Under the pieces are notes generated by a model that saw only the letters and a list, made by a program, of their open reading frames with translations, made no database searches and was not told where the DNA came from. 64,000 bases of DNA. Source: an uncultured Sphingomonadaceae bacterium (GTDB lineage Bacteria; Pseudomonadota; Alphaproteobacteria; Sphingomonadales; Sphingomonadaceae). Made by a program: the position numbers and the translations under genes. Where the stretch lies: assembly GCA_947493955.1 (NCBI GenBank), contig CANLSQ010000001.1:1798001-1862000 (forward strand). Direction: 5' to 3'. Shown one piece after another: positions 1 to 64,000 of the stretch (position 1 is its first letter; each line of letters starts with the position of its first letter).

Positions 1-1
1 G

Positions 2-1351
2 CTGTTCAACATCGCCCCGACATTAATCGAGCTGATCGCGGTGCTGGTCATTTTTCAGGTGAAATTCGGCTTTGGTCTGGTCGCCGCAACCGTCGCAATG
101 GTGGCCATCTATATTACATTCACCCGCAAGGTAACTGACTGGCGCAACGCTCTGCGTGCGGAAATGAATGATATGGACACACGGGCGATTGGCCGTTCCG
201 TCGATGCGCTGCTTAACTACGAGACCGTGAAATATTTTACCGCCGAAGAACGTGAGGGCGAACGATATAACCGGGCAATGCAGGATTGGGCCAATGCGGC
301 GGTCAAATCGGAAAATTCTCTGGGCATGCTCAATATCGGGCAATCGATCATCACCAACCTGACCATGTTCGGGGCGATGAGCTACAGCGTCTATGGCTGG
401 AGCCAGGGGCAGCTCACCGTCGGTGACCTGGTACTGGTCAACGCGCTCCTGATGCAATTATTTCGGCCGCTGGATCTGCTCGGCATGGTTTATCGCACCA
501 TCCGTCAGGGTCTGGTGGATATGGATGCGATGTTCAAACTGATCGATACCGATCCGGAAATTACTGACAAACCGGGTGCAGCGACACTGAATGTCAGTAC
601 CGGTCAGGTGACATTTGAGGATGTCGCTTTTGCCTATGATGAGGACCGCGCAATCCTCCATGGCCTTAGCTTTGAAGTGCCACCCGATGGAACATTGGCT
701 ATTGTCGGACCGTCCGGTGCGGGCAAATCCACCCTCGCGCGGTTGCTGTTCCGCTTTTATGATCCGCAAGCCGGACGGATACTGATTGATGGTCAGGATA
801 TTTCCAATGTCACCCAGAACAGCCTGCGCGGCGCCATTGGTATCGTGCCGCAGGACAGCGTGCTGTTCAACGACACGATCGGCTATAATATCGGCTATGG
901 CCGCGAAGGCGCCACCCAGGCGGAGATCGAGGAAGTGGCGCGCGGTGCAGCGCTGGATGGCTTTATAGCCAAGCTTCCTGACGGCTATGACACGCAGGTC
1001 GGCGAGCGCGGTCTCAAACTGTCCGGTGGTGAGAAACAGCGCGTCGCCATCGCCCGGACCTTGCTCAAAAACCCGCCCGTGCTGATATTGGACGAGGCAA
1101 CATCGGCGCTCGACAGCCGCACCGAAGACGAGATTCAGGCGACACTCGCCAAAATCTCGGAACGCCGCACCACCCTGATCATCGCCCACCGGCTATCGAC
1201 TATCACCCATGCCGACGAGATTATCGTTCTCAACGAAGGCCGGATTGCAGAGCGTGGCAATCACAGGGCACTGCTTGCCGAAGAAGGCCTTTATGCGGAA
1301 ATGTGGCAACGACAGGCGGAGGACCGGCAATTGGAGCAGGTTGAAGTTTAA
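2..1351 (+). CDS. Atm1-type ABC exporter, permease-ATPase fusion (5' end cut by window)
   Basis: The frame is open from the first base (read from base 2), so the N-terminus lies outside the window. What remains is the end of the transmembrane domain followed by a full nucleotide-binding domain. The stretch NYETVKYF is typical of the Atm1/ABCB7 group, which exports glutathione-linked sulfur or metal compounds across the inner membrane. Counting from base 41, the Walker A GPSGAGKST is near residue 222, the signature LSGGEKQR near 327, the Walker B LILDEATSALD near 347 and the H-loop IIAHRLST near 378. All ATPase motifs are intact. The exporter class is well supported; the substrate is inferred from the family only. 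It ends in a convergent arrangement with the next gene, with a palindromic element between. Confidence 0.9.
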   Translation: MFNIAPTLIELIAVLVIFQVKFGFGLVAATVAMVAIYITFTRKVTDWRNALRAEMNDMDTRAIGRSVDALLNYETVKYFTAEEREGERYNRAMQDWANAAVKSENSLGMLNIGQSIITNLTMFGAMSYSVYGWSQGQLTVGDLVLVNALLMQLFRPLDLLGMVYRTIRQGLVDMDAMFKLIDTDPEITDKPGAATLNVSTGQVTFEDVAFAYDEDRAILHGLSFEVPPDGTLAIVGPSGAGKSTLARLLFRFYDPQAGRILIDGQDISNVTQNSLRGAIGIVPQDSVLFNDTIGYNIGYGREGATQAEIEEVARGAALDGFIAKLPDGYDTQVGERGLKLSGGEKQRVAIARTLLKNPPVLILDEATSALDSRTEDEIQATLAKISERRTTLIIAHRLSTITHADEIIVLNEGRIAERGNHRALLAEEGLYAEMWQRQAEDRQLEQVEV

Positions 1352-1359
1352 GCGGTTGT

Positions 1360-1432
1360 GCTCCGCACTTGATGCGGAGCCTGGAGTAGACGGGCGTAAC
1401 AGCCATCCTGGGCTCCGCATCAAGTGCGGAGC
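1360..1432. repeat. REP-like compound palindrome between convergent genes
   Basis: Two 22-bp arms (1360-1381 and 1411-1432) are perfect inverted copies of each other, separated by 29 bp. Each arm is itself nearly palindromic (CTCCGCA, five-base spacer, TGCGGAG). This is the layout of paired REP/BIME-type elements. It lies between two converging stop codons and could fold in transcripts from either side, acting as a terminator or mRNA stabiliser. No T-run follows, so it is not a standard intrinsic terminator. I saw no second copy in this window. Confidence 0.8.
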
Positions 1433-1449
1433 CCATCACGCGCAACCTA

Positions 1450-2973
1450 TCACTCCACTTCCAGTTTCTGCCACGCCAGATCGGCAAATTCGCATAGCAG
1501 CGGTCTTGTCTCTCGCGGGTCGATGATATCCTCGACGCTAAACTGTTCCGCCGTGCGGAACGGTGATGTCACCTGATTGAGTTTGGCCTTGATCTCTTCC
1601 AGCCGGGCCGCTGGGTCCTCAGACGCTTCAATGTCTGCCTTGTAAGCAACCTCCAGTCCGCCTGCGATCGGCAACGACCCCCAATCGCCACTCGGCCAGG
1701 CAAAACGATATTGGAAATTTTCCGCATTGGACATCGCGCTGCCCGCAATACCGTAGGCACGCCGCACGATGATACTGGCCCATGGCACGGTTGCTTTATA
1801 GACCGCGTTCATCGCCTGCACGCCATAGCGGATCGTGCCGGTGCGTTCGGCATCTTCGCCAATCATGAAACCCGGATTGTCGACCAGATGAACCACCGGC
1901 AGACGGAACTGATCCGCCAGCTTTGCAAAACGCTCGACCTTTTCCGATGACTTAGCTTCCCAGCTACCACCCAGAAAACTGGGGTCATTGGCCAGCACCG
2001 CCACCGGGTAACCATCCAGCCTCGCAAATGCCGTAATAGCCGCCCTGCCCCAACGTTTGCCCATCTCGAAAACCGAGCCCTTGTCGAAAACCGAGTCCAT
2101 AATCTTGCGCATGGAATAGACTTGCTTGTCACCGCGCGGAACGGCCGAGAGCAAGGCTTCATCGCGCCGTCCGGCAGGATCGCCCGTAACCACCCGTTCG
2201 GCCCGCTGGTTGATATTGCTCGGCAGGTAAGACAGGAATTTGCGCGCTGTGGCGAAAGCCTCGGCCTCGCTGCCAACCTCCTCATCAACAACGCCATTTC
2301 GGGTGTGAATCTCGCTGCCGCCCAGTTCTTCCTTGGTCAGGTTGTCGCCAATTGCGGCGGCAACAGCGGGGCCGGCGGCAAATAGTTGCGACAACCCGCG
2401 CACCATGATGGAGTAGTGACTCGCCACAGTCCGGGCAGCGCCCATACCTGCTGTCGGTCCTAGCGCCAGCGCCACGACGGGTACTGTTTCCTGATTTTTG
2501 ATAATATCTTCCCAACCGGGCACTGCAGGGACATAGGTAAAGCCCATATCCTCCAGCGATTTGACGGAACCGCCACCGCCGGTGCCATCAATCATGCGGA
2601 TCATGGGGATGCCCAGCGTATGGGCCATTTTCTCGCATTGGGTAAACTTGCGGTGCAACGCTGCATCCGCCGCGCCGCCGCGAACCGTGAAATCATCAGC
2701 GCTCGCAACCACTGGGCGGCCTTCGATATTGGCACGGCCAAAGATCAGATTGCTCGGGGCGAAATCCTCAAATTCCGCTTTTTCGTTATAGGTCCCGCGC
2801 CCGGCAATCTTGCCAATCTCGCGAAATGACCCTTCGTCAACAATTCCGGCTATCCGCGCCCGGGCATCAAGCTTGCCGCGCCCATGCTGGCGAGAAACTT
2901 TCTCCTCCCCGCCCATTTTTTCTGCGAGCCGCTGCCGCTCGCGCAGCTCTTCAATTTCCGGTTTCCATGTCAT
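1450..2973 (-). CDS. acyl-CoA carboxylase beta subunit (carboxyltransferase)
   Basis: A 507-residue protein with both halves of the biotin-dependent carboxyltransferase fold, the length of propionyl-CoA carboxylase beta chains. It transfers CO2 from carboxybiotin to an acyl-CoA. Visible family landmarks are the glycine-rich GTGGGG near residue 130, GPTAGMGAA near 172 in the N-terminal crotonase-like half, and DNPGFMIG near 366 with RRAYGIAG near 403 in the C-terminal half. No biotin carboxylase/biotin carrier alpha subunit lies in the window, so its partner must be elsewhere. The acyl-CoA substrate (propionyl, methylcrotonyl or other) cannot be decided from the sequence. The gene converges on the ABC exporter. 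Confidence 0.88.
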   Translation of the reverse strand: MTWKPEIEELRERQRLAEKMGGEEKVSRQHGRGKLDARARIAGIVDEGSFREIGKIAGRGTYNEKAEFEDFAPSNLIFGRANIEGRPVVASADDFTVRGGAADAALHRKFTQCEKMAHTLGIPMIRMIDGTGGGGSVKSLEDMGFTYVPAVPGWEDIIKNQETVPVVALALGPTAGMGAARTVASHYSIMVRGLSQLFAAGPAVAAAIGDNLTKEELGGSEIHTRNGVVDEEVGSEAEAFATARKFLSYLPSNINQRAERVVTGDPAGRRDEALLSAVPRGDKQVYSMRKIMDSVFDKGSVFEMGKRWGRAAITAFARLDGYPVAVLANDPSFLGGSWEAKSSEKVERFAKLADQFRLPVVHLVDNPGFMIGEDAERTGTIRYGVQAMNAVYKATVPWASIIVRRAYGIAGSAMSNAENFQYRFAWPSGDWGSLPIAGGLEVAYKADIEASEDPAARLEEIKAKLNQVTSPFRTAEQFSVEDIIDPRETRPLLCEFADLAWQKLEVE

Positions 2974-3016
2974 GCGCCCGGTTTAACCGAGTGATTAAGG
3001 GAGGGGAAGCAGGAAT

Positions 3017-4120
3017 CTACTCTTCGTCACCATATATGGATACACTTGTTGTACCATCGCTCGTCGCGCGGCCGCGGTACATGCCCGGTGTGTTGAAGCT
3101 ATAACCCGCCTGGCCCCAAGGCGTGGCGAATATAATGCCACCGGTGCCGCCAATCCCCCCGAGTTCCGCGATCACATCATCGGCGATTTCCTGCACTTCC
3201 GCGTCGTCCAGGATAAATTCGCTAGCATGGATCAAGTAACTATAGTTGCCGTCCTTGTCCTTCGGCACCGTGGTCTGCGCCTCTTCGATCGCGGTGGGGA
3301 AGCGCATTCGGATGCGTGTGCAGATTTCATGGGCAACACCCAACCGGATAAAATATTCACCGGCACCGGTCGCTGATATCGCGCAGCTGCGATTGTCAGC
3401 ATAGGTGCCCGCGCCAACTACCGGGCTGTCACCAATCCTCCCCCATCTCTTGCCAGTCATCCCGCCAGTGCTGGTGCCGGCAGCCATATTGCCTTTGCTG
3501 TCCATCGCAACGGCCCCGACGGTACCGAATTTATAATCGACATCAGTGACGCTTACCTGCTTGGCCAACACGTCTTCTATCTGTTTGAGACGACGCGGCG
3601 TGGCATAATAGTCTGGCGTCACCTGCTCCAGGCCCTGTTCACGGCTGAACTGGTCGGCGCCCTTGCCGGACAGCATGACATGCGGGCTGTTATCCTTGAC
3701 CGCCCGGGCCAGCAATATCGGGTTCTTCGTTGCTGTGACACCGGCGACGGCGCCAGCAGACAAGTCGCTGCCGTCCATGATGCTGCTATCCAGCTCGTTG
3801 GTCTTGTCCCAGGTGAAAACCGCGCCTTTGCCGGCGTTGAAATTGGGATCATTCTCCAGAAGCACTATGGTTGCGGTAATTGCGTCCATCGCGCTGCCGC
3901 CGGCTTTCAGAATTCTGGATCCTTCGGCCAGTGCCTTGTTCAAGGCAGTCCGGATTTCTGCGTCTTTTTCAGGTGTGATCTTTTCACGCTCAATCGTCCC
4001 GGCACCGCCATGAATGGCAATGGACCAGTTTACTTCCCGATCCGTTTGGGCTGACGCACTGTTGCTGAGGGCCAGCGCGGCCATCGTTAAAACCGGTGCG
4101 ATAATTGCGAATTTGAACAT
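3017..4120 (-). CDS. secreted isoaspartyl peptidase / plant-type L-asparaginase
   Basis: A 367-residue Ntn-hydrolase precursor. A signal peptide covers about residues 1-24 and ends in SASA, so the enzyme is probably periplasmic. The family splits itself before a Thr; here that is Thr200 in YKFGTVGAVA, followed by the conserved GTSTGG motif. GGAG at 38-41 is the N-terminal substrate pocket signature. Known relatives remove isoaspartyl residues from peptides and hydrolyse L-asparagine. The gene lies 81 bp downstream of the SDR gene on the same strand; whether they share a transcript is unclear. Confidence in the family is high; preference for peptide or free asparagine is not resolved. Confidence 0.9.
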   Translation of the reverse strand: MFKFAIIAPVLTMAALALSNSASAQTDREVNWSIAIHGGAGTIEREKITPEKDAEIRTALNKALAEGSRILKAGGSAMDAITATIVLLENDPNFNAGKGAVFTWDKTNELDSSIMDGSDLSAGAVAGVTATKNPILLARAVKDNSPHVMLSGKGADQFSREQGLEQVTPDYYATPRRLKQIEDVLAKQVSVTDVDYKFGTVGAVAMDSKGNMAAGTSTGGMTGKRWGRIGDSPVVGAGTYADNRSCAISATGAGEYFIRLGVAHEICTRIRMRFPTAIEEAQTTVPKDKDGNYSYLIHASEFILDDAEVQEIADDVIAELGGIGGTGGIIFATPWGQAGYSFNTPGMYRGRATSDGTTSVSIYGDEE

Positions 4121-4201
4121 GATGCGGTTCCTTTTGGCAAAGGTTTAGCACCAATAATCAGAGCCGCAACCATTGTGATATGGTCAATGCGCCACCAAAA
4201 A

Positions 4202-4867
4202 TTACCATGGTATTTCGCGCCCGCTATAATCATGAAACATTCCCGTCTGCGCATGATCAAGATTATCGATTACCTCGCGCATTCCGCTCACACTTTCCTG
4301 TGGGGTCAAGTCGGCATGAGGACCACCCATATCGGTCTGGACCCAGCCAGGATGCATCATGGTGAGGGTCAGTCCTTCGTCCTTCCACTGGTTGGAAAGC
4401 GACTTCCATGCCTGGTTCACCGCCGCCTTGCTGGAACGATAATACATCATCTCACCGCTGTCATTTTCAGCAATACTGCCGACCTGGCTGGAGATCACGA
4501 CCATCTTCTTGTCATTTGACTTGGCAACATTGTCTTTGAGCGCATTGGCAAGCTTTACCGGCGCGACGACATTGACGTTGAATAGCTCCAACCAGCCATC
4601 GCGATCAAATTCCTGCGGACCGAAAATACCAGCATTGTTAATGTAAAGGTCAACCGGCTGGTCGCCGAGTTGGTTCATGAAACTTGCGACACTATCGTCA
4701 TCTGCCGCATCCAGTTGCATCGTCTTTGCATTGTTGATCGCGTTCAGCTCTGTGGCTTTTTCCGGTTCGCGCGCCGTACCAATGACGTCCCATCCATTGT
4801 CTGCATATTGTTTGGCCATTTCCAGCCCAATGCCGCGATTGGCGCCGGTTATCAGAACAGTTCCCAT
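4202..4867 (-). CDS. short-chain dehydrogenase/reductase (SDR family)
   Basis: A 221-residue classical SDR with the Rossmann motif TGANRGIG at residues 7-14, NNAG at 77-80, catalytic Ser around 126-127 and the YxxxK pair at Tyr143/Lys147. It therefore reduces or oxidises a carbonyl/alcohol with NAD(P)H in the cytoplasm; the substrate is not predictable. Within SDRs it resembles the C-factor/carbonyl-reductase-like group by its short length and early glycine motif. An AGAGGA Shine-Dalgarno sequence sits just upstream of the ATG. It is transcribed divergently from ispG across a 117-bp gap. Confidence 0.88.
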   Translation of the reverse strand: MGTVLITGANRGIGLEMAKQYADNGWDVIGTAREPEKATELNAINNAKTMQLDAADDDSVASFMNQLGDQPVDLYINNAGIFGPQEFDRDGWLELFNVNVVAPVKLANALKDNVAKSNDKKMVVISSQVGSIAENDSGEMMYYRSSKAAVNQAWKSLSNQWKDEGLTLTMMHPGWVQTDMGGPHADLTPQESVSGMREVIDNLDHAQTGMFHDYSGREIPW

Positions 4868-4984
4868 GATTATTTCCTCTATAATATTGTGCTTTTTTGG
4901 GGTGCAGACGCAATCGCCCCTCGCACCAGCGGTATGAAACCGCTATATAGCACGGAACGAGCAATATTGTGACAGGTTCCCATC

Positions 4985-6121
4985 ATGACAGCCGATAATC
5001 CCTCCCTGCGTCCATGGCGCGATATAGAGCGCCGCAAGAGCCGCAAGATCATGGTCGGTGACGTGCCAGTGGGCGGGGATGCACCGATTACCGTGCAGAC
5101 AATGACCAACACACTGACCAGCGATCCCAAGGCAACCATTGATCAAATCCGCCGTTGTGAAGAGGCGGGCGTCGATATCATTCGTGTGTCCTGCCCCGAT
5201 GTCGAGAGCACGACCGCGCTCAAACAGATTGTCCGCGCCAGCCGGGTACCAATCGTCGCGGATATTCACTTTCATTATAAGCGCGGCATCGAAGCCGCCG
5301 AGGCGGGCGCGGCCTGCCTGCGGATCAATCCCGGCAATATCGGCAACGCCGCGCGGGTCAAGGAAGTGGTCGATGCGGCCAAAGCCAATGGCTGTGCCAT
5401 CCGGATCGGGGTCAATGCCGGTAGTCTGGAAAAGGACCTGCTCGAAAAATACGGCGAGCCTTGTCCTGAGGCGCTGGTCGAAAGCGCGCTCGATCATATC
5501 AAGATTTTGCAGGATCATGATTTTCACGAATATAAGGTCGCAGTGAAGGCATCTGATGTGTTTTTAGCCGTCGCCGCCTATTCGCAGCTTGCTGATGCGG
5601 TGGATTGTCCGCTGCATCTGGGCATTACCGAAGCAGGCGGTCTGATCGGCGGCACGGTTAAAAGCTCTATCGGTATGGGCAACCTGCTTTGGGCCGGCAT
5701 TGGCGACACGATCCGCGTGAGCCTTTCAGCCGAGCCGGAAGAAGAAGTCCGGGTTGGCTATGAAATGCTCAAAGCGCTGGGCCTACGCACCCGCGGCGTC
5801 CGTGTGGTTAGCTGCCCAAGCTGCGCGCGGCAGGGCTTTGATGTCATCCGCACGGTCCAAACTTTGGAAGAACGTCTGCAACATATCCGCACGCCCTTGT
5901 CGCTCTCCGTCCTCGGCTGTGTCGTCAACGGCCCCGGCGAAGCGCGCGAGACCGATATCGGCATAACCGGCGGCGGCGCGGGCAAGCATATGGTGTACTT
6001 GTCCGGCGTGACCGATCATCATGTCGCTGATGTCGATATGGTCGACCATATCGTGAAGCTGGTCGAAGCCAAAGCGGCCGAGATCGAAGCGGCGACGGAA
6101 CAGGTAGAAGCAGCGGAGTAA
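4985..6121 (+). CDS. ispG: 4-hydroxy-3-methylbut-2-enyl diphosphate synthase (flavodoxin)
   Basis: A 378-residue protein, close to the E. coli enzyme in length. IspG (GcpE) converts 2-C-methyl-D-erythritol 2,4-cyclodiphosphate to HMBPP, the penultimate step of the MEP isoprenoid pathway, using a 4Fe-4S cluster. The N-terminal TIM barrel shows the conserved VQTMTNT near residue 38 and LRINPGNIG near 110. The cluster-binding cysteines are in CPSC near 275-278 and CVVNGPGEA near 311. All expected cluster ligands are present. The gene stands alone, divergent from the SDR gene; no other MEP gene is in the window. Confidence 0.96.
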
Positions 6122-6145
6122 TCACCGGCTCTCGCTACTTGAGAC

Positions 6146-6904
6146 TCAAGCCCGCTTTTTCCCACTGATCAGATACGCCATGTCCCAAGCGATCGGGCTA
6201 GATTTCTGACGCTCGGCAACAAGGCGCTCCTTTAGACCCTCGGGCTGGATCGTTTCCCGGTCCGCAACACCGGCATCGACCACCCTCGCCACCAAATGAT
6301 CTGCGAGATCTTCAATCCCTTGATCTCTCGCCGAACCCAGCATGATCATCTCGGCGCGATAATGATCAACACCAAGACCCGCTAGATCGAAAAGTTTCGG
6401 AAGGTCGAGACCCATCGTGATCGTTCCCTTTTCTGCTGCAATCATACGCCAAAGCCAGTCATGAGCCTGTCGATGCTGGGGTATCGGCCCCGCCGCAAAG
6501 GGCATACCGGTCGCACTATGTTCCTGAAAGATCATCAACCCATCCGGTTTGAGCAAAGCAGCCAATCGCGTGAGCGTTTCTTCTGCGTCCGGCAAATACA
6601 TTAATATCCGGCGACCGACTATGGCATCGAACGGCTCCCAGTCCGGCAGGCTGCCGGAAAGATCAACATTCTCATAAGCGATGTCGACTTGGCCTGGTTC
6701 AGCGGGCTGATCTTTTGCTTCTGCTAGCCGATCCTCACTGCTGTCGACTCCAAGAGCATGACCATTCTTCCCGACCAACTCAGCCAGTTCGCGCGTTAAA
6801 AGGCCATTCGCGCAGCCGATGTCCAGAACCCGCATGCCCGGTTTCAAACCGGCATCGCGCAAAAATCGAGATGTTGGAGCGTTGCTTGGATTAATCATAG
6901 GCAC
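6146..6904 (-). CDS. class I SAM-dependent methyltransferase
   Basis: A 252-residue protein with SAM-binding motif I LDIGCANG at residues 27-34, an acidic residue after the second strand (GVDSSEDRL) and the motif IV-like DAIVGRRILMYL. The C-terminal part is helical and probably covers the substrate. It is a cytoplasmic small-molecule methyltransferase of the UbiE/BioC-like group; the substrate is unknown. The start codon lies 14 bp from a perfect 16-bp palindrome that probably controls it. No pathway partner is adjacent: its divergent neighbour is a small monooxygenase-fold protein. Confidence 0.82.
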   Translation of the reverse strand: MPMINPSNAPTSRFLRDAGLKPGMRVLDIGCANGLLTRELAELVGKNGHALGVDSSEDRLAEAKDQPAEPGQVDIAYENVDLSGSLPDWEPFDAIVGRRILMYLPDAEETLTRLAALLKPDGLMIFQEHSATGMPFAAGPIPQHRQAHDWLWRMIAAEKGTITMGLDLPKLFDLAGLGVDHYRAEMIMLGSARDQGIEDLADHLVARVVDAGVADRETIQPEGLKERLVAERQKSSPIAWDMAYLISGKKRA

Positions 6905-6917
6905 CCCCTGCTAAATG

Positions 6918-6933
6918 ATATGTTATAACATAT
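6918..6933. promoter_or_regulatory. 16-bp perfect palindrome, candidate operator
   Basis: The sequence ATATGTTATAACATAT is its own reverse complement and lies 14 bp upstream of the methyltransferase ATG, inside the 132-bp divergent region shared with the monooxygenase-like gene. Size and AT-richness fit a site for a dimeric winged-helix repressor (ArsR, MarR or similar). No matching regulator gene is next to it, so the binding protein is unknown. Confidence 0.55.
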
Positions 6934-7036
6934 TGTTATTTATTTCCAGTTCAAGTGGCTTTTGGCTTGCAACGATACGTGAAGAGGTTGAAAATAACTG
7001 ACACAGGGGGCCAATCAATTATTAAGTCTGGAACCT

Positions 7037-7330
7037 ATGACGAACACCCTATTCGGCTTCGCCAAAATCACCCCAAAATCCGAACACCGTGCCGACGCGC
7101 AGAATGCTATCCTCGCCATTGTTGAGGAAACTCGTGCAGAACCCGGATGCATCGAATTTACCGTTCTAACGGATGCAGATCAGGGACACATCTTCCTCTA
7201 TGAAGAATGGCAGGATGAAGCGGCCCTGAAAGAGCATCATAGCAAGCCCTATACCAAGGCGGTGATGGATAATTATGATAATTGGCTGGCCGAGCCTTTG
7301 CGGTTTGAAACGATGATCAAGCTTATGTGA
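7037..7330 (+). CDS. antibiotic biosynthesis monooxygenase (ABM) fold protein
   Basis: A 97-residue single-domain protein of the dimeric ferredoxin-like ABM family (quinol monooxygenase YgiN-like). Supporting features are the small size, the opening beta strand with KITPKSEH, the central EPGCIEFTVLTD segment, the ILYEEW-like segment IFLYEEW, and the AALKEHHSKPYTKA helix in which His and neighbouring residues are conserved. Family members oxidise quinols or aromatic polyketides without cofactors, but many have no known substrate. It converges with the Rrf2 gene with only 4 bp between stops. Confidence 0.82.
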   Translation: MTNTLFGFAKITPKSEHRADAQNAILAIVEETRAEPGCIEFTVLTDADQGHIFLYEEWQDEAALKEHHSKPYTKAVMDNYDNWLAEPLRFETMIKLM

Positions 7331-7334
7331 CTGG

Positions 7335-7844
7335 CTAAGCGCTTTTCTCGCTCAGCGGTTCGGCCTCTGCAGTTAGCCAACTCACAATGTCCAAGAGATG
7401 TTCCGGCTGAGAGTCGTTAACAACCTGCCCCGCCAGATCAGCCAGCGACACTGCGGCCAAACTGTCTCGAAACGCCTGCTCTGCAGAAGCAAAGGCAGCG
7501 GCGATCTGACAGGGCCGTTTGCAGTCTTCGGGTTTCAGACCACATGGGCCGTTTTGACGAATTTCGGTGCACCGGAATGCTGGACCTTTCCCATCAACCG
7601 CGGCGGTAATATCCCATAGCGTAATCTCGTCAGCCGGTTTGGCGAGGCGATAGCCGCCATGCGCGCCGCGTGATGTTTGCGTTATCCCGGCCTTGCTTAA
7701 GGCTTGTAGCTGCTTCGCCATATAGGGCGCTGGCACTCCATGATAGCGCGCCAGGGCTTCCGCCTTCAGACCGCGACCGGGGGGAAGGCCATTTAGCAAC
7801 GCGGCGGCGTGCGCCGCCCATTCAACACCCTTGGAAATCTGCAT
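7335..7844 (-). CDS. Rrf2-family transcriptional regulator with four Cys
   Basis: A 169-residue winged-helix protein of the Rrf2 family (IscR, NsrR and CymR relatives). The recognition-helix region is APYMAKQLQALSKAG near residue 39, and the wing carries the conserved SRGAHGGYRLAKP at 58-70. Cysteines at 92, 101, 108 and 112 (C-x8-C-x6-C-x3-C) could hold an Fe-S cluster or form disulfides, so redox or NO sensing is likely but not proven. It faces the gene for a membrane/AhpD-like protein; two palindromes of the same design lie between them, one 21 bp upstream of this start, which suggests autoregulation plus control of the divergent gene. Confidence 0.88.
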   Translation of the reverse strand: MQISKGVEWAAHAAALLNGLPPGRGLKAEALARYHGVPAPYMAKQLQALSKAGITQTSRGAHGGYRLAKPADEITLWDITAAVDGKGPAFRCTEIRQNGPCGLKPEDCKRPCQIAAAFASAEQAFRDSLAAVSLADLAGQVVNDSQPEHLLDIVSWLTAEAEPLSEKSA

Positions 7845-7864
7845 CGTCTACCTGTTTTCTTCCC

Positions 7865-7891
7865 TTATTCCGATACTTCATATCCGAATAA
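7865..7891. promoter_or_regulatory. candidate Rrf2 operator O1
   Basis: An inverted repeat with 11-bp arms, TTATTCCGATA and TATCCGAATAA, around a 5-bp spacer; one of eleven pairs mismatches. It starts 21 bp upstream of the rrf2-type start codon, where repressor binding would block its own promoter. A second site with the same arm sequence and same spacer length lies 70 bp away. Confidence 0.7.
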
Positions 7892-7920
7892 GATCCCCGC
7901 GGCAATTTCCCGGCTTCATA

Positions 7921-7926
7921 TTGACA
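7921..7926 (+). promoter_or_regulatory. candidate -35 box of the divergent membrane-protein gene
   Basis: TTGACA matches the sigma-70-type -35 consensus. The -10 region expected 16-18 bp downstream falls in AT-rich DNA around 7943-7950, inside the second inverted repeat. This promoter would fire rightward toward the start at 7986. A bound Rrf2 protein would cover the -10 position. Confidence 0.45.
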
Positions 7927-7935
7927 ATATTTTTT

Positions 7936-7958
7936 ATTCGGATATTTATTATCTGAAT
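7936..7958. promoter_or_regulatory. candidate Rrf2 operator O2
   Basis: Arms ATTCGGATA (7936-7944) and TATCTGAAT (7950-7958) pair at 8 of 9 positions around a 5-bp spacer. This is the same design as the site at 7865-7891, with consensus ATTCSGATA-N5-TATCYGAAT. It overlaps the expected -10 region of the rightward promoter, 28 bp upstream of the membrane-protein start. Confidence 0.7.
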
Positions 7959-7985
7959 TAAAAAGACTCAGATGGGGAATTTGTC

Positions 7986-8912
7986 ATGCAAACCGGAAAA
8001 CCCGACTTTCTCGACAGGGTGGCGCAGCTACTTGTCCTCGCTGTTGGAATATTCGCACTGTTTTTTGGGATGTTCATGATCATCAGTCCGCTCGACTGGT
8101 ACACCGCGATCCCCACCGTCATCACCACTGGCCCGCCCAATAAGCACTTTATTCGTGATATCGGGATTGCCTATGCAACTTGCGGAATCATTCTGCTCTA
8201 TGCCAGCGCCAGCCTTCATATGCGCTGGATGGCCGCTTTGGCTGGCGGTCTGTGGCTTTCCTTGCACGGGATATTGCATATATACGAGGTGTCAGTCGGC
8301 ATCTGTTCGCCCGCGATTTTCTGGGCCGACGCTCCCGGTGTACTGGGTCCGCCGCTGCTCGTGTTGATCGCAGTCGCTATTCTATTCTTTCGTCAGCGCA
8401 TCGTGCCAGCAGGCGTGCCCGACCGTCTCTTTTTGGCGATGGTAGATCGGATGTCCCCCGGCGAAAGCGCCTATATCCACGAGGTCGCCAGTGCGCCCGG
8501 ACACATGCTTGAGAAGTTCAAACATTTCATGCCCGCAAGCAATCACCGTTATGAAGCCAGTGCAGACCTGTTATCTGCCACTCGAATTGGTGCAGTTCTG
8601 GTTGAGGATTGCGGACCCTGCGCAATTACCGCTGCGCAAGGGGCATTGGCGGAAGGATTGCCGAGAGATCAGGTCAACGCCATGCTGACCGGCAAGCTGT
8701 CCGGCGAAAACAAGCTGGCTTTTGATTTCGGTCAGGCCATTGCGCGGCAATCTGCGGAAGCGGATGAGCTGGGGCTAAGCATCGAGCAGCAATTCGGGCG
8801 CGGCGTCCGGCGAGAGCTTGCCATGGCTGCGGCGATGGTCAGGGCCTATCCGGCCATGAAGCGCGGTCTTGGCCTCACGACCGCATGTTCCCTCACGCCG
8901 CTGGAAGTTTGA
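7986..8912 (+). CDS. four-helix membrane protein fused to an AhpD/CMD-like domain
   Basis: A 308-residue protein in two parts. Residues about 13-33, 59-77, 80-99 and 121-136 are hydrophobic and should form four membrane helices, resembling small DUF4345-like membrane proteins. The cytoplasmic part after residue 140 carries CGPC at 209-212 in DCGPCAITAAQGALAEGL, followed by helices like those of carboxymuconolactone decarboxylase/AhpD proteins, where a CxxC pair does thiol redox chemistry. A peroxide or alkylhydroperoxide role is an inference from that motif. Its promoter region has an Rrf2-type operator, which suggests redox-responsive expression. The FAD oxidoreductase gene follows after 59 bp and may be co-transcribed. 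Confidence 0.72.
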   Translation: MQTGKPDFLDRVAQLLVLAVGIFALFFGMFMIISPLDWYTAIPTVITTGPPNKHFIRDIGIAYATCGIILLYASASLHMRWMAALAGGLWLSLHGILHIYEVSVGICSPAIFWADAPGVLGPPLLVLIAVAILFFRQRIVPAGVPDRLFLAMVDRMSPGESAYIHEVASAPGHMLEKFKHFMPASNHRYEASADLLSATRIGAVLVEDCGPCAITAAQGALAEGLPRDQVNAMLTGKLSGENKLAFDFGQAIARQSAEADELGLSIEQQFGRGVRRELAMAAAMVRAYPAMKRGLGLTTACSLTPLEV

Positions 8913-8971
8913 TTGCCCTCCTGCTCTTTAGTCCCTAAGAAATTGGATGAATCCAGCGAAGGGACTTTCAT

Positions 8972-10381
8972 ATGGCGCAGGCCGAAACGGATTATCTGAT
9001 TATCGGCAGCGGTGCTGTTGGCATGGCCTTTGCCGATACCTTGCTTGAAGAAAGCGATGCGCATATCACCATTGTTGATCGCCATGGCAAACCGGGCGGT
9101 CACTGGAACGACGCTTATCCGTTCGTGTCCTTGCACCAGCCGTCGGCTTTTTATGGCGTGAATTCGACCCAGTTGGGTAGCGGAGAAATCGACACAACCG
9201 GCCTCAACAAAGGCTATTATGAGCTGGCGACCGGCGCTGAGGTGAACAGCTATTTCGAAAAAGTCATGCATCAGAGATTCCTGCCCAGTGGACGGGTAAG
9301 CTATCATCCCATGTCTGATTATCTCGGAGACGGTAAATTTGTGTCCTTGCTGTCCGGCAAGGAAACCCAGATCAATATCCGCAAGAAAACGGTAGACGCG
9401 ACCTATTATGGCACCACCGTGCCATCCACCCATACACCGAAATTCGAGGTGAAGGATGGCGCCAAGATGATCCCGCCCAACGCCTTGCCCCAGCTTTGGC
9501 AGAGCGCAGGGCCACTGCCCAAGAAATTCGTCATCCTGGGCGCTGGCAAAACCGCAATGGATGTCGGCGTCTGGTTACTGCGCTCCGGCGCGAACGCGGA
9601 TGATATCGTCTGGGTCTGTCCGCGCGATAGCTGGTTGCTCAATCGCAACAATACCCAGCCCGGTCAGGAATTTTTCCACCAAACAATTGGCGGTCAAAGA
9701 GATTTGATGGCCGCTCTGGCGGCGGCAGAAACCGCCGACGATCTGTTCCTGCGTCTCGAGGCCTGCGGCGTGATGCTGCGGATCGATTCGGAAGCCAAGC
9801 CAAGCATGTTCCACTATGCCACCATCTCGCAGGGTGAGGTCGATATCCTGCGGCAGATTAAGAACGTCGTCCGCATGGGTCATGTCGAGACCATCGATCA
9901 GGGCGGTATGCATCTGAAAGAGGGCGACTATCCGATGCCGGCAGAAACCCTTTACATTGATTGCACCGCCACTGCTGTGGAACGTCGCCCCGTTGTACCG
10001 CAATTCCAAGAGGGGCTCATCACATTACAGATGATCCGCGTACCGCAACCGGCTTTCAGTGCGGCGCTGTCTGCGTTTCTCGAAGTCACCTATGATGATG
10101 ACGAGACTAAAAACCGTTTGGGACAGCCGATCCCCCTGCCCGATGGCATTGATACCTATCCCGCCGCGACGATGGTCAATATGATGAACCAGTTTCAATG
10201 GTCGCAGGACAAGGTCGTCAACAAATGGATTACCCAGAGCCGGCTCGACGGTTTCGGAAAAATGATTTTCGGCGTGTCCCCCGATGATGAAGAAAAAATG
10301 GCGATATTGGGCGAATTCAGGACCAATGCCATGGCCGCGATGGGCAACCTGCCGAAACTCATGGCTCGGGCAGGTGGATAA
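8972..10381 (+). CDS. FAD/NAD(P)-dependent oxidoreductase, monooxygenase-like
   Basis: A 469-residue flavoprotein. An N-terminal FAD-binding Rossmann motif is at IIGSGAVGMAFA (about 10-21) with the acidic strand end IVDRHGKPGGHW; a second nucleotide-binding motif, VILGAGKTAMDVG, is near 187-199. Two dinucleotide motifs of this type occur in flavin-dependent monooxygenases and reductases. The residues after the FAD motif (GHWNDAYPFVSLHQP) also recall Baeyer-Villiger/FMO-type enzymes, but I do not see a clean FxGxxxHxxxW fingerprint. The substrate is unknown. It begins a tight run: the thioredoxin-like gene starts 1 bp after its stop. Confidence 0.78.
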   Translation: MAQAETDYLIIGSGAVGMAFADTLLEESDAHITIVDRHGKPGGHWNDAYPFVSLHQPSAFYGVNSTQLGSGEIDTTGLNKGYYELATGAEVNSYFEKVMHQRFLPSGRVSYHPMSDYLGDGKFVSLLSGKETQINIRKKTVDATYYGTTVPSTHTPKFEVKDGAKMIPPNALPQLWQSAGPLPKKFVILGAGKTAMDVGVWLLRSGANADDIVWVCPRDSWLLNRNNTQPGQEFFHQTIGGQRDLMAALAAAETADDLFLRLEACGVMLRIDSEAKPSMFHYATISQGEVDILRQIKNVVRMGHVETIDQGGMHLKEGDYPMPAETLYIDCTATAVERRPVVPQFQEGLITLQMIRVPQPAFSAALSAFLEVTYDDDETKNRLGQPIPLPDGIDTYPAATMVNMMNQFQWSQDKVVNKWITQSRLDGFGKMIFGVSPDDEEKMAILGEFRTNAMAAMGNLPKLMARAGG

Positions 10382-10382
10382 G

Positions 10383-10874
10383 ATGTTGAAGCATTTTTTC
10401 ATTGCTGTGGGACTTACGTTGGCGGCTCCGGTTCTTGCTGCGCCGGGTGCGGATGGTTCTGCGGCAGAGCATCCCGAAGCCAAGCCATATGAAAAGAACG
10501 CCAAGGCATCGCAACATGTCGATGCCGCCCTTGCCCGCGCCGTGGCGGCAGACAAGCGTGTGCTGCTCGTCATGGGCGCGAACTGGTGCCATGATAGTCG
10601 CGGGCTTGCCGGATGGTTTGAACAGCCGCGCTTTGCCGAAATGCTGAAAACCAAATATGAAGTCGTCTATGTCGATGTCGGTCATCGTGATCGCAATATC
10701 GACATTGCCCAGCGATTTGGCATTAAAAAGATCAAGGGCACCCCAACCGTGCTGGTCCTCTCTTCACAAGGCGCTTTGCTCAATCCGAAATCCGCACCCA
10801 CTTGGCGAGACGCTGCTAGCCGCGATGAAGAAGAAATCTTCTCTTATTTTGATCAGTTTACGCCCGAACTGTGA
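10383..10874 (+). CDS. exported thioredoxin-fold protein with WCHDS active site
   Basis: A 163-residue protein; the ATG at 10383 is chosen because it directly follows the upstream stop and opens a clear signal peptide (residues 1-20, ending VLAA). The thioredoxin-like core follows, with WCHDS at 68-72 where WCxxC is usual, and the cis-proline GTPTV near 121-125. The second active-site Cys is replaced by Ser, so normal disulfide exchange by a CxxC pair is not possible; single-Cys chemistry or a structural role is likely. It sits in the periplasm by prediction. The gspN gene follows after 17 bp, so the pair is probably co-transcribed. Confidence 0.82.
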   Translation: MLKHFFIAVGLTLAAPVLAAPGADGSAAEHPEAKPYEKNAKASQHVDAALARAVAADKRVLLVMGANWCHDSRGLAGWFEQPRFAEMLKTKYEVVYVDVGHRDRNIDIAQRFGIKKIKGTPTVLVLSSQGALLNPKSAPTWRDAASRDEEEIFSYFDQFTPEL

Positions 10875-10891
10875 TAGTGAATCAGAGATAA

Positions 10892-11629
10892 ATGGGAAAA
10901 CAGGTGCCACGCGCGTTGATCTATATTTTTATTGTAATCGGGCTGATCCTATTGGCTCTCGTCTTCATGCCACTGAAGCTCGCGGTCAGCATGGCGGGAT
11001 TGGAGGGATCGAAATTTTCGGCGCGGGAGATTAGCGGCAGTATCTGGAACGGCCGCATCGAACAGGCACGGCTCGGTCCGCTTGCATTGGGTGATCTCGA
11101 CGCAGGCGTGCAATTTTTCCCCCTGCTTACCGGCAAGATAAAACTGGATCTGGAACGCCCTGCCAGTGCCGGAGACAGCGGGCTCACGGCCACGATCGGG
11201 AAACAGGGTTCTGCGCTGCTGGTGGAAAATGCCACGACGATCTTACGCGTCGGAGAGACGCTCGCGCCCCTGCCCGCTTCCGATATCTCGCTGGACAATA
11301 TCAGCGTCGCCTTTGCCGGTGGCCGTTGTCAGTCGGCCAGTGGCAAGGTGCGGCTGTCGCTCGATGCCAATATTCCGGGGCTAGACCTCAAACAGGGTCT
11401 GCTCGGCAATGCCATGTGCGAAGAAGGCGTGCTCGTTCTGCCACTCACCAGCGGATCGGGCATGGAAGAATTGACGATGAAACTGGAGGGCAACGGCTTT
11501 TATACCGCGCGACTATTCCTAAATGGGAATGATCGCGCATGGACAATATTGTTGCCGACCCTGGGTTTTCAGAAGGTTCCCAGCGGCTACGCGATCAAGG
11601 TGGCGGGCCAGTTGGGACAAAAGAGGTAG
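10892..11629 (+). CDS. gspN: type II secretion system protein N (GspN)
   Basis: A 245-residue protein with one N-terminal membrane helix (about residues 9-29) and a beta-rich periplasmic remainder. The segment AREISGSIWNGRIEQARLGPLALGDLDA matches the SGxxWxGxxxxxxxG signature of GspN proteins in its short form SGSIWNG. GspN is an accessory inner-membrane component of type II secretion. It is displaced: the other gsp genes of this window are at 53-61 kb, where no gspN is present. Here it is embedded in an oxidoreductase run (17 bp after the thioredoxin-like gene, 3 bp before the LLM gene). Confidence 0.82.
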   Translation: MGKQVPRALIYIFIVIGLILLALVFMPLKLAVSMAGLEGSKFSAREISGSIWNGRIEQARLGPLALGDLDAGVQFFPLLTGKIKLDLERPASAGDSGLTATIGKQGSALLVENATTILRVGETLAPLPASDISLDNISVAFAGGRCQSASGKVRLSLDANIPGLDLKQGLLGNAMCEEGVLVLPLTSGSGMEELTMKLEGNGFYTARLFLNGNDRAWTILLPTLGFQKVPSGYAIKVAGQLGQKR

Positions 11630-11632
11630 GTA

Positions 11633-12634
11633 ATGAGCAAAGCTGTGAAATTTTCGATTCTTGATCTGTCACCCGTACCGCAAGGATCCGATGTAAAGAC
11701 AGCATTGGATCGCTCGCTCGCGCTGGCACAACATGGTGAAGCGCTTGGCTTTGAACGGTTCTGGATGGCGGAACATCACGGCATGGCCGGGATTGCCAGC
11801 GCGGCGACTTCGGTTGCACTCTCCCATATTGGCGCAGGCACAAAGACTATCCGCATCGGCGCCGGAGGGATCATGCTGCCCAATCACGCGCCGATGGTGA
11901 TTGCCGAACAATTCGGAACGTTGGAGGCGCTGTTCCCCGGCCGGGTCGATCTCGGCCTTGGCCGTGCGCCGGGTTCCGACCAGCGGGTAGCGCAAGCCAT
12001 GCGGCGCAATCTCAACACCGACCCAAATCAATTTCCGCGCGACGTCGTCGAACTCCAGGCGCTGCTTGAAGGAGACCCGGCACTCGGCATTCAGGCAACA
12101 CCCGGTGCAGGCGCGAAAATCCCGCTTTATATATTGGGCAGCAGCCTGTTCGGTGCACAGCTCGCTGCCGCTCTCGGCCTGCCCTATGCCTTTGCGTCTC
12201 ATTTTGCACCGCAAGCGCTGGACGAGGCGCTGGCCATTTATCGCCGCGATTTCAAACCATCCGCGCAGTTGGCGGAACCTTATGCGATGTGCGGTTTCAA
12301 TATCTTTGCCGCCGACACGGATGACGAAGCAGAGCATCTGGCAACCTCGATGATGCAGAGTTTTGTAGCACTGCGCACCGGCAATCCGGGCAAACTCCCA
12401 CCGCCGGTCGAGGGCTATCGCGAAAGCCTGCCACCTCAGGCTCAATCGATGCTCGCCAAGATCATGCAGGGCAGCGCAGTTGGCGCACCGGATGCTGTAT
12501 TAAGTGGCGTCCGGGCCTTTCTCGACCGGACACAGGCGGACGAGCTAATCGTCTGCGGTTCGATCTTCGATCAAGCCGCTCGCGAGAAGTCCTATGGCTT
12601 GGCCGCCCAAGTCCGCGACCTGATCGCCGCCTAG
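11633..12634 (+). CDS. LLM-class flavin-dependent oxidoreductase (luciferase-like)
   Basis: A 333-residue TIM-barrel protein of the bacterial luciferase-like family, of the single-chain MsnO8-like subgroup. Landmarks are FSILDLSPVPQG at the first strand, FWMAEHHGM near 42-50, the flavin-binding region GAGGIMLPNHAPMVIAEQF near 78-96 and the VDLGLGRAPGSDQ segment near 105-117. It probably uses FMNH2 or F420-like flavin chemistry with O2; the substrate is unknown. It is the last gene of the run FAD oxidoreductase-thioredoxin-gspN-LLM. Its stop shares the tetranucleotide CTAG with the stop of the convergent acyl-CoA dehydrogenase gene. Confidence 0.9.
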   Translation: MSKAVKFSILDLSPVPQGSDVKTALDRSLALAQHGEALGFERFWMAEHHGMAGIASAATSVALSHIGAGTKTIRIGAGGIMLPNHAPMVIAEQFGTLEALFPGRVDLGLGRAPGSDQRVAQAMRRNLNTDPNQFPRDVVELQALLEGDPALGIQATPGAGAKIPLYILGSSLFGAQLAAALGLPYAFASHFAPQALDEALAIYRRDFKPSAQLAEPYAMCGFNIFAADTDDEAEHLATSMMQSFVALRTGNPGKLPPPVEGYRESLPPQAQSMLAKIMQGSAVGAPDAVLSGVRAFLDRTQADELIVCGSIFDQAAREKSYGLAAQVRDLIAA

Positions 12635-13824
12635 AAAGCCGAGAAAGGCTTGTCCTTGTCGACCCGCACATCCTGCGGCAGTCCAAGCACCCGCTCCGCG
12701 ATGATATTTTTCAGGATCTCGTCGGTGCCGCCCGCAATCCGCAGGCCAGGTGCCCACATGAAGCTTTCCTGAAAAATTGCATCTGCTGGCGCATGATCCT
12801 TGTCGGAGATAATTCCATAATGATCCTGCATCTCGATCGCGCTGTTACAGATATCCTGCAAATGGTTCGCTGTGATCACCTTGCCGATGGAGTTTTCCGG
12901 CCCCGGTGTTTCGCCCTTGGACAGAGCTGTCTGCGTACGGAATTTGGTCAGCTTATAACCCTGCGCCGCAACATACCAGTCAGCCAATTTCGCGCGGAAA
13001 GCCTGATCACTCATCGATCCGGATGACCGGGCATAGTCCATAATCTCGGCCCAATCCGGTCCCGGTGAACCGCCAACTGCAAGCCGCTCGTTCATCAGCG
13101 TCACCAAAGCGACTTTCCAGCCCATTCCCGGTTCGCCTAGCCGGTCGCTGTCGGGAATACGAACGTCGGTGAAATAGACCTCGTTAAATTCGCTGCCGCC
13201 TGATGCCTGATGGATCGGGCGCACATCGACGCCTTCCTGCTTCATGTCGACGATGAACATCGTCAGGCCCTTGTGCTTGGGCACATCGGGATCGGTCCGC
13301 ACCAACAGGATGCCATAGTCCGAATAATGCGCGCCAGAGGTCCAGACCTTCTGGCCATTAATCACCCAATCATCGCCATCCTTGACTGCTTTGGTTTTCA
13401 GGCCAGCGACGTCGGATCCGGCGGCGGGTTCGGAGAAAAGCTGGCACCAGATTTCCTCGCCGAACAGCGCCTTTTGCACATAACGCTTCTTATGCTCGTC
13501 AGACCCGAAAGCGATAACCGTCGGCACACACATGCCAAGGCCAATGGCGAAGGGCCCGATCGGCGCATCAAATTTCGATTCTTCCTGATTCCAGATGACC
13601 TGCTGCATCGGGGACCCGCCGCGCCCGCCAATTTCCTTGGGCCACGTGATTTGCGCAAACTGGTTTTCGGCTTTGACTTTTTGCCAGTCTTTTGCGCGCT
13701 TCAGATAGTCATCACGCCGACCGGAACGGATCGCGGCGGCTTTTTTGGGTTCAAGATGCTGGTTGAGAAACGCGTTGGCCTCGGCCCGGAATGCCGCTTC
13801 TTCTGTTGTATCTGTAAAATCCAT
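12631..13824 (-). CDS. acyl-CoA dehydrogenase family protein (first of a pair)
   Basis: A 397-residue flavoprotein. The start at 13824 (MDFTDTTEE) is chosen over an open upstream extension because it has an AAGGA Shine-Dalgarno sequence and the extension would read through the neighbouring gene. Visible are the FAD/acyl-CoA loop LFSEPAAGSDVAGLKTKA near 125-140, WVINGQKVWTSGAH near 150-163 and the C-terminal AGGTDEILKNIIAERVLGLP. It oxidises an acyl-CoA between C2 and C3 in the cytoplasm. Its partner gene lies 28 bp upstream on the same strand. In steroid and branched-chain catabolism such tandem pairs encode heteromeric enzymes; whether that applies here is inference. Confidence 0.88.
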   Translation of the reverse strand: MDFTDTTEEAAFRAEANAFLNQHLEPKKAAAIRSGRRDDYLKRAKDWQKVKAENQFAQITWPKEIGGRGGSPMQQVIWNQEESKFDAPIGPFAIGLGMCVPTVIAFGSDEHKKRYVQKALFGEEIWCQLFSEPAAGSDVAGLKTKAVKDGDDWVINGQKVWTSGAHYSDYGILLVRTDPDVPKHKGLTMFIVDMKQEGVDVRPIHQASGGSEFNEVYFTDVRIPDSDRLGEPGMGWKVALVTLMNERLAVGGSPGPDWAEIMDYARSSGSMSDQAFRAKLADWYVAAQGYKLTKFRTQTALSKGETPGPENSIGKVITANHLQDICNSAIEMQDHYGIISDKDHAPADAIFQESFMWAPGLRIAGGTDEILKNIIAERVLGLPQDVRVDKDKPFSAF

Positions 13825-13852
13825 CTTCTTGTCCTTCTCGGGATATTGTCTA

Positions 13853-14971
13853 CTAAGCCGCGTTTTTCGCTTCGAGCGCGGAAACCAGTTTCTCTTTCCA
13901 TACCGCCGGGCTGCCCGCCTGTACCGCCAGCAGTTTGGCGCGGCGATAATAGAGGTGGCAATCCACCTCCCAGGTAAAGCCCATGCCGCCATGGGTCTGG
14001 ATATTCTCTTTGCTGGCAAACCAGAAGGCTTCTGACGCAGCCACCCGCGCCGCAGCCGCAGCTTCCGGCAATTCTGCCGCATCGGTAGACAGCGCCCATG
14101 CCCCATAATAGGCATTGGAGCGTGCCACTTCATTTTTCACATATATATCGGCCAGCTTATGCTTGATTGCCTGATTGCCGCCAATGGGACGGCCAAAGGC
14201 GTGGCGCTCTTTCGCATATTCGGTGGCCATTTCCAGACAACGGGACGCGCCGCCCAATTGTTCGAAGGCGAGCAATACCGCCGCCCGGTTCATCACTTGA
14301 TCGAGAACCGTCATGCCGTTGCCACTTTCATGGCCCAATCGGGCTCCGGTGGCACCATCCAGTTTGATCTCCGCATGGCTGCGGGTTGGTTCAATCGTCT
14401 TCAGCGCGTTGCGGGAGATCCCGTCCTGATCCAGCGCCACTATATATAAGCCAGTGCCGCTACCTTCTTTCGCCAGCACAACGGCATGGGTCGCAATATC
14501 GCCATCAGTGACCGGCACTTTCGTCCCGGACAGTGTGCCATCCTTGGCAGTTGTTTGGACCGAAGAGGCGGAGAGAGCACCGGGGCCTTCCGTGGTCGCC
14601 AGACATCCGACAATGCTGCCGTCTGCCACTTTCGGCAAAAACTCGGCTTTCTGCTCGTCGGTTCCGGCCAGCTTGATCGCCTCGGCAAAGAAATAGGCAG
14701 ACGAACCGAACGGCACCGGCGCCAACACACGGCCCAGCTCTTCCGCAATCACACAGAGTTCCAGCATGCCCAGGCCAAGCCCGCCAAATTCCTCTGGAAT
14801 GGCGGCACCGAGCCAGCCCATTTCTAAAATTTTCTGCCAAACCTCGTCATTATGGCTGACATCGTCATCATCCAGCACAGCGCGCACATGGGCGCTGGTG
14901 CACTGGGCCTCAAGAAATTTGCGCGCTTCATCACGCAGGAATTTCTGATCATCGGAGAAATCAAAGTTCAA
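13853..14971 (-). CDS. acyl-CoA dehydrogenase family protein (second of a pair)
   Basis: A 372-residue acyl-CoA dehydrogenase with the three-domain layout: N-terminal helices (FSDDQKFLRDEARKFLEAQC), middle beta domain with CLATTEGPGALSASS near 157-171, and C-terminal helices ending with THGGMGFTWEVDCHLYYRR. The middle-domain loop is poorer in the usual ligand residues than in its neighbour, as seen in subunits of heteromeric acyl-CoA dehydrogenases. A GGAG ribosome binding site precedes the start. Transcription runs from this gene into the 397-residue dehydrogenase gene. Substrate is unknown. Confidence 0.87.
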   Translation of the reverse strand: MNFDFSDDQKFLRDEARKFLEAQCTSAHVRAVLDDDDVSHNDEVWQKILEMGWLGAAIPEEFGGLGLGMLELCVIAEELGRVLAPVPFGSSAYFFAEAIKLAGTDEQKAEFLPKVADGSIVGCLATTEGPGALSASSVQTTAKDGTLSGTKVPVTDGDIATHAVVLAKEGSGTGLYIVALDQDGISRNALKTIEPTRSHAEIKLDGATGARLGHESGNGMTVLDQVMNRAAVLLAFEQLGGASRCLEMATEYAKERHAFGRPIGGNQAIKHKLADIYVKNEVARSNAYYGAWALSTDAAELPEAAAAARVAASEAFWFASKENIQTHGGMGFTWEVDCHLYYRRAKLLAVQAGSPAVWKEKLVSALEAKNAA

Positions 14972-15118
14972 TCTACCAGCTCCTTAAAACTTATTTTCGC
15001 GGCGAACAGACACAGCAAATCATCTAACGAATCACTGCTCTAGCTAATTGTCCGAATAGGCCTGATCGAAATTAATCAGTCAATTAAATTCCATAGCCAA
15101 AATTTTGCTCTTTCCTAC

Positions 15119-15139
15119 AAATAACCAAATAGGTTATTT
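15119..15139. promoter_or_regulatory. 21-bp palindrome upstream of endolysin gene
   Basis: Arms AAATAACC and GGTTATTT pair perfectly around a 5-bp AAATA spacer. It lies 35 bp upstream of the endolysin start, in the expected promoter region of the lysis pair, and is the only clear dyad in the 202-bp gap 14972-15173. It could be an operator controlling lysis gene expression; the binding protein is unknown. Confidence 0.45.
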
Positions 15140-15173
15140 CTTGCACTCAACCTCTGGAAAGAAAGATGCTGCC

Positions 15174-15713
15174 ATGAATATCGACACATTGATCGACGAC
15201 GTCATTGCCATAGAAGGCGATTATTCCAATCATCCCGCTGACCGCGGGGGCCCCACCCGCTGGGGCGTCACTGAAGCGGTCGCGCGCAGCCACGGTTATG
15301 CTGGTGACATGCGGCATTTTCCCTACGACGAAGCCGTCGCCATATATAAACGCAGATACTGGCTGCGTCCGTCATTTGACAGAGTCAGCGCACTGGCCCC
15401 GCGACTGGCCGGGGAACTGTTCGATACCGGCATTAATATGGGGCCCGAGATTGCAGCCCGTTTCCTGCAGCGGGCGCTTAATGCGCTAAACCGCAACGGC
15501 CAGGATTTTGCCGATATCGCAACCGACGGCCAAATCGGTCCGAGGACAATCGGCGCCCTACAGAAATTCCTGGCGAAGCGCGCCGATGGCGGCGAGGCGG
15601 TTCTATTGAAAGCCGTCGAGGCTTTACAGGGCGCACGCTACATAAAGCTGGCTGAACAGCGCCCGGCCAATGAAGCATTTCTCTATGGCTGGCTCTCCCA
15701 CCGCATAGGTTGA
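15174..15713 (+). CDS. GH108-type endolysin (peptidoglycan N-acetylmuramidase)
   Basis: A 179-residue protein with the start at 15174 (MNIDTLID), since upstream codons encode nothing family-like. It opens with the glycosyl hydrolase 108 motif: catalytic Glu14 in EGDYSNHPADRGGPTRWGVT, where the family pattern is EGGYSN-PxDxGGxTxxGIT. The C-terminal part (ATDGQIGPRTIGALQKFL) is the family's peptidoglycan-binding extension. Proteins of this type are phage or prophage endolysins; Rhodobacter gene transfer agent particles are also released by one. A three-helix holin gene follows after 44 bp. There are no capsid or tail genes in the window, so this is a stand-alone lysis pair. Confidence 0.88.
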   Translation: MNIDTLIDDVIAIEGDYSNHPADRGGPTRWGVTEAVARSHGYAGDMRHFPYDEAVAIYKRRYWLRPSFDRVSALAPRLAGELFDTGINMGPEIAARFLQRALNALNRNGQDFADIATDGQIGPRTIGALQKFLAKRADGGEAVLLKAVEALQGARYIKLAEQRPANEAFLYGWLSHRIG

Positions 15714-15757
15714 AAACCCGGCCGGCCTCCCCTTCTGCAATATAAGGAATCAGAACC

Positions 15758-16171
15758 ATGTCTTTACTCTCGACCCTCATCGGTCCCATTTCAAAAATTA
15801 TCGACAAGATCATTCCCGACAAAGGTGCCCGTGATCGCGCAATGCTGGAGCTGCTCAAACTTGAAGGTAGCCAGGAAGTGGAACAGCTTCGTATTCAGAT
15901 ATCCGCGATACTGGCTGAGGCCAGATCTCTCGACCCTTGGACCAGTCGCGCGCGGCCGAGCTTTCTCTACGTCATGTATATATTGCTGCTCTGGTCATTA
16001 CCCATGGGTTTGATCGCGGCAATCCGGCCACAAGCAGCTCATGATATCGCCAATGGCATGAATGCTTATCTTGCCGGTATTCCAGAGCCTCTATACGCGC
16101 TATTTGGCACTGGTTATCTCGGCTACACTGTAGCACGGCAATGGGGGAAAATCCGGGGTGTCGAGAAATAG
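15758..16171 (+). CDS. holin of the 3TM superfamily
   Basis: A 137-residue protein with an amphipathic start (LIGPISKIIDKIIPDKGARDRA), a charged helix with AEARSLDPWTSRARPSFLYVMY spanning about residues 52-74, and membrane helices around 69-88 and 105-125. The DPWTSRARP motif before the first helix is the hallmark of the Holin_3TMs (DUF3154-type) family. It would permeabilise the inner membrane and let the GH108 endolysin encoded just upstream reach the cell wall. The pairing endolysin-holin supports both calls. Confidence 0.82.
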   Translation: MSLLSTLIGPISKIIDKIIPDKGARDRAMLELLKLEGSQEVEQLRIQISAILAEARSLDPWTSRARPSFLYVMYILLLWSLPMGLIAAIRPQAAHDIANGMNAYLAGIPEPLYALFGTGYLGYTVARQWGKIRGVEK

Positions 16172-16200
16172 GACGGAAAATGATGAGTGATTGGACAAAG

Positions 16201-16225
16201 AATCGGGCAGATTAACCGCCTGATT
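16201..16225 (+). terminator. weak hairpin after the holin gene
   Basis: AATCGGGC and GCCTGATT pair over eight positions with one G-T wobble, around a 9-nt loop, 29 bp after the holin stop. No T-run follows, so intrinsic termination is doubtful. Confidence 0.3.
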
Positions 16226-16365
16226 TCTGTGCAATTAACTATTTGAATGCCCAAAAAAGCGACAATTTCAGCCATTTTCTAGGATATCGCACAAATAGGC
16301 TTGCCATGCCCGTGCGTTTGCAGATAGAGGGGAAAGTCTAGTTCATTCCAAAGGGGATATTTTAA

Positions 16366-16674
16366 ATGTCTAACGAAACAAGTTTCCGCAAAATGCTGGC
16401 AGTAGCTGGTGGTCTTGCTCTTGCAGTTCCTGCTCTTTCCGCATGTGCTGAGCAAGCTGAAGATGCTGCTGCAGCTGCAGAATGTGCCGCTGAATGTGCT
16501 GCATGTGCCGCTGAAGAAGCTGCATGTGCCGCTGGCTGTGCTGCTGAAGAAGCTGGTTGTGCTGCTGCATGTGCCGCTGGTTGTGCTGCTGACGCTGCTG
16601 GTTGTGCTGCTGAAGCCGCTGCATGTGCCGCTGGTGATGCTGCGTGTGCCGCTGCATGTGCCGCTACTGAGTAA
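16366..16674 (+). CDS. Cys/Ala-repeat lipoprotein, unknown function
   Basis: A 102-residue protein. Residues 1-27 are a lipoprotein signal peptide ending in the lipobox LSAC, so the mature protein should be lipid-anchored in the envelope. The mature chain is almost only Ala, Cys, Glu, Gly and Asp, with 13 Cys in all. Within the repeat region neighbouring Cys are spaced by 3, 4 or 7 residues, mostly in 4+7 alternation (11-residue periodicity), the spacing that puts them on one face of an alpha helix. The 11-residue unit looks like CAAGCAAEEAG. A good Shine-Dalgarno sequence AAGGGGAT lies 7 bp before the ATG. Metal binding, a disulfide-linked helix bundle or an Lpp-like role are possible; none is shown. 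The His-rich neighbour gene starts 15 bp after its stop, in the same frame. Confidence 0.8.
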   Translation: MSNETSFRKMLAVAGGLALAVPALSACAEQAEDAAAAAECAAECAACAAEEAACAAGCAAEEAGCAAACAAGCAADAAGCAAEAAACAAGDAACAAACAATE

Positions 16675-16689
16675 TATCAGTACAGCGCA

Positions 16690-17316
16690 TTGGAAAATGC
16701 AATAGAAAGGCTGTTTGAGCTAACAGGCCAGATAGCTAAAGAGGGCGTCTCGCTAGTACCCAGAGTGGTACCGGCAGACGCCCCTTTCGTTCAATATGAA
16801 CATTATCCGAAGGGCGACTGTGTTGCACCCGGCAACAAGTCTCGCTGGTTCTACCATGCGCACAAGCCCGAGGAACGCGAAGAAGGCGAGCATGGCCATT
16901 TCCACATGTTTCTGCCGCTCGAGATGTTCAAAGGCGTAAACGCGCTTTACGAACCTCCCAAGAAACTTCCCAATGGCAAACCAACCCAAGGCGTCGTTCA
17001 TTTCGGCGCACTGAGTTTTGGCCTGGATGGCATGCCATTGAGCTGGTTCACAACCAACTATTGGGTCACTTACGAATATTTCATGCCCGCCGATGCCATT
17101 GCATCGCGGCTCAAGCTTTTTTCCATGAAAAAGGCTCCTGGTGATCCGCTCGTCAACGACTGGCTTACTGCCGCTGTGGAAGTTTTTCATGATCCCATCA
17201 TCGATATGCTGCACGAACGCGACAAACTGCTAGCGGAAAAGAAAGCGGAACTCGGCGACGCGGTGTTTGAAAACAAAACCGTCGAAATAATGTCTCGGAC
17301 GACATTCGACCTTTAA
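16690..17316 (+). CDS. His-rich uncharacterised protein (DUF6969-like), TTG start
   Basis: A 208-residue soluble protein with no signal peptide. Residues about 53-77 hold a dense His/Glu stretch, FYHAHKPEEREEGEHGHFHMF, of the kind that binds a metal. From memory this resembles the DUF6969 family; no function is known to me. The only plausible start is TTG at 16690, without a strong ribosome binding site. The frame is the same as that of the Cys/Ala lipoprotein gene and is closed upstream only by that gene's TAA, 15 bp earlier, so translational coupling is likely and readthrough to a fused product conceivable. Pairing with the Cys-rich lipoprotein hints at a common metal-related function, which is inference. 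Confidence 0.7.
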   Translation: MENAIERLFELTGQIAKEGVSLVPRVVPADAPFVQYEHYPKGDCVAPGNKSRWFYHAHKPEEREEGEHGHFHMFLPLEMFKGVNALYEPPKKLPNGKPTQGVVHFGALSFGLDGMPLSWFTTNYWVTYEYFMPADAIASRLKLFSMKKAPGDPLVNDWLTAAVEVFHDPIIDMLHERDKLLAEKKAELGDAVFENKTVEIMSRTTFDL

Positions 17317-17337
17317 ACAACATCAATCGGAAAAAAC

Positions 17338-17414
17338 TGGTGCGCCCGACAGGATTCGAACCTGTGGCCCCCAGATTAGGAATCTGATGCTCTATCCACC
17401 TGAGCTACGGGCGC
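17338..17414 (-). tRNA. tRNA-Arg (anticodon CCT)
   Basis: Read on the minus strand the sequence folds as a complete cloverleaf: acceptor GCGCCCG pairs with CGGGCGC, the D arm has GCTC...GAGC, the anticodon stem TCAGA/TCTGG encloses TTCCTAA with anticodon CCT (reads AGG), and the T arm holds GGTTCGAATCC. The 3' CCA is encoded. It is 77 nt long with CCA. No integrase or duplicated 3' end is visible beside it. Confidence 0.96.
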
Positions 17415-17454
17415 TTGCCCGTCATTTAACGGGTGCAGGTCGGATAGACCAGCT

Positions 17455-17973
17455 TCAATTTTGTGCTTCGGGCGGCGTCACAGGCAAAGGCAGTGGCACA
17501 ACATCAATGCCTTCTTCTTCAAGCTCGGCGACATCGTCTGGAGATGCTGTCCCGTGGATAGGCGCCGCATCTTTTTCGCCATAGTGGATCGCCCGGGCTT
17601 CCTCCGGAAAATCGCCGCCAACCCACTCTGATTGCTCCAACATTTCCGCTTGTGCTTTGGCCAGCTTGCCAACCATTTCCTGAACCTCGGCCGGGAGTGT
17701 GACCGCTTTCGCCATTGATTGCTCGTTTTCTTTGGAAGCGCCCATTTCAGTAGGCCCCGATTCGACCGATTCAGAGACCGGCTTCACACCAGAGCGCTGG
17801 TTGCCCTTAATACCGACATTGGGGGCCATCACCGCTTTGTCGACAGTGTTACAACCGCAACTGGGACAATCGATCAGTCCTGCAGCTTGCTGCTCAGCGT
17901 AGTCGCCTGAAGAACCGAACCAGCCCTCAAATTGATGGCCGCCGTCGCGGCATATAAGATCAAACACAATCAT
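17455..17973 (-). CDS. DUF1178 family protein
   Basis: A 172-residue protein that opens with MIVFDLICRDGGHQFEGWF and carries Cys8, Cys36, Cys39 and Cys41 (DCPSCGC), a zinc-ribbon-like N-terminus typical of the alphaproteobacterial DUF1178 family. The middle is variable and acidic; the C-terminal part (EEARAIHYGEKDAAPIHGTAS) is the conserved family end. Function is unknown. It overlaps the nitrilase gene by 4 bp and is the last gene of a run comF-grxC-nitrilase-DUF1178, an order often kept in this bacterial class. Confidence 0.9.
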   Translation of the reverse strand: MIVFDLICRDGGHQFEGWFGSSGDYAEQQAAGLIDCPSCGCNTVDKAVMAPNVGIKGNQRSGVKPVSESVESGPTEMGASKENEQSMAKAVTLPAEVQEMVGKLAKAQAEMLEQSEWVGGDFPEEARAIHYGEKDAAPIHGTASPDDVAELEEEGIDVVPLPLPVTPPEAQN

Positions 17974-18803
17974 AAAGCACCTTTTGGTGACGCAAAAGTC
18001 CGGCGATTGGTGATCGCTGGAATGCGGCTGCGTACCTTCGCAATATCATCCAAGTCAATATCGCATGTCGCGACGCCTGTATCCGCATCCATGTCCAACA
18101 GTACGTGCCCCCATGGATCGATCACCATTGAATGCCCGTAGGTCGTGCGACCATCGTCGTGCAAGCCGGATTGGGCAGCCGCGACCACAAAAACGCCGGC
18201 TTCAATTGCCCGCGCCCGCAGCAATATCTCCCAATGCGCCTCGCCTGTCGGCACAGTAAAGGCAGCGGGTACCGACAATATATCGGCTCCAGCGTTGGTC
18301 AGCGCTCCGTATAATGCGGGAAAACGCAGGTCATAACAAACCGAAAGACCAAGTGTAGCTTCTTTCACAGGCGCCGTAACGGCTTCTGCTCCGCCCTGAT
18401 AGGCAGAAGATTCCCGCCAGCTTTCGCCAGTGTCCAGATCAACATCGAAAAGATGGATCTTGTCATAGCGGGCCACTATTGTCCCCGATGGGTCGATCAG
18501 AAAGGATCTATTTAGCCATTTACCGGCGTCTGAATCACTTGGCTTTATCGCCAGCGAACCAAGTGCAACCCAGATTTCTTCATTCTTGGCAGAAGTGCAG
18601 GCTTCTTGCAGAACCGGATCCTTCTGCTCTGTATGGATATTGGCAGCTGCCCGGTTTCGATCGCGGTCAACGAGACCGGTCATTTCCGGCGTAAACAGAA
18701 TATCAGCACCTTGGGCCGCCGCTTCACCGATATGCGCGCGCATTGCTTTCGCATTGGTAGCAGGATCGATACCACTGCACATCTGGGCCAAGGCAACACG
18801 CAT
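17970..18803 (-). CDS. carbon-nitrogen hydrolase (Nit/omega-amidase-like)
   Basis: A 277-residue nitrilase-superfamily protein with the full Glu-Lys-Cys triad: Glu40 (FTPEM), Lys115 (RYDKIHLFD) and Cys156 (LSVCYDLRFP). Length and motifs match the Nit1/Nit2 branch, which removes deaminated glutathione or alpha-keto-amides in metabolite repair. That role is inferred from the family. It lies 6 bp downstream of grxC, which fits a glutathione link, and overlaps the DUF1178 start by 4 bp. Confidence 0.92.
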   Translation of the reverse strand: MRVALAQMCSGIDPATNAKAMRAHIGEAAAQGADILFTPEMTGLVDRDRNRAAANIHTEQKDPVLQEACTSAKNEEIWVALGSLAIKPSDSDAGKWLNRSFLIDPSGTIVARYDKIHLFDVDLDTGESWRESSAYQGGAEAVTAPVKEATLGLSVCYDLRFPALYGALTNAGADILSVPAAFTVPTGEAHWEILLRARAIEAGVFVVAAAQSGLHDDGRTTYGHSMVIDPWGHVLLDMDADTGVATCDIDLDDIAKVRSRIPAITNRRTFASPKGAL

Positions 18804-18809
18804 CTGCGG

Positions 18810-19067
18810 TCAGGCCGCCAGCAATGCGTCTAATTTCCCTGCATCTTCCAAAGCTGCAAGATCATCGGAACCGCCAATATGCTGATCATTGATGAAAATC
18901 TGAGGCACGGTCGTACGGCCGCCCGAACGCTGGATCATTTCCTCGCGCTTTGGACCGCCCATGGTAATGTCCGTCTCTTCAAAAGCGACATCTTTGCTCT
19001 TCAGCAAGCCCTTTGCCCGAAAGCAATATCCGCATGTGAATTTGGTATAAATTTCGACTTTTGCCAT
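18810..19067 (-). CDS. grxC: glutaredoxin 3
   Basis: An 85-residue dithiol glutaredoxin with active site CGYC at residues 12-15, the cis-proline motif TVPQIFI near 53-59 and the glutathione-binding GGSDD near 65-69. It reduces protein and glutathione mixed disulfides in the cytoplasm. Class I length and motifs match bacterial GrxC. It sits between comF and the nitrilase gene, 6 bp before the latter, and is probably transcribed with both. Confidence 0.94.
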   Translation of the reverse strand: MAKVEIYTKFTCGYCFRAKGLLKSKDVAFEETDITMGGPKREEMIQRSGGRTTVPQIFINDQHIGGSDDLAALEDAGKLDALLAA

Positions 19068-19124
19068 AACAGCTTTCCAATATGTTTCGATTACCCATGC
19101 AGATGGGTCTTATGCCCTGCTAAT

Positions 19125-19865
19125 TCAACTCTGCTCATATTCGGTCAATACTCTCGCCCAACAGAAAACCGTCACCTGATCTGCACCGGACGCCTTTAAT
19201 ATTCTCGCGCAGGCATTGGCGGTGGAGCCGGTCGTGTACACATCATCAATCAGAATGACTGCTCTTCCCTTTAGTTTTGACCGTGCATCATGCGATACCG
19301 CGAATGCGTTCTTTACAAGTCTGCGTCGCTCTTTTGCCGACATCGAACGGAGCGGCGGTGTTGCGTCTTTGCGAGCGAGCACGCCCGTTTCCATCGCAAT
19401 TCCGCTGCGCTCGGATAGGGCCCGACCGATCAGCACGGATTGGTTGAACCCGCGGGACCACAAGCGCCAACGGTGAAGTGGCACCGGGACGACCAAGGCA
19501 TCCGAAGGAATTTCTCCCAAAAAACGTTCCAGTTGACCGGCGATTAATTCGGCAAAACCCAGACGCCCCCCATATTTAAGCCGCATCGGCAGTAAGCTGC
19601 TATTGTCGTCATAAGCCACAACAGCCCGGACCCCGTCATGATCAGGCGGCTTTTTGAGACAGGCTGCGCACTGCGTTCCTGCCGCCTGCTCAAAAGCAAA
19701 AGGCCTGCCGCAAGATGCACACCAAGGCTCGGTCAGAAAATCCAGACTATTCCAACAGGACAAACAGAAACGGTTATCTGCTTCAACCGTAACGCCGCAG
19801 ATTGGGCAACGCGGCGGCAGTGCAAAATCGACAACCGGTTTGAGCAAGGTCGACAAAATTTCCAT
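19125..19865 (-). CDS. comF: ComF family protein (phosphoribosyltransferase-like)
   Basis: A 246-residue protein; the ATG at 19865 (MEILSTLLKP) is preferred over an upstream in-frame start that would overlap the divergent methyltransferase gene. The N-terminus has a double zinc-binding set of cysteines (CPIC, CLSC, CASC; residues about 20-52), then a PRTase fold with the PRPP loop VILIDDVYTTGSTANAC near 195-211. ComF proteins help take up or process single-stranded DNA in competent bacteria, but many relatives lie outside any competence operon. It heads the comF-grxC-nitrilase-DUF1178 run. Confidence 0.9.
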   Translation of the reverse strand: MEILSTLLKPVVDFALPPRCPICGVTVEADNRFCLSCWNSLDFLTEPWCASCGRPFAFEQAAGTQCAACLKKPPDHDGVRAVVAYDDNSSLLPMRLKYGGRLGFAELIAGQLERFLGEIPSDALVVPVPLHRWRLWSRGFNQSVLIGRALSERSGIAMETGVLARKDATPPLRSMSAKERRRLVKNAFAVSHDARSKLKGRAVILIDDVYTTGSTANACARILKASGADQVTVFCWARVLTEYEQS

Positions 19866-19905
19866 TTGCCCTTGTCGCTCGTTAAAGGGGTGGGCACAAG
19901 GCCGT

Positions 19906-20772
19906 ATGAGTAATACCGACGGACCAAAGGAAATATTTGATCGCAAGCGTAGACGGCGCATCCGTGATCGCGCTTACGACCGGTCTGAAGGCAAGGACTT
20001 TTTGGGCCAGATAATGTCAGAAGAAATTCTGGACCGGCTATCATTAGTGAAGCGGGATTTCAAAAAATGCCTGATCATCGGTCAAGCAGCTAATGGCCTG
20101 CGTTCTCAGCTTAACGATATGGGCATCGAAACTATTGCCGCAGATGCCAGCTTTTTGGCCGCAGCTTCCTTTGGCGGCGTCCAATGCGATGAGGACCGCC
20201 TGCCCTTTGCTGACTACAGCTTTGACTTGGTCATCAATGTCGCAACATTGGATAGCGTGAACGACCTGCCGGGCGCTCTGGCTCTTACCCGACGGATATT
20301 GAAACCGGATGGATTATTTCTCGCGTCTTTCGTTGGTGCAGAAAGTTTCACAACTCTCAAATCAGTATTGATGAAGGCTGAGGGCGACCGCGTATCGGTC
20401 CACATCCATCCGCAAATCGATATCCGCACGGCTGGCGACCTGATGTCTCGCATTGGATTTGCACTACCCGTGATCGATAGCGACGGTTTGCGCCTGCGCT
20501 ACAGCACGTTGGACAAGCTCGTCAGCGATATCAGGGATATGGGCGGTACCAATATCCTGAAAGACCAGATTCGTTCACTGCCTCGAAATGTTTATGAACA
20601 AGCCAAGATGAATTTTGAAAACGGCGCAGCAGACGGCGGCAAGACAACCGAGCATATCGAAATCATCTACCTATGCGGATGGGCACCCCACCCCGATCAG
20701 CCAGTCCCGGCACGCCGTGGCAGTGGCCAGATGTCGTTGAAGGACGCTCTCAACAAACCCGCTTCGGACTGA
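19906..20772 (+). CDS. NDUFAF5-like class I methyltransferase-fold protein
   Basis: A 288-residue protein with the ATG at 19906, 40 bp from the divergent comF start. The N-terminus IFDRKRRRRIRDRAYDR is the typical opening of the alphaproteobacterial relatives of human NDUFAF5 (C20orf7), an assembly factor for respiratory complex I that hydroxylates an Arg. The Rossmann part shows CLIIGQAANGLRSQL in the SAM-binding position and DRLPFADYSFDLVI in motif IV. Whether it methylates or hydroxylates here is unknown; a role in complex I assembly is inferred from the family. It converges on the mutT gene with 7 bp between stops. Confidence 0.82.
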   Translation: MSNTDGPKEIFDRKRRRRIRDRAYDRSEGKDFLGQIMSEEILDRLSLVKRDFKKCLIIGQAANGLRSQLNDMGIETIAADASFLAAASFGGVQCDEDRLPFADYSFDLVINVATLDSVNDLPGALALTRRILKPDGLFLASFVGAESFTTLKSVLMKAEGDRVSVHIHPQIDIRTAGDLMSRIGFALPVIDSDGLRLRYSTLDKLVSDIRDMGGTNILKDQIRSLPRNVYEQAKMNFENGAADGGKTTEHIEIIYLCGWAPHPDQPVPARRGSGQMSLKDALNKPASD

Positions 20773-20779
20773 AACGGGG

Positions 20780-21250
20780 CTAAAGGACAGTCATCAATTG
20801 TGCCACCAGGGGTATATCGGCTGGCGGCATATCCAGATACTGCAATTCCGGCAGGGGCACCCATTTCATATCAGACGATTCCAGGTTTTGCGCTTCACCC
20901 GTCCAATCATGACACGTATACAATAACAGCAGCAGATGCTTCTCGCCCAAAGCTTCACTGGCAAAGGCGACAGGTTTCAAAGCGTCAGTCTCTATTGCCA
21001 GTCCCAACTCTTCTTTTAATTCCCGCACAAGCGCCTTTTCCGGCGTTTCACCCGATTCGACCTTACCGCCGGGGAATTCCCAAAGCCCAGCCATCGGTTT
21101 GCCCGGAGGCCGCTTTTGCACCAGAATATTGCGGTCTCCGTCGATCAGGGCCGCGGCGACCACAAACAGATATGTCGGATTATTTTCCACTTTTTTTTGC
21201 GATGTAAGGATTTTGTTAATCCCTTTCTGTGAAATACGGATCGTTCGCAA
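20780..21250 (-). CDS. mutT: MutT-like Nudix hydrolase (8-oxo-dGTP diphosphatase)
   Basis: A 156-residue Nudix protein. The Nudix box GGKVESGETPEKALVRELKEELG (about residues 66-88, shown here in parts: GGKVESGE, then RELKEELG) fits GX5EX7REUXEEXGU. The adjacent VQKRPPGKPMAGLWEFPGG is the classic MutT context and argues for oxidised dGTP as substrate, preventing A-T to C-G mutations. The first ~20 residues (MRTIRISQKGINKILTSQKK) are atypical; a GTG at Val21 could be the true start. The family call is strong, the precise start is not. Confidence 0.88.
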   Translation of the reverse strand: MRTIRISQKGINKILTSQKKVENNPTYLFVVAAALIDGDRNILVQKRPPGKPMAGLWEFPGGKVESGETPEKALVRELKEELGLAIETDALKPVAFASEALGEKHLLLLLYTCHDWTGEAQNLESSDMKWVPLPELQYLDMPPADIPLVAQLMTVL

Positions 21251-21285
21251 CTTAGCAGAACTTTAGAAGTGAAGAGAGGGATATA

Positions 21286-21456
21286 ATGGAACTGTTTAAA
21301 AAATTATATCGTTCGGAACAGGGGGCGACGGCCGTGGAATATGGTCTGATTTTGGCACTCATCGCGATCACCGCAATTGTGGCGATTAGCGGCGTGGCAA
21401 ATTCAACCGGAAACATGTGGAATACAGTGGCTGATGAAGTAGTCGCAAGTTCCTAA
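21286..21456 (+). CDS. Flp-type pilin, copy 1
   Basis: A 56-residue Flp/Fap-type IVb pilin. A short basic leader precedes the processing region EQGATAVEYGLI, with the Glu+5-like Glu and the Tyr that mark Flp pilins, followed by one hydrophobic helix to about residue 36. It would be cleaved by a TadV/CpaA prepilin peptidase and assembled by a Tad machine; neither is in the window. Shine-Dalgarno GAGAGGG precedes the ATG. The second pilin gene follows after 115 bp. The two differ strongly beyond the shared core, so they may be major and minor pilins. Confidence 0.9.
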   Translation: MELFKKLYRSEQGATAVEYGLILALIAITAIVAISGVANSTGNMWNTVADEVVASS

Positions 21457-21571
21457 ACGGCCGTATGTCATTAAACATTTATAAAGTTTTCTGAATTAGT
21501 GTGATCATTATCGGCCCGAGTTTAAGGGTTTGATTGGGTAAGTGAAGTTTGTCAAATATAGGAGACCAGAC

Positions 21572-21736
21572 ATGAAACTCGTACGTAAAATGTTTAAGAA
21601 CGAAGAAGGCGCAACGGCTATTGAATATGGTCTGATCGCTGCTCTGATCGCTGTTGCAGCTATCGTTGCAATGGGTCAGCTGGGTAACACCCTCAGCAAC
21701 ACCTTCAACGAAGTTGAAAGTGAAATGGCTGGTTAA
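21572..21736 (+). CDS. Flp-type pilin, copy 2
   Basis: A 54-residue Flp pilin. The start at 21572 is set by an AGGAGA ribosome binding site 7 bp upstream. The leader MKLVRKMFKNEEG is followed by ATAIEYGLIAALIAVAAIVAM, the pilin core helix and processing region. The C-terminal tail LSNTFNEVESEMAG is polar. A strong intrinsic terminator follows directly. It is the more typical of the two pilins and probably the major subunit; that rank is a guess from similarity to known Flp sequences. Confidence 0.92.
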   Translation: MKLVRKMFKNEEGATAIEYGLIAALIAVAAIVAMGQLGNTLSNTFNEVESEMAG

Positions 21737-21760
21737 TCTTCGGATTAATTTAGAAATTTG

Positions 21761-21794
21761 GGACGGCAGCCTGCAAAGGCTGCCGTCCTTTTTT
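21761..21794 (+). terminator. intrinsic terminator after the Flp pilin genes
   Basis: An 11-bp perfect stem, GGACGGCAGCC (21761-21771) with GGCTGCCGTCC (21778-21788), a 6-nt loop and six T residues directly after. It ends rightward transcription 25 bp after the second pilin stop. Confidence 0.95.
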
Positions 21795-21817
21795 GTGCAT
21801 AAGTAAATCGACTAGAA

Positions 21818-23329
21818 TCAGTAGGTAACAATCTTTACCTTCTGACCTGCGCGAAGGTTGTCGGTAGAGCGCATCCGGTTCAACACCAAGAACCGATCCT
21901 TCTGATAGTCGGAATAGGCCATTTTGCGTGAGAGACTGTCAATCGTGTCACCACTTCTGACCGTCACAACATCAATTTTCCGCGGTTTTATTGCGGCAGC
22001 CTCACGGGTCGTCAGCCGCTTAACGCTGTCATACATTGGCGTGAAGACAGAAGTCCTGCCTGCAGGTGCCAATGTTGCAAAATGAAAAGCACTGCTTTTC
22101 GAGAATTCGTAGGCAAATATTGTCACATCCACCTGACCATTGCGGTTGTTTACCCGGCCTGTCGCATAAGATGCCGGCAGCCCATTGATGGTTGTTCGCT
22201 GGATATCACCATAGGCAATATCCTGCCCCTTGCCTGACAAGGCCTTGAAAGCGGAGGAAATATAAGTCGCCATATTGCCGTTATAGGGACCGGTTGTAAA
22301 TTGCCCTTGGCCGGCGGAGCCGCTAATCGTCACAGCTCTGGTACCGTTTTGCATACCAAACCCATTGGGTACGGTGAATTTCAATTTCAGATCCGGGTGA
22401 AGGAAGCTGTTACCCTCTATCACGCCTTGTTTGGGATCATCACCATATAGAACCCCGTCCAGATTCCGCAAAAAGGCTTCGCGATTACGCTTTCCACCCG
22501 AAACTCCAAGCTTCCCTGCATTTCTGGCGGCCCTCGATACGCGTTGTACAGGATTGGGATGAGTACTCGCCCATTCGGGAACGCTCCGCGCGTCCCGCCC
22601 GGCCACCCGGGCATCAATAGCAGACTGCGCTGCCAATGATTCCAGCATTGTTGCCAACGCATCAGGCGCGTATCCGGCAGACGCAAGATATCGGATACCC
22701 AAGTCATCCGCCTCATATTCCTGTTTTCTGGAATATCTCAGCGTTAGCAACTGGCTACCGGTCCCGAAAACTTCCTGACCCAGTTTTCCCAGAGCAGAAT
22801 CCCCTAAAAGAACGGCTGAACCAATCTGGCCCAATACACCCAAAATGCTATTTCGCCGGGCTGCTTTTTGTCTTTTTTCGCCGTGAAGCGCAGCAACATG
22901 ACCCACTTCATGACCCAAAACGCCGGCCATCTCGGCCTCGTCATTCATCAAAGCCATTAACTGCCGCGTCAAATAGACATAGCCTCCGGGTATGGCAAAA
23001 GCATTATTTACAGGGCTATTAAGCAGCGTCACCGTAAAGTCGCTGCGCGCATCACCCAGTCCTGACTGCACGGCAATATCCTGTCCAATCCGGACGACAT
23101 AGGCGCTTTGTGGACCGGTATAGGCCCCGCCAAATTCCTGCAATAATTGGGGATGCGCCTCTGCGCCTTTGCGTTTGTCCTTAGCAGAAATAGAGCGCAC
23201 TTCGCCGCGCTCACCAGATGAACTGCTACCGGCCGATTCAACCGCACCTGCGTCAGCGCCCGAACCACCGCAGGCCGCTAACGACAATATCGCGGCGGTT
23301 GAAAGCAATTTCTTGGATATGGTTCTCAT
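21818..23329 (-). CDS. M48-family metalloprotease lipoprotein with C-terminal LysM
   Basis: A 503-residue precursor. The signal peptide ends in the lipobox LAAC at Cys20, so it is probably anchored in the envelope. The zinc site HEVGH lies near residue 138-142, with the third ligand Glu in the EYEADDLGIRYLASAGY segment near 205. The family includes BepA/YfgC-like chaperone-proteases that control outer-membrane protein assembly. Residues about 455-503 (VRSGDTIDSLSRKM...LRAGQKVKIV) form a LysM peptidoglycan-binding module. Envelope quality control is a sound inference; the exact substrate is not known. It converges on the Flp pilins. Confidence 0.88.
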   Translation of the reverse strand: MRTISKKLLSTAAILSLAACGGSGADAGAVESAGSSSSGERGEVRSISAKDKRKGAEAHPQLLQEFGGAYTGPQSAYVVRIGQDIAVQSGLGDARSDFTVTLLNSPVNNAFAIPGGYVYLTRQLMALMNDEAEMAGVLGHEVGHVAALHGEKRQKAARRNSILGVLGQIGSAVLLGDSALGKLGQEVFGTGSQLLTLRYSRKQEYEADDLGIRYLASAGYAPDALATMLESLAAQSAIDARVAGRDARSVPEWASTHPNPVQRVSRAARNAGKLGVSGGKRNREAFLRNLDGVLYGDDPKQGVIEGNSFLHPDLKLKFTVPNGFGMQNGTRAVTISGSAGQGQFTTGPYNGNMATYISSAFKALSGKGQDIAYGDIQRTTINGLPASYATGRVNNRNGQVDVTIFAYEFSKSSAFHFATLAPAGRTSVFTPMYDSVKRLTTREAAAIKPRKIDVVTVRSGDTIDSLSRKMAYSDYQKDRFLVLNRMRSTDNLRAGQKVKIVTY

Positions 23330-23452
23330 CAGACTCTCCTTGCGTCTCAGCCTATATGAGAGAGCAGTTCAACGAAAGGGGAGCGAATGTAAAATAGCGT
23401 AGCCTTGGCCCTGTTGAACCTCATCTAACTGTCCAGCATCGTAACGAGAACG

Positions 23453-24400
23453 CTATATCGTTCCAATTTTCAGAAATTTGTCGCGGCGCATAGCGCGTAG
23501 CTCTTTTCGATCCAGTTTCTGAAGCGCCTCAACTTCTTCAACAATCGCTTTGCCCAATGTGGCAATCGACAGGTTTCGATCGCGATGCGCTCCGCCCACG
23601 GGCTCTTTCACTATCCGGTCTATCACGCCAAGCTTCTTGAGATTTTGCGCCGTGATTTTCATGGCATCGGCCGCTACGTCGGCTTTGTCCCCAGTACGCC
23701 ATAGGATCGAAGCACAGCCTTCCGGAGATATGACGGAATAGACGGCGTGCTCCAGCATCAAAACCCGTTCTGCAGCCGCCAGCGCCACTGCACCGCCCGA
23801 ACCGCCTTCGCCGACAATTACAGCAACCATGGGAACGCCAAGAGACAGGCATTTTTCGGTAGACCGGGCAATCGCTTCGGCCTGCCCACGCTCCTCTGCC
23901 GAAACGCCAGGAAAAGCGCCGGAAGTATCGACCAAAGTAACCACTGGCAGAGAGAACCGGTCAGCAATATCCATCAAGCGAATGGCTTTGCGATACCCCT
24001 CCGGCTTTCCCATACCAAAATTGTGGCGCAGCCGGCTTTCGGTATCATCGCCCTTTTCATGGCCAATAACGACAAGGCGCATGTCACCAATCTTGGCAAA
24101 ACCACCGATGATCGCCTGATCATCGCCAAAGTTGCGGTCCCCGCCCAGCGGAACGAACTCGTCAAACAGGCCGGAAACGAGATCCTTGAAATGCGGCCGC
24201 TCGGGATGCCGCGCAACTTGGGTTTTCTGCCAAGGCGTCAGATTCGCATAGGTATCGCGGAGCATTTTTGCCGATTTTGCCTGTAATTTGGCAATTTCGG
24301 ACTCAATATCCAGCGACCCCTCGTCGGCTGTTTCTCTGAGTTCAATAATCCGCGATTCAAGGGCGGCAATCGGTTTTTCAAAATCTAGAAAAGATGTCAT
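23453..24400 (-). CDS. accA: acetyl-CoA carboxylase carboxyltransferase subunit alpha
   Basis: A 315-residue protein matching AccA in length. With AccD it moves CO2 from carboxybiotin to acetyl-CoA to make malonyl-CoA, the first committed step of fatty acid synthesis. Landmarks are [16 protein letters not shown] near 55-70, [17 protein letters not shown] near 115-131, the oxyanion-hole [12 protein letters not shown] near 203-214 and [11 protein letters not shown] near 230-240. No accD, accB or accC is in the window. It lies 31 bp downstream of xerD on the same strand. Confidence 0.96.
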
Positions 24401-24431
24401 TATATTCGGTTAGAACCGCCAGACAAAAACG

Positions 24432-25328
24432 TCAACGCGTCAGATTACGACGGCTGAGCGGATGGTGGTTATTCACCAATTCCACCAATCGGGCGCTGTC
24501 AACGTGGGTATATATTTGCGTCGTGCTAATATCACTGTGACCCAGCAGGGTCTGCAAAGCACGAAGATCAGCACCCCCTTCAAGTAAATGAGTTGCGAAA
24601 GCATGCCGAAGGACATGAGGGCTGATTTTTGCAGGGCTGATATCAGACTTAACAGCCAAGTCTTTGATAATCTGAAACAAACGAATGCGACTGATATGCC
24701 CCGTGCGAGAGGGAAACAAATATTTTTCATCGGCGTCGACAAAATCGCTCCACCGTTTGACAGCGCTGCGTGCGCGGTCGGAAATAGGTACAAGCCGCTC
24801 TTTCCCGCCTTTCCCGCGGATAATCAGGAACGGACGATCCACCATCACAGATTTGCGTGGCAGGGAGACAAGTTCGCTGGCTCTTAGCCCTGAGCCATAT
24901 AGCAGTTCAATCAAAGCCGACAGCCTGGCGTCGTTCGGCTTTACCTGTTGCGAAGCCATTCTGGTTTCAATGGTTTCGAAAAGCCGCGCGATTTCATCAT
25001 GCGACAAGACCTTTGGCAAACTGCGCTGCCCGCCGGGACGCGGCAATGCGTCCGAAGGATCATCCTGACGAAAGCCCTCCTCAACCAAAAAACCAAAAAA
25101 ACGGCGCAAGGAAGACGATTTCCGAGAAACGCTATTGTTTTTCAGATCACTCCAGGCACTGGCGACGTTCTGCAAGGCGCCCCGGTCACTGTCTGCCAGC
25201 TTGCCTTTGGCAAAACTGGATGCCTGTTCGAGATCTGACCGATAGGCTGATAATGTATTTTGAGACGCACCGCCTTCCGCAGCCATCATTTCCAGAAATC
25301 TATCAATATAGACGGTGTCGTTGCTCAT
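24432..25328 (-). CDS. xerD: site-specific tyrosine recombinase XerD
   Basis: A 298-residue tyrosine recombinase with an N-terminal SAM-like core-binding domain (VYIDRFLEMMAAEGGASQNTLSAYRSDL) and the catalytic domain. The catalytic residues are all visible: Arg in SGLRASELVSL near 149, the HxxR in HVLRHAFATHLLEGG near 242-245, His in LLGHSDISTTQIY and the Tyr nucleophile near 278. It resolves chromosome dimers at dif with XerC. Length, context beside accA and aroK, and the absence of phage genes argue for the housekeeping XerD rather than an integrase. Confidence 0.93.
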   Translation of the reverse strand: MSNDTVYIDRFLEMMAAEGGASQNTLSAYRSDLEQASSFAKGKLADSDRGALQNVASAWSDLKNNSVSRKSSSLRRFFGFLVEEGFRQDDPSDALPRPGGQRSLPKVLSHDEIARLFETIETRMASQQVKPNDARLSALIELLYGSGLRASELVSLPRKSVMVDRPFLIIRGKGGKERLVPISDRARSAVKRWSDFVDADEKYLFPSRTGHISRIRLFQIIKDLAVKSDISPAKISPHVLRHAFATHLLEGGADLRALQTLLGHSDISTTQIYTHVDSARLVELVNNHHPLSRRNLTR

Positions 25329-25388
25329 GGGGCCACAACGATAACGACGCCTTGCCCGCTTGGAAAGCTGTCTATGATTCCATGGGTG

Positions 25389-27239
25389 TCATGTTCGCAT
25401 CAGCGCTTCGGCAGCGATCATGCGTGCTTCCGCTTCCATGCCCACACTAGACAGCGAACGGGTGATATGGAATAAATGAAGCGGCGACATCGCATCCCAG
25501 TCCCGTCCCTGCATGCCGACGGCCGCCAAAAGCGCGACGGTACCGCCCTGCCCGCGCTGCGCGGCAGACCTTATGGCGCCGGTCCATCTGGATGTTTCAT
25601 CCAGATCAATTTCCAAATCGCTCGAAACGTTTTGGAGAGTCTCGGTATCAATACGTCCCAAGCCCGCCAGCGCAGCAAGAAGAAACTGGCTCTTCAGCTG
25701 ACCGACACTCTCATCATTATCGCTAAACCCATCAAGCGCCGATGCGTCAACGGTAACGGCCGGATTGGGAGCACCTACAGCGAGCAAAGCCCATCCGTTG
25801 CTACCCGCATCTACCTGGTCTGCCCAACGCGCGGCATTACGATCCAACCCTGCCGACAACATCGACGCAATTAAATCGCCGCTGGCATCTTGCAAATTGG
25901 CCGATGCCGGAATTTTCGCAGCCGCACGAGCGGTCAGAATTTTTGCAGAATAGGACGTCAAAGCTCCGTTGGAGCGCTCCCAAAGCGCACGCATCGCTTC
26001 AATACGCGCAGTCGCTGTTCCGCCGGTATAAGCTTGACGCAACGTCGAGGCGCGTGCTTTCAGATCGTCACTCGCGTCCGGATCATCATAAGTTGCCGAA
26101 TAAAGATCGACCATGGCCTTGTTAGACAACACGCCGATCGCGGCTGCGGTGTCCGCCGCCTTCATCCGTGAATCTCTGGAAAGCATAGGTGCCCGGGCGC
26201 GCCAGCCCTGCACGTGCCGGCCGGCCTGTTCGTATAAACGGTCGGGCGGCTCTACCCCGGTTGCAGATCCCAAACCAAAGCGCCAATTGTTGAAATATTC
26301 TATGTCATCCCAGTTTATCGAAACTGCACGTCGCCCTTCAAATCCCGCACCCACTGTTTTTTCAGCGAGCAGATAATCTATACCGGTTGCGGTCTTTTCT
26401 CGCGCAGCGATACGCAATAGCGATGAGGCACGGCTTTGTTCACCGGAAAATGAAGCGCAAATCGGGCGGAACATCACCCATGTCGGTGCCTCACTGGCCC
26501 TCACCCCACCTTCTACATAAGGACAGATACCAGCGGGGTCTGCGGTTGCCAGATGGGCTTGCATGGCGACAGTATAAAGTCGCGGTGTGAAATTACCGCC
26601 ATCGACCTTCAATACCAGCCCCCGTGCGGCTTCCGCTTCTCCCATAAGCAAAAGCCGCCACGCGCGTTCGGCAACCCAATCAGCCGGATTGACATTTTCT
26701 GGGCTAGCGACTTTGCTCAACAAAGTACGGCGCAGCAAAATTGACCCCCAACGCGAAATAATCGGGCCATGGAGGTTTTTGATGAGATTGGTCAGATATT
26801 GACCACCTTCTTCACCAAAAGCATCGGGTGCCATCCCTCCTGAATTCTCGGTCAGCACACCAATTTGCGCCATTGAGCGGCGGGCACCGGGCGCCAGATA
26901 ATATTGCGGCTGCAACGCATCGTCCAGCGCACTCAAATTACCGTCTTCATCCAGATCTAATATCGAATCAGGTGATCCGATTGCCACATCAGGAGCTGAA
27001 GCTGGACCGCTGACGACTGATCCGCCTGAAGGCGGATTAATCACAGAAGGTGCTGCTGGCGTTGGGCCAGGGGCCGGTGTTGGCGTCGGCGCGGGGGTTG
27101 GTGTAGGCGCAGGAGCAGGATCACCGAAACCGGGCGGCAAAAGCGATTCAGGGGAACTCTGGCCCAAAACGGGCAAAGACAGCGCGAGAGCAGAGATGCC
27201 GGCCGTCGCAAGCGATATATGTTTAAGGCGGACGCGCAT
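25389..27239 (-). CDS. uncharacterised exported protein with Pro-rich linker
   Basis: A 616-residue protein that I cannot assign to a characterised family. A signal peptide covers residues about 1-26. A low-complexity linker of PTPAP-type repeats at about 40-66 follows, and then a long Ala-rich, mostly alpha-helical region with helical-repeat character (AERAWRLLLMGEAEAARGLVLK, SLLRIAAREKTATG). This would fit a periplasmic scaffold with TPR-like repeats, but no clean consensus is visible. It follows a 44-codon membrane-protein gene after 3 bp and precedes xerD by 60 bp. In sphingomonads a protein of this type commonly sits beside aroK and xerD. Confidence 0.78.
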   Translation of the reverse strand: MRVRLKHISLATAGISALALSLPVLGQSSPESLLPPGFGDPAPAPTPTPAPTPTPAPGPTPAAPSVINPPSGGSVVSGPASAPDVAIGSPDSILDLDEDGNLSALDDALQPQYYLAPGARRSMAQIGVLTENSGGMAPDAFGEEGGQYLTNLIKNLHGPIISRWGSILLRRTLLSKVASPENVNPADWVAERAWRLLLMGEAEAARGLVLKVDGGNFTPRLYTVAMQAHLATADPAGICPYVEGGVRASEAPTWVMFRPICASFSGEQSRASSLLRIAAREKTATGIDYLLAEKTVGAGFEGRRAVSINWDDIEYFNNWRFGLGSATGVEPPDRLYEQAGRHVQGWRARAPMLSRDSRMKAADTAAAIGVLSNKAMVDLYSATYDDPDASDDLKARASTLRQAYTGGTATARIEAMRALWERSNGALTSYSAKILTARAAAKIPASANLQDASGDLIASMLSAGLDRNAARWADQVDAGSNGWALLAVGAPNPAVTVDASALDGFSDNDESVGQLKSQFLLAALAGLGRIDTETLQNVSSDLEIDLDETSRWTGAIRSAAQRGQGGTVALLAAVGMQGRDWDAMSPLHLFHITRSLSSVGMEAEARMIAAEALMRT

Positions 27240-27242
27240 CGC

Positions 27243-27377
27243 TTAGTTCAATTCTCCGCCAATCACTGGTTTTTCGACCGGTTTTACGTCTTGTTCGACA
27301 TCCATCGATGCCAAAAGGAACATCGCTCCGACAATGGCGACCAGAAAGACGATCAGAAAAACCAAGTTACGCGGCAT
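27243..27377 (-). CDS. small single-helix membrane protein (44 aa)
   Basis: ATG at 27377 to TAA at 27243 encodes 44 residues: MPRNL, a strongly hydrophobic helix (VFLIVFLVAIVGAMFLL, about residues 6-22) and a polar tail ending PVIGGELN. It would be a one-helix inner membrane protein with a periplasmic or cytoplasmic tail. Its stop is 3 bp before the start of the 616-residue exported protein, so the two are almost certainly co-transcribed and translationally linked. A GGAAC sequence lies 6 bp upstream of the ATG. Function is unknown; the link to its neighbour is the best clue. Confidence 0.7.
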   Translation of the reverse strand: MPRNLVFLIVFLVAIVGAMFLLASMDVEQDVKPVEKPVIGGELN

Positions 27378-27470
27378 CTTTGTTCCAATATCTTTCTTTT
27401 TACCAAATTTACAGGCGCGGGCGCATTCGGTTTTGCACTCACCACCATCCTCTGTATAGCCTTTGCCTCA

Positions 27471-28046
27471 ATGGACAAAAACATGAAAGACCCTTTTGAC
27501 CGATCCACCGAAGAATCCGGTGAAGAGTGTGGCATATTAATCGAAAAACCTCTGGTTTTGATCGGCTTAATGGGCGTTGGCAAGACAACCGTCGGCCGCC
27601 GACTGGCGAAAAGGCTCAATTTGCCATTTGTTGATGCTGATGAAGAGATTGAAAAAGCTGCGGATCTCAAGGTCTCGGAAATTTTCGATCGGTTTGGCGA
27701 AGAATATTTCCGTGATGGTGAAAGGCGGGTCATTGCGCGTCTTATGGAGGACGGCCGACAAGTCATCGCAACCGGCGGCGGGGCGTTTATGAACGAAGAA
27801 ACACGCGAGCTGATTTTATCAAAAGCAACGGCGATCTGGCTCGATGCAGATATCGATATATTGGTGAAACGTGTCGCCCGCCGCGACACAAGACCACTGC
27901 TGAGAAGCGGTGATCCCGAGACAATATTACGGGATCTGGCTGCCAAAAGAAATCCGGTCTATGCGCTGGCTCATCACCACGTAACCGGCAACGATGCGCC
28001 GCATGATTTGACAGTAGAAAACATTATCAAGGTGCTGCGTAAATGA
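27471..28046 (+). CDS. aroK: shikimate kinase
   Basis: A 191-residue shikimate kinase. The start at 27471 (MDKNMKDPF) is the first Met after the divergent region; Met at 27483 is possible. The P-loop GLMGVGKT is at 32-39, the shikimate-binding Asp in FVDADEEIEK near 51-60, the Arg in FRDGERRVI near 76-84 and GGGAF near 102-106. It phosphorylates shikimate in aromatic amino acid synthesis. Its last codons overlap the aroB start by 4 bp, the usual aroK-aroB pair. Confidence 0.94.
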   Translation: MDKNMKDPFDRSTEESGEECGILIEKPLVLIGLMGVGKTTVGRRLAKRLNLPFVDADEEIEKAADLKVSEIFDRFGEEYFRDGERRVIARLMEDGRQVIATGGGAFMNEETRELILSKATAIWLDADIDILVKRVARRDTRPLLRSGDPETILRDLAAKRNPVYALAHHHVTGNDAPHDLTVENIIKVLRK

Positions 28047-29143
28047 ACCGTATAGCCGTTAATCTTGCTGGCAATGGGTATGAGATCCTTGTTGAGCCCG
28101 GCGCGCTCAACACGCCCTCGGTTCATATCGCACCGCATATCAGCAACGACAGGGTTTTCGTGGTTACTGACACCAATGTCGCGGCGAAATGGCTCGAACC
28201 GTTGCAAGCCGATTTGCAGAAATCCGGCGTTAAGGTGATCCATCACGTCCTTCCGGCCGGTGAACATACAAAAAGCTGGGCAGGACTTGAAGAGCTTACC
28301 GACTGGCTATTGGCCGAAGGTGCGGAGCGATCGGATACGCTTGTCGCCCTCGGTGGCGGCGTCATCGGTGACCTGACGGGCTTTGCGGCAGCCATCCTGA
28401 AACGTGGCTGTCATTTTATCCAGATCCCGACAAGTCTGCTCGCACAAGTTGACAGCAGCGTCGGTGGTAAAACTGCCATTAATAGCCGAGCGGGAAAGAA
28501 CCTGATCGGACGGTTTAACCAACCGAAATTTGTCCTCATTGACCCCTTGGTGCTGGACAGCTTGCCAGACCGTGAATTGCGTGCTGGCTATGCGGAAGTC
28601 ATCAAATATGGCCTGATCAATAGCACGGCTTTTTTCGAATGGTGTGAGCAAAATGGCGCGGCGCTGCTAAACCGCGATCCCAAGGCTCTAAGCTATGCCA
28701 TAACCGAAAGCGTTCAGGCGAAAGCAGATATCGTCGCACAAGACGAGAAAGAACTCAGTGGGCGCCGGGCGTTACTTAACCTCGGTCATACGTTCGGACA
28801 TGCGCTGGAAGCGGAAACCGGCTATTCCAGCAAACTGGTACACGGCGAAGCGGTGGCCGCGGGAATGGCGCTGGCCTTTCACTACTCCGTCAGACGCGGC
28901 CATTGTGACGAGTCCGACGCGCGGCGTGTCGAAAGCCATCTGAAAAGTGCAGGACTGCCACATAGTCTGAATAGCGCTTCGGTCAAAGCCTCAGGCCAGA
29001 AATTGGTTCAGCATATGCTGCACGACAAGAAAATGACGGCCGGGAACCTGCCCTTTCTATTGGCCAACGGTATCGGGCAAACCTATCTTGCCGATGATGT
29101 TGATTTGGATGACGTTGCGGCGTTTCTCGATCTGGCAGATTGA
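28043..29143 (+). CDS. aroB: 3-dehydroquinate synthase
   Basis: A 366-residue enzyme that converts DAHP to 3-dehydroquinate with NAD+ and a divalent metal. NAD-binding GGGVIGDLTGFAAA is near 107-120; metal ligands lie in YAEVIKYG near 190 (Glu) and in the LNLGHTFGHALE and LVHGEAVAAGM segments (His near 245 and 263). The start overlaps the aroK stop by 4 bp (ATGA), which couples translation of the two shikimate pathway genes. It converges on the KefB-type gene with 9 bp between stops. Confidence 0.96.
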   Translation: MNRIAVNLAGNGYEILVEPGALNTPSVHIAPHISNDRVFVVTDTNVAAKWLEPLQADLQKSGVKVIHHVLPAGEHTKSWAGLEELTDWLLAEGAERSDTLVALGGGVIGDLTGFAAAILKRGCHFIQIPTSLLAQVDSSVGGKTAINSRAGKNLIGRFNQPKFVLIDPLVLDSLPDRELRAGYAEVIKYGLINSTAFFEWCEQNGAALLNRDPKALSYAITESVQAKADIVAQDEKELSGRRALLNLGHTFGHALEAETGYSSKLVHGEAVAAGMALAFHYSVRRGHCDESDARRVESHLKSAGLPHSLNSASVKASGQKLVQHMLHDKKMTAGNLPFLLANGIGQTYLADDVDLDDVAAFLDLAD

Positions 29144-29152
29144 ATTCGCTTG

Positions 29153-30925
29153 CTAGTCACCGCCCTTATTTGCGCCAGTTATGCCAAAACCCAAATGCCT
29201 GCCAGCAAGCATGTCTCCGGCAGCGCGCTGCGCCTCGAGGCGGTCACAATCAAGCTGTCGAAACTCTCGGTCCACTTCGTCGATTAGCGATTCATCCACG
29301 TCGATCGCCGTCATAGTCTGACGCGCCAAATGGATTGCCGATTCAAAGACCTCACGCTTTACACCGTCGAGACCGGCCTTTTTGACCTCCAGCAAATGGA
29401 CACGATCATAAGCGCGTACAAACAGTTTCGCTTCGGGGAAGGACATCTTTATCGCGTCAAGACATTCGGCATTCAGCACCTTGCCATCTATACAAAAAAC
29501 AATCGCCGCACATTGATCGGCCCCTGCCCCCCGCAACAGATCAACCCGGGTGCCGTCGCCATAGAAAACCTTGCGGCCAAATTTCTGACTCACTCCGATT
29601 TGCTGCGGCTTGATATCGATGATTGTGACCGGAATATTAGCCCCGCTGAGCATCTGGGCGACTGTCTGCCCGAACCGGCCATGACCAACCACAATCGCAG
29701 AAGCCTGGCCTGCCTGAGAGGGGTCGTCCAGATCGACATCGCCTTCTGTCCGCGCAACATTAAAGCGCTCTACAATCAGCATAAGCAGCGGTGTTGTTGC
29801 CATCGAAACCGTAATCACAGCACCAAAAAGACTACTGGCTTCCGACTGGATAAGCAGCGCTTTTTCGGCTTCGGCAAACAGCACAAAACCAAATTCACCG
29901 CCCTGACTGAGCAACATGCCCATGCCTAGTGCAGGCAAAGTATCCATGCCGAAAAGTTTGCCCAGACAAAATATGATGACAATTTTTGTCACAACCAGTG
30001 CAATGGCCGCACCGAACACAAAAGCGGTATTCTCCGCGATCACGCCGACATCAAGCATCATCCCCACAGCCAGGAAGAACAGCCCCAGAAGCAAGGATCG
30101 GAAGGGATCAATATCCGCTTCCAGTTCATGGCGATACGGAGAGTTGGCCAGCATTACGCCAGCGATGAAAGCTCCAAGAGCAGGCGAAAGGCCGATCAGT
30201 TCCATCAATGCAGCACTGCCAAAAACTGCAACCAGCCCTGCGACAATGAACAATTCCCGCTCGGCAATCCTGCCGATCAGTTCCAAAGCCGGTTGCAGCA
30301 CATATCGCCCGGCCAGTATCAATCCGCCAATCGCAACGACGCCCAGTATCGCGGTCATCCAGCCGGATAATGCTCCGGGTTCTGCCGGTGCCCGGGACAA
30401 TACACCGATAATTGTCAGCAGCGGGATGATCGACAGATCCTGAAACAGCAGGATCGAGAATGCTTTTTCACCGGTTGGCGTATTCAGCCTTCCGGAGGAC
30501 TGCAGCATCGGCAGCACCTGCGCTGTCGATGACAGTGCGAGCGGCAAGCCAAGTGCAATGGCGGCTCCAAAAGTGAAGTTCGTGGTAGCCATGATCAACA
30601 GAAACAGGGCGATCCCGCAGAATACAACCTGGCTCATCCCCAGACCGAATATCGCCTTGCGCAGCCGCATGAGGCGCGCAGGCGCCAGTTCCAGCCCAAC
30701 AAGGAACAGCAGCAGGATGATCCCGATTTCGGAAAATTCGAGGATCGTCTCCCCCTCACTGATCAGTCCGAAACCTTGCGGTCCGATCAATATACCCGCG
30801 ATCAGATAGCCTAGAACAGCACCTATCCCGAATTTACGGAACAATAGCACCAAGAGCAATGCCGCACCGAGCATGATGAAACCGCCTAAAAGCAGGTCAC
30901 CCATATGTGCTTCTGCACCTTCCAT
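29153..30925 (-). CDS. KefB/KefC-type monovalent cation:proton antiporter with TrkA-N domain
   Basis: A 590-residue CPA2 antiporter. About twelve hydrophobic segments fill residues 10-390, with SPALGAFIAGVMLANSPYR near 240 in the core. A cytoplasmic regulator domain follows from about residue 410 with the NAD(H)-binding motif IVVGHGRFGQTVAQML. Family members exchange K+ or Na+ for H+; relatives in E. coli are gated by glutathione adducts. Its start lies 2 bp after the stop of the Fe-S scaffold gene; the second Met (residue 8) is an alternative start. It ends the operon radA-cvpA-scaffold-antiporter. Confidence 0.92.
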   Translation of the reverse strand: MEGAEAHMGDLLLGGFIMLGAALLLVLLFRKFGIGAVLGYLIAGILIGPQGFGLISEGETILEFSEIGIILLLFLVGLELAPARLMRLRKAIFGLGMSQVVFCGIALFLLIMATTNFTFGAAIALGLPLALSSTAQVLPMLQSSGRLNTPTGEKAFSILLFQDLSIIPLLTIIGVLSRAPAEPGALSGWMTAILGVVAIGGLILAGRYVLQPALELIGRIAERELFIVAGLVAVFGSAALMELIGLSPALGAFIAGVMLANSPYRHELEADIDPFRSLLLGLFFLAVGMMLDVGVIAENTAFVFGAAIALVVTKIVIIFCLGKLFGMDTLPALGMGMLLSQGGEFGFVLFAEAEKALLIQSEASSLFGAVITVSMATTPLLMLIVERFNVARTEGDVDLDDPSQAGQASAIVVGHGRFGQTVAQMLSGANIPVTIIDIKPQQIGVSQKFGRKVFYGDGTRVDLLRGAGADQCAAIVFCIDGKVLNAECLDAIKMSFPEAKLFVRAYDRVHLLEVKKAGLDGVKREVFESAIHLARQTMTAIDVDESLIDEVDREFRQLDCDRLEAQRAAGDMLAGRHLGFGITGANKGGD

Positions 30926-30927
30926 AC

Positions 30928-31368
30928 CTATGCCACCTCGCTCGCATTTTCGGCCGCTTTAAAAGCCGCGAGAATCGCATCATAAGGAAGCAATATCGCG
31001 GCATGTCGTCCGGAATGATCTTTTGCAGCGCGCAGATGATCCATATTGGTCCATGAACCTGGATCATCGTTTGAGCCATTGAGAAATTTTGCCAGACGAT
31101 CTCTAGCGACCGCAATGTCTTTTGCAGACTTGCCGATCGCTTCCGTCCCCACAATGGCAGTAGAAGCCTGCCCCAATGCACACGCATTTACCTCTATTCC
31201 CAATTGCGCAATAGATCGGTCTTCAGACAATATGATATCGGCAGCCACTCGGCTTCCGCATGTACGAGACCGGACCTCCGCCGTGCCATCGGGCTCTTCC
31301 AGTCGCGATTGATGCGGAATGGACACCGCCAGACGCAATATATCCCGTGTATAAAGCGCGTCGCTCAT
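30928..31368 (-). CDS. IscU/SufU-like iron-sulfur scaffold protein, third Cys missing
   Basis: A 146-residue protein of the NifU N-terminal/IscU fold. Cluster-ligand cysteines 37 (RTCGSR) and 63 (NACALGQAS) are present, with the downstream GxAS motif. The third ligand should be near residue 124 in the RHAAILLPYDA segment, where related scaffolds have RxxCAxLPW; here it is Ala. Cluster transfer may be altered, or the protein may act in another way. It overlaps cvpA by 4 bp and is followed 2 bp later by the antiporter gene. The family call is good; full scaffold activity is doubtful. Confidence 0.8.
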   Translation of the reverse strand: MSDALYTRDILRLAVSIPHQSRLEEPDGTAEVRSRTCGSRVAADIILSEDRSIAQLGIEVNACALGQASTAIVGTEAIGKSAKDIAVARDRLAKFLNGSNDDPGSWTNMDHLRAAKDHSGRHAAILLPYDAILAAFKAAENASEVA

Positions 31369-31877
31369 TCTTCTACTTCCGCCATTTCGCGCTGCTCCTC
31401 AACGAATTGAACCAGAGCATCACCGCTGGCATTAAGCAATGGGTAAGTGCGGCTATCGACAATCCATTCAGGCCGCGCCTCTGCTGCACCATAGATGCTG
31501 TCATAAACCAGCACCACCAGCAGATACGCCAAGGTCGCCCCGATCAGCCCCTTGATCATGCCAAATCCAAAGCCAAGCACACGGTCAATCGGACCGAGCA
31601 GCGACTTGCGTGATTTACGCCCAACAGATTTGGCGAACCAGCGTCCCAAAGCATAGGTAACGATCACAATCGCGCAAAAAGCCAATACCGCCGCTCCGCC
31701 GTCATTACCAATTGGCGCGATCAGGAAATCCGTGACAGGCGTATGCAAGAACCGGACAGCGAAGATAACCACCACCCAAGCAATGAGGGACAGCGTTTCC
31801 TGCACAAATCCGCGAAGAAAACCAAGAACAGCGGCGCCGCCCATCAACGCCAATACAAAAATATCCAGACCAGTCAT
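31365..31877 (-). CDS. cvpA: CvpA family membrane protein
   Basis: A 170-residue inner membrane protein with four hydrophobic segments (about 2-22, 25-45, 62-82 and 100-125). The N-terminal GLDIFVLALMGGAAVLGFLRGFVQETLSL follows the CvpA pattern, ending with the loop before helix two. CvpA is required for colicin V production in E. coli, and in many bacteria supports envelope homeostasis. It lies 9 bp downstream of radA and overlaps the Fe-S scaffold gene by 4 bp. Confidence 0.88.
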   Translation of the reverse strand: MTGLDIFVLALMGGAAVLGFLRGFVQETLSLIAWVVVIFAVRFLHTPVTDFLIAPIGNDGGAAVLAFCAIVIVTYALGRWFAKSVGRKSRKSLLGPIDRVLGFGFGMIKGLIGATLAYLLVVLVYDSIYGAAEARPEWIVDSRTYPLLNASGDALVQFVEEQREMAEVEE

Positions 31878-31886
31878 GAAGACTAG

Positions 31887-33251
31887 CTAATCGCGGCCAA
31901 GCATATGGTCAACGAGATTGGCAAGCTTCGCAAAGTTCACACAATTCACACCCGGGGCAGAGTTTTCTTTGGATGCGGGTATCAAAGCTCTTCCGAAGCC
32001 TAGTTTCGAAGCCTCCTTCAACCGCATTGGTGTGTTGGACACTGCCCGAATCTCACCAGAGAGCGCGATTTCTCCAAAGATCACAGCATCGCTTGGCATC
32101 GGTTTTTCGGCATGAGCAGAAATCAGCGCGGCTGCGACGGCAAGGTCGGCTGCGGGATCAGTCAGGCGGTATCCCCCGGCCACATTCAGATATACTTCCG
32201 CGCCCGAAAAACTGAGTCCACAACGCGCTTCGAGCACCGCCAATATCATGGCGAGGCGAGAGCTATCCCACCCAACGACGGAACGCCGCGGGGTCGCACC
32301 ACTGGCCAGGCGAACCGTAAGCGCCTGAATTTCGACCAGAACCGGCCGTGTTCCCTCCAGAGCCGGAAAGACAGTGGCGCCTGTCACTTCTTCGCTACGG
32401 TCTGTTAAAAACAGCGCTGATGGATTCTGGACCTCGCTAAGGCCCATTTCCTCCATCGCGAAGACGCCAATTTCATCAGTGCCGCCAAAGCGATTTTTGA
32501 TCGACCGCAATATTCGATATTGATGGCTGCGTTCGCCTTCAAAGCTCATCACTGTATCGACCATATGCTCCAGAACGCGCGGGCCAGCGATGTTACCGTC
32601 CTTCGTCACATGCCCGACGAGCATGATCATCGTGCCGTGTTCCTTGGCAAATTTGATGAGTTCCTGCGCTGATGCCCGCACCTGACTGACGGTTCCGGGC
32701 GCGCCTTCAATCAAATCGCTATGCATGGTCTGGATCGAATCGATCACCACAAAATCCGGCGCATCTCTCCCAAGCGTGGTCAGTATGTCGCGAACCGATG
32801 TTGCAGAAGCCAGCTTCACAGGCGCCTTCCCCAAGCCCAGCCGCCGAGCGCGCAGCCGAACCTGATCCGCAGCTTCCTCGCCGGAAATATAGGCTACCGA
32901 AAGGCCAGCCTCGGACAACCGGGCAGAAACCTGCAGGAGCAAAGTTGATTTACCAATTCCCGGATCGCCGCCCATCAGCGTTGCCGAGCCAGCCACAAGG
33001 CCGCCGCCTATAGCCCGGTCAAATTCCGCGATTCCGGTTAGCTTGCGTTCGGGCAAAGCTATGTCGCTGTCGAGACCGACCAGCCGAACCTCCCTGCCCC
33101 CGCTCTGCAAATTATGCTTGGCCGCAAAGACCGTATCCCCGGCCTCTTCAACCAGCGTATTCCATTCCCCACAATCCACGCACTGTCCCTGCCAGCGATG
33201 GGAAATCGAGCCACATTCCTGACAGACATATTTTTTCTTCGGTTTGGCCAT
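31887..33251 (-). CDS. radA: DNA repair and recombination protein RadA
   Basis: A 454-residue RadA/Sms. A C4 zinc finger at the N-terminus (CQEC near residue 9, CVDC near 23) is followed by the RecA-like ATPase with Walker A GGDPGIGKST near 92-101 and the RadA-specific KNRFG motif near 252-256. The C-terminal part is the Lon-protease-like domain (SVVGWDSSRLAMILAVLEARC). It helps branch migration and fork restart in homologous recombination. It heads the minus-strand operon and is divergent from the DUF1287 gene over 82 bp. Confidence 0.96.
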   Translation of the reverse strand: MAKPKKKYVCQECGSISHRWQGQCVDCGEWNTLVEEAGDTVFAAKHNLQSGGREVRLVGLDSDIALPERKLTGIAEFDRAIGGGLVAGSATLMGGDPGIGKSTLLLQVSARLSEAGLSVAYISGEEAADQVRLRARRLGLGKAPVKLASATSVRDILTTLGRDAPDFVVIDSIQTMHSDLIEGAPGTVSQVRASAQELIKFAKEHGTMIMLVGHVTKDGNIAGPRVLEHMVDTVMSFEGERSHQYRILRSIKNRFGGTDEIGVFAMEEMGLSEVQNPSALFLTDRSEEVTGATVFPALEGTRPVLVEIQALTVRLASGATPRRSVVGWDSSRLAMILAVLEARCGLSFSGAEVYLNVAGGYRLTDPAADLAVAAALISAHAEKPMPSDAVIFGEIALSGEIRAVSNTPMRLKEASKLGFGRALIPASKENSAPGVNCVNFAKLANLVDHMLGRD

Positions 33252-33333
33252 AAGAGCTATTTATCAGAACAAATACGGAACACCAGCCTTTTCATTCATT
33301 CAGGATTCACGCATCCAAATGCATGTTTTCAGG

Positions 33334-33930
33334 ATGAGAATTTCCCGAAGGCAAATCGTCGCGGCAGCTGGTGTGAGCTTGCTTCTCCCGCCGTTATTGA
33401 AAGCAAAGCCGCTGGACCGCGCGGCAAAATTGGTTCTGGCGGCGCGCAGCCAGGTTGGCGTCACCACCGTTTACAGCCAGGCCTATCACGGCATCGGCTA
33501 TCCGAACGGGGATTTTCCGCGCAAATCCGGCGCATGCACTGATGTCATCATCCGTGCCTATCGTGATGGTCTTGATCTGGATTTACAAAAGCTCATCCAT
33601 CTCGACATGAAAAAGGCATTTTCGGCCTATCCCAAAATCTGGGGTCTCAAGACGACCGATCGGAATATCGACCATCGCCGCGTCCCGAACATGCGTACCT
33701 TCTTCAAGCGCCAAGGCGCAGTCGAGCCATTTTCGAAAGACCCTGAAGACTGGTTGCCCGGTGATATCGTCACGAGCGTTATTGACGGCAGACTTGCACA
33801 TTGCGGGATTGTTTCGGATCGCAAACTACGAAGCCGCCCGCTGCTGATCCACAATGTCGGACGGGGCACCCGTGAGGAAGACCGCCTCTTTGCGTGGCCA
33901 ATCACAGGCCATTATCGTTGGGCAGTCTAG
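33334..33930 (+). CDS. exported DUF1287 domain protein
   Basis: A 198-residue protein with start chosen at 33334 (MRISRRQIVAAAG), next to an AGG; an upstream ATG at 33319 is possible. The N-terminus SRRQIVAAAGVSLLLPPLL looks like a Tat- or Sec-type signal. The mature part matches the DUF1287 family (E. coli YijF): GACTDVIIRAYRDGL near 70, GDIVTSV near 148, HCGIVSDR near 160 and IHNVGRGTREEDRLF near 176. The conserved Cys and His suggest a papain/NlpC-like hydrolase fold, unproven. Function is unknown. It leads toward the patatin gene 56 bp downstream. Confidence 0.84.
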   Translation: MRISRRQIVAAAGVSLLLPPLLKAKPLDRAAKLVLAARSQVGVTTVYSQAYHGIGYPNGDFPRKSGACTDVIIRAYRDGLDLDLQKLIHLDMKKAFSAYPKIWGLKTTDRNIDHRRVPNMRTFFKRQGAVEPFSKDPEDWLPGDIVTSVIDGRLAHCGIVSDRKLRSRPLLIHNVGRGTREEDRLFAWPITGHYRWAV

Positions 33931-33986
33931 CGATATTGGTCCAATTCCACGCTTGCACACTCCCTGCCATCCTGTAGTGAAAAATC

Positions 33987-36341
33987 ATGCGGCAAAAAGA
34001 ACTCCGACTGGCCCTGATCTGCTATGGCGGCGTGAGCCTCGCCATTTACATGCATGGCATCACCAAGGAAATCTGGAAGCTTGCCAAGGCCAGCCGGGAT
34101 TTTCATGACGGCCAGAAAAACGATAGCTGCAGTCGCGGTACCTATTACGACATATTGGAGTGGATAGAGCAGGAAAGTACTGTCAAATTGCGGGTGCTGC
34201 CCGACATTATCGCAGGAGCCAGCGCCGGCGGGATTAACGGCATATTCCTGTCGCAAGCCATCATATCAGGAGAATCTCTCGAACCGCTGACCGATATGTG
34301 GCTGGAAACAGCCGATGTCGATACGCTGCTGGATCCCGATGCGCGGCCCCTGTCGCGCTTCTCCAAATTCTGGGCAGAACCCATTGCCTGGATGGCACTT
34401 GGCCGTAAAGGCGGTGCGGTGGAACAAACAGTTTCCAAGGAAGCGCGTGAAGAGGTAAAAATGAAGCTGTCCCGCTTCGTACGGGCACGCTGGTTTGCGC
34501 CTCCATTTGGCGGAAAGATATTCTCCGGCCTGATCTTGGACGCACTGGCAACGATGAAGAAGACCAAGCGCGGTCCCAAATTACTGCCACCGGGGCAGCC
34601 GCTTGATTTATTTGTCACCGTGACTGACTTTGTCGGTCATCCGGAAAAGCTGCAACTCCATAGTCCGCCAGAGGCTCTGGAGATGGAGCACCGCATCACC
34701 ATCAGTTTTTCCACGCGGGGCAAGCCGGGCGGCGATATCGCTGATCCCGCCGAACTCGTTTTTGCCGGTCGGGCAACAGCCAGCTTTCCCGGCGCGTTTC
34801 CACCATTCACGGTCACCGAATTGGACAATGTTCTATCCGATCGTAATCAGGTTTGGACCAATCGGTCACGTTTTCTAAAGCGGATATTGCCCAATCAAAG
34901 CCGGGCTGGCACCGCCAATGATACGGTGTTGATTGATGGTTCCGTTTTGGCGAACGCCCCCTTTGCGCAGGCCATTGAAGCTTTGAAAAACCGGCCAGCG
35001 AAGCGGGAGGTGGATCGACGTTTTGTCTATATCGACCCAAGACCGGACCTGGATGTCGCCAAAAGCGACCGGGCGCTGCAACGGCTTCAGGCCGCACAAG
35101 AAGCAGAGGACGAAAACCTCCCCGGCTTCTTCTCGACCATATTCGGGGCGATATCGAATATTCCGCGAGAGCAACCAATCCGCGACAATCTTGATGACAT
35201 ATCACGGCGGTCAAACCGGATTATCCAGATGCGGCAAATTACCGATAATCTGCGCGGCGAGGTTGAGCAGAATGTCGAGGCCATTTTCGGCCGCACGCTG
35301 TTTCTGGACAAACCGACGGCGGCGCGCCTTGCTGCATGGCGGCGCAAGTCGCGGGACAAAGCCGGTAAGCTCGCAGGCTTTTCCTACAGCGCTTATGGTC
35401 ATCTTAAACTCGCGACCGTGCTTGAGGACATCGCCCATACGGTGAGGCGGGCGAAGGCCGATTCCAATGTCCAAAGTCATCATGCATTGCGCGAAGTGCT
35501 GTGGGCGGAACTGCGTGAGCGCGGTTTTGAGAATATCGCCAAAAAAGGCGGTGCTGGCCCGTCAAAGCTTGCCGCCGATTTCTTTCGGCAGCATGATCTG
35601 GGTTATCGCATCCGCCGGCTGCGGTTTCTGGCCCGCCGGTTTGCCGAAGATCTCGATAGCGCACATCCCGATGACTATGCCGTGATCGAGCAGATGCATG
35701 ATGTCATATACGACTGTCTTTCCCTTTATATTGAGCGTGAAACGATTGAATATCTGGGCGATGACTTTGTGGCACTGGCCAAAAATGCCGAGCATGCACC
35801 GGCCGCAATGCTCGACAATCTGGCCAAGGCTCGTGATCTCGTCTCCGCCGATGCTTTGGTCGATGCCAAGCTGGCCGAAGCGATGGCGGGACTGCCTAAG
35901 CCGGAGCGTCGGTCCATGCTGCTCGCCTTTCTCGGCTTCCCGTTTTACGACGTCGCCACCCTGCCCCTTTTGCAAGGTGAAGGTCTCGATGAATTTGACC
36001 CGATCAAGGTGGATCGCATTTCTCCTGAAGATGCAAAATCGATCCGTCAGGGCGGTGTTGCCGCAACATTAAAAGGCATTGAGTTCAATAACTTTGGTGC
36101 GTTCTTTAGCAGGAACTATCGCGAGAATGACTATCTTTGGGGTCGGCTCCATGGCGCCGAACGGATGATTGATATCCTCCTCTCGACCCTCCCCGAAGCA
36201 AAGCGCCCTAACCCGGAAAAGACGCTGGCGTTCAAAAAGACATTGTTTCGCGCAATCATTGATGAAGAGGAACAGCGGCTGACCAAGATCGGCCCGCTGA
36301 TCATCTCGCTTCGCAAGGAAATTGAGCGCGCAACGCCGTAA
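33987..36341 (+). CDS. large patatin-like phospholipase
   Basis: A 784-residue patatin-domain protein of the long alphaproteobacterial type. The oxyanion start LICYGGVSLAIYMHG is near residue 10, the nucleophile Ser in GASAGG near 76-81 and the catalytic Asp in LIDGSVLANAPF near 313-323, so the Ser-Asp dyad is complete. The C-terminal 400 residues are helical and resemble DUF3376-type extensions. Patatins hydrolyse phospholipids; some act in defence, but nothing here points to that. No transmembrane segment or signal peptide is visible, so it is probably cytoplasmic or membrane-associated. Confidence 0.88.
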   Translation: MRQKELRLALICYGGVSLAIYMHGITKEIWKLAKASRDFHDGQKNDSCSRGTYYDILEWIEQESTVKLRVLPDIIAGASAGGINGIFLSQAIISGESLEPLTDMWLETADVDTLLDPDARPLSRFSKFWAEPIAWMALGRKGGAVEQTVSKEAREEVKMKLSRFVRARWFAPPFGGKIFSGLILDALATMKKTKRGPKLLPPGQPLDLFVTVTDFVGHPEKLQLHSPPEALEMEHRITISFSTRGKPGGDIADPAELVFAGRATASFPGAFPPFTVTELDNVLSDRNQVWTNRSRFLKRILPNQSRAGTANDTVLIDGSVLANAPFAQAIEALKNRPAKREVDRRFVYIDPRPDLDVAKSDRALQRLQAAQEAEDENLPGFFSTIFGAISNIPREQPIRDNLDDISRRSNRIIQMRQITDNLRGEVEQNVEAIFGRTLFLDKPTAARLAAWRRKSRDKAGKLAGFSYSAYGHLKLATVLEDIAHTVRRAKADSNVQSHHALREVLWAELRERGFENIAKKGGAGPSKLAADFFRQHDLGYRIRRLRFLARRFAEDLDSAHPDDYAVIEQMHDVIYDCLSLYIERETIEYLGDDFVALAKNAEHAPAAMLDNLAKARDLVSADALVDAKLAEAMAGLPKPERRSMLLAFLGFPFYDVATLPLLQGEGLDEFDPIKVDRISPEDAKSIRQGGVAATLKGIEFNNFGAFFSRNYRENDYLWGRLHGAERMIDILLSTLPEAKRPNPEKTLAFKKTLFRAIIDEEEQRLTKIGPLIISLRKEIERATP

Positions 36342-36357
36342 TGCTTAAAAATGACGC

Positions 36358-37308
36358 CTAGTGTTGATGGTCACCTGTTCCATGGTCCGGCATTTCCAGA
36401 CTCTTGAATACAGCCTCAACAAATGCGTCGCCCTTAATGAACGCGTCCTTGTTGGTGTCCCACTGAGCGGCAGGCTTCATCGCCTGAATCTGCTCTAGCG
36501 TCTTGCCCTCACCACGCGCTTTTTCGACCGTTCCGATAACGCTTTTCATCATATCACGATAGTCTGTCAGATCTGCCTTGGTCGCCATCGGGCCATGCCC
36601 GGGAATGATTCTGGTTTCGTCATTCACCATGGTCAGCGCCTTTTCCGCAGCCGCCAACACGCCCCGCGCATTACCGCCGCTATTGATGTCGATAAATGGC
36701 AGGGTCACCTTGTGGAAGTAAAGATCACCCATGTGCAGGACATTGGCGTTTTTCCAGAACACGATGCTGTCTCCATCGGTATGCGCGTGCGCCATATGCT
36801 TCACATGCACTTCATCGCCATTGAGATGCAGCTTCACGCCATCATGATAGGTGACCACCGGCAGTGCCTCTTTGGGTGATGCCGGGTCATTTCCGTTTCC
36901 GCTGGTTTGCTTGCCCGCCATCCGCTCACGAACATTGTCATGCGCCATGATCAGCGCGCCGGCCTTGCCGAAATTCTCGTTCCCGCCGGTATGGTCATAG
37001 TGCCAGTGGGTGTTGATCAGATATTTGACCGGTTCTGCGCCCAAGGCTGCAACCGCTGCCTGAATTTTCGGCGTCAATGGCGCGAACTGGTCGTCAATCA
37101 ACACCGTGCCATCGGGCCCATAGGATACGCCAATATTGCCGCCTGCCCCAAAGAGCACCGCGATACCATCGCCAAGCTGCTCGGTCTTGATCTCCACCTT
37201 CGCGAAGCGATCCGTTTCCTGCGCATTGGTCTCGGCACAAGCCGTCAACGCCAAGGGAGATGCGGCCAGTAGCGCCAGCGAGATGGTCTTGGTTACAATA
37301 TTTTCCAT
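36358..37308 (-). CDS. exported MBL-fold metallo-hydrolase
   Basis: A 316-residue protein; the ATG at 37308 (MENIVTKTI) is preceded by AGGAG at ideal spacing, so an upstream TTG is rejected. The signal region LALLAASPLALTACAE has a lipobox-like LTAC, suggesting lipid anchoring. The zinc-binding HxHxDH is in NTHWHYDHTGGNE near residue 101-107, with further His ligands in HAHTDGDSIV and GHGPMATKADL. MBL hydrolases of this subgroup often act on small esters or lactones; the substrate is not evident. It lies 17 bp downstream of the 2OG-oxygenase-like gene on the same strand. Confidence 0.88.
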   Translation of the reverse strand: MENIVTKTISLALLAASPLALTACAETNAQETDRFAKVEIKTEQLGDGIAVLFGAGGNIGVSYGPDGTVLIDDQFAPLTPKIQAAVAALGAEPVKYLINTHWHYDHTGGNENFGKAGALIMAHDNVRERMAGKQTSGNGNDPASPKEALPVVTYHDGVKLHLNGDEVHVKHMAHAHTDGDSIVFWKNANVLHMGDLYFHKVTLPFIDINSGGNARGVLAAAEKALTMVNDETRIIPGHGPMATKADLTDYRDMMKSVIGTVEKARGEGKTLEQIQAMKPAAQWDTNKDAFIKGDAFVEAVFKSLEMPDHGTGDHQH

Positions 37309-37325
37309 GGGGCTTTCTCCTAAAT

Positions 37326-37955
37326 TCAAGGCCTTGTAGACGAAGTTTTGGCTTTGGCAAAGAACATCAAATGCACCAGCCGGCCGGTATCGTGCGATGT
37401 CCCAAAAGCCGTACCGCTATTGTGAAACAGCCAGGGACTGAACAGGATCAGGCGATTGAAACGCATCGGGATCAGCATGGTCCGCTCCCATCTCGCTTTA
37501 TTTTGCGTGTCCCGGTTCACGACATCTTCGATCAGCGCGTTGATATCCGCATATCCCGCCTTGGTAATGGCAAGTGGATCACTGGGCACGCGTTCCAGCC
37601 CGGTGCGTTTGTGACGGAAAAACTCGGTGCCGCCTTTGCAGTGCTCCGGCAACGATAGGTACAGAATGCCGGAATAGAAGGCCGGATCAATATGCACGCC
37701 GCTGCGCCCCTTGTCGCCTTTCAGGGTGATCCGGCAGTGGTTGTGGCTCGTTCCATCCGCAGCTCTCACCGGTGCGCCAATTATCTTTGAAACGCGCTCA
37801 TCCAATCCTTGAATATCCAGCGGTGTTGTCGAAATATGTCCGGGGTAATTACCGCGCTTGAAAGCCGCATCATAGTCCAGCGCCAGGGCTGCCTGACGCG
37901 CAGCCAGTGGATCGGACAGAAAGTCATCAATGATCAGTAGTGATGGCAGCATCAA
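37326..37955 (-). CDS. 2OG-Fe(II) oxygenase-like protein (DUF6445 type)
   Basis: A 209-residue protein of the cupin-like oxygenase fold. The iron-binding HxD would be His107/Asp109 in GVHIDPAFYSGILYLSL, and the distal His is in WLFHNSGTAFG near 176-179, followed by RLVHLMFFAK. This matches proteins annotated as DUF6445 in sphingomonads and xanthomonads, often found near TonB receptors. A substrate cannot be named. It ends 17 bp before the MBL hydrolase start; the two are probably co-transcribed. Confidence 0.72.
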   Translation of the reverse strand: MMLPSLLIIDDFLSDPLAARQAALALDYDAAFKRGNYPGHISTTPLDIQGLDERVSKIIGAPVRAADGTSHNHCRITLKGDKGRSGVHIDPAFYSGILYLSLPEHCKGGTEFFRHKRTGLERVPSDPLAITKAGYADINALIEDVVNRDTQNKARWERTMLIPMRFNRLILFSPWLFHNSGTAFGTSHDTGRLVHLMFFAKAKTSSTRP

Positions 37956-38141
37956 TTCAGCCTTTGTAATTTTATTGCGAAGTTTACGATGTGCACAATG
38001 TCCTTTAGGGCGTTTGAGCTCCGAGAAAAACAGTTATAAGAAGGCCATATATAATTGATATTTAATGGTAATTAAGAACCCTCTCTATTTGAACGGCAAC
38101 TGACCCCGATTATCACAATTCTGCGTCTGTAGGACAGAAAT

Positions 38142-38783
38142 TTATGGCTCGCTCTCTGTCTCCCACCGTGTGGCAATCAGGCTGGGGCGCTTGCCGATTT
38201 TGTTGAGCCAGTGCCGTAATGGCAAAAGCTGACCGATCAGATTGTCTCCTTCTGACGTCATCTGGACGGGCCGCAAGATGCAATAGATGAAAATATCCGC
38301 CAGCGAAAATTCCGCTCCGGCAAAATAGGGAGCTTCCTCCACCCGCTGACAGACTATACCGAGATGCTCCGCGATTTCCGGCAAGGCGGCCTCTATCACA
38401 TCCGATCGCAATGGAGTCTTCAGAAACCGGTGTGCCAGCCGCGGCATCAAAAGGCCATGTTCGGCAACCGGGAACAGATAGTTGTTCGCCACCGATATCC
38501 AGCGATCCATTTCCGCCCGCGCGGCATGATCGTCCGGCTGCAGCGCGCCGCCATTATGGGCGTTGTCGATATATTGGCAGATCGCGACGCTCTCATAGAG
38601 ATTCAGTCCATCAATCTCGACCGTGGGGACCTTGCGGAACGGATGGCGCTGCCTGTTTTCCTCGCTGCCCGCTGGAGTGGCGGTTATGCCCCAGCTAATC
38701 CCGGCCTCTTCCGCCACAGTCTGGACAATGCGGCTATAGGTCGAGAATATCGTACCATGAATTTGAAGTGTCGGTTGAGCCAT
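38142..38783 (-). CDS. glutathione S-transferase family protein
   Basis: A 213-residue GST. The thioredoxin-fold half contains Ser/Tyr candidates in TIFSTYSRIVQTVAEEAG, the cis-proline region RKVPTVEIDGLNLYESVAICQYI near 53-75 with the glutathione-binding ES pair, and an all-helical C-terminal half with FSLADIFIYCIL near 163-174. It may conjugate or reduce xenobiotics with glutathione. It lies 57 bp downstream of the TetR gene on the same strand. Confidence 0.88.
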   Translation of the reverse strand: MAQPTLQIHGTIFSTYSRIVQTVAEEAGISWGITATPAGSEENRQRHPFRKVPTVEIDGLNLYESVAICQYIDNAHNGGALQPDDHAARAEMDRWISVANNYLFPVAEHGLLMPRLAHRFLKTPLRSDVIEAALPEIAEHLGIVCQRVEEAPYFAGAEFSLADIFIYCILRPVQMTSEGDNLIGQLLPLRHWLNKIGKRPSLIATRWETESEP

Positions 38784-38840
38784 CAGGCAAGGCTAGTGAG
38801 AAAACATGCACCTGTCATCCTCTGACCGCCTATCGAAATT

Positions 38841-39461
38841 TCAGGCGCTCGCAATACCTTTGGTCAGAATGTCGTTTGCGATTGCCGCCACCTCCGCCGG
38901 GGATTTATCCTCCGTCCAGATACCATAGCGCAGCCCCAGAAAGACATTCATGCCCATGATCGCCCAGGCATGGGCCTCATCCATATCATCGCGCAAATCA
39001 CCCGCCTTGCTGCCCTCCTGTAATCGCTCGGCAATGCGTGCGGCTGTTTCCTCATAATGAGATCGATAGCTTGCAGGATCGACAAATTCCGCTTCGTCGA
39101 TGATCCGGTAAATTTCCTTGTGCTCGCGGGCGAAGCTCATAAATGCTTCCAGCGCCAGTTTTTCCCGCTCCAGCGCATCCTGCCATTCGGTCATCGCACT
39201 GGCGGCGTGGGTTTTGACACGTGCGCTCATGTCTTTCACCAGCGCGCTGAACAATTCATCCTTCGAGTCGAAATAGGTGTAGAAACTCCCCAAAGCGGTT
39301 CCGGCCCTTTGGGTAATTCCGGTGATCGAGGCTTCATGAAAGCCTTTTTCACCAAATTCCAGCGCCGCAGCATCCAGCAATTTTCTTTTGGTTTTCAGAC
39401 CGCGTGCGGTGCGGGGTTGCTTGTCTTTCGATTCGACATGATCGGAATATTCTGTGGCCAT
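38841..39461 (-). CDS. TetR/AcrR family transcriptional regulator
   Basis: A 206-residue regulator; ATG at 39461 (MATEYSDHVE) is preferred over an upstream TTG. The N-terminal helix-turn-helix is clear: KRKLLDAAALEFGEKGFHEASITGITQRAGTALGSFYTYFDSKDELF (residues about 28-74, here quoted as AALEFGEKGF and GSFYTYFDSKDEL). The C-terminal ligand domain is helical. It is divergent from the TonB receptor-hydrolase-MFS operon across 128 bp and probably represses it; a clear operator is not visible to me. Confidence 0.88.
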   Translation of the reverse strand: MATEYSDHVESKDKQPRTARGLKTKRKLLDAAALEFGEKGFHEASITGITQRAGTALGSFYTYFDSKDELFSALVKDMSARVKTHAASAMTEWQDALEREKLALEAFMSFAREHKEIYRIIDEAEFVDPASYRSHYEETAARIAERLQEGSKAGDLRDDMDEAHAWAIMGMNVFLGLRYGIWTEDKSPAEVAAIANDILTKGIASA

Positions 39462-39589
39462 GAAGTCACGGCTAACGGCATTTTGCGGGATTGGCAAATT
39501 TCATAGTTGAAAGGTGGTTCATGTTTCAGTAAAGGCAGTGTAACGATCTGGAAATGCCAGGCTAAAAAATGTTTAGGAGGAGGTTCCCC

Positions 39590-41929
39590 ATGAGATTTCA
39601 ACACAGCGTCAGTTATGCAGCTTTGGTATCCGGTTTGGCGACGGCAATGCTCGTTCCAACGGCCGCCCACGCGCAGCAGACAGAAGCGGCCAGCCAGGAC
39701 ACCGACGACGGGACCATTGTTGTCACCGCACGGCGCCGCGAAGAGCGTCTGGTTGACGTACCGCTTTCCATCACCGCGATTAGCGGCGATGATCTGGTCG
39801 CCTCGGGCGTGCAGGATATCACCGAGATCGGTCAAGAGGTCCCCAACCTGACACTGGAAGTATCACGTGGGACCAACACCACATTGACTGCCTTCATCCG
39901 CGGCGTGGGTCAGCAAGATCCGGTTGCCGGCTTTGAGGCAGGTGTGGGCCTCTATGTTGATGATGTCTATCTCAACCGGCCGCAAGCCGCTGTTCTCGAC
40001 ATTTATGATGTCGAGCGGATTGAAGTTCTGCGAGGGCCGCAGGGTACATTATATGGCCGCAACACCATTGGTGGTGCCATCAAATATGTCTCACGCCGCC
40101 TGCCCGACGACACATCGGTCAAAATCCGTGGAACATACGGCTCCTATGATCAGGCCGACCTGATCGTCACTGCTTCTACCCCGATTACCGACAGCCTGCG
40201 CATCGGTGCCAGCGGCGCGCGGCTCAGCCGTGGCGGATTTGGCGACAATCTGGTTCAGCAGGGTGTTGAAAATTACAACAAGGACGTTTGGGCGGCGCGC
40301 GGCAGCATCGAATATGATGATAACGGATTTTTCGTGCGCTTGTCGGGCGACTATATCCGCGACGAAAGCGACCCGCGCCAAGGGCATCGTCTTATTCCCA
40401 GCCTGCTGACCGGCGCACCGGTTCTGGATGATGTATTTGACACACGCGCTGGCCTGACTGTTCCCGATCAACTGGTCGAGGCCTATGGCGGATCGCTGCT
40501 GATCGAAGCGCCGGTATCGGACAATATCACGCTGAAAAGCATCACCGCGTATCGCGAGGATAAATCTTCCTCCAATATCGACTTTGACAGCTTGCCGTCG
40601 GAGGATCTCGACGTTCCGGTTATCTATGAGAATGACCAGTTCAGTCAGGAGTTCCAGGTCCTGTATGAAAGCGACAATCTGAACGGTGTCCTGGGCGCTT
40701 ATTATCTCGACGCCAACGCATTTAACGTGTTCGACGTGCTGCTGGCGACGACCGGTGCGCTGCCCTTCGTCAACCTGCCCGGCCTGAACGCCCAGACGCT
40801 TGGCGATGTCGATACCGAAACCTGGTCGATTTTCGGCGATTTTACCTATGATATTTCCGATCATCTCAGCCTGTCTGTGGGTGGCCGCTATACCAATGAC
40901 AAGCGTAGCTCGCGGATTTTGCGCACGTCATTTGTGAACGGCTTTTCCGACCAGTTCGGTGGGGCGGGTGTTCCTTTTGCCGTGACGTCCGATTTTGAAG
41001 GGAGCGACACGTTCAAGGAATTTACCCCGCGCGCGTCGATCAGCTGGAAGCCAGATGAAAACCACAATATCTATTTCACCTATTCACGCGGCTTCAAAGG
41101 CGGCGGATTTGATCCGCGCGGTCAGAGCAGTGCAACACCGGATTTCAATTTGGACGGCACAATTTCGGCAGATGAGGTTTTCGACTTCCTGCAATTTGAT
41201 CCGGAAACCGTCGACAGTTATGAGCTGGGCTGGAAGGGGTCTCTGCTCGACAACCGCCTGAATGTCAGCGTTGCGCTGTTCAAGGGCGATTATTCCGATG
41301 TCCAGATACCGGGCTCTGTCGGCTTCGATACCGATGGAGACGGTACCAATGACAGTTTTGCGGGCATCACCTCCAACGCCGCCAGCGCTGACGTCAACGG
41401 CTTCGAATTTGAAGGGCGCGCCCTGGTCGGCAAAGATTTTGCCGGACCGGGCAGCCGTTTCAATGTCAGCTGGTCACTCGGCTATCTCGATGCCGAATTC
41501 AACACGTTTATCGACAATCTTGGCAATGATGTGGCCGATGAACGCGTGTTCCAGAACACACCGGACTGGACTGGCAGCATGTCGTTCAATCTTGGCGTGC
41601 CGGTGGCAAGCGGGATGCTTGACCTGATCAGCTCGATATCCTTCCGCAGCGACGCCAGCCAGTTTGAATCGCCCAATCCGTTCCTCGATCAGGATGGTTT
41701 TTCTCTGGTTGATGCCAGCCTGGTCTATACCGATGACAGCGATCTGTTCTCGATTGGTGTGCATGGCAAGAACCTGTTCGACAAACGGTATAAAGTGGCC
41801 GGATATAATTTCGTCGCCGGTGGGCAAAACGGAGCACCTTTTGTCTCGACCTTGGGTCTGGAGGGGACCCTGACGGCCTTCTTCGGTGACCCCCGGCGCG
41901 TTTTCGTCACTGGCGAAATCAAGTTTTAA
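39590..41929 (+). CDS. TonB-dependent outer membrane receptor
   Basis: A 779-residue receptor. The start at 39590 follows a strong AGGAGGAGG ribosome binding site. A signal peptide ends at AAHAQQ (near residue 29). A TonB-box-like TIVVTARRRE is followed by the plug domain (VPLSITAISGDDLVASGVQDITEI) and a beta barrel ending in the C-terminal aromatic signature VFVTGEIKF. Such receptors import iron chelates, sugars or lipophilic molecules with TonB energy. The hydrolase and MFS genes follow within 11 bp and 0 bp, so the three form an uptake-hydrolysis-transport operon facing a TetR gene; the ligand is probably an ester. Confidence 0.94.
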   Translation: MRFQHSVSYAALVSGLATAMLVPTAAHAQQTEAASQDTDDGTIVVTARRREERLVDVPLSITAISGDDLVASGVQDITEIGQEVPNLTLEVSRGTNTTLTAFIRGVGQQDPVAGFEAGVGLYVDDVYLNRPQAAVLDIYDVERIEVLRGPQGTLYGRNTIGGAIKYVSRRLPDDTSVKIRGTYGSYDQADLIVTASTPITDSLRIGASGARLSRGGFGDNLVQQGVENYNKDVWAARGSIEYDDNGFFVRLSGDYIRDESDPRQGHRLIPSLLTGAPVLDDVFDTRAGLTVPDQLVEAYGGSLLIEAPVSDNITLKSITAYREDKSSSNIDFDSLPSEDLDVPVIYENDQFSQEFQVLYESDNLNGVLGAYYLDANAFNVFDVLLATTGALPFVNLPGLNAQTLGDVDTETWSIFGDFTYDISDHLSLSVGGRYTNDKRSSRILRTSFVNGFSDQFGGAGVPFAVTSDFEGSDTFKEFTPRASISWKPDENHNIYFTYSRGFKGGGFDPRGQSSATPDFNLDGTISADEVFDFLQFDPETVDSYELGWKGSLLDNRLNVSVALFKGDYSDVQIPGSVGFDTDGDGTNDSFAGITSNAASADVNGFEFEGRALVGKDFAGPGSRFNVSWSLGYLDAEFNTFIDNLGNDVADERVFQNTPDWTGSMSFNLGVPVASGMLDLISSISFRSDASQFESPNPFLDQDGFSLVDASLVYTDDSDLFSIGVHGKNLFDKRYKVAGYNFVAGGQNGAPFVSTLGLEGTLTAFFGDPRRVFVTGEIKF

Positions 41930-41940
41930 GCCGGCCGGAC

Positions 41941-42846
41941 GTGGCGAACGACTCCCCACCGGCGGATCGCGAAAAAAGCGATCCGCCAGCCTATCGGGAT
42001 CACTTCTACCGCAGTGGTGATGATCGGCTGACGCTTTACGCTCGCATTTACGAAAGCGACGGGCCACCCTTGCTGCTGATGCACGGACTGACCCGCAACA
42101 GTGCCGATTTTGAGGGGCTGGCGGCGCATCTGGCCGGGAAATATCGCCTGATCGTTCCCGACCAACGCGGTCGCGGACGATCGGACTATGACCCGGATCC
42201 GGTCAACTACATACCGGCCACCTATGTTGTCGATATGATGGCACTGATGGACAGTCTGCAGCTCGATCAAATCGGTCTGATCGGTACGTCCATGGGCGGT
42301 CTCATGGCGATGATGATGGCTGCCACCGAACCGCGGCGTTTCACCAGCCTCATCCTCAACGACATTGGCCCTGTTGTGGAACAGGATGGTCTGGACCGCA
42401 TCCAGAGCTATGTCGGCGCGCTCACTCCCTTTGACAGCTGGCCGGAAGCTGCCGATCATTGCCGCAAGGTGCATGGCGACGTGATGCGCGGCTATGATGA
42501 ACAGGACTGGCTCGGTTTCGCGCAGCGCACCTGTCAGCCACTGCCCGACGGACGCATAAAATTCGCCTATGACCCCGCCATTTCCGAAGGTCTTGGCGGC
42601 AACGAACAGACCGCTGTCCCACCAGATCTGTGGCCGGTATGGGAGCAGCTTGATGCCATCCCCACCTTGATCGTCCATGGTGCGTTGACAGACATAATCT
42701 CCCCGACCACTGTGGCGCAAATGCAAGATCGCCATTCCGGACCCATTAGCGCAATCGAGATTGCAGATCGCGGTCACGCCCCAATGTTGGACGAACCGGC
42801 CGCAATCTCGGCAATTGACGGTTTCCTGCAAAGCCTGGAATCCTGA
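41941..42846 (+). CDS. alpha/beta hydrolase
   Basis: A 301-residue alpha/beta hydrolase, GTG start at 41941, 11 bp after the receptor stop. The oxyanion-hole motif LLMHGLTRNSADF is near residue 42; the nucleophile Ser is in GTSMGGLMA near 117-118 (GxSxG), the acid Asp in HGALTDIISP near 245 and the His in DRGHAPMLDEP near 280. The triad is complete. No signal peptide is visible, so hydrolysis is likely cytoplasmic after uptake by the receptor and the MFS protein. The substrate is unknown. Confidence 0.9.
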   Translation: MANDSPPADREKSDPPAYRDHFYRSGDDRLTLYARIYESDGPPLLLMHGLTRNSADFEGLAAHLAGKYRLIVPDQRGRGRSDYDPDPVNYIPATYVVDMMALMDSLQLDQIGLIGTSMGGLMAMMMAATEPRRFTSLILNDIGPVVEQDGLDRIQSYVGALTPFDSWPEAADHCRKVHGDVMRGYDEQDWLGFAQRTCQPLPDGRIKFAYDPAISEGLGGNEQTAVPPDLWPVWEQLDAIPTLIVHGALTDIISPTTVAQMQDRHSGPISAIEIADRGHAPMLDEPAAISAIDGFLQSLES

Positions 42847-44124
42847 ATGGTGAGCAATGCCCATATTCCCGCTCGCGCTACCTCTCCCAATGTTGCGCTG
42901 GGCATGTTGCTGGTCGTCTATATATTCAACTTCGTTGACCGGCAGATATTGGCAATACTCGCTGGTCCGATTCAGGCTGATCTGGGGCTCAGCGACACCC
43001 AGATGGGATTACTTGGCGGCATTGCCTTCGCCCTGCTCTATTCTACGCTGGCAGTACCGCTTGGCTGGATAGCCGACAAGACTAGCCGCAGCTGGGTCAT
43101 CACCCTTTCCCTAGGCGTATGGAGCGGATTTACGGCGCTTTGCGGTTTCGCGCAGGGTTTCTGGTCGATTTTCCTCGCGCGCCTTGGCGTTGGCATTGGA
43201 GAGGCGGGCGGAGTTGCGCCGTCCTACGCGCTGATCGCGGATTATTTCCCTAGCGAAAAGCGCGCCCGCGCCCTGTCCATCTATTCGCTGGGCATCCCCT
43301 TGGGATCGGCAACAGGCGTGATCGCAGGCGGCTATATTGCCGCCACTGTAGACTGGCGCCTCGCCTTTATTGTCGTCGGGCTGTCCGGGGTTTTGATCGC
43401 GCCATTTTTTAAATATCTTGTACGCGATCCAGTCAAGAAACCGGTGATCGCGGAAGCTGCACCTTCACAAGCCCGCTTTGTCGATATCGTAAAAATTCTG
43501 GCCAAAAAGCGCGCCTTCTGGTTTCTGGCCTTTGGCGCGGCGTCCAGTTCGATGCTCGGCTATGGCATTGCCTTCTGGCTGCCCAGCCTTCTGCAGCGCA
43601 GCTTTGGCCTTGACCTTATCGAAACCTCCCTGTTCTTTGGATCAATATTGCTGATCGGCGGCGTCGCTGGTGTCATTGGCGGCGGTATATTGGGTGATTG
43701 GCTCGGCAGCAAAAATAAGGGCGCCTACGGGCTGGTCCCGGCGGCCGCCTTCCTGCTCGCTGTTCCTCTGTTTGCCGCAGGCATCATGAGCGGTTCGGCT
43801 ACCCTCGCCTTCATCCTGTTCCTGATCCCGCAGGGCCTGGCCTATATCTGGCTGGGACCGGTTTTGTCAGCAGTGCAGCATCTGGTCACCGCCGAAACCC
43901 GCGCTACGGCGTCTGCGCTGTTCCTGCTGATCAACAATCTCGTGGGCATTGGCGGCGGGATATTTTTTCTCGGTGCACTCTCCGACAGCCTCGTCCCTAT
44001 TTATGGCGAGGACAGCCTGCGCTATTCCATGCTGATATCGCTGATATTCTATGTGATAGCCGCCGGCTTCATGGCGCTGGCGGCAAGGCCCTTGCAACGG
44101 GAATGGGTCGAGGAAACCGCCTAG
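42847..44124 (+). CDS. MFS transporter
   Basis: A 425-residue major facilitator protein with twelve hydrophobic segments. The family signature after helix two reads GWIADKTSRSWV near 76-87; DRQILAILAGPIQADLGLSDTQMG near 27-50 is typical of sphingomonad MFS permeases linked to TonB receptors. It starts directly after the hydrolase stop. It probably moves the hydrolase substrate or product across the inner membrane. Its stop shares CTAG with the stop of the convergent acyl-CoA ligase gene. Confidence 0.92.
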   Translation: MVSNAHIPARATSPNVALGMLLVVYIFNFVDRQILAILAGPIQADLGLSDTQMGLLGGIAFALLYSTLAVPLGWIADKTSRSWVITLSLGVWSGFTALCGFAQGFWSIFLARLGVGIGEAGGVAPSYALIADYFPSEKRARALSIYSLGIPLGSATGVIAGGYIAATVDWRLAFIVVGLSGVLIAPFFKYLVRDPVKKPVIAEAAPSQARFVDIVKILAKKRAFWFLAFGAASSSMLGYGIAFWLPSLLQRSFGLDLIETSLFFGSILLIGGVAGVIGGGILGDWLGSKNKGAYGLVPAAAFLLAVPLFAAGIMSGSATLAFILFLIPQGLAYIWLGPVLSAVQHLVTAETRATASALFLLINNLVGIGGGIFFLGALSDSLVPIYGEDSLRYSMLISLIFYVIAAGFMALAARPLQREWVEETA

Positions 44125-45821
44125 CCCAATTCCTCTGCCCGCAAGGCTTTGCGGTCCAGTTTCCCGATCATGGTCTTGGGCAGGCTCTCTCTCACCACCA
44201 CATCCTCAACCCGCTCATGCTTGCCAAGCTGCGGGTTCAGCCAGTCTTTCAGCGTAGCACCATCGACGTCCATGCCTTCTTCCAAAGCCACAAAGGCCTT
44301 CGGACTCTCGCCGCGATAATCGTCCGGCACCCCGATGACGAGCGCTTCCTTGACCGCATCATGCTTGTATAGCACTTCCTCAACCTGGCTCGGGAAGACC
44401 TTGAAACCGCCGACCGCGATCATATCCTTTAGCCGGTCGACAATCTTGACGTAGCCATCGTCATCAATCTCCGCGACGTCACCGGTGCGCAGGAAGCCGT
44501 CGACAAACACGTCATCATCCGCATCTGGCCGGTTCCAGTAGCCCTGCATGACCTGCGGTCCTGAAAAGATCAGTTCGCCCGGCTCGCCATCAGGAACCTG
44601 CTTGGTCGGATCTTCCTTGTCGACCAGCCTGACCAATGTTCCCGGCACCGGCTGTCCGATGGTGCCCGACTTGTTCAGACCCGAATAGGGATTGGCGCTG
44701 ACAACACCGGAGCTTTCGGTAAGGCCATAGCCTTCGACCAGCTTGGCCCCGGTCTTCGCTTCGAATTTCTTCTTGAGATCCAGCGGCAACGGCGCGCCGC
44801 CCGATACACAGACCTTCAGCGACGAGAAATTGGTTTTGTCGATATCCGGATGGTCGAGCAGCGCCTGATACATGGTCGGCACACCGGGCATGGCGGTAAT
44901 CTGGTTGCGGGTAATGGCCTTCAACGTCTGCTTGGCATCAAAGCGCGGCAACATGACAATCTCACCGCCCCTTTGCACCGTCCGGTTGAGCACCGCGCTG
45001 TTCGCAAACACATGGAAGAAGGGCAGCACGCCCATCAGCCGGTCGTCATCATCAATAAACGGATCAATACTATTAATCTGCCGGGCATTGCCGGTCAGGT
45101 TCTGGTGGCTAAGCATCGCGCCCTTAGGTGTCCCCGTGGTCCCGCCGGTATATTGCAACAGGGCAATATCCTTTTCCGGATGGATATTGGGCGCAACATA
45201 TTTGCCGTCATTATCGGTCAGGTCGGCAAAGGGCGTGATCCGGTCATCCTTTGGCTGCGGCGAGTTTTCCTTGCGCCGGAACAGGCGGTAAAACAGCGCC
45301 TTGGCACCGGGCAGCGCGCCAGCGACACTGCCAACGACCAGTCGTTCGAGGCTCGATTGCCGCAACACTTCATAAGCGGTCGGGAACACGGCACTGGCCG
45401 AGAGCGTAAAAAGAATTTTTGTGCCGCTATCTTCCACCTGATGATTGAGTTCATCCACCGTATAAAGCGGGGAAAAATTCACCACCGTCGCGCCGATAGC
45501 CATCGCGCCGTAATAGGCAGTTACATAGTGAGGAACATTAGGCAGGAACAGACCGACCCGGTCGCCCTTTTGAACGTCCAGATCCTGCAACCCTTTAGCC
45601 ACACGGACAACACCGGCAGCAACTTCGGCATAGCTATATTTCCGCCCCATAAAGTCGAGCAGATTGGCATCTCCCCGCCGTCCGGCCGAGCGAAAGAACA
45701 TGCCCGGCATCGACAACGGCGGGAAAAACTGATCCCAGTCCGTGGGGTGATTATAACGCGATTTCCAGATAGGAGTGGAATCGGCGGACGGCTGTGTTTC
45801 GGGGGTGTCAGTCATTGACAT
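44121..45821 (-). CDS. long-chain fatty acid-CoA ligase (AMP-binding)
   Basis: A 566-residue adenylate-forming enzyme. The ATP-binding P-loop YTGGTTGTPKGAMLSH is near 216-231, VEGYGLTESSG near 369-379, the hinge-region Asp in LRTGDVAEID near 452-461 and the catalytic Lys near the C-terminus in PKTMIGKLDRKAL. Length and the SPQ-type core match FadD-type ligases that activate fatty acids for beta-oxidation. The chain-length preference is not evident. It converges on the MFS gene. Confidence 0.91.
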   Translation of the reverse strand: MSMTDTPETQPSADSTPIWKSRYNHPTDWDQFFPPLSMPGMFFRSAGRRGDANLLDFMGRKYSYAEVAAGVVRVAKGLQDLDVQKGDRVGLFLPNVPHYVTAYYGAMAIGATVVNFSPLYTVDELNHQVEDSGTKILFTLSASAVFPTAYEVLRQSSLERLVVGSVAGALPGAKALFYRLFRRKENSPQPKDDRITPFADLTDNDGKYVAPNIHPEKDIALLQYTGGTTGTPKGAMLSHQNLTGNARQINSIDPFIDDDDRLMGVLPFFHVFANSAVLNRTVQRGGEIVMLPRFDAKQTLKAITRNQITAMPGVPTMYQALLDHPDIDKTNFSSLKVCVSGGAPLPLDLKKKFEAKTGAKLVEGYGLTESSGVVSANPYSGLNKSGTIGQPVPGTLVRLVDKEDPTKQVPDGEPGELIFSGPQVMQGYWNRPDADDDVFVDGFLRTGDVAEIDDDGYVKIVDRLKDMIAVGGFKVFPSQVEEVLYKHDAVKEALVIGVPDDYRGESPKAFVALEEGMDVDGATLKDWLNPQLGKHERVEDVVVRESLPKTMIGKLDRKALRAEELG

Positions 45822-45983
45822 TCATGTAAGTGAATATCGAGCGGCTGACAATGGTGATCGGCGAATTTTGGTCCTTTCCCGAATAGACTGAAAGTTGGAG
45901 GCGTTCGCTTGATCCGGGAAGCGGAGCCTTCAGCTATCAGAGCTTGCCGGATGATTTTCGCAAGATAAGTCAATATGGATGCT

Positions 45984-46454
45984 CTAGGGCGCATTCTCGT
46001 TTTCCTGTTCGAGATGTGTTTTCAACCGCTCGATGACCTTTTGAGTGATTTCGATGTCTTTCAGAGACAAGCCACTGGAAAGCGAGTTTACCCAAGGGGT
46101 CTGCAATGCAATTGCAGATTCGTACAGCTTCCATCCCTTGGAAGTGAGTATCACGAGATGTGCTCTTTTATGGTGTGGATTTGGCTGGAACTCGACAATG
46201 CCTTCTTTCTCCAGGTCATTTGCGATACGTTGTACTCCCTGCCGATGATGCCCCATTGTTCTTGCATGCCACGCTATGGACTCCGGTCGTTCTGCGTTGG
46301 CCAATGCACCGAGGACCTGCCATCTGGCACTGGTCAGTCCGAGATCAGCCACGAGCCGGTCACCGGCCGTAATCAATCGGCCATTGAGACGAAAAACATC
46401 CAGGATTAGCGCTGTCAAAGCTTCTCCCTCAGCGGTCCATTTTTCTGTCGCCAT
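45984..46454 (-). CDS. MarR family transcriptional regulator (1)
   Basis: A 156-residue winged-helix regulator: DLGLTSARWQVLGALANAERPESIAWHARTMG in the first part, then the recognition helix and wing HHRQGVQRIANDLEKEGIVEF...HHKRAHLVILTSKGWKLYE (residues about 67-115). It faces the ABM-fold and cytochrome b561 genes across 106 bp. Two palindromes in that gap, TTGACAA-N4-TTGTCAA and TTGTC-N5-GACAA, are good candidate operators, so it probably represses both directions. Confidence 0.9.
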   Translation of the reverse strand: MATEKWTAEGEALTALILDVFRLNGRLITAGDRLVADLGLTSARWQVLGALANAERPESIAWHARTMGHHRQGVQRIANDLEKEGIVEFQPNPHHKRAHLVILTSKGWKLYESAIALQTPWVNSLSSGLSLKDIEITQKVIERLKTHLEQENENAP

Positions 46455-46473
46455 TGATACTCCTATTTTCTTA

Positions 46474-46491
46474 TTGACAATATGTTGTCAA
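46474..46491. promoter_or_regulatory. candidate MarR operator, site 1
   Basis: TTGACAA and TTGTCAA are perfect inverted arms around a 4-bp spacer, 20 bp upstream of the marR-type start. The left arm also forms a TTGACA -35-like box for rightward transcription toward the ABM gene. Confidence 0.7.
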
Positions 46492-46505
46492 TTAATTTAT
46501 CCGTA

Positions 46506-46520
46506 TTGTCGATATGACAA
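46506..46520. promoter_or_regulatory. candidate MarR operator, site 2
   Basis: TTGTC and GACAA are perfect inverted arms around a 5-bp spacer. The arms are the same half-site as in site 1 in the opposite order. It lies 40 bp upstream of the ABM gene start, where a bound repressor would block the rightward promoter. Confidence 0.5.
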
Positions 46521-46560
46521 CATATCACCAAAATAAACGAAATATCAAGGAGCAGTGATA

Positions 46561-46929
46561 ATGGTCGGTTTCAAACCTCTCGATGAAAATTATCCAATTG
46601 AAAAACAATTGGGGAACGATGTTGGACCCGTCGTATTGGTCAATCTTTTCACGGTTGACCCCAAAGATCAGGAAGCGTTGGTCGCAGCGTGGAGAAATGA
46701 TGCTCTCTATATGAAGAAGCAACCGGGATATATCAGTACGCAACTGCATAAAGCCGTCGGTGCGAGCAGCATGTATCTGAATTACGCAATCTGGGAATCA
46801 GTATCGCATTTTCGCTCGGCATTCTCCAATCCTGAGTTCCAAAACGCGCTCAGTCACTATCCTTCGAGCGCTGTCACAGCGCCCCATCTCTTCGAGAAAA
46901 TCGCTGTTTCGGATTGTTGCACAGCCTGA
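46561..46929 (+). CDS. ABM-fold (antibiotic biosynthesis monooxygenase) protein
   Basis: A 122-residue protein; ATG at 46561 follows AAGGAG at good spacing. The ferredoxin-like ABM domain covers about residues 22-100: PVVLVNLFTVDPKDQEALVAAW, the MKKQPGYISTQLHKA turn, and YAIWESVSHFRSAF. Family members oxygenate quinols and polyphenols without cofactors or serve unknown roles. It is the first gene after the MarR-type operators and is followed 26 bp later by the cytochrome b561 gene, suggesting a shared redox function. Confidence 0.84.
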   Translation: MVGFKPLDENYPIEKQLGNDVGPVVLVNLFTVDPKDQEALVAAWRNDALYMKKQPGYISTQLHKAVGASSMYLNYAIWESVSHFRSAFSNPEFQNALSHYPSSAVTAPHLFEKIAVSDCCTA

Positions 46930-46955
46930 AACAGCAGATCTTAGAAGGAAGAGAC

Positions 46956-47501
46956 ATGTCGCTAAAAAGTACCCAATCCAGATATGGATCAGTTGCCCTG
47001 ACCATTCACTGGTTGAGCGCAATTTTGATTGTTATAGCCCTTGCCACGGGATTCAGAACTGCGAGCACAGTCGATCCCGCTGCAAAGGCTCAACTTCTGA
47101 CCATTCATGTACCAATAGCGATTTTGGTGACTCTGTTAACAGTCGCAAGGCTGTTGTGGTGGCTCTCTATAGACCAGAAACCTGATCCTGTAGCCGGTGC
47201 ACCAAACTGGCAACAGTCCAGTGCAAAAGTCGTTCATTGGCTTTTTTACGTTGTGATCCTGGGCATGGCGGCAAGCGGTGCGGGCATGCTCATTCTGTCT
47301 GATGCAGGCGCGATCGTGTTCGGGAATGAAACCAGTCCGTTGCCAGAATTTGAAAATTACAAGCCCCGCATTCCACACGGCATAGGAGCGCGCTTCATGG
47401 TCTTGCTGCTAGTCGCCCACATTGGCGCTGCACTTTATCATCACTTTATAAAGCGCGACGGCCTTTTGGCGCGGATGTGGTTCAAAGGAACTGATCAATG
47501 A
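46956..47501 (+). CDS. cytochrome b561 family protein
   Basis: A 181-residue four-helix membrane protein. Helices are about 10-30, 46-66, 90-110 and 145-165. Haem-ligand His candidates are in LTIHWLSAIL (His17), HVPIAILVTLL (His50), KVVHWLFYVVIL (near 93) and AHIGAALYHHFIKRDGLL near 152-160. It would transfer electrons between the quinone pool and periplasmic acceptors. The start at 46956 follows GGAAGAG. Its stop overlaps an 18-codon ORF by 4 bp (ATGA). Confidence 0.9.
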   Translation: MSLKSTQSRYGSVALTIHWLSAILIVIALATGFRTASTVDPAAKAQLLTIHVPIAILVTLLTVARLLWWLSIDQKPDPVAGAPNWQQSSAKVVHWLFYVVILGMAASGAGMLILSDAGAIVFGNETSPLPEFENYKPRIPHGIGARFMVLLLVAHIGAALYHHFIKRDGLLARMWFKGTDQ

Positions 47502-47554
47502 AAACGAAAGCTCACACCATCGCCGGGATAATCGGCTTTCTTTCTCGCATCTAA
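47498..47554 (+). pseudogene. 18-codon ORF overlapping cytochrome b561 stop, probable gene remnant
   Basis: The ATGA junction at 47498 starts MKTKAHTIAGIIGFLSRI and then hits TAA. It begins like a signal peptide (basic start, hydrophobic run). In many bacteria the cytochrome b561 gene is followed at this place by an exported YceI-type gene, so this may be the stump of one. No further coding match lies in the 71 bp before the P450 stop. Confidence 0.35.
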
Positions 47555-47625
47555 AACGAGTGCGAGCCAATTCGATAGTGTGGTTTATATTGTGGTCAAG
47601 AGTCCGGCACAGTAACTTTCGCGTT

Positions 47626-49020
47626 TTATAGCGCTTCCAGCTGGACCGGCAGACCATCGCGTGGTTGCGGGATTGGGAAAACCTGCCATTTCGGTTCGTA
47701 ATCCGGTCCGCCGCTGAGCACGATGCGATTCTGTGTCAGCATCGCATGCATCAATATCTTGATCTGCATATAGGCGAAATGCAGCCCCAGACACATATGG
47801 GCACCGCCGCCAAAAGGCACCCAGGCATATTTGTGCCGACCGGCGCTGTTTTCCGGCGTGAAGCGCATCGGGTCAAATTTGCTCGGATTCGGCCAGTGCT
47901 TTTCCATCTTGTGAACAAATTGCGGGCTGATGCCGATATTGGTGCCAGCCGGGATGGTATAGTTGCGGAAAGTGAATTCCTTGACTGCGCGGCGAGGAAT
48001 GCTCGGCACCGGCGGGATCAGGCGCAGGGATTCCTTGAATGCCATTTCGGTCAATTCCAGCTTGCCGAGATCTTCATAAGCCAGCGGTTGACCGGCAGGT
48101 GCCACTGACAAAAGCTCTTCGCGCAGCTTGTCCTGCCATTCCGGGTGCTTGGCGAGCAAATAGGTCATGCTTGTGGCCGAAGACGTAATGGTGTCATGCG
48201 CCGCCATCATCAGGAAGTTCATGTGATCGACAACTTCATCTTCGGTCAGAAGCTCTCCATTTTCATGGGTCGCCAGGCAGATTTGCGTAAATATGTCCTC
48301 GCCGCCTTTTTCCCGCCGTTCCTTCACCTGCGGTGTGAAATAGCTCAGAAGATATTCGCGCGCCTTTACGCCGCGCCACATTTTCGTGAACGGAATAGGT
48401 TTACGGGCAACGCCGACGGAGGCCTGCACCTCATCGACAAAAGCCTTGTTGATCTTGTCCGCTTCCGGACCCCAGGGAATGCCGAGAATCGCGCTCGCCG
48501 CCGTATCCAGTGACAAAGATTTGATCGCCGGATAAAATTCAAATCCGGTTCCGCTCCACTCGGCCACCCGCTCCGATATCCCTTCGTTCAGAACCTTGCA
48601 ATGATGTTTCATCGGTCCCGGCTTAAACGCGACCGATAGCGCTTTGCGATCCGCCCGGTGACGTTCAAAATCCATCAGCATCAACCCGCGCGGGAAGAGA
48701 TTGTTGAGGACCGGTCCCCAGCCCTGTTCGCTGGAAAAAATCTTGTCTTTGTTGAACATGACCAGTTCAGTGGCGTCAGCACCGAGCAGCGTGACATTAT
48801 GCTTGCCAAAATTATAGGTCCGATAGACCGAGCCATATTTTTCGAACATTTGACGCCCGAACGCAATGGGATCCTTGATAAGTTTCAGCGTCGAACCGAA
48901 TATCGGCATGCCTTCCTCACCTGGAATATGACCAAGCGCTTCCTTGCTGGGAGGTTTCACCCAATGCGGGTTGGCGGTCTCGGTATAGGGATATCCGTGG
49001 GCTTGTGCTGCGCTGGCCAA
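47626..49020 (-). CDS. cytochrome P450
   Basis: A 464-residue P450. The haem-binding loop FGGGAHMCLG is near residues 408-417, with Cys as axial ligand; the K-helix ESLR (ExxR) is near 319-322 and the oxygen-activating I-helix segment is AAHDTITSS near 254-262. The first 25 residues are hydrophilic with no membrane anchor, so it is a soluble class I enzyme needing a ferredoxin and reductase. By general feel it is nearer to the CYP51/CYP26/CYP120 group than to camphor-type enzymes. No ferredoxin gene is adjacent. Substrate is unknown. Confidence 0.93.
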   Translation of the reverse strand: MASAAQAHGYPYTETANPHWVKPPSKEALGHIPGEEGMPIFGSTLKLIKDPIAFGRQMFEKYGSVYRTYNFGKHNVTLLGADATELVMFNKDKIFSSEQGWGPVLNNLFPRGLMLMDFERHRADRKALSVAFKPGPMKHHCKVLNEGISERVAEWSGTGFEFYPAIKSLSLDTAASAILGIPWGPEADKINKAFVDEVQASVGVARKPIPFTKMWRGVKAREYLLSYFTPQVKERREKGGEDIFTQICLATHENGELLTEDEVVDHMNFLMMAAHDTITSSATSMTYLLAKHPEWQDKLREELLSVAPAGQPLAYEDLGKLELTEMAFKESLRLIPPVPSIPRRAVKEFTFRNYTIPAGTNIGISPQFVHKMEKHWPNPSKFDPMRFTPENSAGRHKYAWVPFGGGAHMCLGLHFAYMQIKILMHAMLTQNRIVLSGGPDYEPKWQVFPIPQPRDGLPVQLEAL

Positions 49021-49234
49021 AATAATCTCTCCGAAAATACTCAGTTTTACCGGGTCATACTAACTACTTTCATTAATGTCAGCAAGCATCTGTGTTCATT
49101 TCCAATTCAATCCATCAATGTTACAAAATAGGGCAACAGGAAAAGAAACCGGACTCGCGGGGCCAAGCCAGTCTAAAGCAGTGAACACCCGAAGCAGCAG
49201 CACGCGATGCTGGGCGGCCGGTGCAAAGAGGGGA

Positions 49235-50077
49235 ATGAACATGGCAGATAACTGGATCAACAGGCTTGCAAAACCAGCCTTGCTGAGCGGAGCGATGCTC
49301 AGCCTCAGTGCCTGCGCTTACGGCGGCGGATCATATGGTGACGGCTATGTGAACGGTGTGGGTTATGGCTGCGATCCCTACGCACCATTTGATGATTATT
49401 ATGCCTGCGACAATGGTTATGGCTATGCCAATATCGGATTTGGCGGCGGCTGGTACGACAGTTTCTACTATCCCGGTTACGGCATCTATATTTTCGACCG
49501 GCGCGGATCCCGCTATGCGATGAAGCGCCATCACAAGCGCCATTGGGCCAGAAAGCGCGCTGAATATGGTTGGCGCAAGGGCGGCCGCCGGGGAGAAAGG
49601 TGGCGCAACCTGACACCTGAGCAGCGCGCCGAGCGCCGAGACCGCCGAGCAGAACGGCGTCGCAACCTTACACCGGAACAACGGGCGGAGCGACGGGATC
49701 GCAGAGAAGAAAGACTCCGCAACCTAACCCCGGAACAACGCGCCGAGCGCCGCGAGCGGAGAGCGGAAAGACGGGAACGCAGAACCGATAATGGTGCCCG
49801 CACGGGTCGGGCAGCCTTGCGCGATGGCGCAATACGCGGTCAGCGCAGCGGTGAGGCCAGACAAAACCGGCGCGCCAACCGACAAAACAACGTTGCCCGG
49901 TCTGAACGCCGCGCCCGACCGGCGGCAGCACAACAACGCCGCCAGCAAATCAGGCAGCAAGCCAGGCCAGCAGTCCGGACCAAAGCGCGCCCTCAGCCGC
50001 GCTCAGTGCCCAGGGAACGTCCGGCGCGGCGATCATCTCGCGGCGATGTGTCCCGCCGTAACGTCAATATTGATTGA
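49235..50077 (+). CDS. Arg-rich repeat lipoprotein, unknown function
   Basis: A 280-residue protein; the start at 49235 follows AGAGGGGA. The signal peptide ends in the lipobox LSAC near Cys27. Next come a Gly/Tyr-rich stretch (about 28-90), then a basic half with three tandem 19-residue repeats of RNLTPEQRAERRDRRAERR, encoded by exact 57-bp units at 49604-49774, and a disordered Arg/Gln/Pro tail. It resembles envelope proteins with EQRAERR-type coiled helices (as in some RcnB/Spy-like proteins) only loosely. The function is unknown. It converges on the alcohol dehydrogenase gene. Confidence 0.82.
   Translation: MNMADNWINRLAKPALLSGAMLSLSACAYGGGSYGDGYVNGVGYGCDPYAPFDDYYACDNGYGYANIGFGGGWYDSFYYPGYGIYIFDRRGSRYAMKRHHKRHWARKRAEYGWRKGGRRGERWRNLTPEQRAERRDRRAERRRNLTPEQRAERRDRREERLRNLTPEQRAERRERRAERRERRTDNGARTGRAALRDGAIRGQRSGEARQNRRANRQNNVARSERRARPAAAQQRRQQIRQQARPAVRTKARPQPRSVPRERPARRSSRGDVSRRNVNID
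49604..49774 (+). repeat. three tandem 57-bp coding repeats
   Basis: Units start at 49604, 49661 and 49718, exactly 57 bp apart, each encoding RNLTPEQRAERR plus a variable charged end. Bases differ between units mainly at third positions, so the protein repeat is conserved more than the DNA, which indicates selection on the amino acid sequence. Confidence 0.9.
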
Positions 50078-50089
50078 GAAAAAAACGGT

Positions 50090-51139
50090 TCAGTCTCTGA
50101 CGAAGACGATCTTTATGTCGGGATCGCCAATGGTTTCTTCGGCCTGCGCAAAGGGGATCGCTTTTGAAATCACCTCTTCGTGCTTTATGCGTCCGTCGCA
50201 GGCGCATTTGATGACATCCGGCATCGTCGCCCGCGCTTGGGCCCGGCTTATGTCGTAGGTGATACCCTTCATGTACATTGATCCCAACGGGATATTGTCC
50301 ATCTTTCTCCCGGGCGCGGATACGCCGGTGCAATGACCGCAAGCCGCAGTGGAATTCAGCGCATAGATCAGACCATCCGGCATATTGGATGCATCGACGA
50401 CGATGGAAAACTGTCCATCAACAGGCATATTGGCATGATATTGCCTTTCGAGCACCTCGGCACCGATCTTCTTTGCCTGCCCCAACCTGTCACTGTCAAA
50501 ATCCGTATAGACGACGCGTCCTGCACCAAGAGCTAACGCTGCCTGGGCAGCGAACAAACCGACACTTTGCGCAAGACCGCCGACAACAAGAACATCTTCT
50601 CCAGGCTGTTTCTCCAGGGGGCCTGCAACCGTCCGATATCCGTCGCTGGCATTGTCAGAAATGGCCGCCGCCACCGGCAGCGATATCTGATCGGGAATTT
50701 TGACCAGCATTGCATCTGCATAGGGGACCAGCACATAATCGCTCAATCCACCGCCCCAGTCCTTGCCGCTACTTTGCGCCAGGCCATAAGCCGAAAAAGC
50801 CGGAACACTGGTGCAGGCGTTGGGAAAACCAAGCTGGCAATTTTTGCATGTCCCGCAGTTAATCTGGAATGGAACAATGACCCTGTCGCCTGGAACAAAT
50901 CCATCCACATCATCACCAATTTCGACAATTTCGCCGGCAATTTCATGACCGAAAGCGAAAGCTTCATCCCGCATGGGAACAATGCCGTTTGCTATATAGA
51001 GGTCGAGGTCGCAGCGGGTGACCGCCAAGGGCCTGACAATGGCCTGTCCCGGGCTTTCTATTTTCGGCGCGGGCACTTCGCGCCACTCGAACTGCCTGGC
51101 TGCCAAAAACGTAAACTGCTGCATGCTGCTGTCTATCAT
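50090..51139 (-). CDS. zinc-dependent alcohol dehydrogenase (MDR superfamily)
   Basis: A 349-residue medium-chain dehydrogenase. Catalytic zinc ligands are in TRCDLDLY (Cys near 42) and FGHEIAGEIVEIG (His-Glu near 64); the structural zinc site is CGTCKNCQLGFPNAC near 95-109 and the NAD(P)-binding motif is VVGGLAQSVGLFAAQ near 185-199. It oxidises an alcohol or reduces an aldehyde or ketone; the substrate is unknown. ATG at 51139 follows GGAGGAC, which lies inside a 44-bp palindrome shared with the divergent marR-type gene, so expression is probably controlled there. Confidence 0.92.
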   Translation of the reverse strand: MIDSSMQQFTFLAARQFEWREVPAPKIESPGQAIVRPLAVTRCDLDLYIANGIVPMRDEAFAFGHEIAGEIVEIGDDVDGFVPGDRVIVPFQINCGTCKNCQLGFPNACTSVPAFSAYGLAQSSGKDWGGGLSDYVLVPYADAMLVKIPDQISLPVAAAISDNASDGYRTVAGPLEKQPGEDVLVVGGLAQSVGLFAAQAALALGAGRVVYTDFDSDRLGQAKKIGAEVLERQYHANMPVDGQFSIVVDASNMPDGLIYALNSTAACGHCTGVSAPGRKMDNIPLGSMYMKGITYDISRAQARATMPDVIKCACDGRIKHEEVISKAIPFAQAEETIGDPDIKIVFVRD

Positions 51140-51144
51140 CGAAC

Positions 51145-51188
51145 GTCCTCCAGAATATACTTCACTCCTAAAGTATATTCTGGAGGAC
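51145..51188. promoter_or_regulatory. 44-bp palindrome, candidate MarR operator and RBS-masking hairpin
   Basis: Arms GTCCTCCAGAATATACTT (51145-51162) and AAGTATATTCTGGAGGAC (51171-51188) are perfect inverted copies of 18 bp around an 8-bp spacer. It is centred between the divergent alcohol dehydrogenase and marR-type genes. The GGAGGAC at the inner end of the left arm, read leftward, is the ribosome binding site of the dehydrogenase gene, 5 bp before its ATG. If the dehydrogenase mRNA starts upstream of the dyad, it could fold and hide that site. Confidence 0.8.
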
Positions 51189-51218
51189 AGAAATTTTCAA
51201 GGGGGATAGAGTAAGCCC

Positions 51219-51644
51219 ATGTCTGCATCGAAACTGAAGCTATACTGGCGCTTGCAACTGGCTGCGCATTTCCTGCAAAAACGCGCGGATCGCGACCTCC
51301 TGGAAAGTGGCAACGTAACCACGGCACAGCTTGGCGTGATCGCAGTTATTGGCAACGGTACCAACGTCACCCAAAAAGATGTGGCTGTCGCACTCGGCCT
51401 GAACGAATCAGCCATTACCGCTATGGTCAGACGGCTAATAGGCCTCGGATATGTCGAGCGTCAGAAAAGCGAGCATGATGGTAGAGCCAAGCTTCTGAGC
51501 CTTACCGACGAAGGGCATGCAATCCACCAAAACACACGCCCGCCGTTTAAAAAGATAAATACCCGCATAGAGTCTGTGCTGGATGACGCCGAAATTGAAA
51601 ATCTCGCTGACTATCTGGACAGATTGACCGAAACTTTCCGGTGA
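51219..51644 (+). CDS. MarR family transcriptional regulator (2)
   Basis: A 141-residue winged-helix regulator. The DNA-binding domain is NVTQKDVAVALGLNESAITAMVRRLIGLGYVERQKSEHDGRAKLLSLTDEGHA (about residues 48-101; recognition helix ESAITAMVRRL, wing SEHDGRAK). Flanking helices form the dimer. It is divergent from the zinc alcohol dehydrogenase gene, with a large perfect dyad between, so it probably regulates that gene and itself, released by a small phenolic or aldehyde ligand. Confidence 0.9.
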   Translation: MSASKLKLYWRLQLAAHFLQKRADRDLLESGNVTTAQLGVIAVIGNGTNVTQKDVAVALGLNESAITAMVRRLIGLGYVERQKSEHDGRAKLLSLTDEGHAIHQNTRPPFKKINTRIESVLDDAEIENLADYLDRLTETFR

Positions 51645-51894
51645 TGAGGATGGCGGATTGCGAATCTTCCGAAAAGGTGACTTTCGTTTCATGAACATGC
51701 GATATCCCCAGACGAGACGGACGGATGATGCGACTAAGTCACAGCCGCGGCGGCAGCACTAACTTGATTCCAAACGAAACTTTTTCGATTTTGGCCAATC
51801 GCCTCCATATCGGTTCGAATAATAGTTAAGAGAATTGTAATCTTTTCCCAAAACCGCTAATTTCATTGATGTAAATAGTATCAGGGGCATATCT

Positions 51895-52992
51895 ATGGCT
51901 ACCGCGTATAGTGACATTCAACCCGATCGGTTTGAACCTGCCGAAGCGCATCCACAACATGGTGTAATCATCGGCGGACCCGCCGCGCGGGCCAAACGCA
52001 TCGAATATGGCATCCTGCTGTCCTCTATGGTTATCGGATCACTTGGCGCACTTTACTGGACGCTGACCCATGTCACTGGCTGGGTCGAATGGTCTGCTTT
52101 CCTGTTTGGCTATGTCCTTATCAACATGGGTGTTGGTATCGGCTATCACCGCTTTTATACGCATCGCGCCTTTGAAGCCGGTCCGAAAATGCGTCTCGCC
52201 ATTGGCATTATGGCGCAAATGGCCTGCCAGGCTTCAGTCCTGAAATGGGCGGCCGATCACCGGCGGCATCATGCCTTTTCCGACCGTGTTGGCGATCTCC
52301 ACAGCCCCTATATTGACGGACATGGCAAGAAAATGTCGAAGTGGAAGGGCCTGGGCATCGCTCATTTTGGCTGGCTGTTCGACAACACCACGTCGGATAT
52401 GAAAGTTTACGGCAAAGGCCTGATCGATGATCCGCAAGTATTGTGGTGTCACCGGCATCGCTGGTCGATTGCCATTTTTTCCAGTGTGGTATTTCCCGCA
52501 CTATGGGCGCTCGCCTTTGGCGGACCGGAACATATTATCGGTACGATCCTGATCGGCGGGTTTTTCCGCAACTTCTTCTTCCTCAACTTCGTCATGGGCG
52601 TGAACAGCGTCGGCCATGTCTTCGGTTCACAACGTTTCAAGACCAAGGACGGATCACGCAATAACTGGTTCATGGCCTGGATGACCTTTGGCGATGGCTG
52701 GCACAACAACCATCACCAGCATCCGCGTTCGGCCTATGCCGGCATGATGTGGTGGGAAGTGGACGTGAACGGCTATATCATCTCGCTCTGGGAGAAAATG
52801 GGTCTGGTCTGGAACGTTCAGCGCGCACCGAAATATGTCCGCGATGCCGACGGCAACTGGGTGCAGGAGAAAAAGCTGAACGTGGAAGATCAACAGACAA
52901 GTCCGGAAGCCATGTCTGAAGATGATGGCGGCCTGATGTTCAGTGACGATCCGAAAGCTGACAACCAAAAGACGACCGCCGAGGCAGTCTAA
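51895..52992 (+). CDS. acyl-CoA (delta-9) fatty acid desaturase
   Basis: A 365-residue membrane desaturase. The three histidine boxes are GYHRFYTHRAF near 84-92 (HxxxxH), DHRRHHAFSD near 120-127 (HxxHH) and WHNNHHQHPRSA near 264-274 (HxxHH). Hydrophobic segments at about 40-60, 66-86, 180-205 and 210-228 hold it in the inner membrane. It would insert a double bond in saturated acyl-CoA or phospholipid acyl chains using a diiron centre and an external electron donor. The acidic tail after residue 320 (EDQQTSPEAMSEDDGG) is not part of the catalytic core. Confidence 0.93.
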   Translation: MATAYSDIQPDRFEPAEAHPQHGVIIGGPAARAKRIEYGILLSSMVIGSLGALYWTLTHVTGWVEWSAFLFGYVLINMGVGIGYHRFYTHRAFEAGPKMRLAIGIMAQMACQASVLKWAADHRRHHAFSDRVGDLHSPYIDGHGKKMSKWKGLGIAHFGWLFDNTTSDMKVYGKGLIDDPQVLWCHRHRWSIAIFSSVVFPALWALAFGGPEHIIGTILIGGFFRNFFFLNFVMGVNSVGHVFGSQRFKTKDGSRNNWFMAWMTFGDGWHNNHHQHPRSAYAGMMWWEVDVNGYIISLWEKMGLVWNVQRAPKYVRDADGNWVQEKKLNVEDQQTSPEAMSEDDGGLMFSDDPKADNQKTTAEAV

Positions 52993-52996
52993 AACC

Positions 52997-53479
52997 CTAA
53001 TCCGGTTTTGTAGATCGTAGCAATATTGTCGCGGTAACGGTTTCGTTACCTCCGGGATTAACCGTGAGTTCCTCCACAGATATGCCGCGGGCTTCCAGCG
53101 TTGCCAACCAACCAAACAGGGCTGTCGGCTTGGCGGAATCAATCGCCAATCTGACCATACCGTTGGTCTGCGGATCCAGCCGTCCGACTGCAAAGCCTGC
53201 TTCCCCGGCATTTTGGCTGATAAAAACGTCCAACGGACCAGCTACGGGCGTTACCGTCTTGTCTGCCGGTGCGGTCAATGCCGCCACCTTGGATTCAATC
53301 CGCGCCTGACTTTCAATGGCATCTGCATAGCTTTTTTCAGCCGACGCATAGGCGTTGATGAAAGGCGCGACGATTGCGTAATATCCGACAACCAAGGCAA
53401 CCAGAACGCCCAATATCCCGATCATTACCTTCTCGCGCTGACTAAGCGCCTGAAACCAGTCTTTCAGCGCAGCGATCAT
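52997..53479 (-). CDS. gspM: type II secretion system protein M (GspM)
   Basis: A 160-residue inner membrane protein with a short cytoplasmic start (LKDWFQALSQREKVMIGILGVL), one membrane helix at about 19-40 and a periplasmic alpha/beta domain after residue 60. GspM forms the inner-membrane platform with GspL. The start overlaps gspL by 4 bp (ATGA). No gspN follows in this cluster; the next gene is the convergent desaturase. Confidence 0.88.
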   Translation of the reverse strand: MIAALKDWFQALSQREKVMIGILGVLVALVVGYYAIVAPFINAYASAEKSYADAIESQARIESKVAALTAPADKTVTPVAGPLDVFISQNAGEAGFAVGRLDPQTNGMVRLAIDSAKPTALFGWLATLEARGISVEELTVNPGGNETVTATILLRSTKPD

Positions 53480-54603
53480 GGTGCGCGCACCGTAATATCA
53501 GCCTTGGATGATCCTGTGGCATCAGTCCGGGGCGTTGCCGTTATCTCAAATCCAGCGTTCTGGAGCGCGATCAGAGCCGGGTTCATGTCTTCATTCCTCA
53601 CCGCCGTCAGACCCGCCAGAACAGTGCCGTCCTTACGATAGCTGATCCGCTCTATCGAAACGCCCTGGGTCTGCTGAACGGCCGAGAACAGCGCGGATGC
53701 TGGCACCGAAAAGGCGATGTTGCCGCGATTTTCACGGATCAGCCGCTCGTTGAGCAGCCGGTCTGCTTCATCCACGCTTTCCGCGGGTCCAATCACCGGT
53801 TCAGCCACAGCCAACGCTGCTGTTTCCGCATCCGCTATAGCCCAGTGATACTTCACCAATTGAACAACCGGAATCAGCAAAGAGATGACCAGAGCAGCCA
53901 CGGCCAGCCAGCCCAGTAGCCGCCTTTGCGGCGCAGTCATCGACCTTTCGGCTCTTTTGGCGAAAGCACCGGAACGCAAGTTCAACGTGCCGCTGTCCGC
54001 GGCATTGACGAGCGCCTGATCAACCGATGCTTCTGGCAAAATAGTGACGTTGCCGTCACCAACAAGATGCGCGCGCAAGGATGGCTCATCGGGAATGATC
54101 ATCTGCTGTGCCCGCAGCAATTTTTCAAAGCCGAAATCGGCCTCCACGACGATGTCTTCTTCGGGCGCGATCAGCCAGCCAGCCGGGACAATTACATCGG
54201 AATCAATGCCAAGGGCTTGCAGTCGGACCAGTCCACTGGCGATCACATCCTTGGCAACCGATGCGGTTGCCACCTGCCCTGCGTCATCGGCAACAGCCGC
54301 TATATGGAGGTTTTCCACATTGAGGCTGTTTTCCTGCGCCGCCAGCCGGGCTGCAGCCAATGCCTGCTGTTCGGTCATGTCATCAAGCGGTTCATGCCAA
54401 CGCACGATACCGAGCGACGCGGGCATTAGTGCGATATGGGCAATCGGTTCATTCTCGAGCGAAGGCAGTTTCAGGCCAGCTGCGAGCAAGGGATCGACAT
54501 CACAGCCTCTGGCTTCCACCGCGCCATCCGCCACAAGCCACCATTGCAGGGCCTGCGCCTCTGCATCCGGAAAAACTGTCACAAAGAGCTTGGATGCCGA
54601 CAT
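53476..54603 (-). CDS. gspL: type II secretion system protein L (GspL)
   Basis: A 375-residue protein with a cytoplasmic actin-like domain (VTVFPDAEAQALQWWLV start, LRWHEPL-like IVRWHEPLDDM near 68-78) that binds the GspE ATPase, a membrane helix at about 227-250 (LLGWLAVAALVISLLIPVVQL) and a periplasmic ferredoxin-like domain. The start lies in the TAATG junction with a 21-codon ORF. In typical clusters gspK ends here; instead there is a 153-bp gap to gspG, with a possible promoter. Confidence 0.9.
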   Translation of the reverse strand: MSASKLFVTVFPDAEAQALQWWLVADGAVEARGCDVDPLLAAGLKLPSLENEPIAHIALMPASLGIVRWHEPLDDMTEQQALAAARLAAQENSLNVENLHIAAVADDAGQVATASVAKDVIASGLVRLQALGIDSDVIVPAGWLIAPEEDIVVEADFGFEKLLRAQQMIIPDEPSLRAHLVGDGNVTILPEASVDQALVNAADSGTLNLRSGAFAKRAERSMTAPQRRLLGWLAVAALVISLLIPVVQLVKYHWAIADAETAALAVAEPVIGPAESVDEADRLLNERLIRENRGNIAFSVPASALFSAVQQTQGVSIERISYRKDGTVLAGLTAVRNEDMNPALIALQNAGFEITATPRTDATGSSKADITVRAP

Positions 54604-54668
54604 TAGCCGCCTATGGCCCGGATCGATCGACGAATAGAAAGAGACAGCAACGGATTTTGTTCCAACAT
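54603..54668 (-). CDS. 21-codon leader ORF coupled to gspL
   Basis: ATG at 54668 follows GGGGAGG at 2-bp spacing and reads MLEQNPLLSLSIRRSIRAIGG; its TAA overlaps the gspL ATG as TAATG. This is the layout for translational coupling. It could be a regulatory leader peptide or the end of a lost gspK gene. The peptide has no hydrophobic segment and no resemblance to known pilins. Confidence 0.4.
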   Translation of the reverse strand: MLEQNPLLSLSIRRSIRAIGG

Positions 54669-54695
54669 GACCTCCCCGACTCGGCTGAAAAAATT

Positions 54696-54724
54696 TATTG
54701 CGTCTTTAGCGGTTAGCTAGTCAA
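54696..54724 (-). promoter_or_regulatory. candidate promoter for leader-gspL-gspM
   Basis: On the minus strand, TTGACT (54724-54719) and GCAATA (54701-54696) are separated by 17 bp, a reasonable -35/-10 pair for sigma-70-type RNA polymerase. It lies 28 bp upstream of the 21-codon ORF. It would give gspL-gspM their own start point, apart from gspC-G. Confidence 0.35.
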
Positions 54725-54756
54725 TTTTGGCCGCAATGTCACCTTTGGCAATCTGG

Positions 54757-55242
54757 CTATTCCGCGTAAATGTCCGCATTGTGGTCTTCGCCGCCCGGAG
54801 CACCGTCCGCGCCCAGTGAATAGAGATCAAAACCCGGCCCATTGCGTCCCGGATTGTCATATTGATACGGCCGCCCCCACGGATCATCGGGAAGCTTCTT
54901 GATATAACCGCCCTGCCGATAGCGCGCCGATGGCGGCAGCGATGCAGGCGCGCTCGTCAATGCCGCCAAACCGTCGGATGAAGCGGGATAGGAGAGATTA
55001 TCAAGCCGGTACATTTCCAGCGCCTGCCCCAAAGTGGCGATATCAGCCCGCGCCTTTTCAACCATCGCACGGTCCTGACTCGGCAAAACGTTGATGACAA
55101 CCACCGTGGTCAGAAGGCCGAGAATGAAAATGACCACCATCAATTCGACCAGCGTGAAGCCATTGGGCTTCGGTTTCTTCTTGTCACCACGTGCAGTTGG
55201 GCGCCCCATGTCGGTGAAGAGATTCCATAAAAGCTTGAGCAT
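54757..55242 (-). CDS. gspG: type II secretion major pseudopilin GspG
   Basis: A 161-residue prepilin-like protein with an unusually long leader (about 27 residues). The prepilin peptidase site is PNG-FTLVELMVVIFILGLL with Glu+5. The mature part has the GspG calcium-loop signature with GGYIKKLPDDPWGRPYQYDNPGRNGP and LYSLGADGAPGGEDHNADIY. It is the main subunit of the periplasmic pseudopilus. It lies 22 bp downstream of gspF. The genes for minor pseudopilins H, I, J and K, normally next, are missing here. Confidence 0.94.
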   Translation of the reverse strand: MLKLLWNLFTDMGRPTARGDKKKPKPNGFTLVELMVVIFILGLLTTVVVINVLPSQDRAMVEKARADIATLGQALEMYRLDNLSYPASSDGLAALTSAPASLPPSARYRQGGYIKKLPDDPWGRPYQYDNPGRNGPGFDLYSLGADGAPGGEDHNADIYAE

Positions 55243-55264
55243 ATATTTTCCTATCGATCTGGCC

Positions 55265-56479
55265 CTACAGTCCGGCCAGATTCTGAAGCTGCAATATTGG
55301 CAATAATATAGCCAAAATCACCACCGCAACAACACCGCCCAGCAAAACAATGATCAGCGGTTCCAGCAATGACAAAGCGGTGGAATTGAAATTGTCAAAT
55401 TCGCGTTCGAGATAATCGGCGGCCCGGGCCAGCATCTCGTCAAGCTGCCCCGATGCTTCCCCGCTGGCGGTCAGATAGACCAGCATGGGCGGGAAAACGC
55501 CGGTATTCTTGAGCGCCTTGGACAAGCTTCCGCCACCTCTGATCGCTTCCGTCATGTCCTCGCACGCTTTGCGCAGCACGCTATTGCTGATCGTATTGGT
55601 CGTCAGCCGCAGCCCTTCCAAAATCGGCAAACGGCTCGCCACCATGGTGGACAAGGTTCTCGCCAGCCGTGCCGCGTTCAAATCCCGCAGCAATCTGCCT
55701 AAAAAGGGAATCCGTAGCAGAAAACTGTCAAAACGGTATTTGACCTTTGGTTCTTTCAACGCCCGCCAACCGGCAAAGCCGACAATGAAGATCACGCCCA
55801 AAATTGCGCCCCACCAGTTGGCAAGAAAATCGGATATGCCGATGACCAGCCGCGTGACAAAGGGAAGCTGTTGATTCACGTCGTCAAATTGCTCGACGAC
55901 TTTGGGCACGACGGCAATCATCAAAAGAGCGACCACCACAATCGCCACCAGCGCCAGCACAATGGGATAGGCCAGCGCACTGATCAGCTTGCCGCGCATC
56001 TCTGCCTGACGTTCCAGCAGGCTGGCGAGCCTTTCGGTAATGTCTGGCAATGTTCCCGAGTTTTCCCCGGCTGATATCATAGCGCGGTAAAGCGGCGGAA
56101 AGCTCGCCGGCTCGCGGCGCATGGCCTCGGCCAGCCGTTGCCCTTCCATGACACCGGCATGGACCGAACCGATGCGCGCCCGGACATGCTCTTTTTCATT
56201 CTGGCTGCCAATGGTCCGCAGCGCTTCTTCAAGCGGACTGACCTGGACAAGGGACGACAATTGCCGGGTGAACAGGGTCAATTCCTTGGCACGGAGTTTT
56301 TTGGGGCCAAAAAGCGAACGGCCAGGCTTTGCTTCCACGCCCTGCGCGGTTTCCACCTTCACGACATAAAAATTGCGCTCCGCCAGTTTGGCACGGGCCG
56401 CATCGTTGCTGTCCGCCGCCAGCCTGCCGGTTTTCTCCCGGCCCTTCGGATCGATTGCCGTGTAGGAAAAGTCAGGCAT
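55265..56479 (-). CDS. gspF: type II secretion inner membrane protein GspF
   Basis: A 404-residue polytopic protein; the ATG at 56479 (MPDFSYTAIDPKGR) gives the expected N-terminus, whereas the upstream extension in this frame lies inside gspE. Two homologous T2SSF domains are visible (about 71-195 and 275-395) with conserved FTRQLSSLVQVSPLEEAL and LARTLSTMVASRLPILEGL. Three membrane helices lie near 168-190, 222-242 and 378-402. The start overlaps the gspE stop by 8 bp, so the two are translationally coupled. It is part of the inner membrane platform. Confidence 0.92.
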   Translation of the reverse strand: MPDFSYTAIDPKGREKTGRLAADSNDAARAKLAERNFYVVKVETAQGVEAKPGRSLFGPKKLRAKELTLFTRQLSSLVQVSPLEEALRTIGSQNEKEHVRARIGSVHAGVMEGQRLAEAMRREPASFPPLYRAMISAGENSGTLPDITERLASLLERQAEMRGKLISALAYPIVLALVAIVVVALLMIAVVPKVVEQFDDVNQQLPFVTRLVIGISDFLANWWGAILGVIFIVGFAGWRALKEPKVKYRFDSFLLRIPFLGRLLRDLNAARLARTLSTMVASRLPILEGLRLTTNTISNSVLRKACEDMTEAIRGGGSLSKALKNTGVFPPMLVYLTASGEASGQLDEMLARAADYLEREFDNFNSTALSLLEPLIIVLLGGVVAVVILAILLPILQLQNLAGL

Positions 56480-58037
56480 CAACCTGCTCATCCAGCGCGT
56501 CACGGCGCGATATGCGAATTCCCTCTTCTGCGGTGGTTAAACCTTCACGGACCAACGCACGGGCTGCCGAACCCAGATTGGGTTTCTTCAGGAAAGCATG
56601 AGCCGCGATGCGTGCTTCATCACCGCCATCATTGATCAGTTTGCGGATAGTTTCATCGACGCGGATCGCTTCAAAAACCCCAATGCGTCCCTGAAAACCG
56701 GTATGGTTGCATTTATCACAGCCGACTTCACGGTACACCACAGTGCCGTTGTCAAAACCGAGCAGGGAGGCCAGGCTGCCGTCTGCCTGAATTGGAACGC
56801 GGCAATGCGGGCACAGCTTGCGCACCAGCCGCTGGGCAATCACAGCGCGCAATGTAGAGGCCAGCAGAAACGGCTCAACCTTCATGTCACGCATCCGGGT
56901 AATCGCGCCTACGGCATCATTGGTATGGACTGTGGAGAGTACCAAATGACCGGTCAGAGAGGCCTGAACGGCAATTTCCGCCGTTTCCCGGTCGCGGATC
57001 TCACCCACCATGACAACATCGGGGTCCTGCCGCAGAATCGCGCGCAAACCAGCGGCAAAGGTCAGGCCGACTTTGGCATTCACCTGTGTCTGGCCTATGC
57101 CTTCAATAGCATATTCCACCGGATCTTCGACCGTCAGGATATTGCGACTGCCATCATTCAGCTGCTTCAGACCCGCATATAGGGTTGTGGTTTTACCCGA
57201 ACCAGTAGGACCAGTCACCAGGATGATCCCGTTGGGCTCCGACAGGGCCTCGGTCAAAATCTCGTGGGTTGTTTTCGACATGCCCAGCAGGTCCAGCGAT
57301 ATCGCCGCGCTTTCCTTATCCAATATCCGCATGACGACGCGTTCATTCGCGCGATTGGGCAATGTCGAAACACGCACATCCAGAAGCTTTCCGCCAAGGG
57401 TCAAGCTAATCCGGCCGTCCTGCGGTATCCGGCGCTCGGCAATATCCAGACGCGCCATAACCTTGATCCGATTGACGATAACGGACGCGACATGCGGCGG
57501 CATGCGCAGTTTTTCCTCCAATACGCCATCGACGCGCATCCGGACAACCAGACCTGTTTCATAAGGCTCTATATGAATATCCGAAGCGCCCTGACGGGCC
57601 GCCTCCGCGATAATGCCGTTGATCAACCGGATGGTTGGTGCATCGTCAGCACTGTCGAGCAGATCTTCGGCGCTGGGAATATCGCCGGCAATATCATCCA
57701 GTGCGTCGTTGCTGAGGCTCATGTCCCCGGCCATGGCGGCCGCACTACCGTCCATGGCGTAGTGTTCGGACAGGATCTTCTCGAACGCGTCGGGTGATAC
57801 CAGGTCGACATCAAAGGGCATGGCCAGATAGCGGCGCAGTTCCAGCAAGGCCTGAGGATTAGCACCTTCACGCATCGCAACTGACAGCCGTTTGCCATCT
57901 GTCCGCCTCAATAGCACGCCTTGATCGCGCGCGAACGCATAGGGAATATCCAGAAGCGGCGGAGATGTGGGTTCTTCAACCACAGGCTTTTCATCATCGC
58001 CGGAAACGTCTGTATCTGTTCCCTTCGCGATTTTCAT
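56472..58037 (-). CDS. gspE: type II secretion ATPase GspE
   Basis: A 521-residue secretion ATPase. The N-terminal domain (residues 1-100) is the GspL-binding part. The ATPase has Walker A GPTGSGKTTTLYAG near 276-289, the Asp box LTVEDPVEY near 306-314, the His box TGHLVLSTVHTNDA near 364-377 and the Walker B-like MVGEIRDRETAE near 342-353. A CxxC zinc finger (CPHC near 410, CDKC near 437) is intact. It powers pseudopilus assembly. The start overlaps the gspD stop by 1 bp. Confidence 0.95.
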   Translation of the reverse strand: MKIAKGTDTDVSGDDEKPVVEEPTSPPLLDIPYAFARDQGVLLRRTDGKRLSVAMREGANPQALLELRRYLAMPFDVDLVSPDAFEKILSEHYAMDGSAAAMAGDMSLSNDALDDIAGDIPSAEDLLDSADDAPTIRLINGIIAEAARQGASDIHIEPYETGLVVRMRVDGVLEEKLRMPPHVASVIVNRIKVMARLDIAERRIPQDGRISLTLGGKLLDVRVSTLPNRANERVVMRILDKESAAISLDLLGMSKTTHEILTEALSEPNGIILVTGPTGSGKTTTLYAGLKQLNDGSRNILTVEDPVEYAIEGIGQTQVNAKVGLTFAAGLRAILRQDPDVVMVGEIRDRETAEIAVQASLTGHLVLSTVHTNDAVGAITRMRDMKVEPFLLASTLRAVIAQRLVRKLCPHCRVPIQADGSLASLLGFDNGTVVYREVGCDKCNHTGFQGRIGVFEAIRVDETIRKLINDGGDEARIAAHAFLKKPNLGSAARALVREGLTTAEEGIRISRRDALDEQVDA

Positions 58038-60244
58038 CAGTCATCCTTCTCCGAACCGGGATTGCTGGGTGAAACCGGAATTTGCTGCAAAGCTTCATTA
58101 TTCTGTGACTGCGTAACTGCACCCGGCGCATAAATAATCTGATCACCGGGCTGGGTTTCCGCGACCGGAGGCACTGCTCCCATATAGTCACGAACCAGCA
58201 CATCAATTGACGGTTCAAGCTCTGGATCGCGGCGCAATTGGCGCCCCCTGATATAGCCATAGCGGCGAGCCGAAAACGCCCGGGCATCGGCACGGTCGCG
58301 CAGGATTTTCGGCCGGATGAACACCATCAAATTGGTTTTTATCCGTTCTTTGCCACGCGATTTAAATAGTTCGCCGATCAGCGGGATATCTCCCAGAAAC
58401 GGGATTTTCTCAATCGTGCGACGTTCATTATCATCCAACAAGCCGCCCAATGCGATAATCTCTCCGTCGCCCACCGTGACGGTGGTTTTTATCTCACGCT
58501 TGTTGATGATCAGTTCATTGAAGTCATTCGAAACCGGTCCGGCAATCGAGCTGACCTCCTGACGCAGTTCCAGCCGCACTTCTTCCCCGGCATTGATCTG
58601 CGGTGTGACCTCCAGCTCGATACCGACATTTTGACGTTGTATCGTCCGAAATGCATTGTCGAAATTGTTGGACAAGGCCTCGCCCGTGGAAACAGGAATT
58701 TCCTGTCCGAACAAGATACTGCCTTTGAGGTTGTTGTTCACTGTCAAAGATGGTGTGGAAAGCAGGTTGGAATCGGAATCCCGTTGCACCGCATTGATGA
58801 TCGTGCCCAGAATCGTATCACCGCCCAGCGTCGTCGCGAAACCGGTGAAGGAGCCGCGCGCGCCCAAAATCGCATCGGCGGCATTTTCCAGCAGCTGGTC
58901 GCCAACCGCGCTATTTGTCGTGGTTGTCGTGGCCGTATCGGTGGTGGTGGTCGTCGTCGTGTCAAACTGATCCGCGAGTAAACCGCCGGCGATATCGACG
59001 ATGTTGGGACCAGCGTTGGAGAAATTGGTTACTGCAAAAGGTGTGTCTTTGCCGCCGATCAAAAACTGGATGCCCAGTTCACGCGCCAGTGAGTCAGAAA
59101 TCTCAACGATGATCGCTTCTACCGACACCTGTTCCTGACGCGTATCCAGCTGCCGGATCAATTCACCAATCATGCGCTGCACATCGGGATTGGCCGCAAC
59201 GATGATGGCGTTTGTACCTTCATAGCGTGTGACCACCGCCGGACCATGACGGGCAATCCCGCCACCGGAACTGCCGTTTGTTGATACCGGCATTACCGCA
59301 GGCGCAGCACCACCGTTACCGCCTCCATTACTCCCAGATGCCGGTGCAACAGATGACGGAGCCGCGGCGTTTGAGCCTGCGCTACCCTGCCCCATTAACT
59401 GCTCAATCACTGGCAGCAATTGTTCCGCATTGGCATAGTCCAGTTGATGGACACGGATTTCGGTGCCGGATTCAGCACGCTGGTCAAGCTCCCGCGCCAT
59501 CGACACAAATTTGGCCACCGCACTGGGATCACCGCGCAGCGCAATGCTGTTACTACTGTCAATCGCGACAACCGTAACCGGCGCAGCCGTGCCATTGCCG
59601 CCTTGTTGAGCCAGTGTTTGCAGCGATGTCGCAATTTCCCGCGCACCTGCATTTCTGAGGTTCACGATGGTGGAAGCCGCACTGTCTTTATCAATCCGGC
59701 TGACCAATGCCCGCACCCGGCGGATATTGTCGGCATAGTCGACAATCACCAGGCTATTGGCGTTGCGGTTGGCGGTAATCGCGCCCTGCTTGCTGATCAA
59801 CGGGCGCAGGGTTTCCAAAGCTGCCGTTGCTTCAATGGATTTCAGGCGGACAACTTCGGTGACAAACTGGTTCGCCGCCGATTGGCGTGTACCAATCCGG
59901 GTTGGCTGGGTCGCAGCCCCGTCGGCCGGCTGGATACGATAGGCACCGCCCGTGGTCGGGATGGCGACCAGATTATTTGCCCGCAATGTCGACAGAAAAA
60001 TCTCAAAATATTCGGAGCGGGACAATGGCCGGTCCGTAACCACCGACACTTTGCCCTGTACCCGGCTATCAACAATGAATGTGCGGCCAGTAACCCGCGC
60101 CGCATCCTGCACGAAAGCTCTGATGTCAGCATCACGAACGTTCAGGCTATGCTGGGCAAAGGCCGGGGCCAGTGCCACAGGTCCCAATATAGCAAGGGAT
60201 ACTGCCCATCTGGCAGCCATTTTCGTAAGTGCGTGGTTCATCAT
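58037..60244 (-). CDS. gspD: type II secretion outer membrane secretin GspD
   Basis: A 735-residue secretin precursor. A signal peptide ends near residue 31 (LAPAFAQ). N0 (SLNVRDADIRAFVQDAARVTGRTFIVD) and N1-N3 domains follow, then the secretin core with VSVEAIIVEISDSLARELGIQF near 375 and VPFLGDIPLIGELFKSR near 655 (here IPFLGDIPLIGELFKSR). Low-complexity Ser/Gly/Asn-rich (about 290-320) and Thr-rich (about 435-450) loops are inserted. It forms the outer membrane channel. The start overlaps the gspC stop by 4 bp. Confidence 0.95.
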   Translation of the reverse strand: MMNHALTKMAARWAVSLAILGPVALAPAFAQHSLNVRDADIRAFVQDAARVTGRTFIVDSRVQGKVSVVTDRPLSRSEYFEIFLSTLRANNLVAIPTTGGAYRIQPADGAATQPTRIGTRQSAANQFVTEVVRLKSIEATAALETLRPLISKQGAITANRNANSLVIVDYADNIRRVRALVSRIDKDSAASTIVNLRNAGAREIATSLQTLAQQGGNGTAAPVTVVAIDSSNSIALRGDPSAVAKFVSMARELDQRAESGTEIRVHQLDYANAEQLLPVIEQLMGQGSAGSNAAAPSSVAPASGSNGGGNGGAAPAVMPVSTNGSSGGGIARHGPAVVTRYEGTNAIIVAANPDVQRMIGELIRQLDTRQEQVSVEAIIVEISDSLARELGIQFLIGGKDTPFAVTNFSNAGPNIVDIAGGLLADQFDTTTTTTTDTATTTTTNSAVGDQLLENAADAILGARGSFTGFATTLGGDTILGTIINAVQRDSDSNLLSTPSLTVNNNLKGSILFGQEIPVSTGEALSNNFDNAFRTIQRQNVGIELEVTPQINAGEEVRLELRQEVSSIAGPVSNDFNELIINKREIKTTVTVGDGEIIALGGLLDDNERRTIEKIPFLGDIPLIGELFKSRGKERIKTNLMVFIRPKILRDRADARAFSARRYGYIRGRQLRRDPELEPSIDVLVRDYMGAVPPVAETQPGDQIIYAPGAVTQSQNNEALQQIPVSPSNPGSEKDD

Positions 60245-61092
60245 TGTGTCCCCATGTTAATTGCCAGGGGAACAGTATCAGCGCCGCGCTCTACTTCTAC
60301 AGAGAGTCGTGCACCCGGTACAATTCGGCGTTTCAGTGCCGCAATATCGCTGGTCGAGGAGACCTGCTGACCATTAACCGAGACGATGATATCGCCGTCC
60401 CGGAAACCGGCAGCCCGGAACAGGGCGCCATCACCGCGTGGTGACACAACGATACCCGTCACTTTGCCATCTGCACTGCGCGGCGCAAGATCGACCGCAT
60501 TGGCGATTGCCTCGGCTGCTGGCGCAGTTCCAGCAGGGCCTGATGACGAGCCAGAGGTCGCAGCCTGATCCGTATCAAACTCGCCGCCGACGGTTTCTGC
60601 CGGGACGGACTGATCCAGATACAGGCTTTCCTTCGTACCGCCGCGATCAATCACAACATGATCGAAATTGACCACATCCAGTTTGACACCGGACATGATT
60701 TCCTCACCCACGGCATAGCTTTCCTGCACACCGTCCGGTCCGGCGAGTATTGCCGATCCGAGGCCGGAGCCCTCATTCATTCTGATGCCATATAGGGTGA
60801 GTTGCAACGACGTGACGACATTGGCTGTTGCGGCCGGGCCAGTACGATAAAATGGATCGAAACTGCTGAACAGCGCCAACCGGGATTGTGGCGATAAAAC
60901 CTGCACTTCCCGTGCCTGCCAATCTCCCATCGGTCCCAGTGGCGTTACGACAACCCAGATCAGCCGTATCGCCTGAACCACCACAAAAGCCGCCAGTAAG
61001 CCCAGCAAGACCAAATAAAGACCCGGCACGGGTACCTTCCGGCCCTTTGCCAAAAACTGGTTAGAAGATTGAATATCCACGAATCCCCGCAC
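60241..61092 (-). CDS. gspC: type II secretion system protein C (GspC)
   Basis: A 283-residue protein with an inner membrane helix at about 24-46, a periplasmic HR domain (FDPFYRTGPAATANVVTSLQLTLYGIRMNEG, near 96-126) that contacts the secretin N0 domain, and a C-terminal PDZ domain (GKVTGIVVSPRGDGALFRAAGFRDGDIIVSVNG, near 208-240). It links the outer membrane channel to the platform and selects substrates. It is the first gene of the cluster and overlaps gspD by 4 bp. Confidence 0.92.
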   Translation of the reverse strand: MRGFVDIQSSNQFLAKGRKVPVPGLYLVLLGLLAAFVVVQAIRLIWVVVTPLGPMGDWQAREVQVLSPQSRLALFSSFDPFYRTGPAATANVVTSLQLTLYGIRMNEGSGLGSAILAGPDGVQESYAVGEEIMSGVKLDVVNFDHVVIDRGGTKESLYLDQSVPAETVGGEFDTDQAATSGSSSGPAGTAPAAEAIANAVDLAPRSADGKVTGIVVSPRGDGALFRAAGFRDGDIIVSVNGQQVSSTSDIAALKRRIVPGARLSVEVERGADTVPLAINMGTQ

Positions 61093-61199
61093 TCTGCTTC
61101 CCAGAGTGGCTATAACGCTTTGGTGACCAACCTGCGACTCATTGATGACAGAAAAATTACAGCAAACCGTTTGTGGCCATGAACCCCGAAAGCCAGTCG

Positions 61200-63896
61200 T
61201 CAGAAGTTGATCCCGATGCTCATCGACAGGCGTGTACCCACATCATAACCATTGTTTATGATCCGGGTATCATTCAGCGTCTGGGATTCGCGGTAGTCAG
61301 TGCCGAGCAGGTTACGTGCCTCAAACTTCAGTTCAAATTCCTGTCCGGCAATTTCCAGTTGTTCCCGCATCACAAAGTCGATCTGCCAACCGGTCCGCTC
61401 GATCAAATCAGGCTGATCCTGAGGTCCACGCGCCGTCACCCGTGGGCTGTTATAGGTCAGCAAAATCGTTTGTTGTGAAAGGCCGTCCTCGGCCTCCATC
61501 CCGAATTGCAGATTGGCGACATGTTTTGACTGGCCAGTGAGGCGATCGCCATCGTCAAACAGATTCAGTGCCGATGTAGGTTGAAGCGTTACCGGATTGA
61601 TCGCTGTGTCGCCGTCGGCAACCTGGATTTCCGACTTGGTGTAGGTGTAGTTTGCCGCCAGCAACAAGCGCCGATCTTCAAAGAATTTACCGCCGAATAT
61701 GTCATAGAGCGGGAAATATTTCACAAGCTCCACTTCCGCTCCATACAGCCGCGCCTTTGGCGCATTGGAGAAACCGGTGAATAGCGTACCGCCACCCTGA
61801 ACAAAGGCAACATTCTCAATCGGATTGTCGATGTCCTTGTAAAAGCCGGCAAGTGTAATCCGTTCGCCGCGGCCGATATAATATTCAAAACGACCCTCGA
61901 CATTGATCAGCTCGCTGTCCTCGAGCAGCGGGTTACCGATGAAGGTCCGGTCGGTATCAAGGTCAAGAAACTGTTGCGGCGCCAGTTCACGAAATTGAGG
62001 ACGGGCAACGGTTTTGGAAGCTGCGAGACGAAATTGCATGTCATCCGCAAAATTCCAGGTCAACGTACCGGCGGGCAACCAATAATCATTATCCAGACCC
62101 GTCGCGACAGAAGCCTGCCCTCCTGTCAGCGTGATGGGGAGGACTTCTTGCTGTGCATCTTCATAACGCACACCGAGATTGAGACGCAGGCCGTCAGCCA
62201 GCTCCGCGTCCATCTGACCATAGCCGCCATGGATTTCCAGCTCTGCAGTATAGGCCGGTACAGATGTCTGCGCAGCCACTTCGCGCAGTTCAATCTCCTG
62301 CGTGAAGACATTGAGGTCGGACAGCAGGAAATCGATCCGCTGCTGGTCAAATGGGCTGGGCAGTCCACTCGCAGGCACAAAGCGGAAATCCCGGCGCTGT
62401 GCATCGCGGTCATTGAGATAATAGCTGTAACCCGCAGTGAAATTGACGGGCACGCCAATGTTGGTTTCATACCCAATGTCGATCCCGGCACCATAGACAT
62501 CATCGTTCAAGTCGCTGAAGCGGATGCGCGCTGACTCGCCTGGGGATGTCAGATCATTGACGAAATCATTGGCGAAAAGGCGATCAAAGGCATAGCTATA
62601 TGTCCGCTGATAAGGCGCATCGCGCTTGGAGTTCGCGTAGCTACCGCGCAGATCGACAGAGATCTCGTCAAATTTCAGTTCCCCGACAAATTGCGTTGTG
62701 AACAGTTGTCGTTCAAACCAGCTCGTACGGCCTTGATTGAGCAGGGTTTCTTCATCGACGTTGATCGCATCAATGCCCTGCTTGATCGAAGCGTCTTTGA
62801 CCGTGTCATGAATATAGAGATTGGTGAACCGGAATTTATGTTCACCAACTTCCGCAGACAAGGCCAGTAAACCATTGACGATGATGCGGTTTTCCGTGGT
62901 GAGAAAATTGAAATCCTGATCAGGCCGCAATCCGGCTGTGCCGTCAATATTGACGATACCCTGCGATGTTTGCTGCACACCGCCGCGCGTGCGCCAACTA
63001 TTCTCAAAACCGGCAGTCGCAATGATACCGACAAAGGCATTGCCGACATCTATGGTTGTACCACCGGTGACTTCTGCTGAGAAATTGGCCGGAATATCAT
63101 TATTCCGCTGGATCAGGGAAGTTTCCGCATTGTTCAGGCTGGCCGCAAAATTCTGCAGATCCAGACTGGTGAAATTATCACCAACTGAAATAGGTACATT
63201 CTGTGCAATGGCCTGTCCCAGACCATTTGGGATATCACGAACTCCGCTATCATAACCGAGGATATCGAGATCCGAACCGTCATAGGTGTAACCCAGTTTC
63301 CCCGTGGTTTCGCTGTCACCGCTTACACCAAAACTGAATTTCAAAAATGGTTCATCTGGCGTCGCCTTCGTGGTCAGATTGATCACACCACCGCCAAATT
63401 CACCGGGATAATTTACCGAATAGCTTTTCTGCACAACCGTGGAAGCGATCACGCTGGTCGGAAAAAGGTCGAGCGGCACAACCCGGCGCAACGGCTCGGG
63501 AGAAGGCAGTGGCAGACCGTTGAGCAACGCCAGAGAATAGCGCTCACCCAGGCCGCGTACAAAAACGAAGCGCCCGCCAACAACACTGAGACCGGTTACG
63601 CGCTGCAGGGAGCCGGCAATATCGCCATCGGCGGCACGGGCAATCTCCTCTTCACCGAGAACCGAAACAACCTCTGACGTCGCCCGGATCGGGTTCGGGA
63701 TAAACTTGCCGCGAACGATAATCTCTCCGCTGAAATCACCACCAGGCGCAGAAATATCAACATCTTCTTCCGGAGCATCATCCGCAGAGCCCGGCTGAGC
63801 CGCCGCATCCTCTGAGGTGGCTTGTGCCAATGCAGCAGGCGAAAACAAAGCCGTGCTTAAAAATAGACTGGTGACCAAAGATGCCCGCTTCGTCAT
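61200..63896 (-). CDS. TonB-dependent outer membrane receptor beside the secretion cluster
   Basis: An 898-residue receptor with a signal peptide (to about residue 25, ALAQA), an acidic linker, a plug domain (IVRGKFIPNPIRATSEVVSVLGEEEIARAADGDIAGSLQRV) and a long beta barrel ending in the aromatic tail SMSIGINF. The plug has RGLGERYSLALLNGLPLPSPEPLRRVVPLDLFPTS (quoted in parts: RGLGERYSLALLNG), typical of the sphingomonad/caulobacter subtype. It lies 107 bp upstream of gspC on the same strand, so receptor and secretion genes may be co-expressed; a shared substrate is an inference. Confidence 0.92.
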   Translation of the reverse strand: MTKRASLVTSLFLSTALFSPAALAQATSEDAAAQPGSADDAPEEDVDISAPGGDFSGEIIVRGKFIPNPIRATSEVVSVLGEEEIARAADGDIAGSLQRVTGLSVVGGRFVFVRGLGERYSLALLNGLPLPSPEPLRRVVPLDLFPTSVIASTVVQKSYSVNYPGEFGGGVINLTTKATPDEPFLKFSFGVSGDSETTGKLGYTYDGSDLDILGYDSGVRDIPNGLGQAIAQNVPISVGDNFTSLDLQNFAASLNNAETSLIQRNNDIPANFSAEVTGGTTIDVGNAFVGIIATAGFENSWRTRGGVQQTSQGIVNIDGTAGLRPDQDFNFLTTENRIIVNGLLALSAEVGEHKFRFTNLYIHDTVKDASIKQGIDAINVDEETLLNQGRTSWFERQLFTTQFVGELKFDEISVDLRGSYANSKRDAPYQRTYSYAFDRLFANDFVNDLTSPGESARIRFSDLNDDVYGAGIDIGYETNIGVPVNFTAGYSYYLNDRDAQRRDFRFVPASGLPSPFDQQRIDFLLSDLNVFTQEIELREVAAQTSVPAYTAELEIHGGYGQMDAELADGLRLNLGVRYEDAQQEVLPITLTGGQASVATGLDNDYWLPAGTLTWNFADDMQFRLAASKTVARPQFRELAPQQFLDLDTDRTFIGNPLLEDSELINVEGRFEYYIGRGERITLAGFYKDIDNPIENVAFVQGGGTLFTGFSNAPKARLYGAEVELVKYFPLYDIFGGKFFEDRRLLLAANYTYTKSEIQVADGDTAINPVTLQPTSALNLFDDGDRLTGQSKHVANLQFGMEAEDGLSQQTILLTYNSPRVTARGPQDQPDLIERTGWQIDFVMREQLEIAGQEFELKFEARNLLGTDYRESQTLNDTRIINNGYDVGTRLSMSIGINF

Positions 63897-63920
63897 CGGA
63901 ATTTTTCCTTCTTATAACTA

Positions 63921-63957
63921 AAAAAAGGGGATGGCGACCGATGAAAGCCGCCATCCC
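63921..63957 (-). terminator. intrinsic terminator on the minus strand, for a gene beyond the window
   Basis: GGGATGGCG (63928-63936) and CGCCATCCC (63949-63957) form a 9-bp perfect stem with a 12-nt loop. Read leftward the stem is followed by C and six to seven T (the A-run 63920-63926). It would end a minus-strand gene that begins past 64000, just upstream of the TonB receptor start at 63896. Confidence 0.8.
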
Positions 63958-63973
63958 TTTGTCATTTCGTAGA

Positions 63974-64000
63974 TCAGCCAATTGTGGGGGCGGTCGCGCA
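63974..64000 (-). CDS. possible 3' end of a minus-strand gene continuing beyond the window
   Basis: Read leftward from the window edge, one frame reads CATAPTIG and then TGA (63974-63976), 17 bp before the terminator. That fits the tail of a gene coming from the right. Eight codons are too few to name it. Confidence 0.35.
   Translation of the reverse strand, partial: CATAPTIG

Follow-up and report, generated by a model that had tools for sequence, protein, structure and literature searches.

In the 64,000-nucleotide stretch of DNA analysed here (the window), a gene for a Cys-rich lipoprotein directly precedes a gene for a protein of the Pfam family DUF6969, and elsewhere DUF6969 genes were found to have mostly Cys-rich exported proteins as neighbors. 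There is good support both for the pairing of the two genes and for the dedication of the pair to exported proteins rich in Cys. With a probability of about 0.5, the pair represents a two-gene, RiPP-like unit in which DUF6969 would mature or escort Cys-rich precursors before their export by the Sec system. In our best reading such a unit would work like the bufferin/MNIO systems, but with an unrelated protein. The locus has the following features.

16293..16360, + strand: block kept upstream of the pair (aaatag-cttgccatgcc ... gtctagttcattccaaaggggata), likely the promoter/5' leader together with the ribosome-binding site (genus alignment)
16366..16674, + strand: precursor gene, Cys/Ala-repeat lipoprotein of 102 aa (ORF translation; genus orthologues)
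16366..16443, + strand: signal peptide/leader, residues 1-26, nearly frozen (genus alignment)
16435..16446, + strand: lipobox Leu-Ser-Ala-Cys (LSAC, Cys27), putative lipid anchor (sequence)
16447..16671, + strand: hypervariable Cys/Ala/Glu/Gly core with 12 Cys, each within C-A-A (sequence)
16690..17316, + strand: DUF6969 (PF22308), 208 aa, TTG start (Pfam match; AF2 model)
16855..16905, + strand: H56-x-H58 ... E67-H68-G69-H70-F71-H72 of DUF6969, candidate metal site (67-sequence alignment)
16999..17001, + strand: invariant H104 of DUF6969 (67-sequence alignment)

The first-pass annotation had described a lipoprotein with 12 Cys at steps of 4,3,7,4,7,4,4,7,7,7,4, and exactly these steps were found in the open reading frame 16366-16674, where the Cys residues occupy positions 40-98. 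The reading frame and the leader are kept in 28 orthologues, and the ORF is genuine. Its signal peptide and lipobox bear out, at the level of sequence, the annotated Cys-rich lipoprotein of the envelope. Neither Pfam nor NCBIfam gave a match for it at E up to 1. After a gap of 15 nt from the lipoprotein stop codon begins the gene whose His cluster (HAH...HGHFH in the annotation, HAH...EHGHFH in the translation) had been noticed; it matched DUF6969 with 194.7 bits (E 1.7e-57; curated cut-off 27), and at E up to 1 this was its single match in Pfam. In 28 aligned upstream regions of the genus the block preceding the pair is kept while most other upstream sequence drifts; a scan for a sigma-70 consensus promoter upstream of the pair found no site. 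The pair is flanked on the 5' side by a GH108 gene and a gene-transfer-agent (GTA) holin (window positions 15105-16171), and on the 3' side by tRNA-Arg and a DUF1178 gene. A GTA holin lies upstream of the pair also in locus L093. Identity as a defence or phage gene was rejected, as no PADLOC or PHROG match was obtained at E up to 0.1. The annotation had taken the pair for a candidate undescribed system, and no description was found in the literature searched, where no paper names DUF6969; in the part of PMC12452194 that was covered, both 'DUF69' strings belong to DUF692.

Conservation was studied in 32 genomes of the window's genus (G000-G031). A close DUF6969 homologue was present in 28 of them, the other four being drafts of 67-97% completeness, and in all 28 loci the lipoprotein gene stood directly upstream, which upholds the annotation's view that the two genes belong together. 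Among the orthologues, leader residues 9-27 had a mean identity of 98.6% and a pN/pS of 0.021. It is this segment alone that stands out, because the value for all 31 leader codons (0.084) is no lower than that of DUF6969 (0.074, determined on a 60-codon part in 27 sequences). The signal peptides of the few YHS proteins that were compared appeared, by eye, more variable than the precursor leader. A leader motif, [MLF]LxVxGGL, is common to precursors of other Sphingomonadales and of some other Alphaproteobacteria. The cores of the genus contain from 2 to 16 Cys (four members have just 2), total precursor length ranges from 83 to 105 aa, and the composition is almost wholly Ala, Glu, Cys, Asp, Gly, Thr, Val and Gln. 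In 25 distinct genus sequences each of the 217 core Cys residues was followed by Ala-Ala.

A relative is encoded by at least 558 stretches of the GTDB contigs, and the best 80 of these were taken as a set of loci which, because the best matches were kept, is biased in favor of sequences related to the window protein. A neighboring ORF was counted as Cys-rich and secreted if it lay within 3 kb, showed a signal-like stretch, contained 5 or more Cys in 40 aa and had few bulky residues. The control consisted of 60 bins of 6.6 kb from 20 hand-picked stretches at round-number positions in 20 genomes, some of which may be of the same species as loci of the 80-locus set. By this rule 58 of the best 80 of at least 558 loci had a Cys-rich neighbor, compared to 0/60 control bins; in the same best-80 set 52 loci passed with 6 Cys required and 58 with 4 Cys, when one of the 60 control bins passed as well. 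Depending on the rule, about 19 to 22 of the best 80 of at least 558 loci were left without such a neighbor, some of them on short contigs. In terms of redundancy, the best 80 of at least 558 fell into 54 clusters at 80% identity, 32 of which had a precursor by the strict rule and 38 after the addition of ten loci judged by eye; at 60% identity there were 16 clusters, 11 with a strict precursor and 13 when the by-eye loci were included.

A draw of 398 genomes across the phylum, which is not biased towards the window, gave 20 genomes with DUF6969. Of these 20 loci, 11, 12 and 15 passed at 6, 5 and 4 Cys, respectively, L072 being scored as a miss solely because the script failed to recognize its DUF6969. 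Depending on the rule, a Cys-rich neighbor was lacking in 5 to 8 of the 20 loci, a number that rose to as many as 9 when 6 Cys were required.

The repeats of the neighbors were of several types (GCCAAEGCC, CAAGCAAC, NPCAANPCAA, CNPCAAKK, CGACGAC, CGAKCGAK, CAAKKPCAAKK). As regards the annotation's question about conserved Cys spacing at the same genomic position, the Cys stripe is kept within the genus, but other clades carry different repeats. What the otherwise differing repeats have in common is C-x-A, which points to a shared unit across precursors. In 50 Cys-rich ORFs of loci L093-L166, chosen near DUF6969 by the Cys rule and irrespective of a signal, Ala was found two positions after the Cys in 444 of 555 cases, most of the others having Pro (C-N-P); Ala made up 35% of the core residues. 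A conserved third gene was rejected, since 102 of the 105 listed nearest neighbors of L093-L166 gave 83 Pfam families, the commonest being FtsJ (12), S4 (9) and YHS and two others (3 each).

In some of the Cys-rich neighbors a further domain is present: cytochrome c of the SoxA/TsdA type, cytochrome P460 or a DSP-type phosphatase. In L140 and L163 (Thioclava and Sinirhodobacter) NPCAP repeats are fused to a DSP-type phosphatase upstream of DUF6969, as tested with Pfam in L140. A gene with an FGE-sulfatase domain sits between the Cys-rich gene and DUF6969 in L056, L057, L059 and L082 (Pfam-tested in L056 and L082). A rhodanese-like gene, recognized by eye, lies 3' of DUF6969 in L072 (G261) and L073 (G303), and L070 and L071 are likely alike. 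L072 has YeeE/YedE-like genes upstream, and a gap of 8 nt separates the end of its short NPCGP protein from DUF6969; the same kind of protein occurs in the other two g168 genomes.

Co-occurrence was followed with a profile built from 26 leaders, mostly of genes beside DUF6969, which biases the search towards finding that type. In 197 genomes of the order the profile matched 20 at E up to 0.001 and 17 at E<1e-5; the three weakest matches fall within ORFs of considerable length (234-554 aa) and seem to be unrelated. PF22308, searched with the same settings in what was taken as the same draw, was found in 20 of the 197. Strong leader and DUF6969 occurred together in 16 of the 197 genomes (Fisher P 6e-19), i.e. 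in 16 of the 17 strong-leader genomes, the exception having neither DUF6969 nor core Cys. DUF6969 without the leader was seen in four order genomes (G041, G043, G499 and G609), of which G041 has other Cys-rich neighbors. Within the family, the leader was detected at 1e-5 in 40 of 397 genomes and DUF6969 was present in 39 of these 40; the remaining one is G798, a draft of 73% completeness whose leader match is borderline and falls in a 470-aa ORF. One lineage amounts to a natural experiment in which core Cys and DUF6969 are both absent: in G586, a single case, the leader gene is kept (L203), no DUF6969 match was found, and the core has zero Cys. The genes flanking it on either side match those at L066, where the precursor and the following gene have DUF6969 between them. 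As counter-cases stand G687, in which the leader protein next to DUF6969 has just one Cys (L271), and the four genus members with 2 core Cys.

No signal peptide was seen by eye in the DUF6969 protein of the window, and this, together with its mostly Cys-rich exported neighbors, favors a role in maturation or escort over that of a His-rich metal sink. In an alignment of 67 sequences including the window protein, P40, H56, H58, G69, H70, F71, H72, H104, G114, P116, R177 and D178 were invariant, and H38, Y39, D43, E67, H68 and N123 were among the residues conserved in at least 90%. None of the invariant positions of the 67 sequences is a Cys, a point against the idea that DUF6969 itself carries out thiol exchange. 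AF2 modelled the protein with high confidence (pLDDT 94.5, pTM 0.90) and places H56, H70, H72 and H104 on three predicted strands (E52-56, E67-76 and E102-111), an arrangement that would be compatible with a site. Along the 208 residues of the model, five strands are followed by helices and one final strand, with no repeated strand-helix order. MNIO enzymes have the fold of a TIM barrel. DUF6969 gave no PF05114 match at E up to 1, and the strand order of a TIM barrel is absent from the model. Searches for fold relatives returned as best values E 1.7 (Foldseek) and E 0.13 (sequence profile) for the PDB, Z 3.9 for VIA and E 0.31 for BFVD; they name no relative, from which novelty of the fold does not follow.

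Taken as a RiPP-like unit, the pair may work in the following way. The conserved Sec signal peptide of the precursor would double as a recognition leader, and the fast-evolving array of Cys in C-A-A units behind it would form the core. The DUF6969 protein, cytosolic and probably metal-dependent by virtue of its HxH...GHFH...H set, would recognize the leader and act on the array before export, most likely by modifying the Cys side chains; otherwise it would keep the Cys residues reduced or load metal. After export and lipidation at Cys27 the product would stay in the envelope, and its array may bind a soft metal there. Metal sequestration is the likeliest end use, and the choice of metal, Cu(I) in the first place, is a guess from the likeness to bufferins. 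As to the activity of DUF6969, a maturase that chemically changes Cys is our first choice, at somewhat less than even odds. The wider proposition is put forward more tentatively: DUF6969 may be a new class of Cys-modifying, metal-dependent maturases, unrelated to MNIO and serving a large, hitherto unrecognized set of Sec-exported Cys-repeat precursors in Pseudomonadota, with the signal peptide as leader and C-x-A as substrate unit.

One enzyme family, MNIO, is known to make exported, Cys-modified metal binders (the bufferins), and a second, MNIO-unrelated partner family would, if the proposition is true, widen this class. It would also give a function to the Pfam domain DUF6969, linked to probably hundreds of Cys-repeat proteins, and the search for new Cys chemistry would gain simple units of two genes. 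Whether a signal peptide can act as a maturation leader is made testable by the frozen signal peptide.

Among the alternatives, the one that survives best, unlikely as we consider it, makes DUF6969 a dedicated cytosolic escort rather than an enzyme: it would bind the leader and the Cys array until Sec export, either keeping both reduced and unfolded or loading a metal, and the exported thiols would act unmodified. The pairing and the co-occurrence fit this explanation equally well, and the His set of DUF6969 could bind metal without catalysis. The distribution of NPC-type Cys-rich repeats also bears on it. Such repeats were found in 29 of the 398 genomes of the phylum draw, and DUF6969 accompanied them in 8 of 9 genomes outside the family f43 and in 0 of 20 inside it (taken as the same draw). 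A rule that the Cys repeat needs DUF6969 was, accordingly, not upheld. Cys repeats of such look can exist without DUF6969 in f43 at least, which counts against the two-gene unit, and unmodified Cys repeats may be exported. Most of the readable f43 proteins have Met and His in their repeats as well, and a few do not. What argues against an escort is DUF6969 itself, where strictly invariant, spaced His residues combined with Gly and Pro would resemble an active site more than a loose binder. Eight f43 loci (L310-L315, L318 and L319) encode exported proteins rich in NPC, of which several include a cytochrome c portion. Their genes adjoin multihaem cytochromes and, at some of the loci, ArsS/ArsM-like genes (by eye), and DUF6969 was seen in none of the eight neighborhoods.

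Rather improbable is an unmodified, metallothionein-like metal or redox buffer in the periplasm, with DUF6969 as an accessory metal binder that does not act directly on the lipoprotein; this comes closest to the metal sequestration or redox buffering offered by the annotation. The twelve thiols along one helix face in the genus would suit such a buffer. So would the surroundings of the nine leader proteins that were found away from DUF6969 (in the window's own genome and in G013, G017, G019, G146, G508, G544, G564 and G666; flanks of about 1.5-2 kb were read): six of the nine adjoin, by eye, a secreted YHS-like protein, and the YHS domain is often linked to metals. All nine, however, occur in genomes that possess DUF6969, and neither this co-occurrence in trans nor the frozen core of the signal peptide is explained by a simple buffer.

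The closest working likeness of the window pair is the bufferin/MNIO group. According to the part of PMC12452194 covered here, the RiPPs modified by MNIO (DUF692/PF05114) derive from precursors with a Sec signal peptide and Cys motifs, some of which are lipoproteins and some of which are fused to cytochrome c and FGE-sulfatase domains; preliminary evidence is given for the signal peptide as part of the recognition sequence. Judged by sequence and against that part of the source, the window pair shares with bufferins the small operon, the cytosolic partner and the Sec signal peptide followed by a Cys-rich core; it differs in having DUF6969 instead of MNIO and DUF2063, and in its repeats (C-A-A, NPCAAK and GCCAAE types). 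No MNIO gene was found in the window cluster, the three tested neighbors being GH108, the GTA holin and DUF1178; DUF2063 had no match in the pair and these three neighbors, and the precursor matched no bufferin family (e.g. DUF2282) among the Pfam and NCBIfam profiles. For these reasons the pair was not filed as a bufferin.

The genome of the window has a single PF05114 match, on another contig (C3), where by eye it forms a cluster of the bufferin type together with DUF2063- and DoxX-like genes. This cluster could act in trans, which would count against the two-gene unit: the genome's own MNIO would modify the precursor and DUF6969 would have a side role. L068 (G422:C4:3500-14100), which holds both systems, agrees with such a possibility. 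This locus combines the bufferin system with that of DUF6969 and has a CGAKC Cys-rich precursor, DUF6969 and DUF692/MNIO-, DUF2063- and DoxX-like genes in one cluster (genes named by eye, PF05114 confirmed). On the other hand, no PF05114 match was found in 14 of 33 chosen DUF6969 genomes, several of which have Cys-rich neighbors (G041, G054, G059, G129, G306 and G439). Dependence on MNIO was rejected on this ground, and we hold modification in trans to be quite improbable. The CGAKC repeats of L068 and L081 somewhat resemble those of the Buf_EGKCG/oxazolin proteins, which, in the portion of PMC12452194 considered, likewise have long Cys repeats of variable number behind a signal peptide but differ in their EGKCG repeats and in their association with MNIO and DUF2063. 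Among loci L054-L166, no EGKCG ORF was found in the DUF6969 neighborhoods.

The annotation had placed a helical stripe of Cys at the center of its reading. Using the mean resultant R of the Cys angles at 100 degrees per residue as a measure, the window core had R 0.88 compared to 0.24 in shuffled cores, with 0/2000 shuffles reaching the observed value. The 24 loci of the genus that have 4 Cys or more gave R 0.82-0.95, far above letter shuffles. Since every Cys of the genus cores opens a C-A-A unit, the steps are mostly 3, 4 or 7, which in itself favors a stripe. When steps were redrawn from the genus pool, the joint mean R was 0.70 versus the observed 0.889 (21 distinct sequences; 0/2000 draws); for the window sequence alone P was 0.078 against genus-pool steps and 0.231 against steps shuffled in order. 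Outside the genus, a stripe was found in one of 30 scored cores of other leader types beside DUF6969 (L093, R 0.79, P 0.012). The stripe is, then, kept in the genus beyond the effect of the step set, yet it is not a feature of the whole system, and as a defining feature it was rejected, being missing in 29 of the 30 cores. The annotation's stripe stands for the genus and falls as the center of the system.

A structural role as a helical bundle of the Lpp/OprI kind, with disulfides along the stripe as locks, is very improbable. Lpp and OprI are small Ala-rich helical lipoproteins with a hydrophobic heptad. The window lipoprotein is likewise small and Ala-rich and has a lipobox; for its helix there is a low-confidence prediction, AF2 having given one long helix with pLDDT 67.2 and pTM 0.36. 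It differs from them in having a Cys stripe instead of the heptad, as well as a partner gene, and no hydrophobic heptad core was found in the genus cores, from which Leu and Ile are absent. Besides the stripe values of the genus, the low-confidence helix was what spoke for the bundle, which was rejected; a stripe in one of 30 other cores means that such a bundle is not the common denominator, and Cys numbers of 2 to 16 within one genus do not suit it either. The copper storage proteins Csp1 and Csp3 are four-helix bundles lined with Cys. They are comparable to the window lipoprotein in having many Cys along helices, predicted at low confidence for the lipoprotein, and in being exported in some cases. 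The lipoprotein, which gave 0 matches to Pfam families at E up to 1, differs from them in its predicted single helix of low confidence, its variable Cys number and its dedicated partner gene.

Neutral drift of a low-complexity repeat without a selected function, to which the rapid change in length and Cys number might point, is scarcely credible in view of the C-A-A unit at 217/217 Cys, the frozen leader and the pairing across classes, the genus data having already suggested selection on the leader and on the C-A-A unit.

Two minor observations concern individual DUF6969 records. At L084 (G054:C52) the motif of the DUF6969 copy is altered (HALRTGKHAHFH) and the copy may be non-functional; two other copies are present in its genome. 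L096 and L097, recorded as Sphingomonas jejuensis and S. ginsenosidimutans, carry one and the same precursor and have identical DUF6969 match values, and one of the two may be mislabelled or contaminated.
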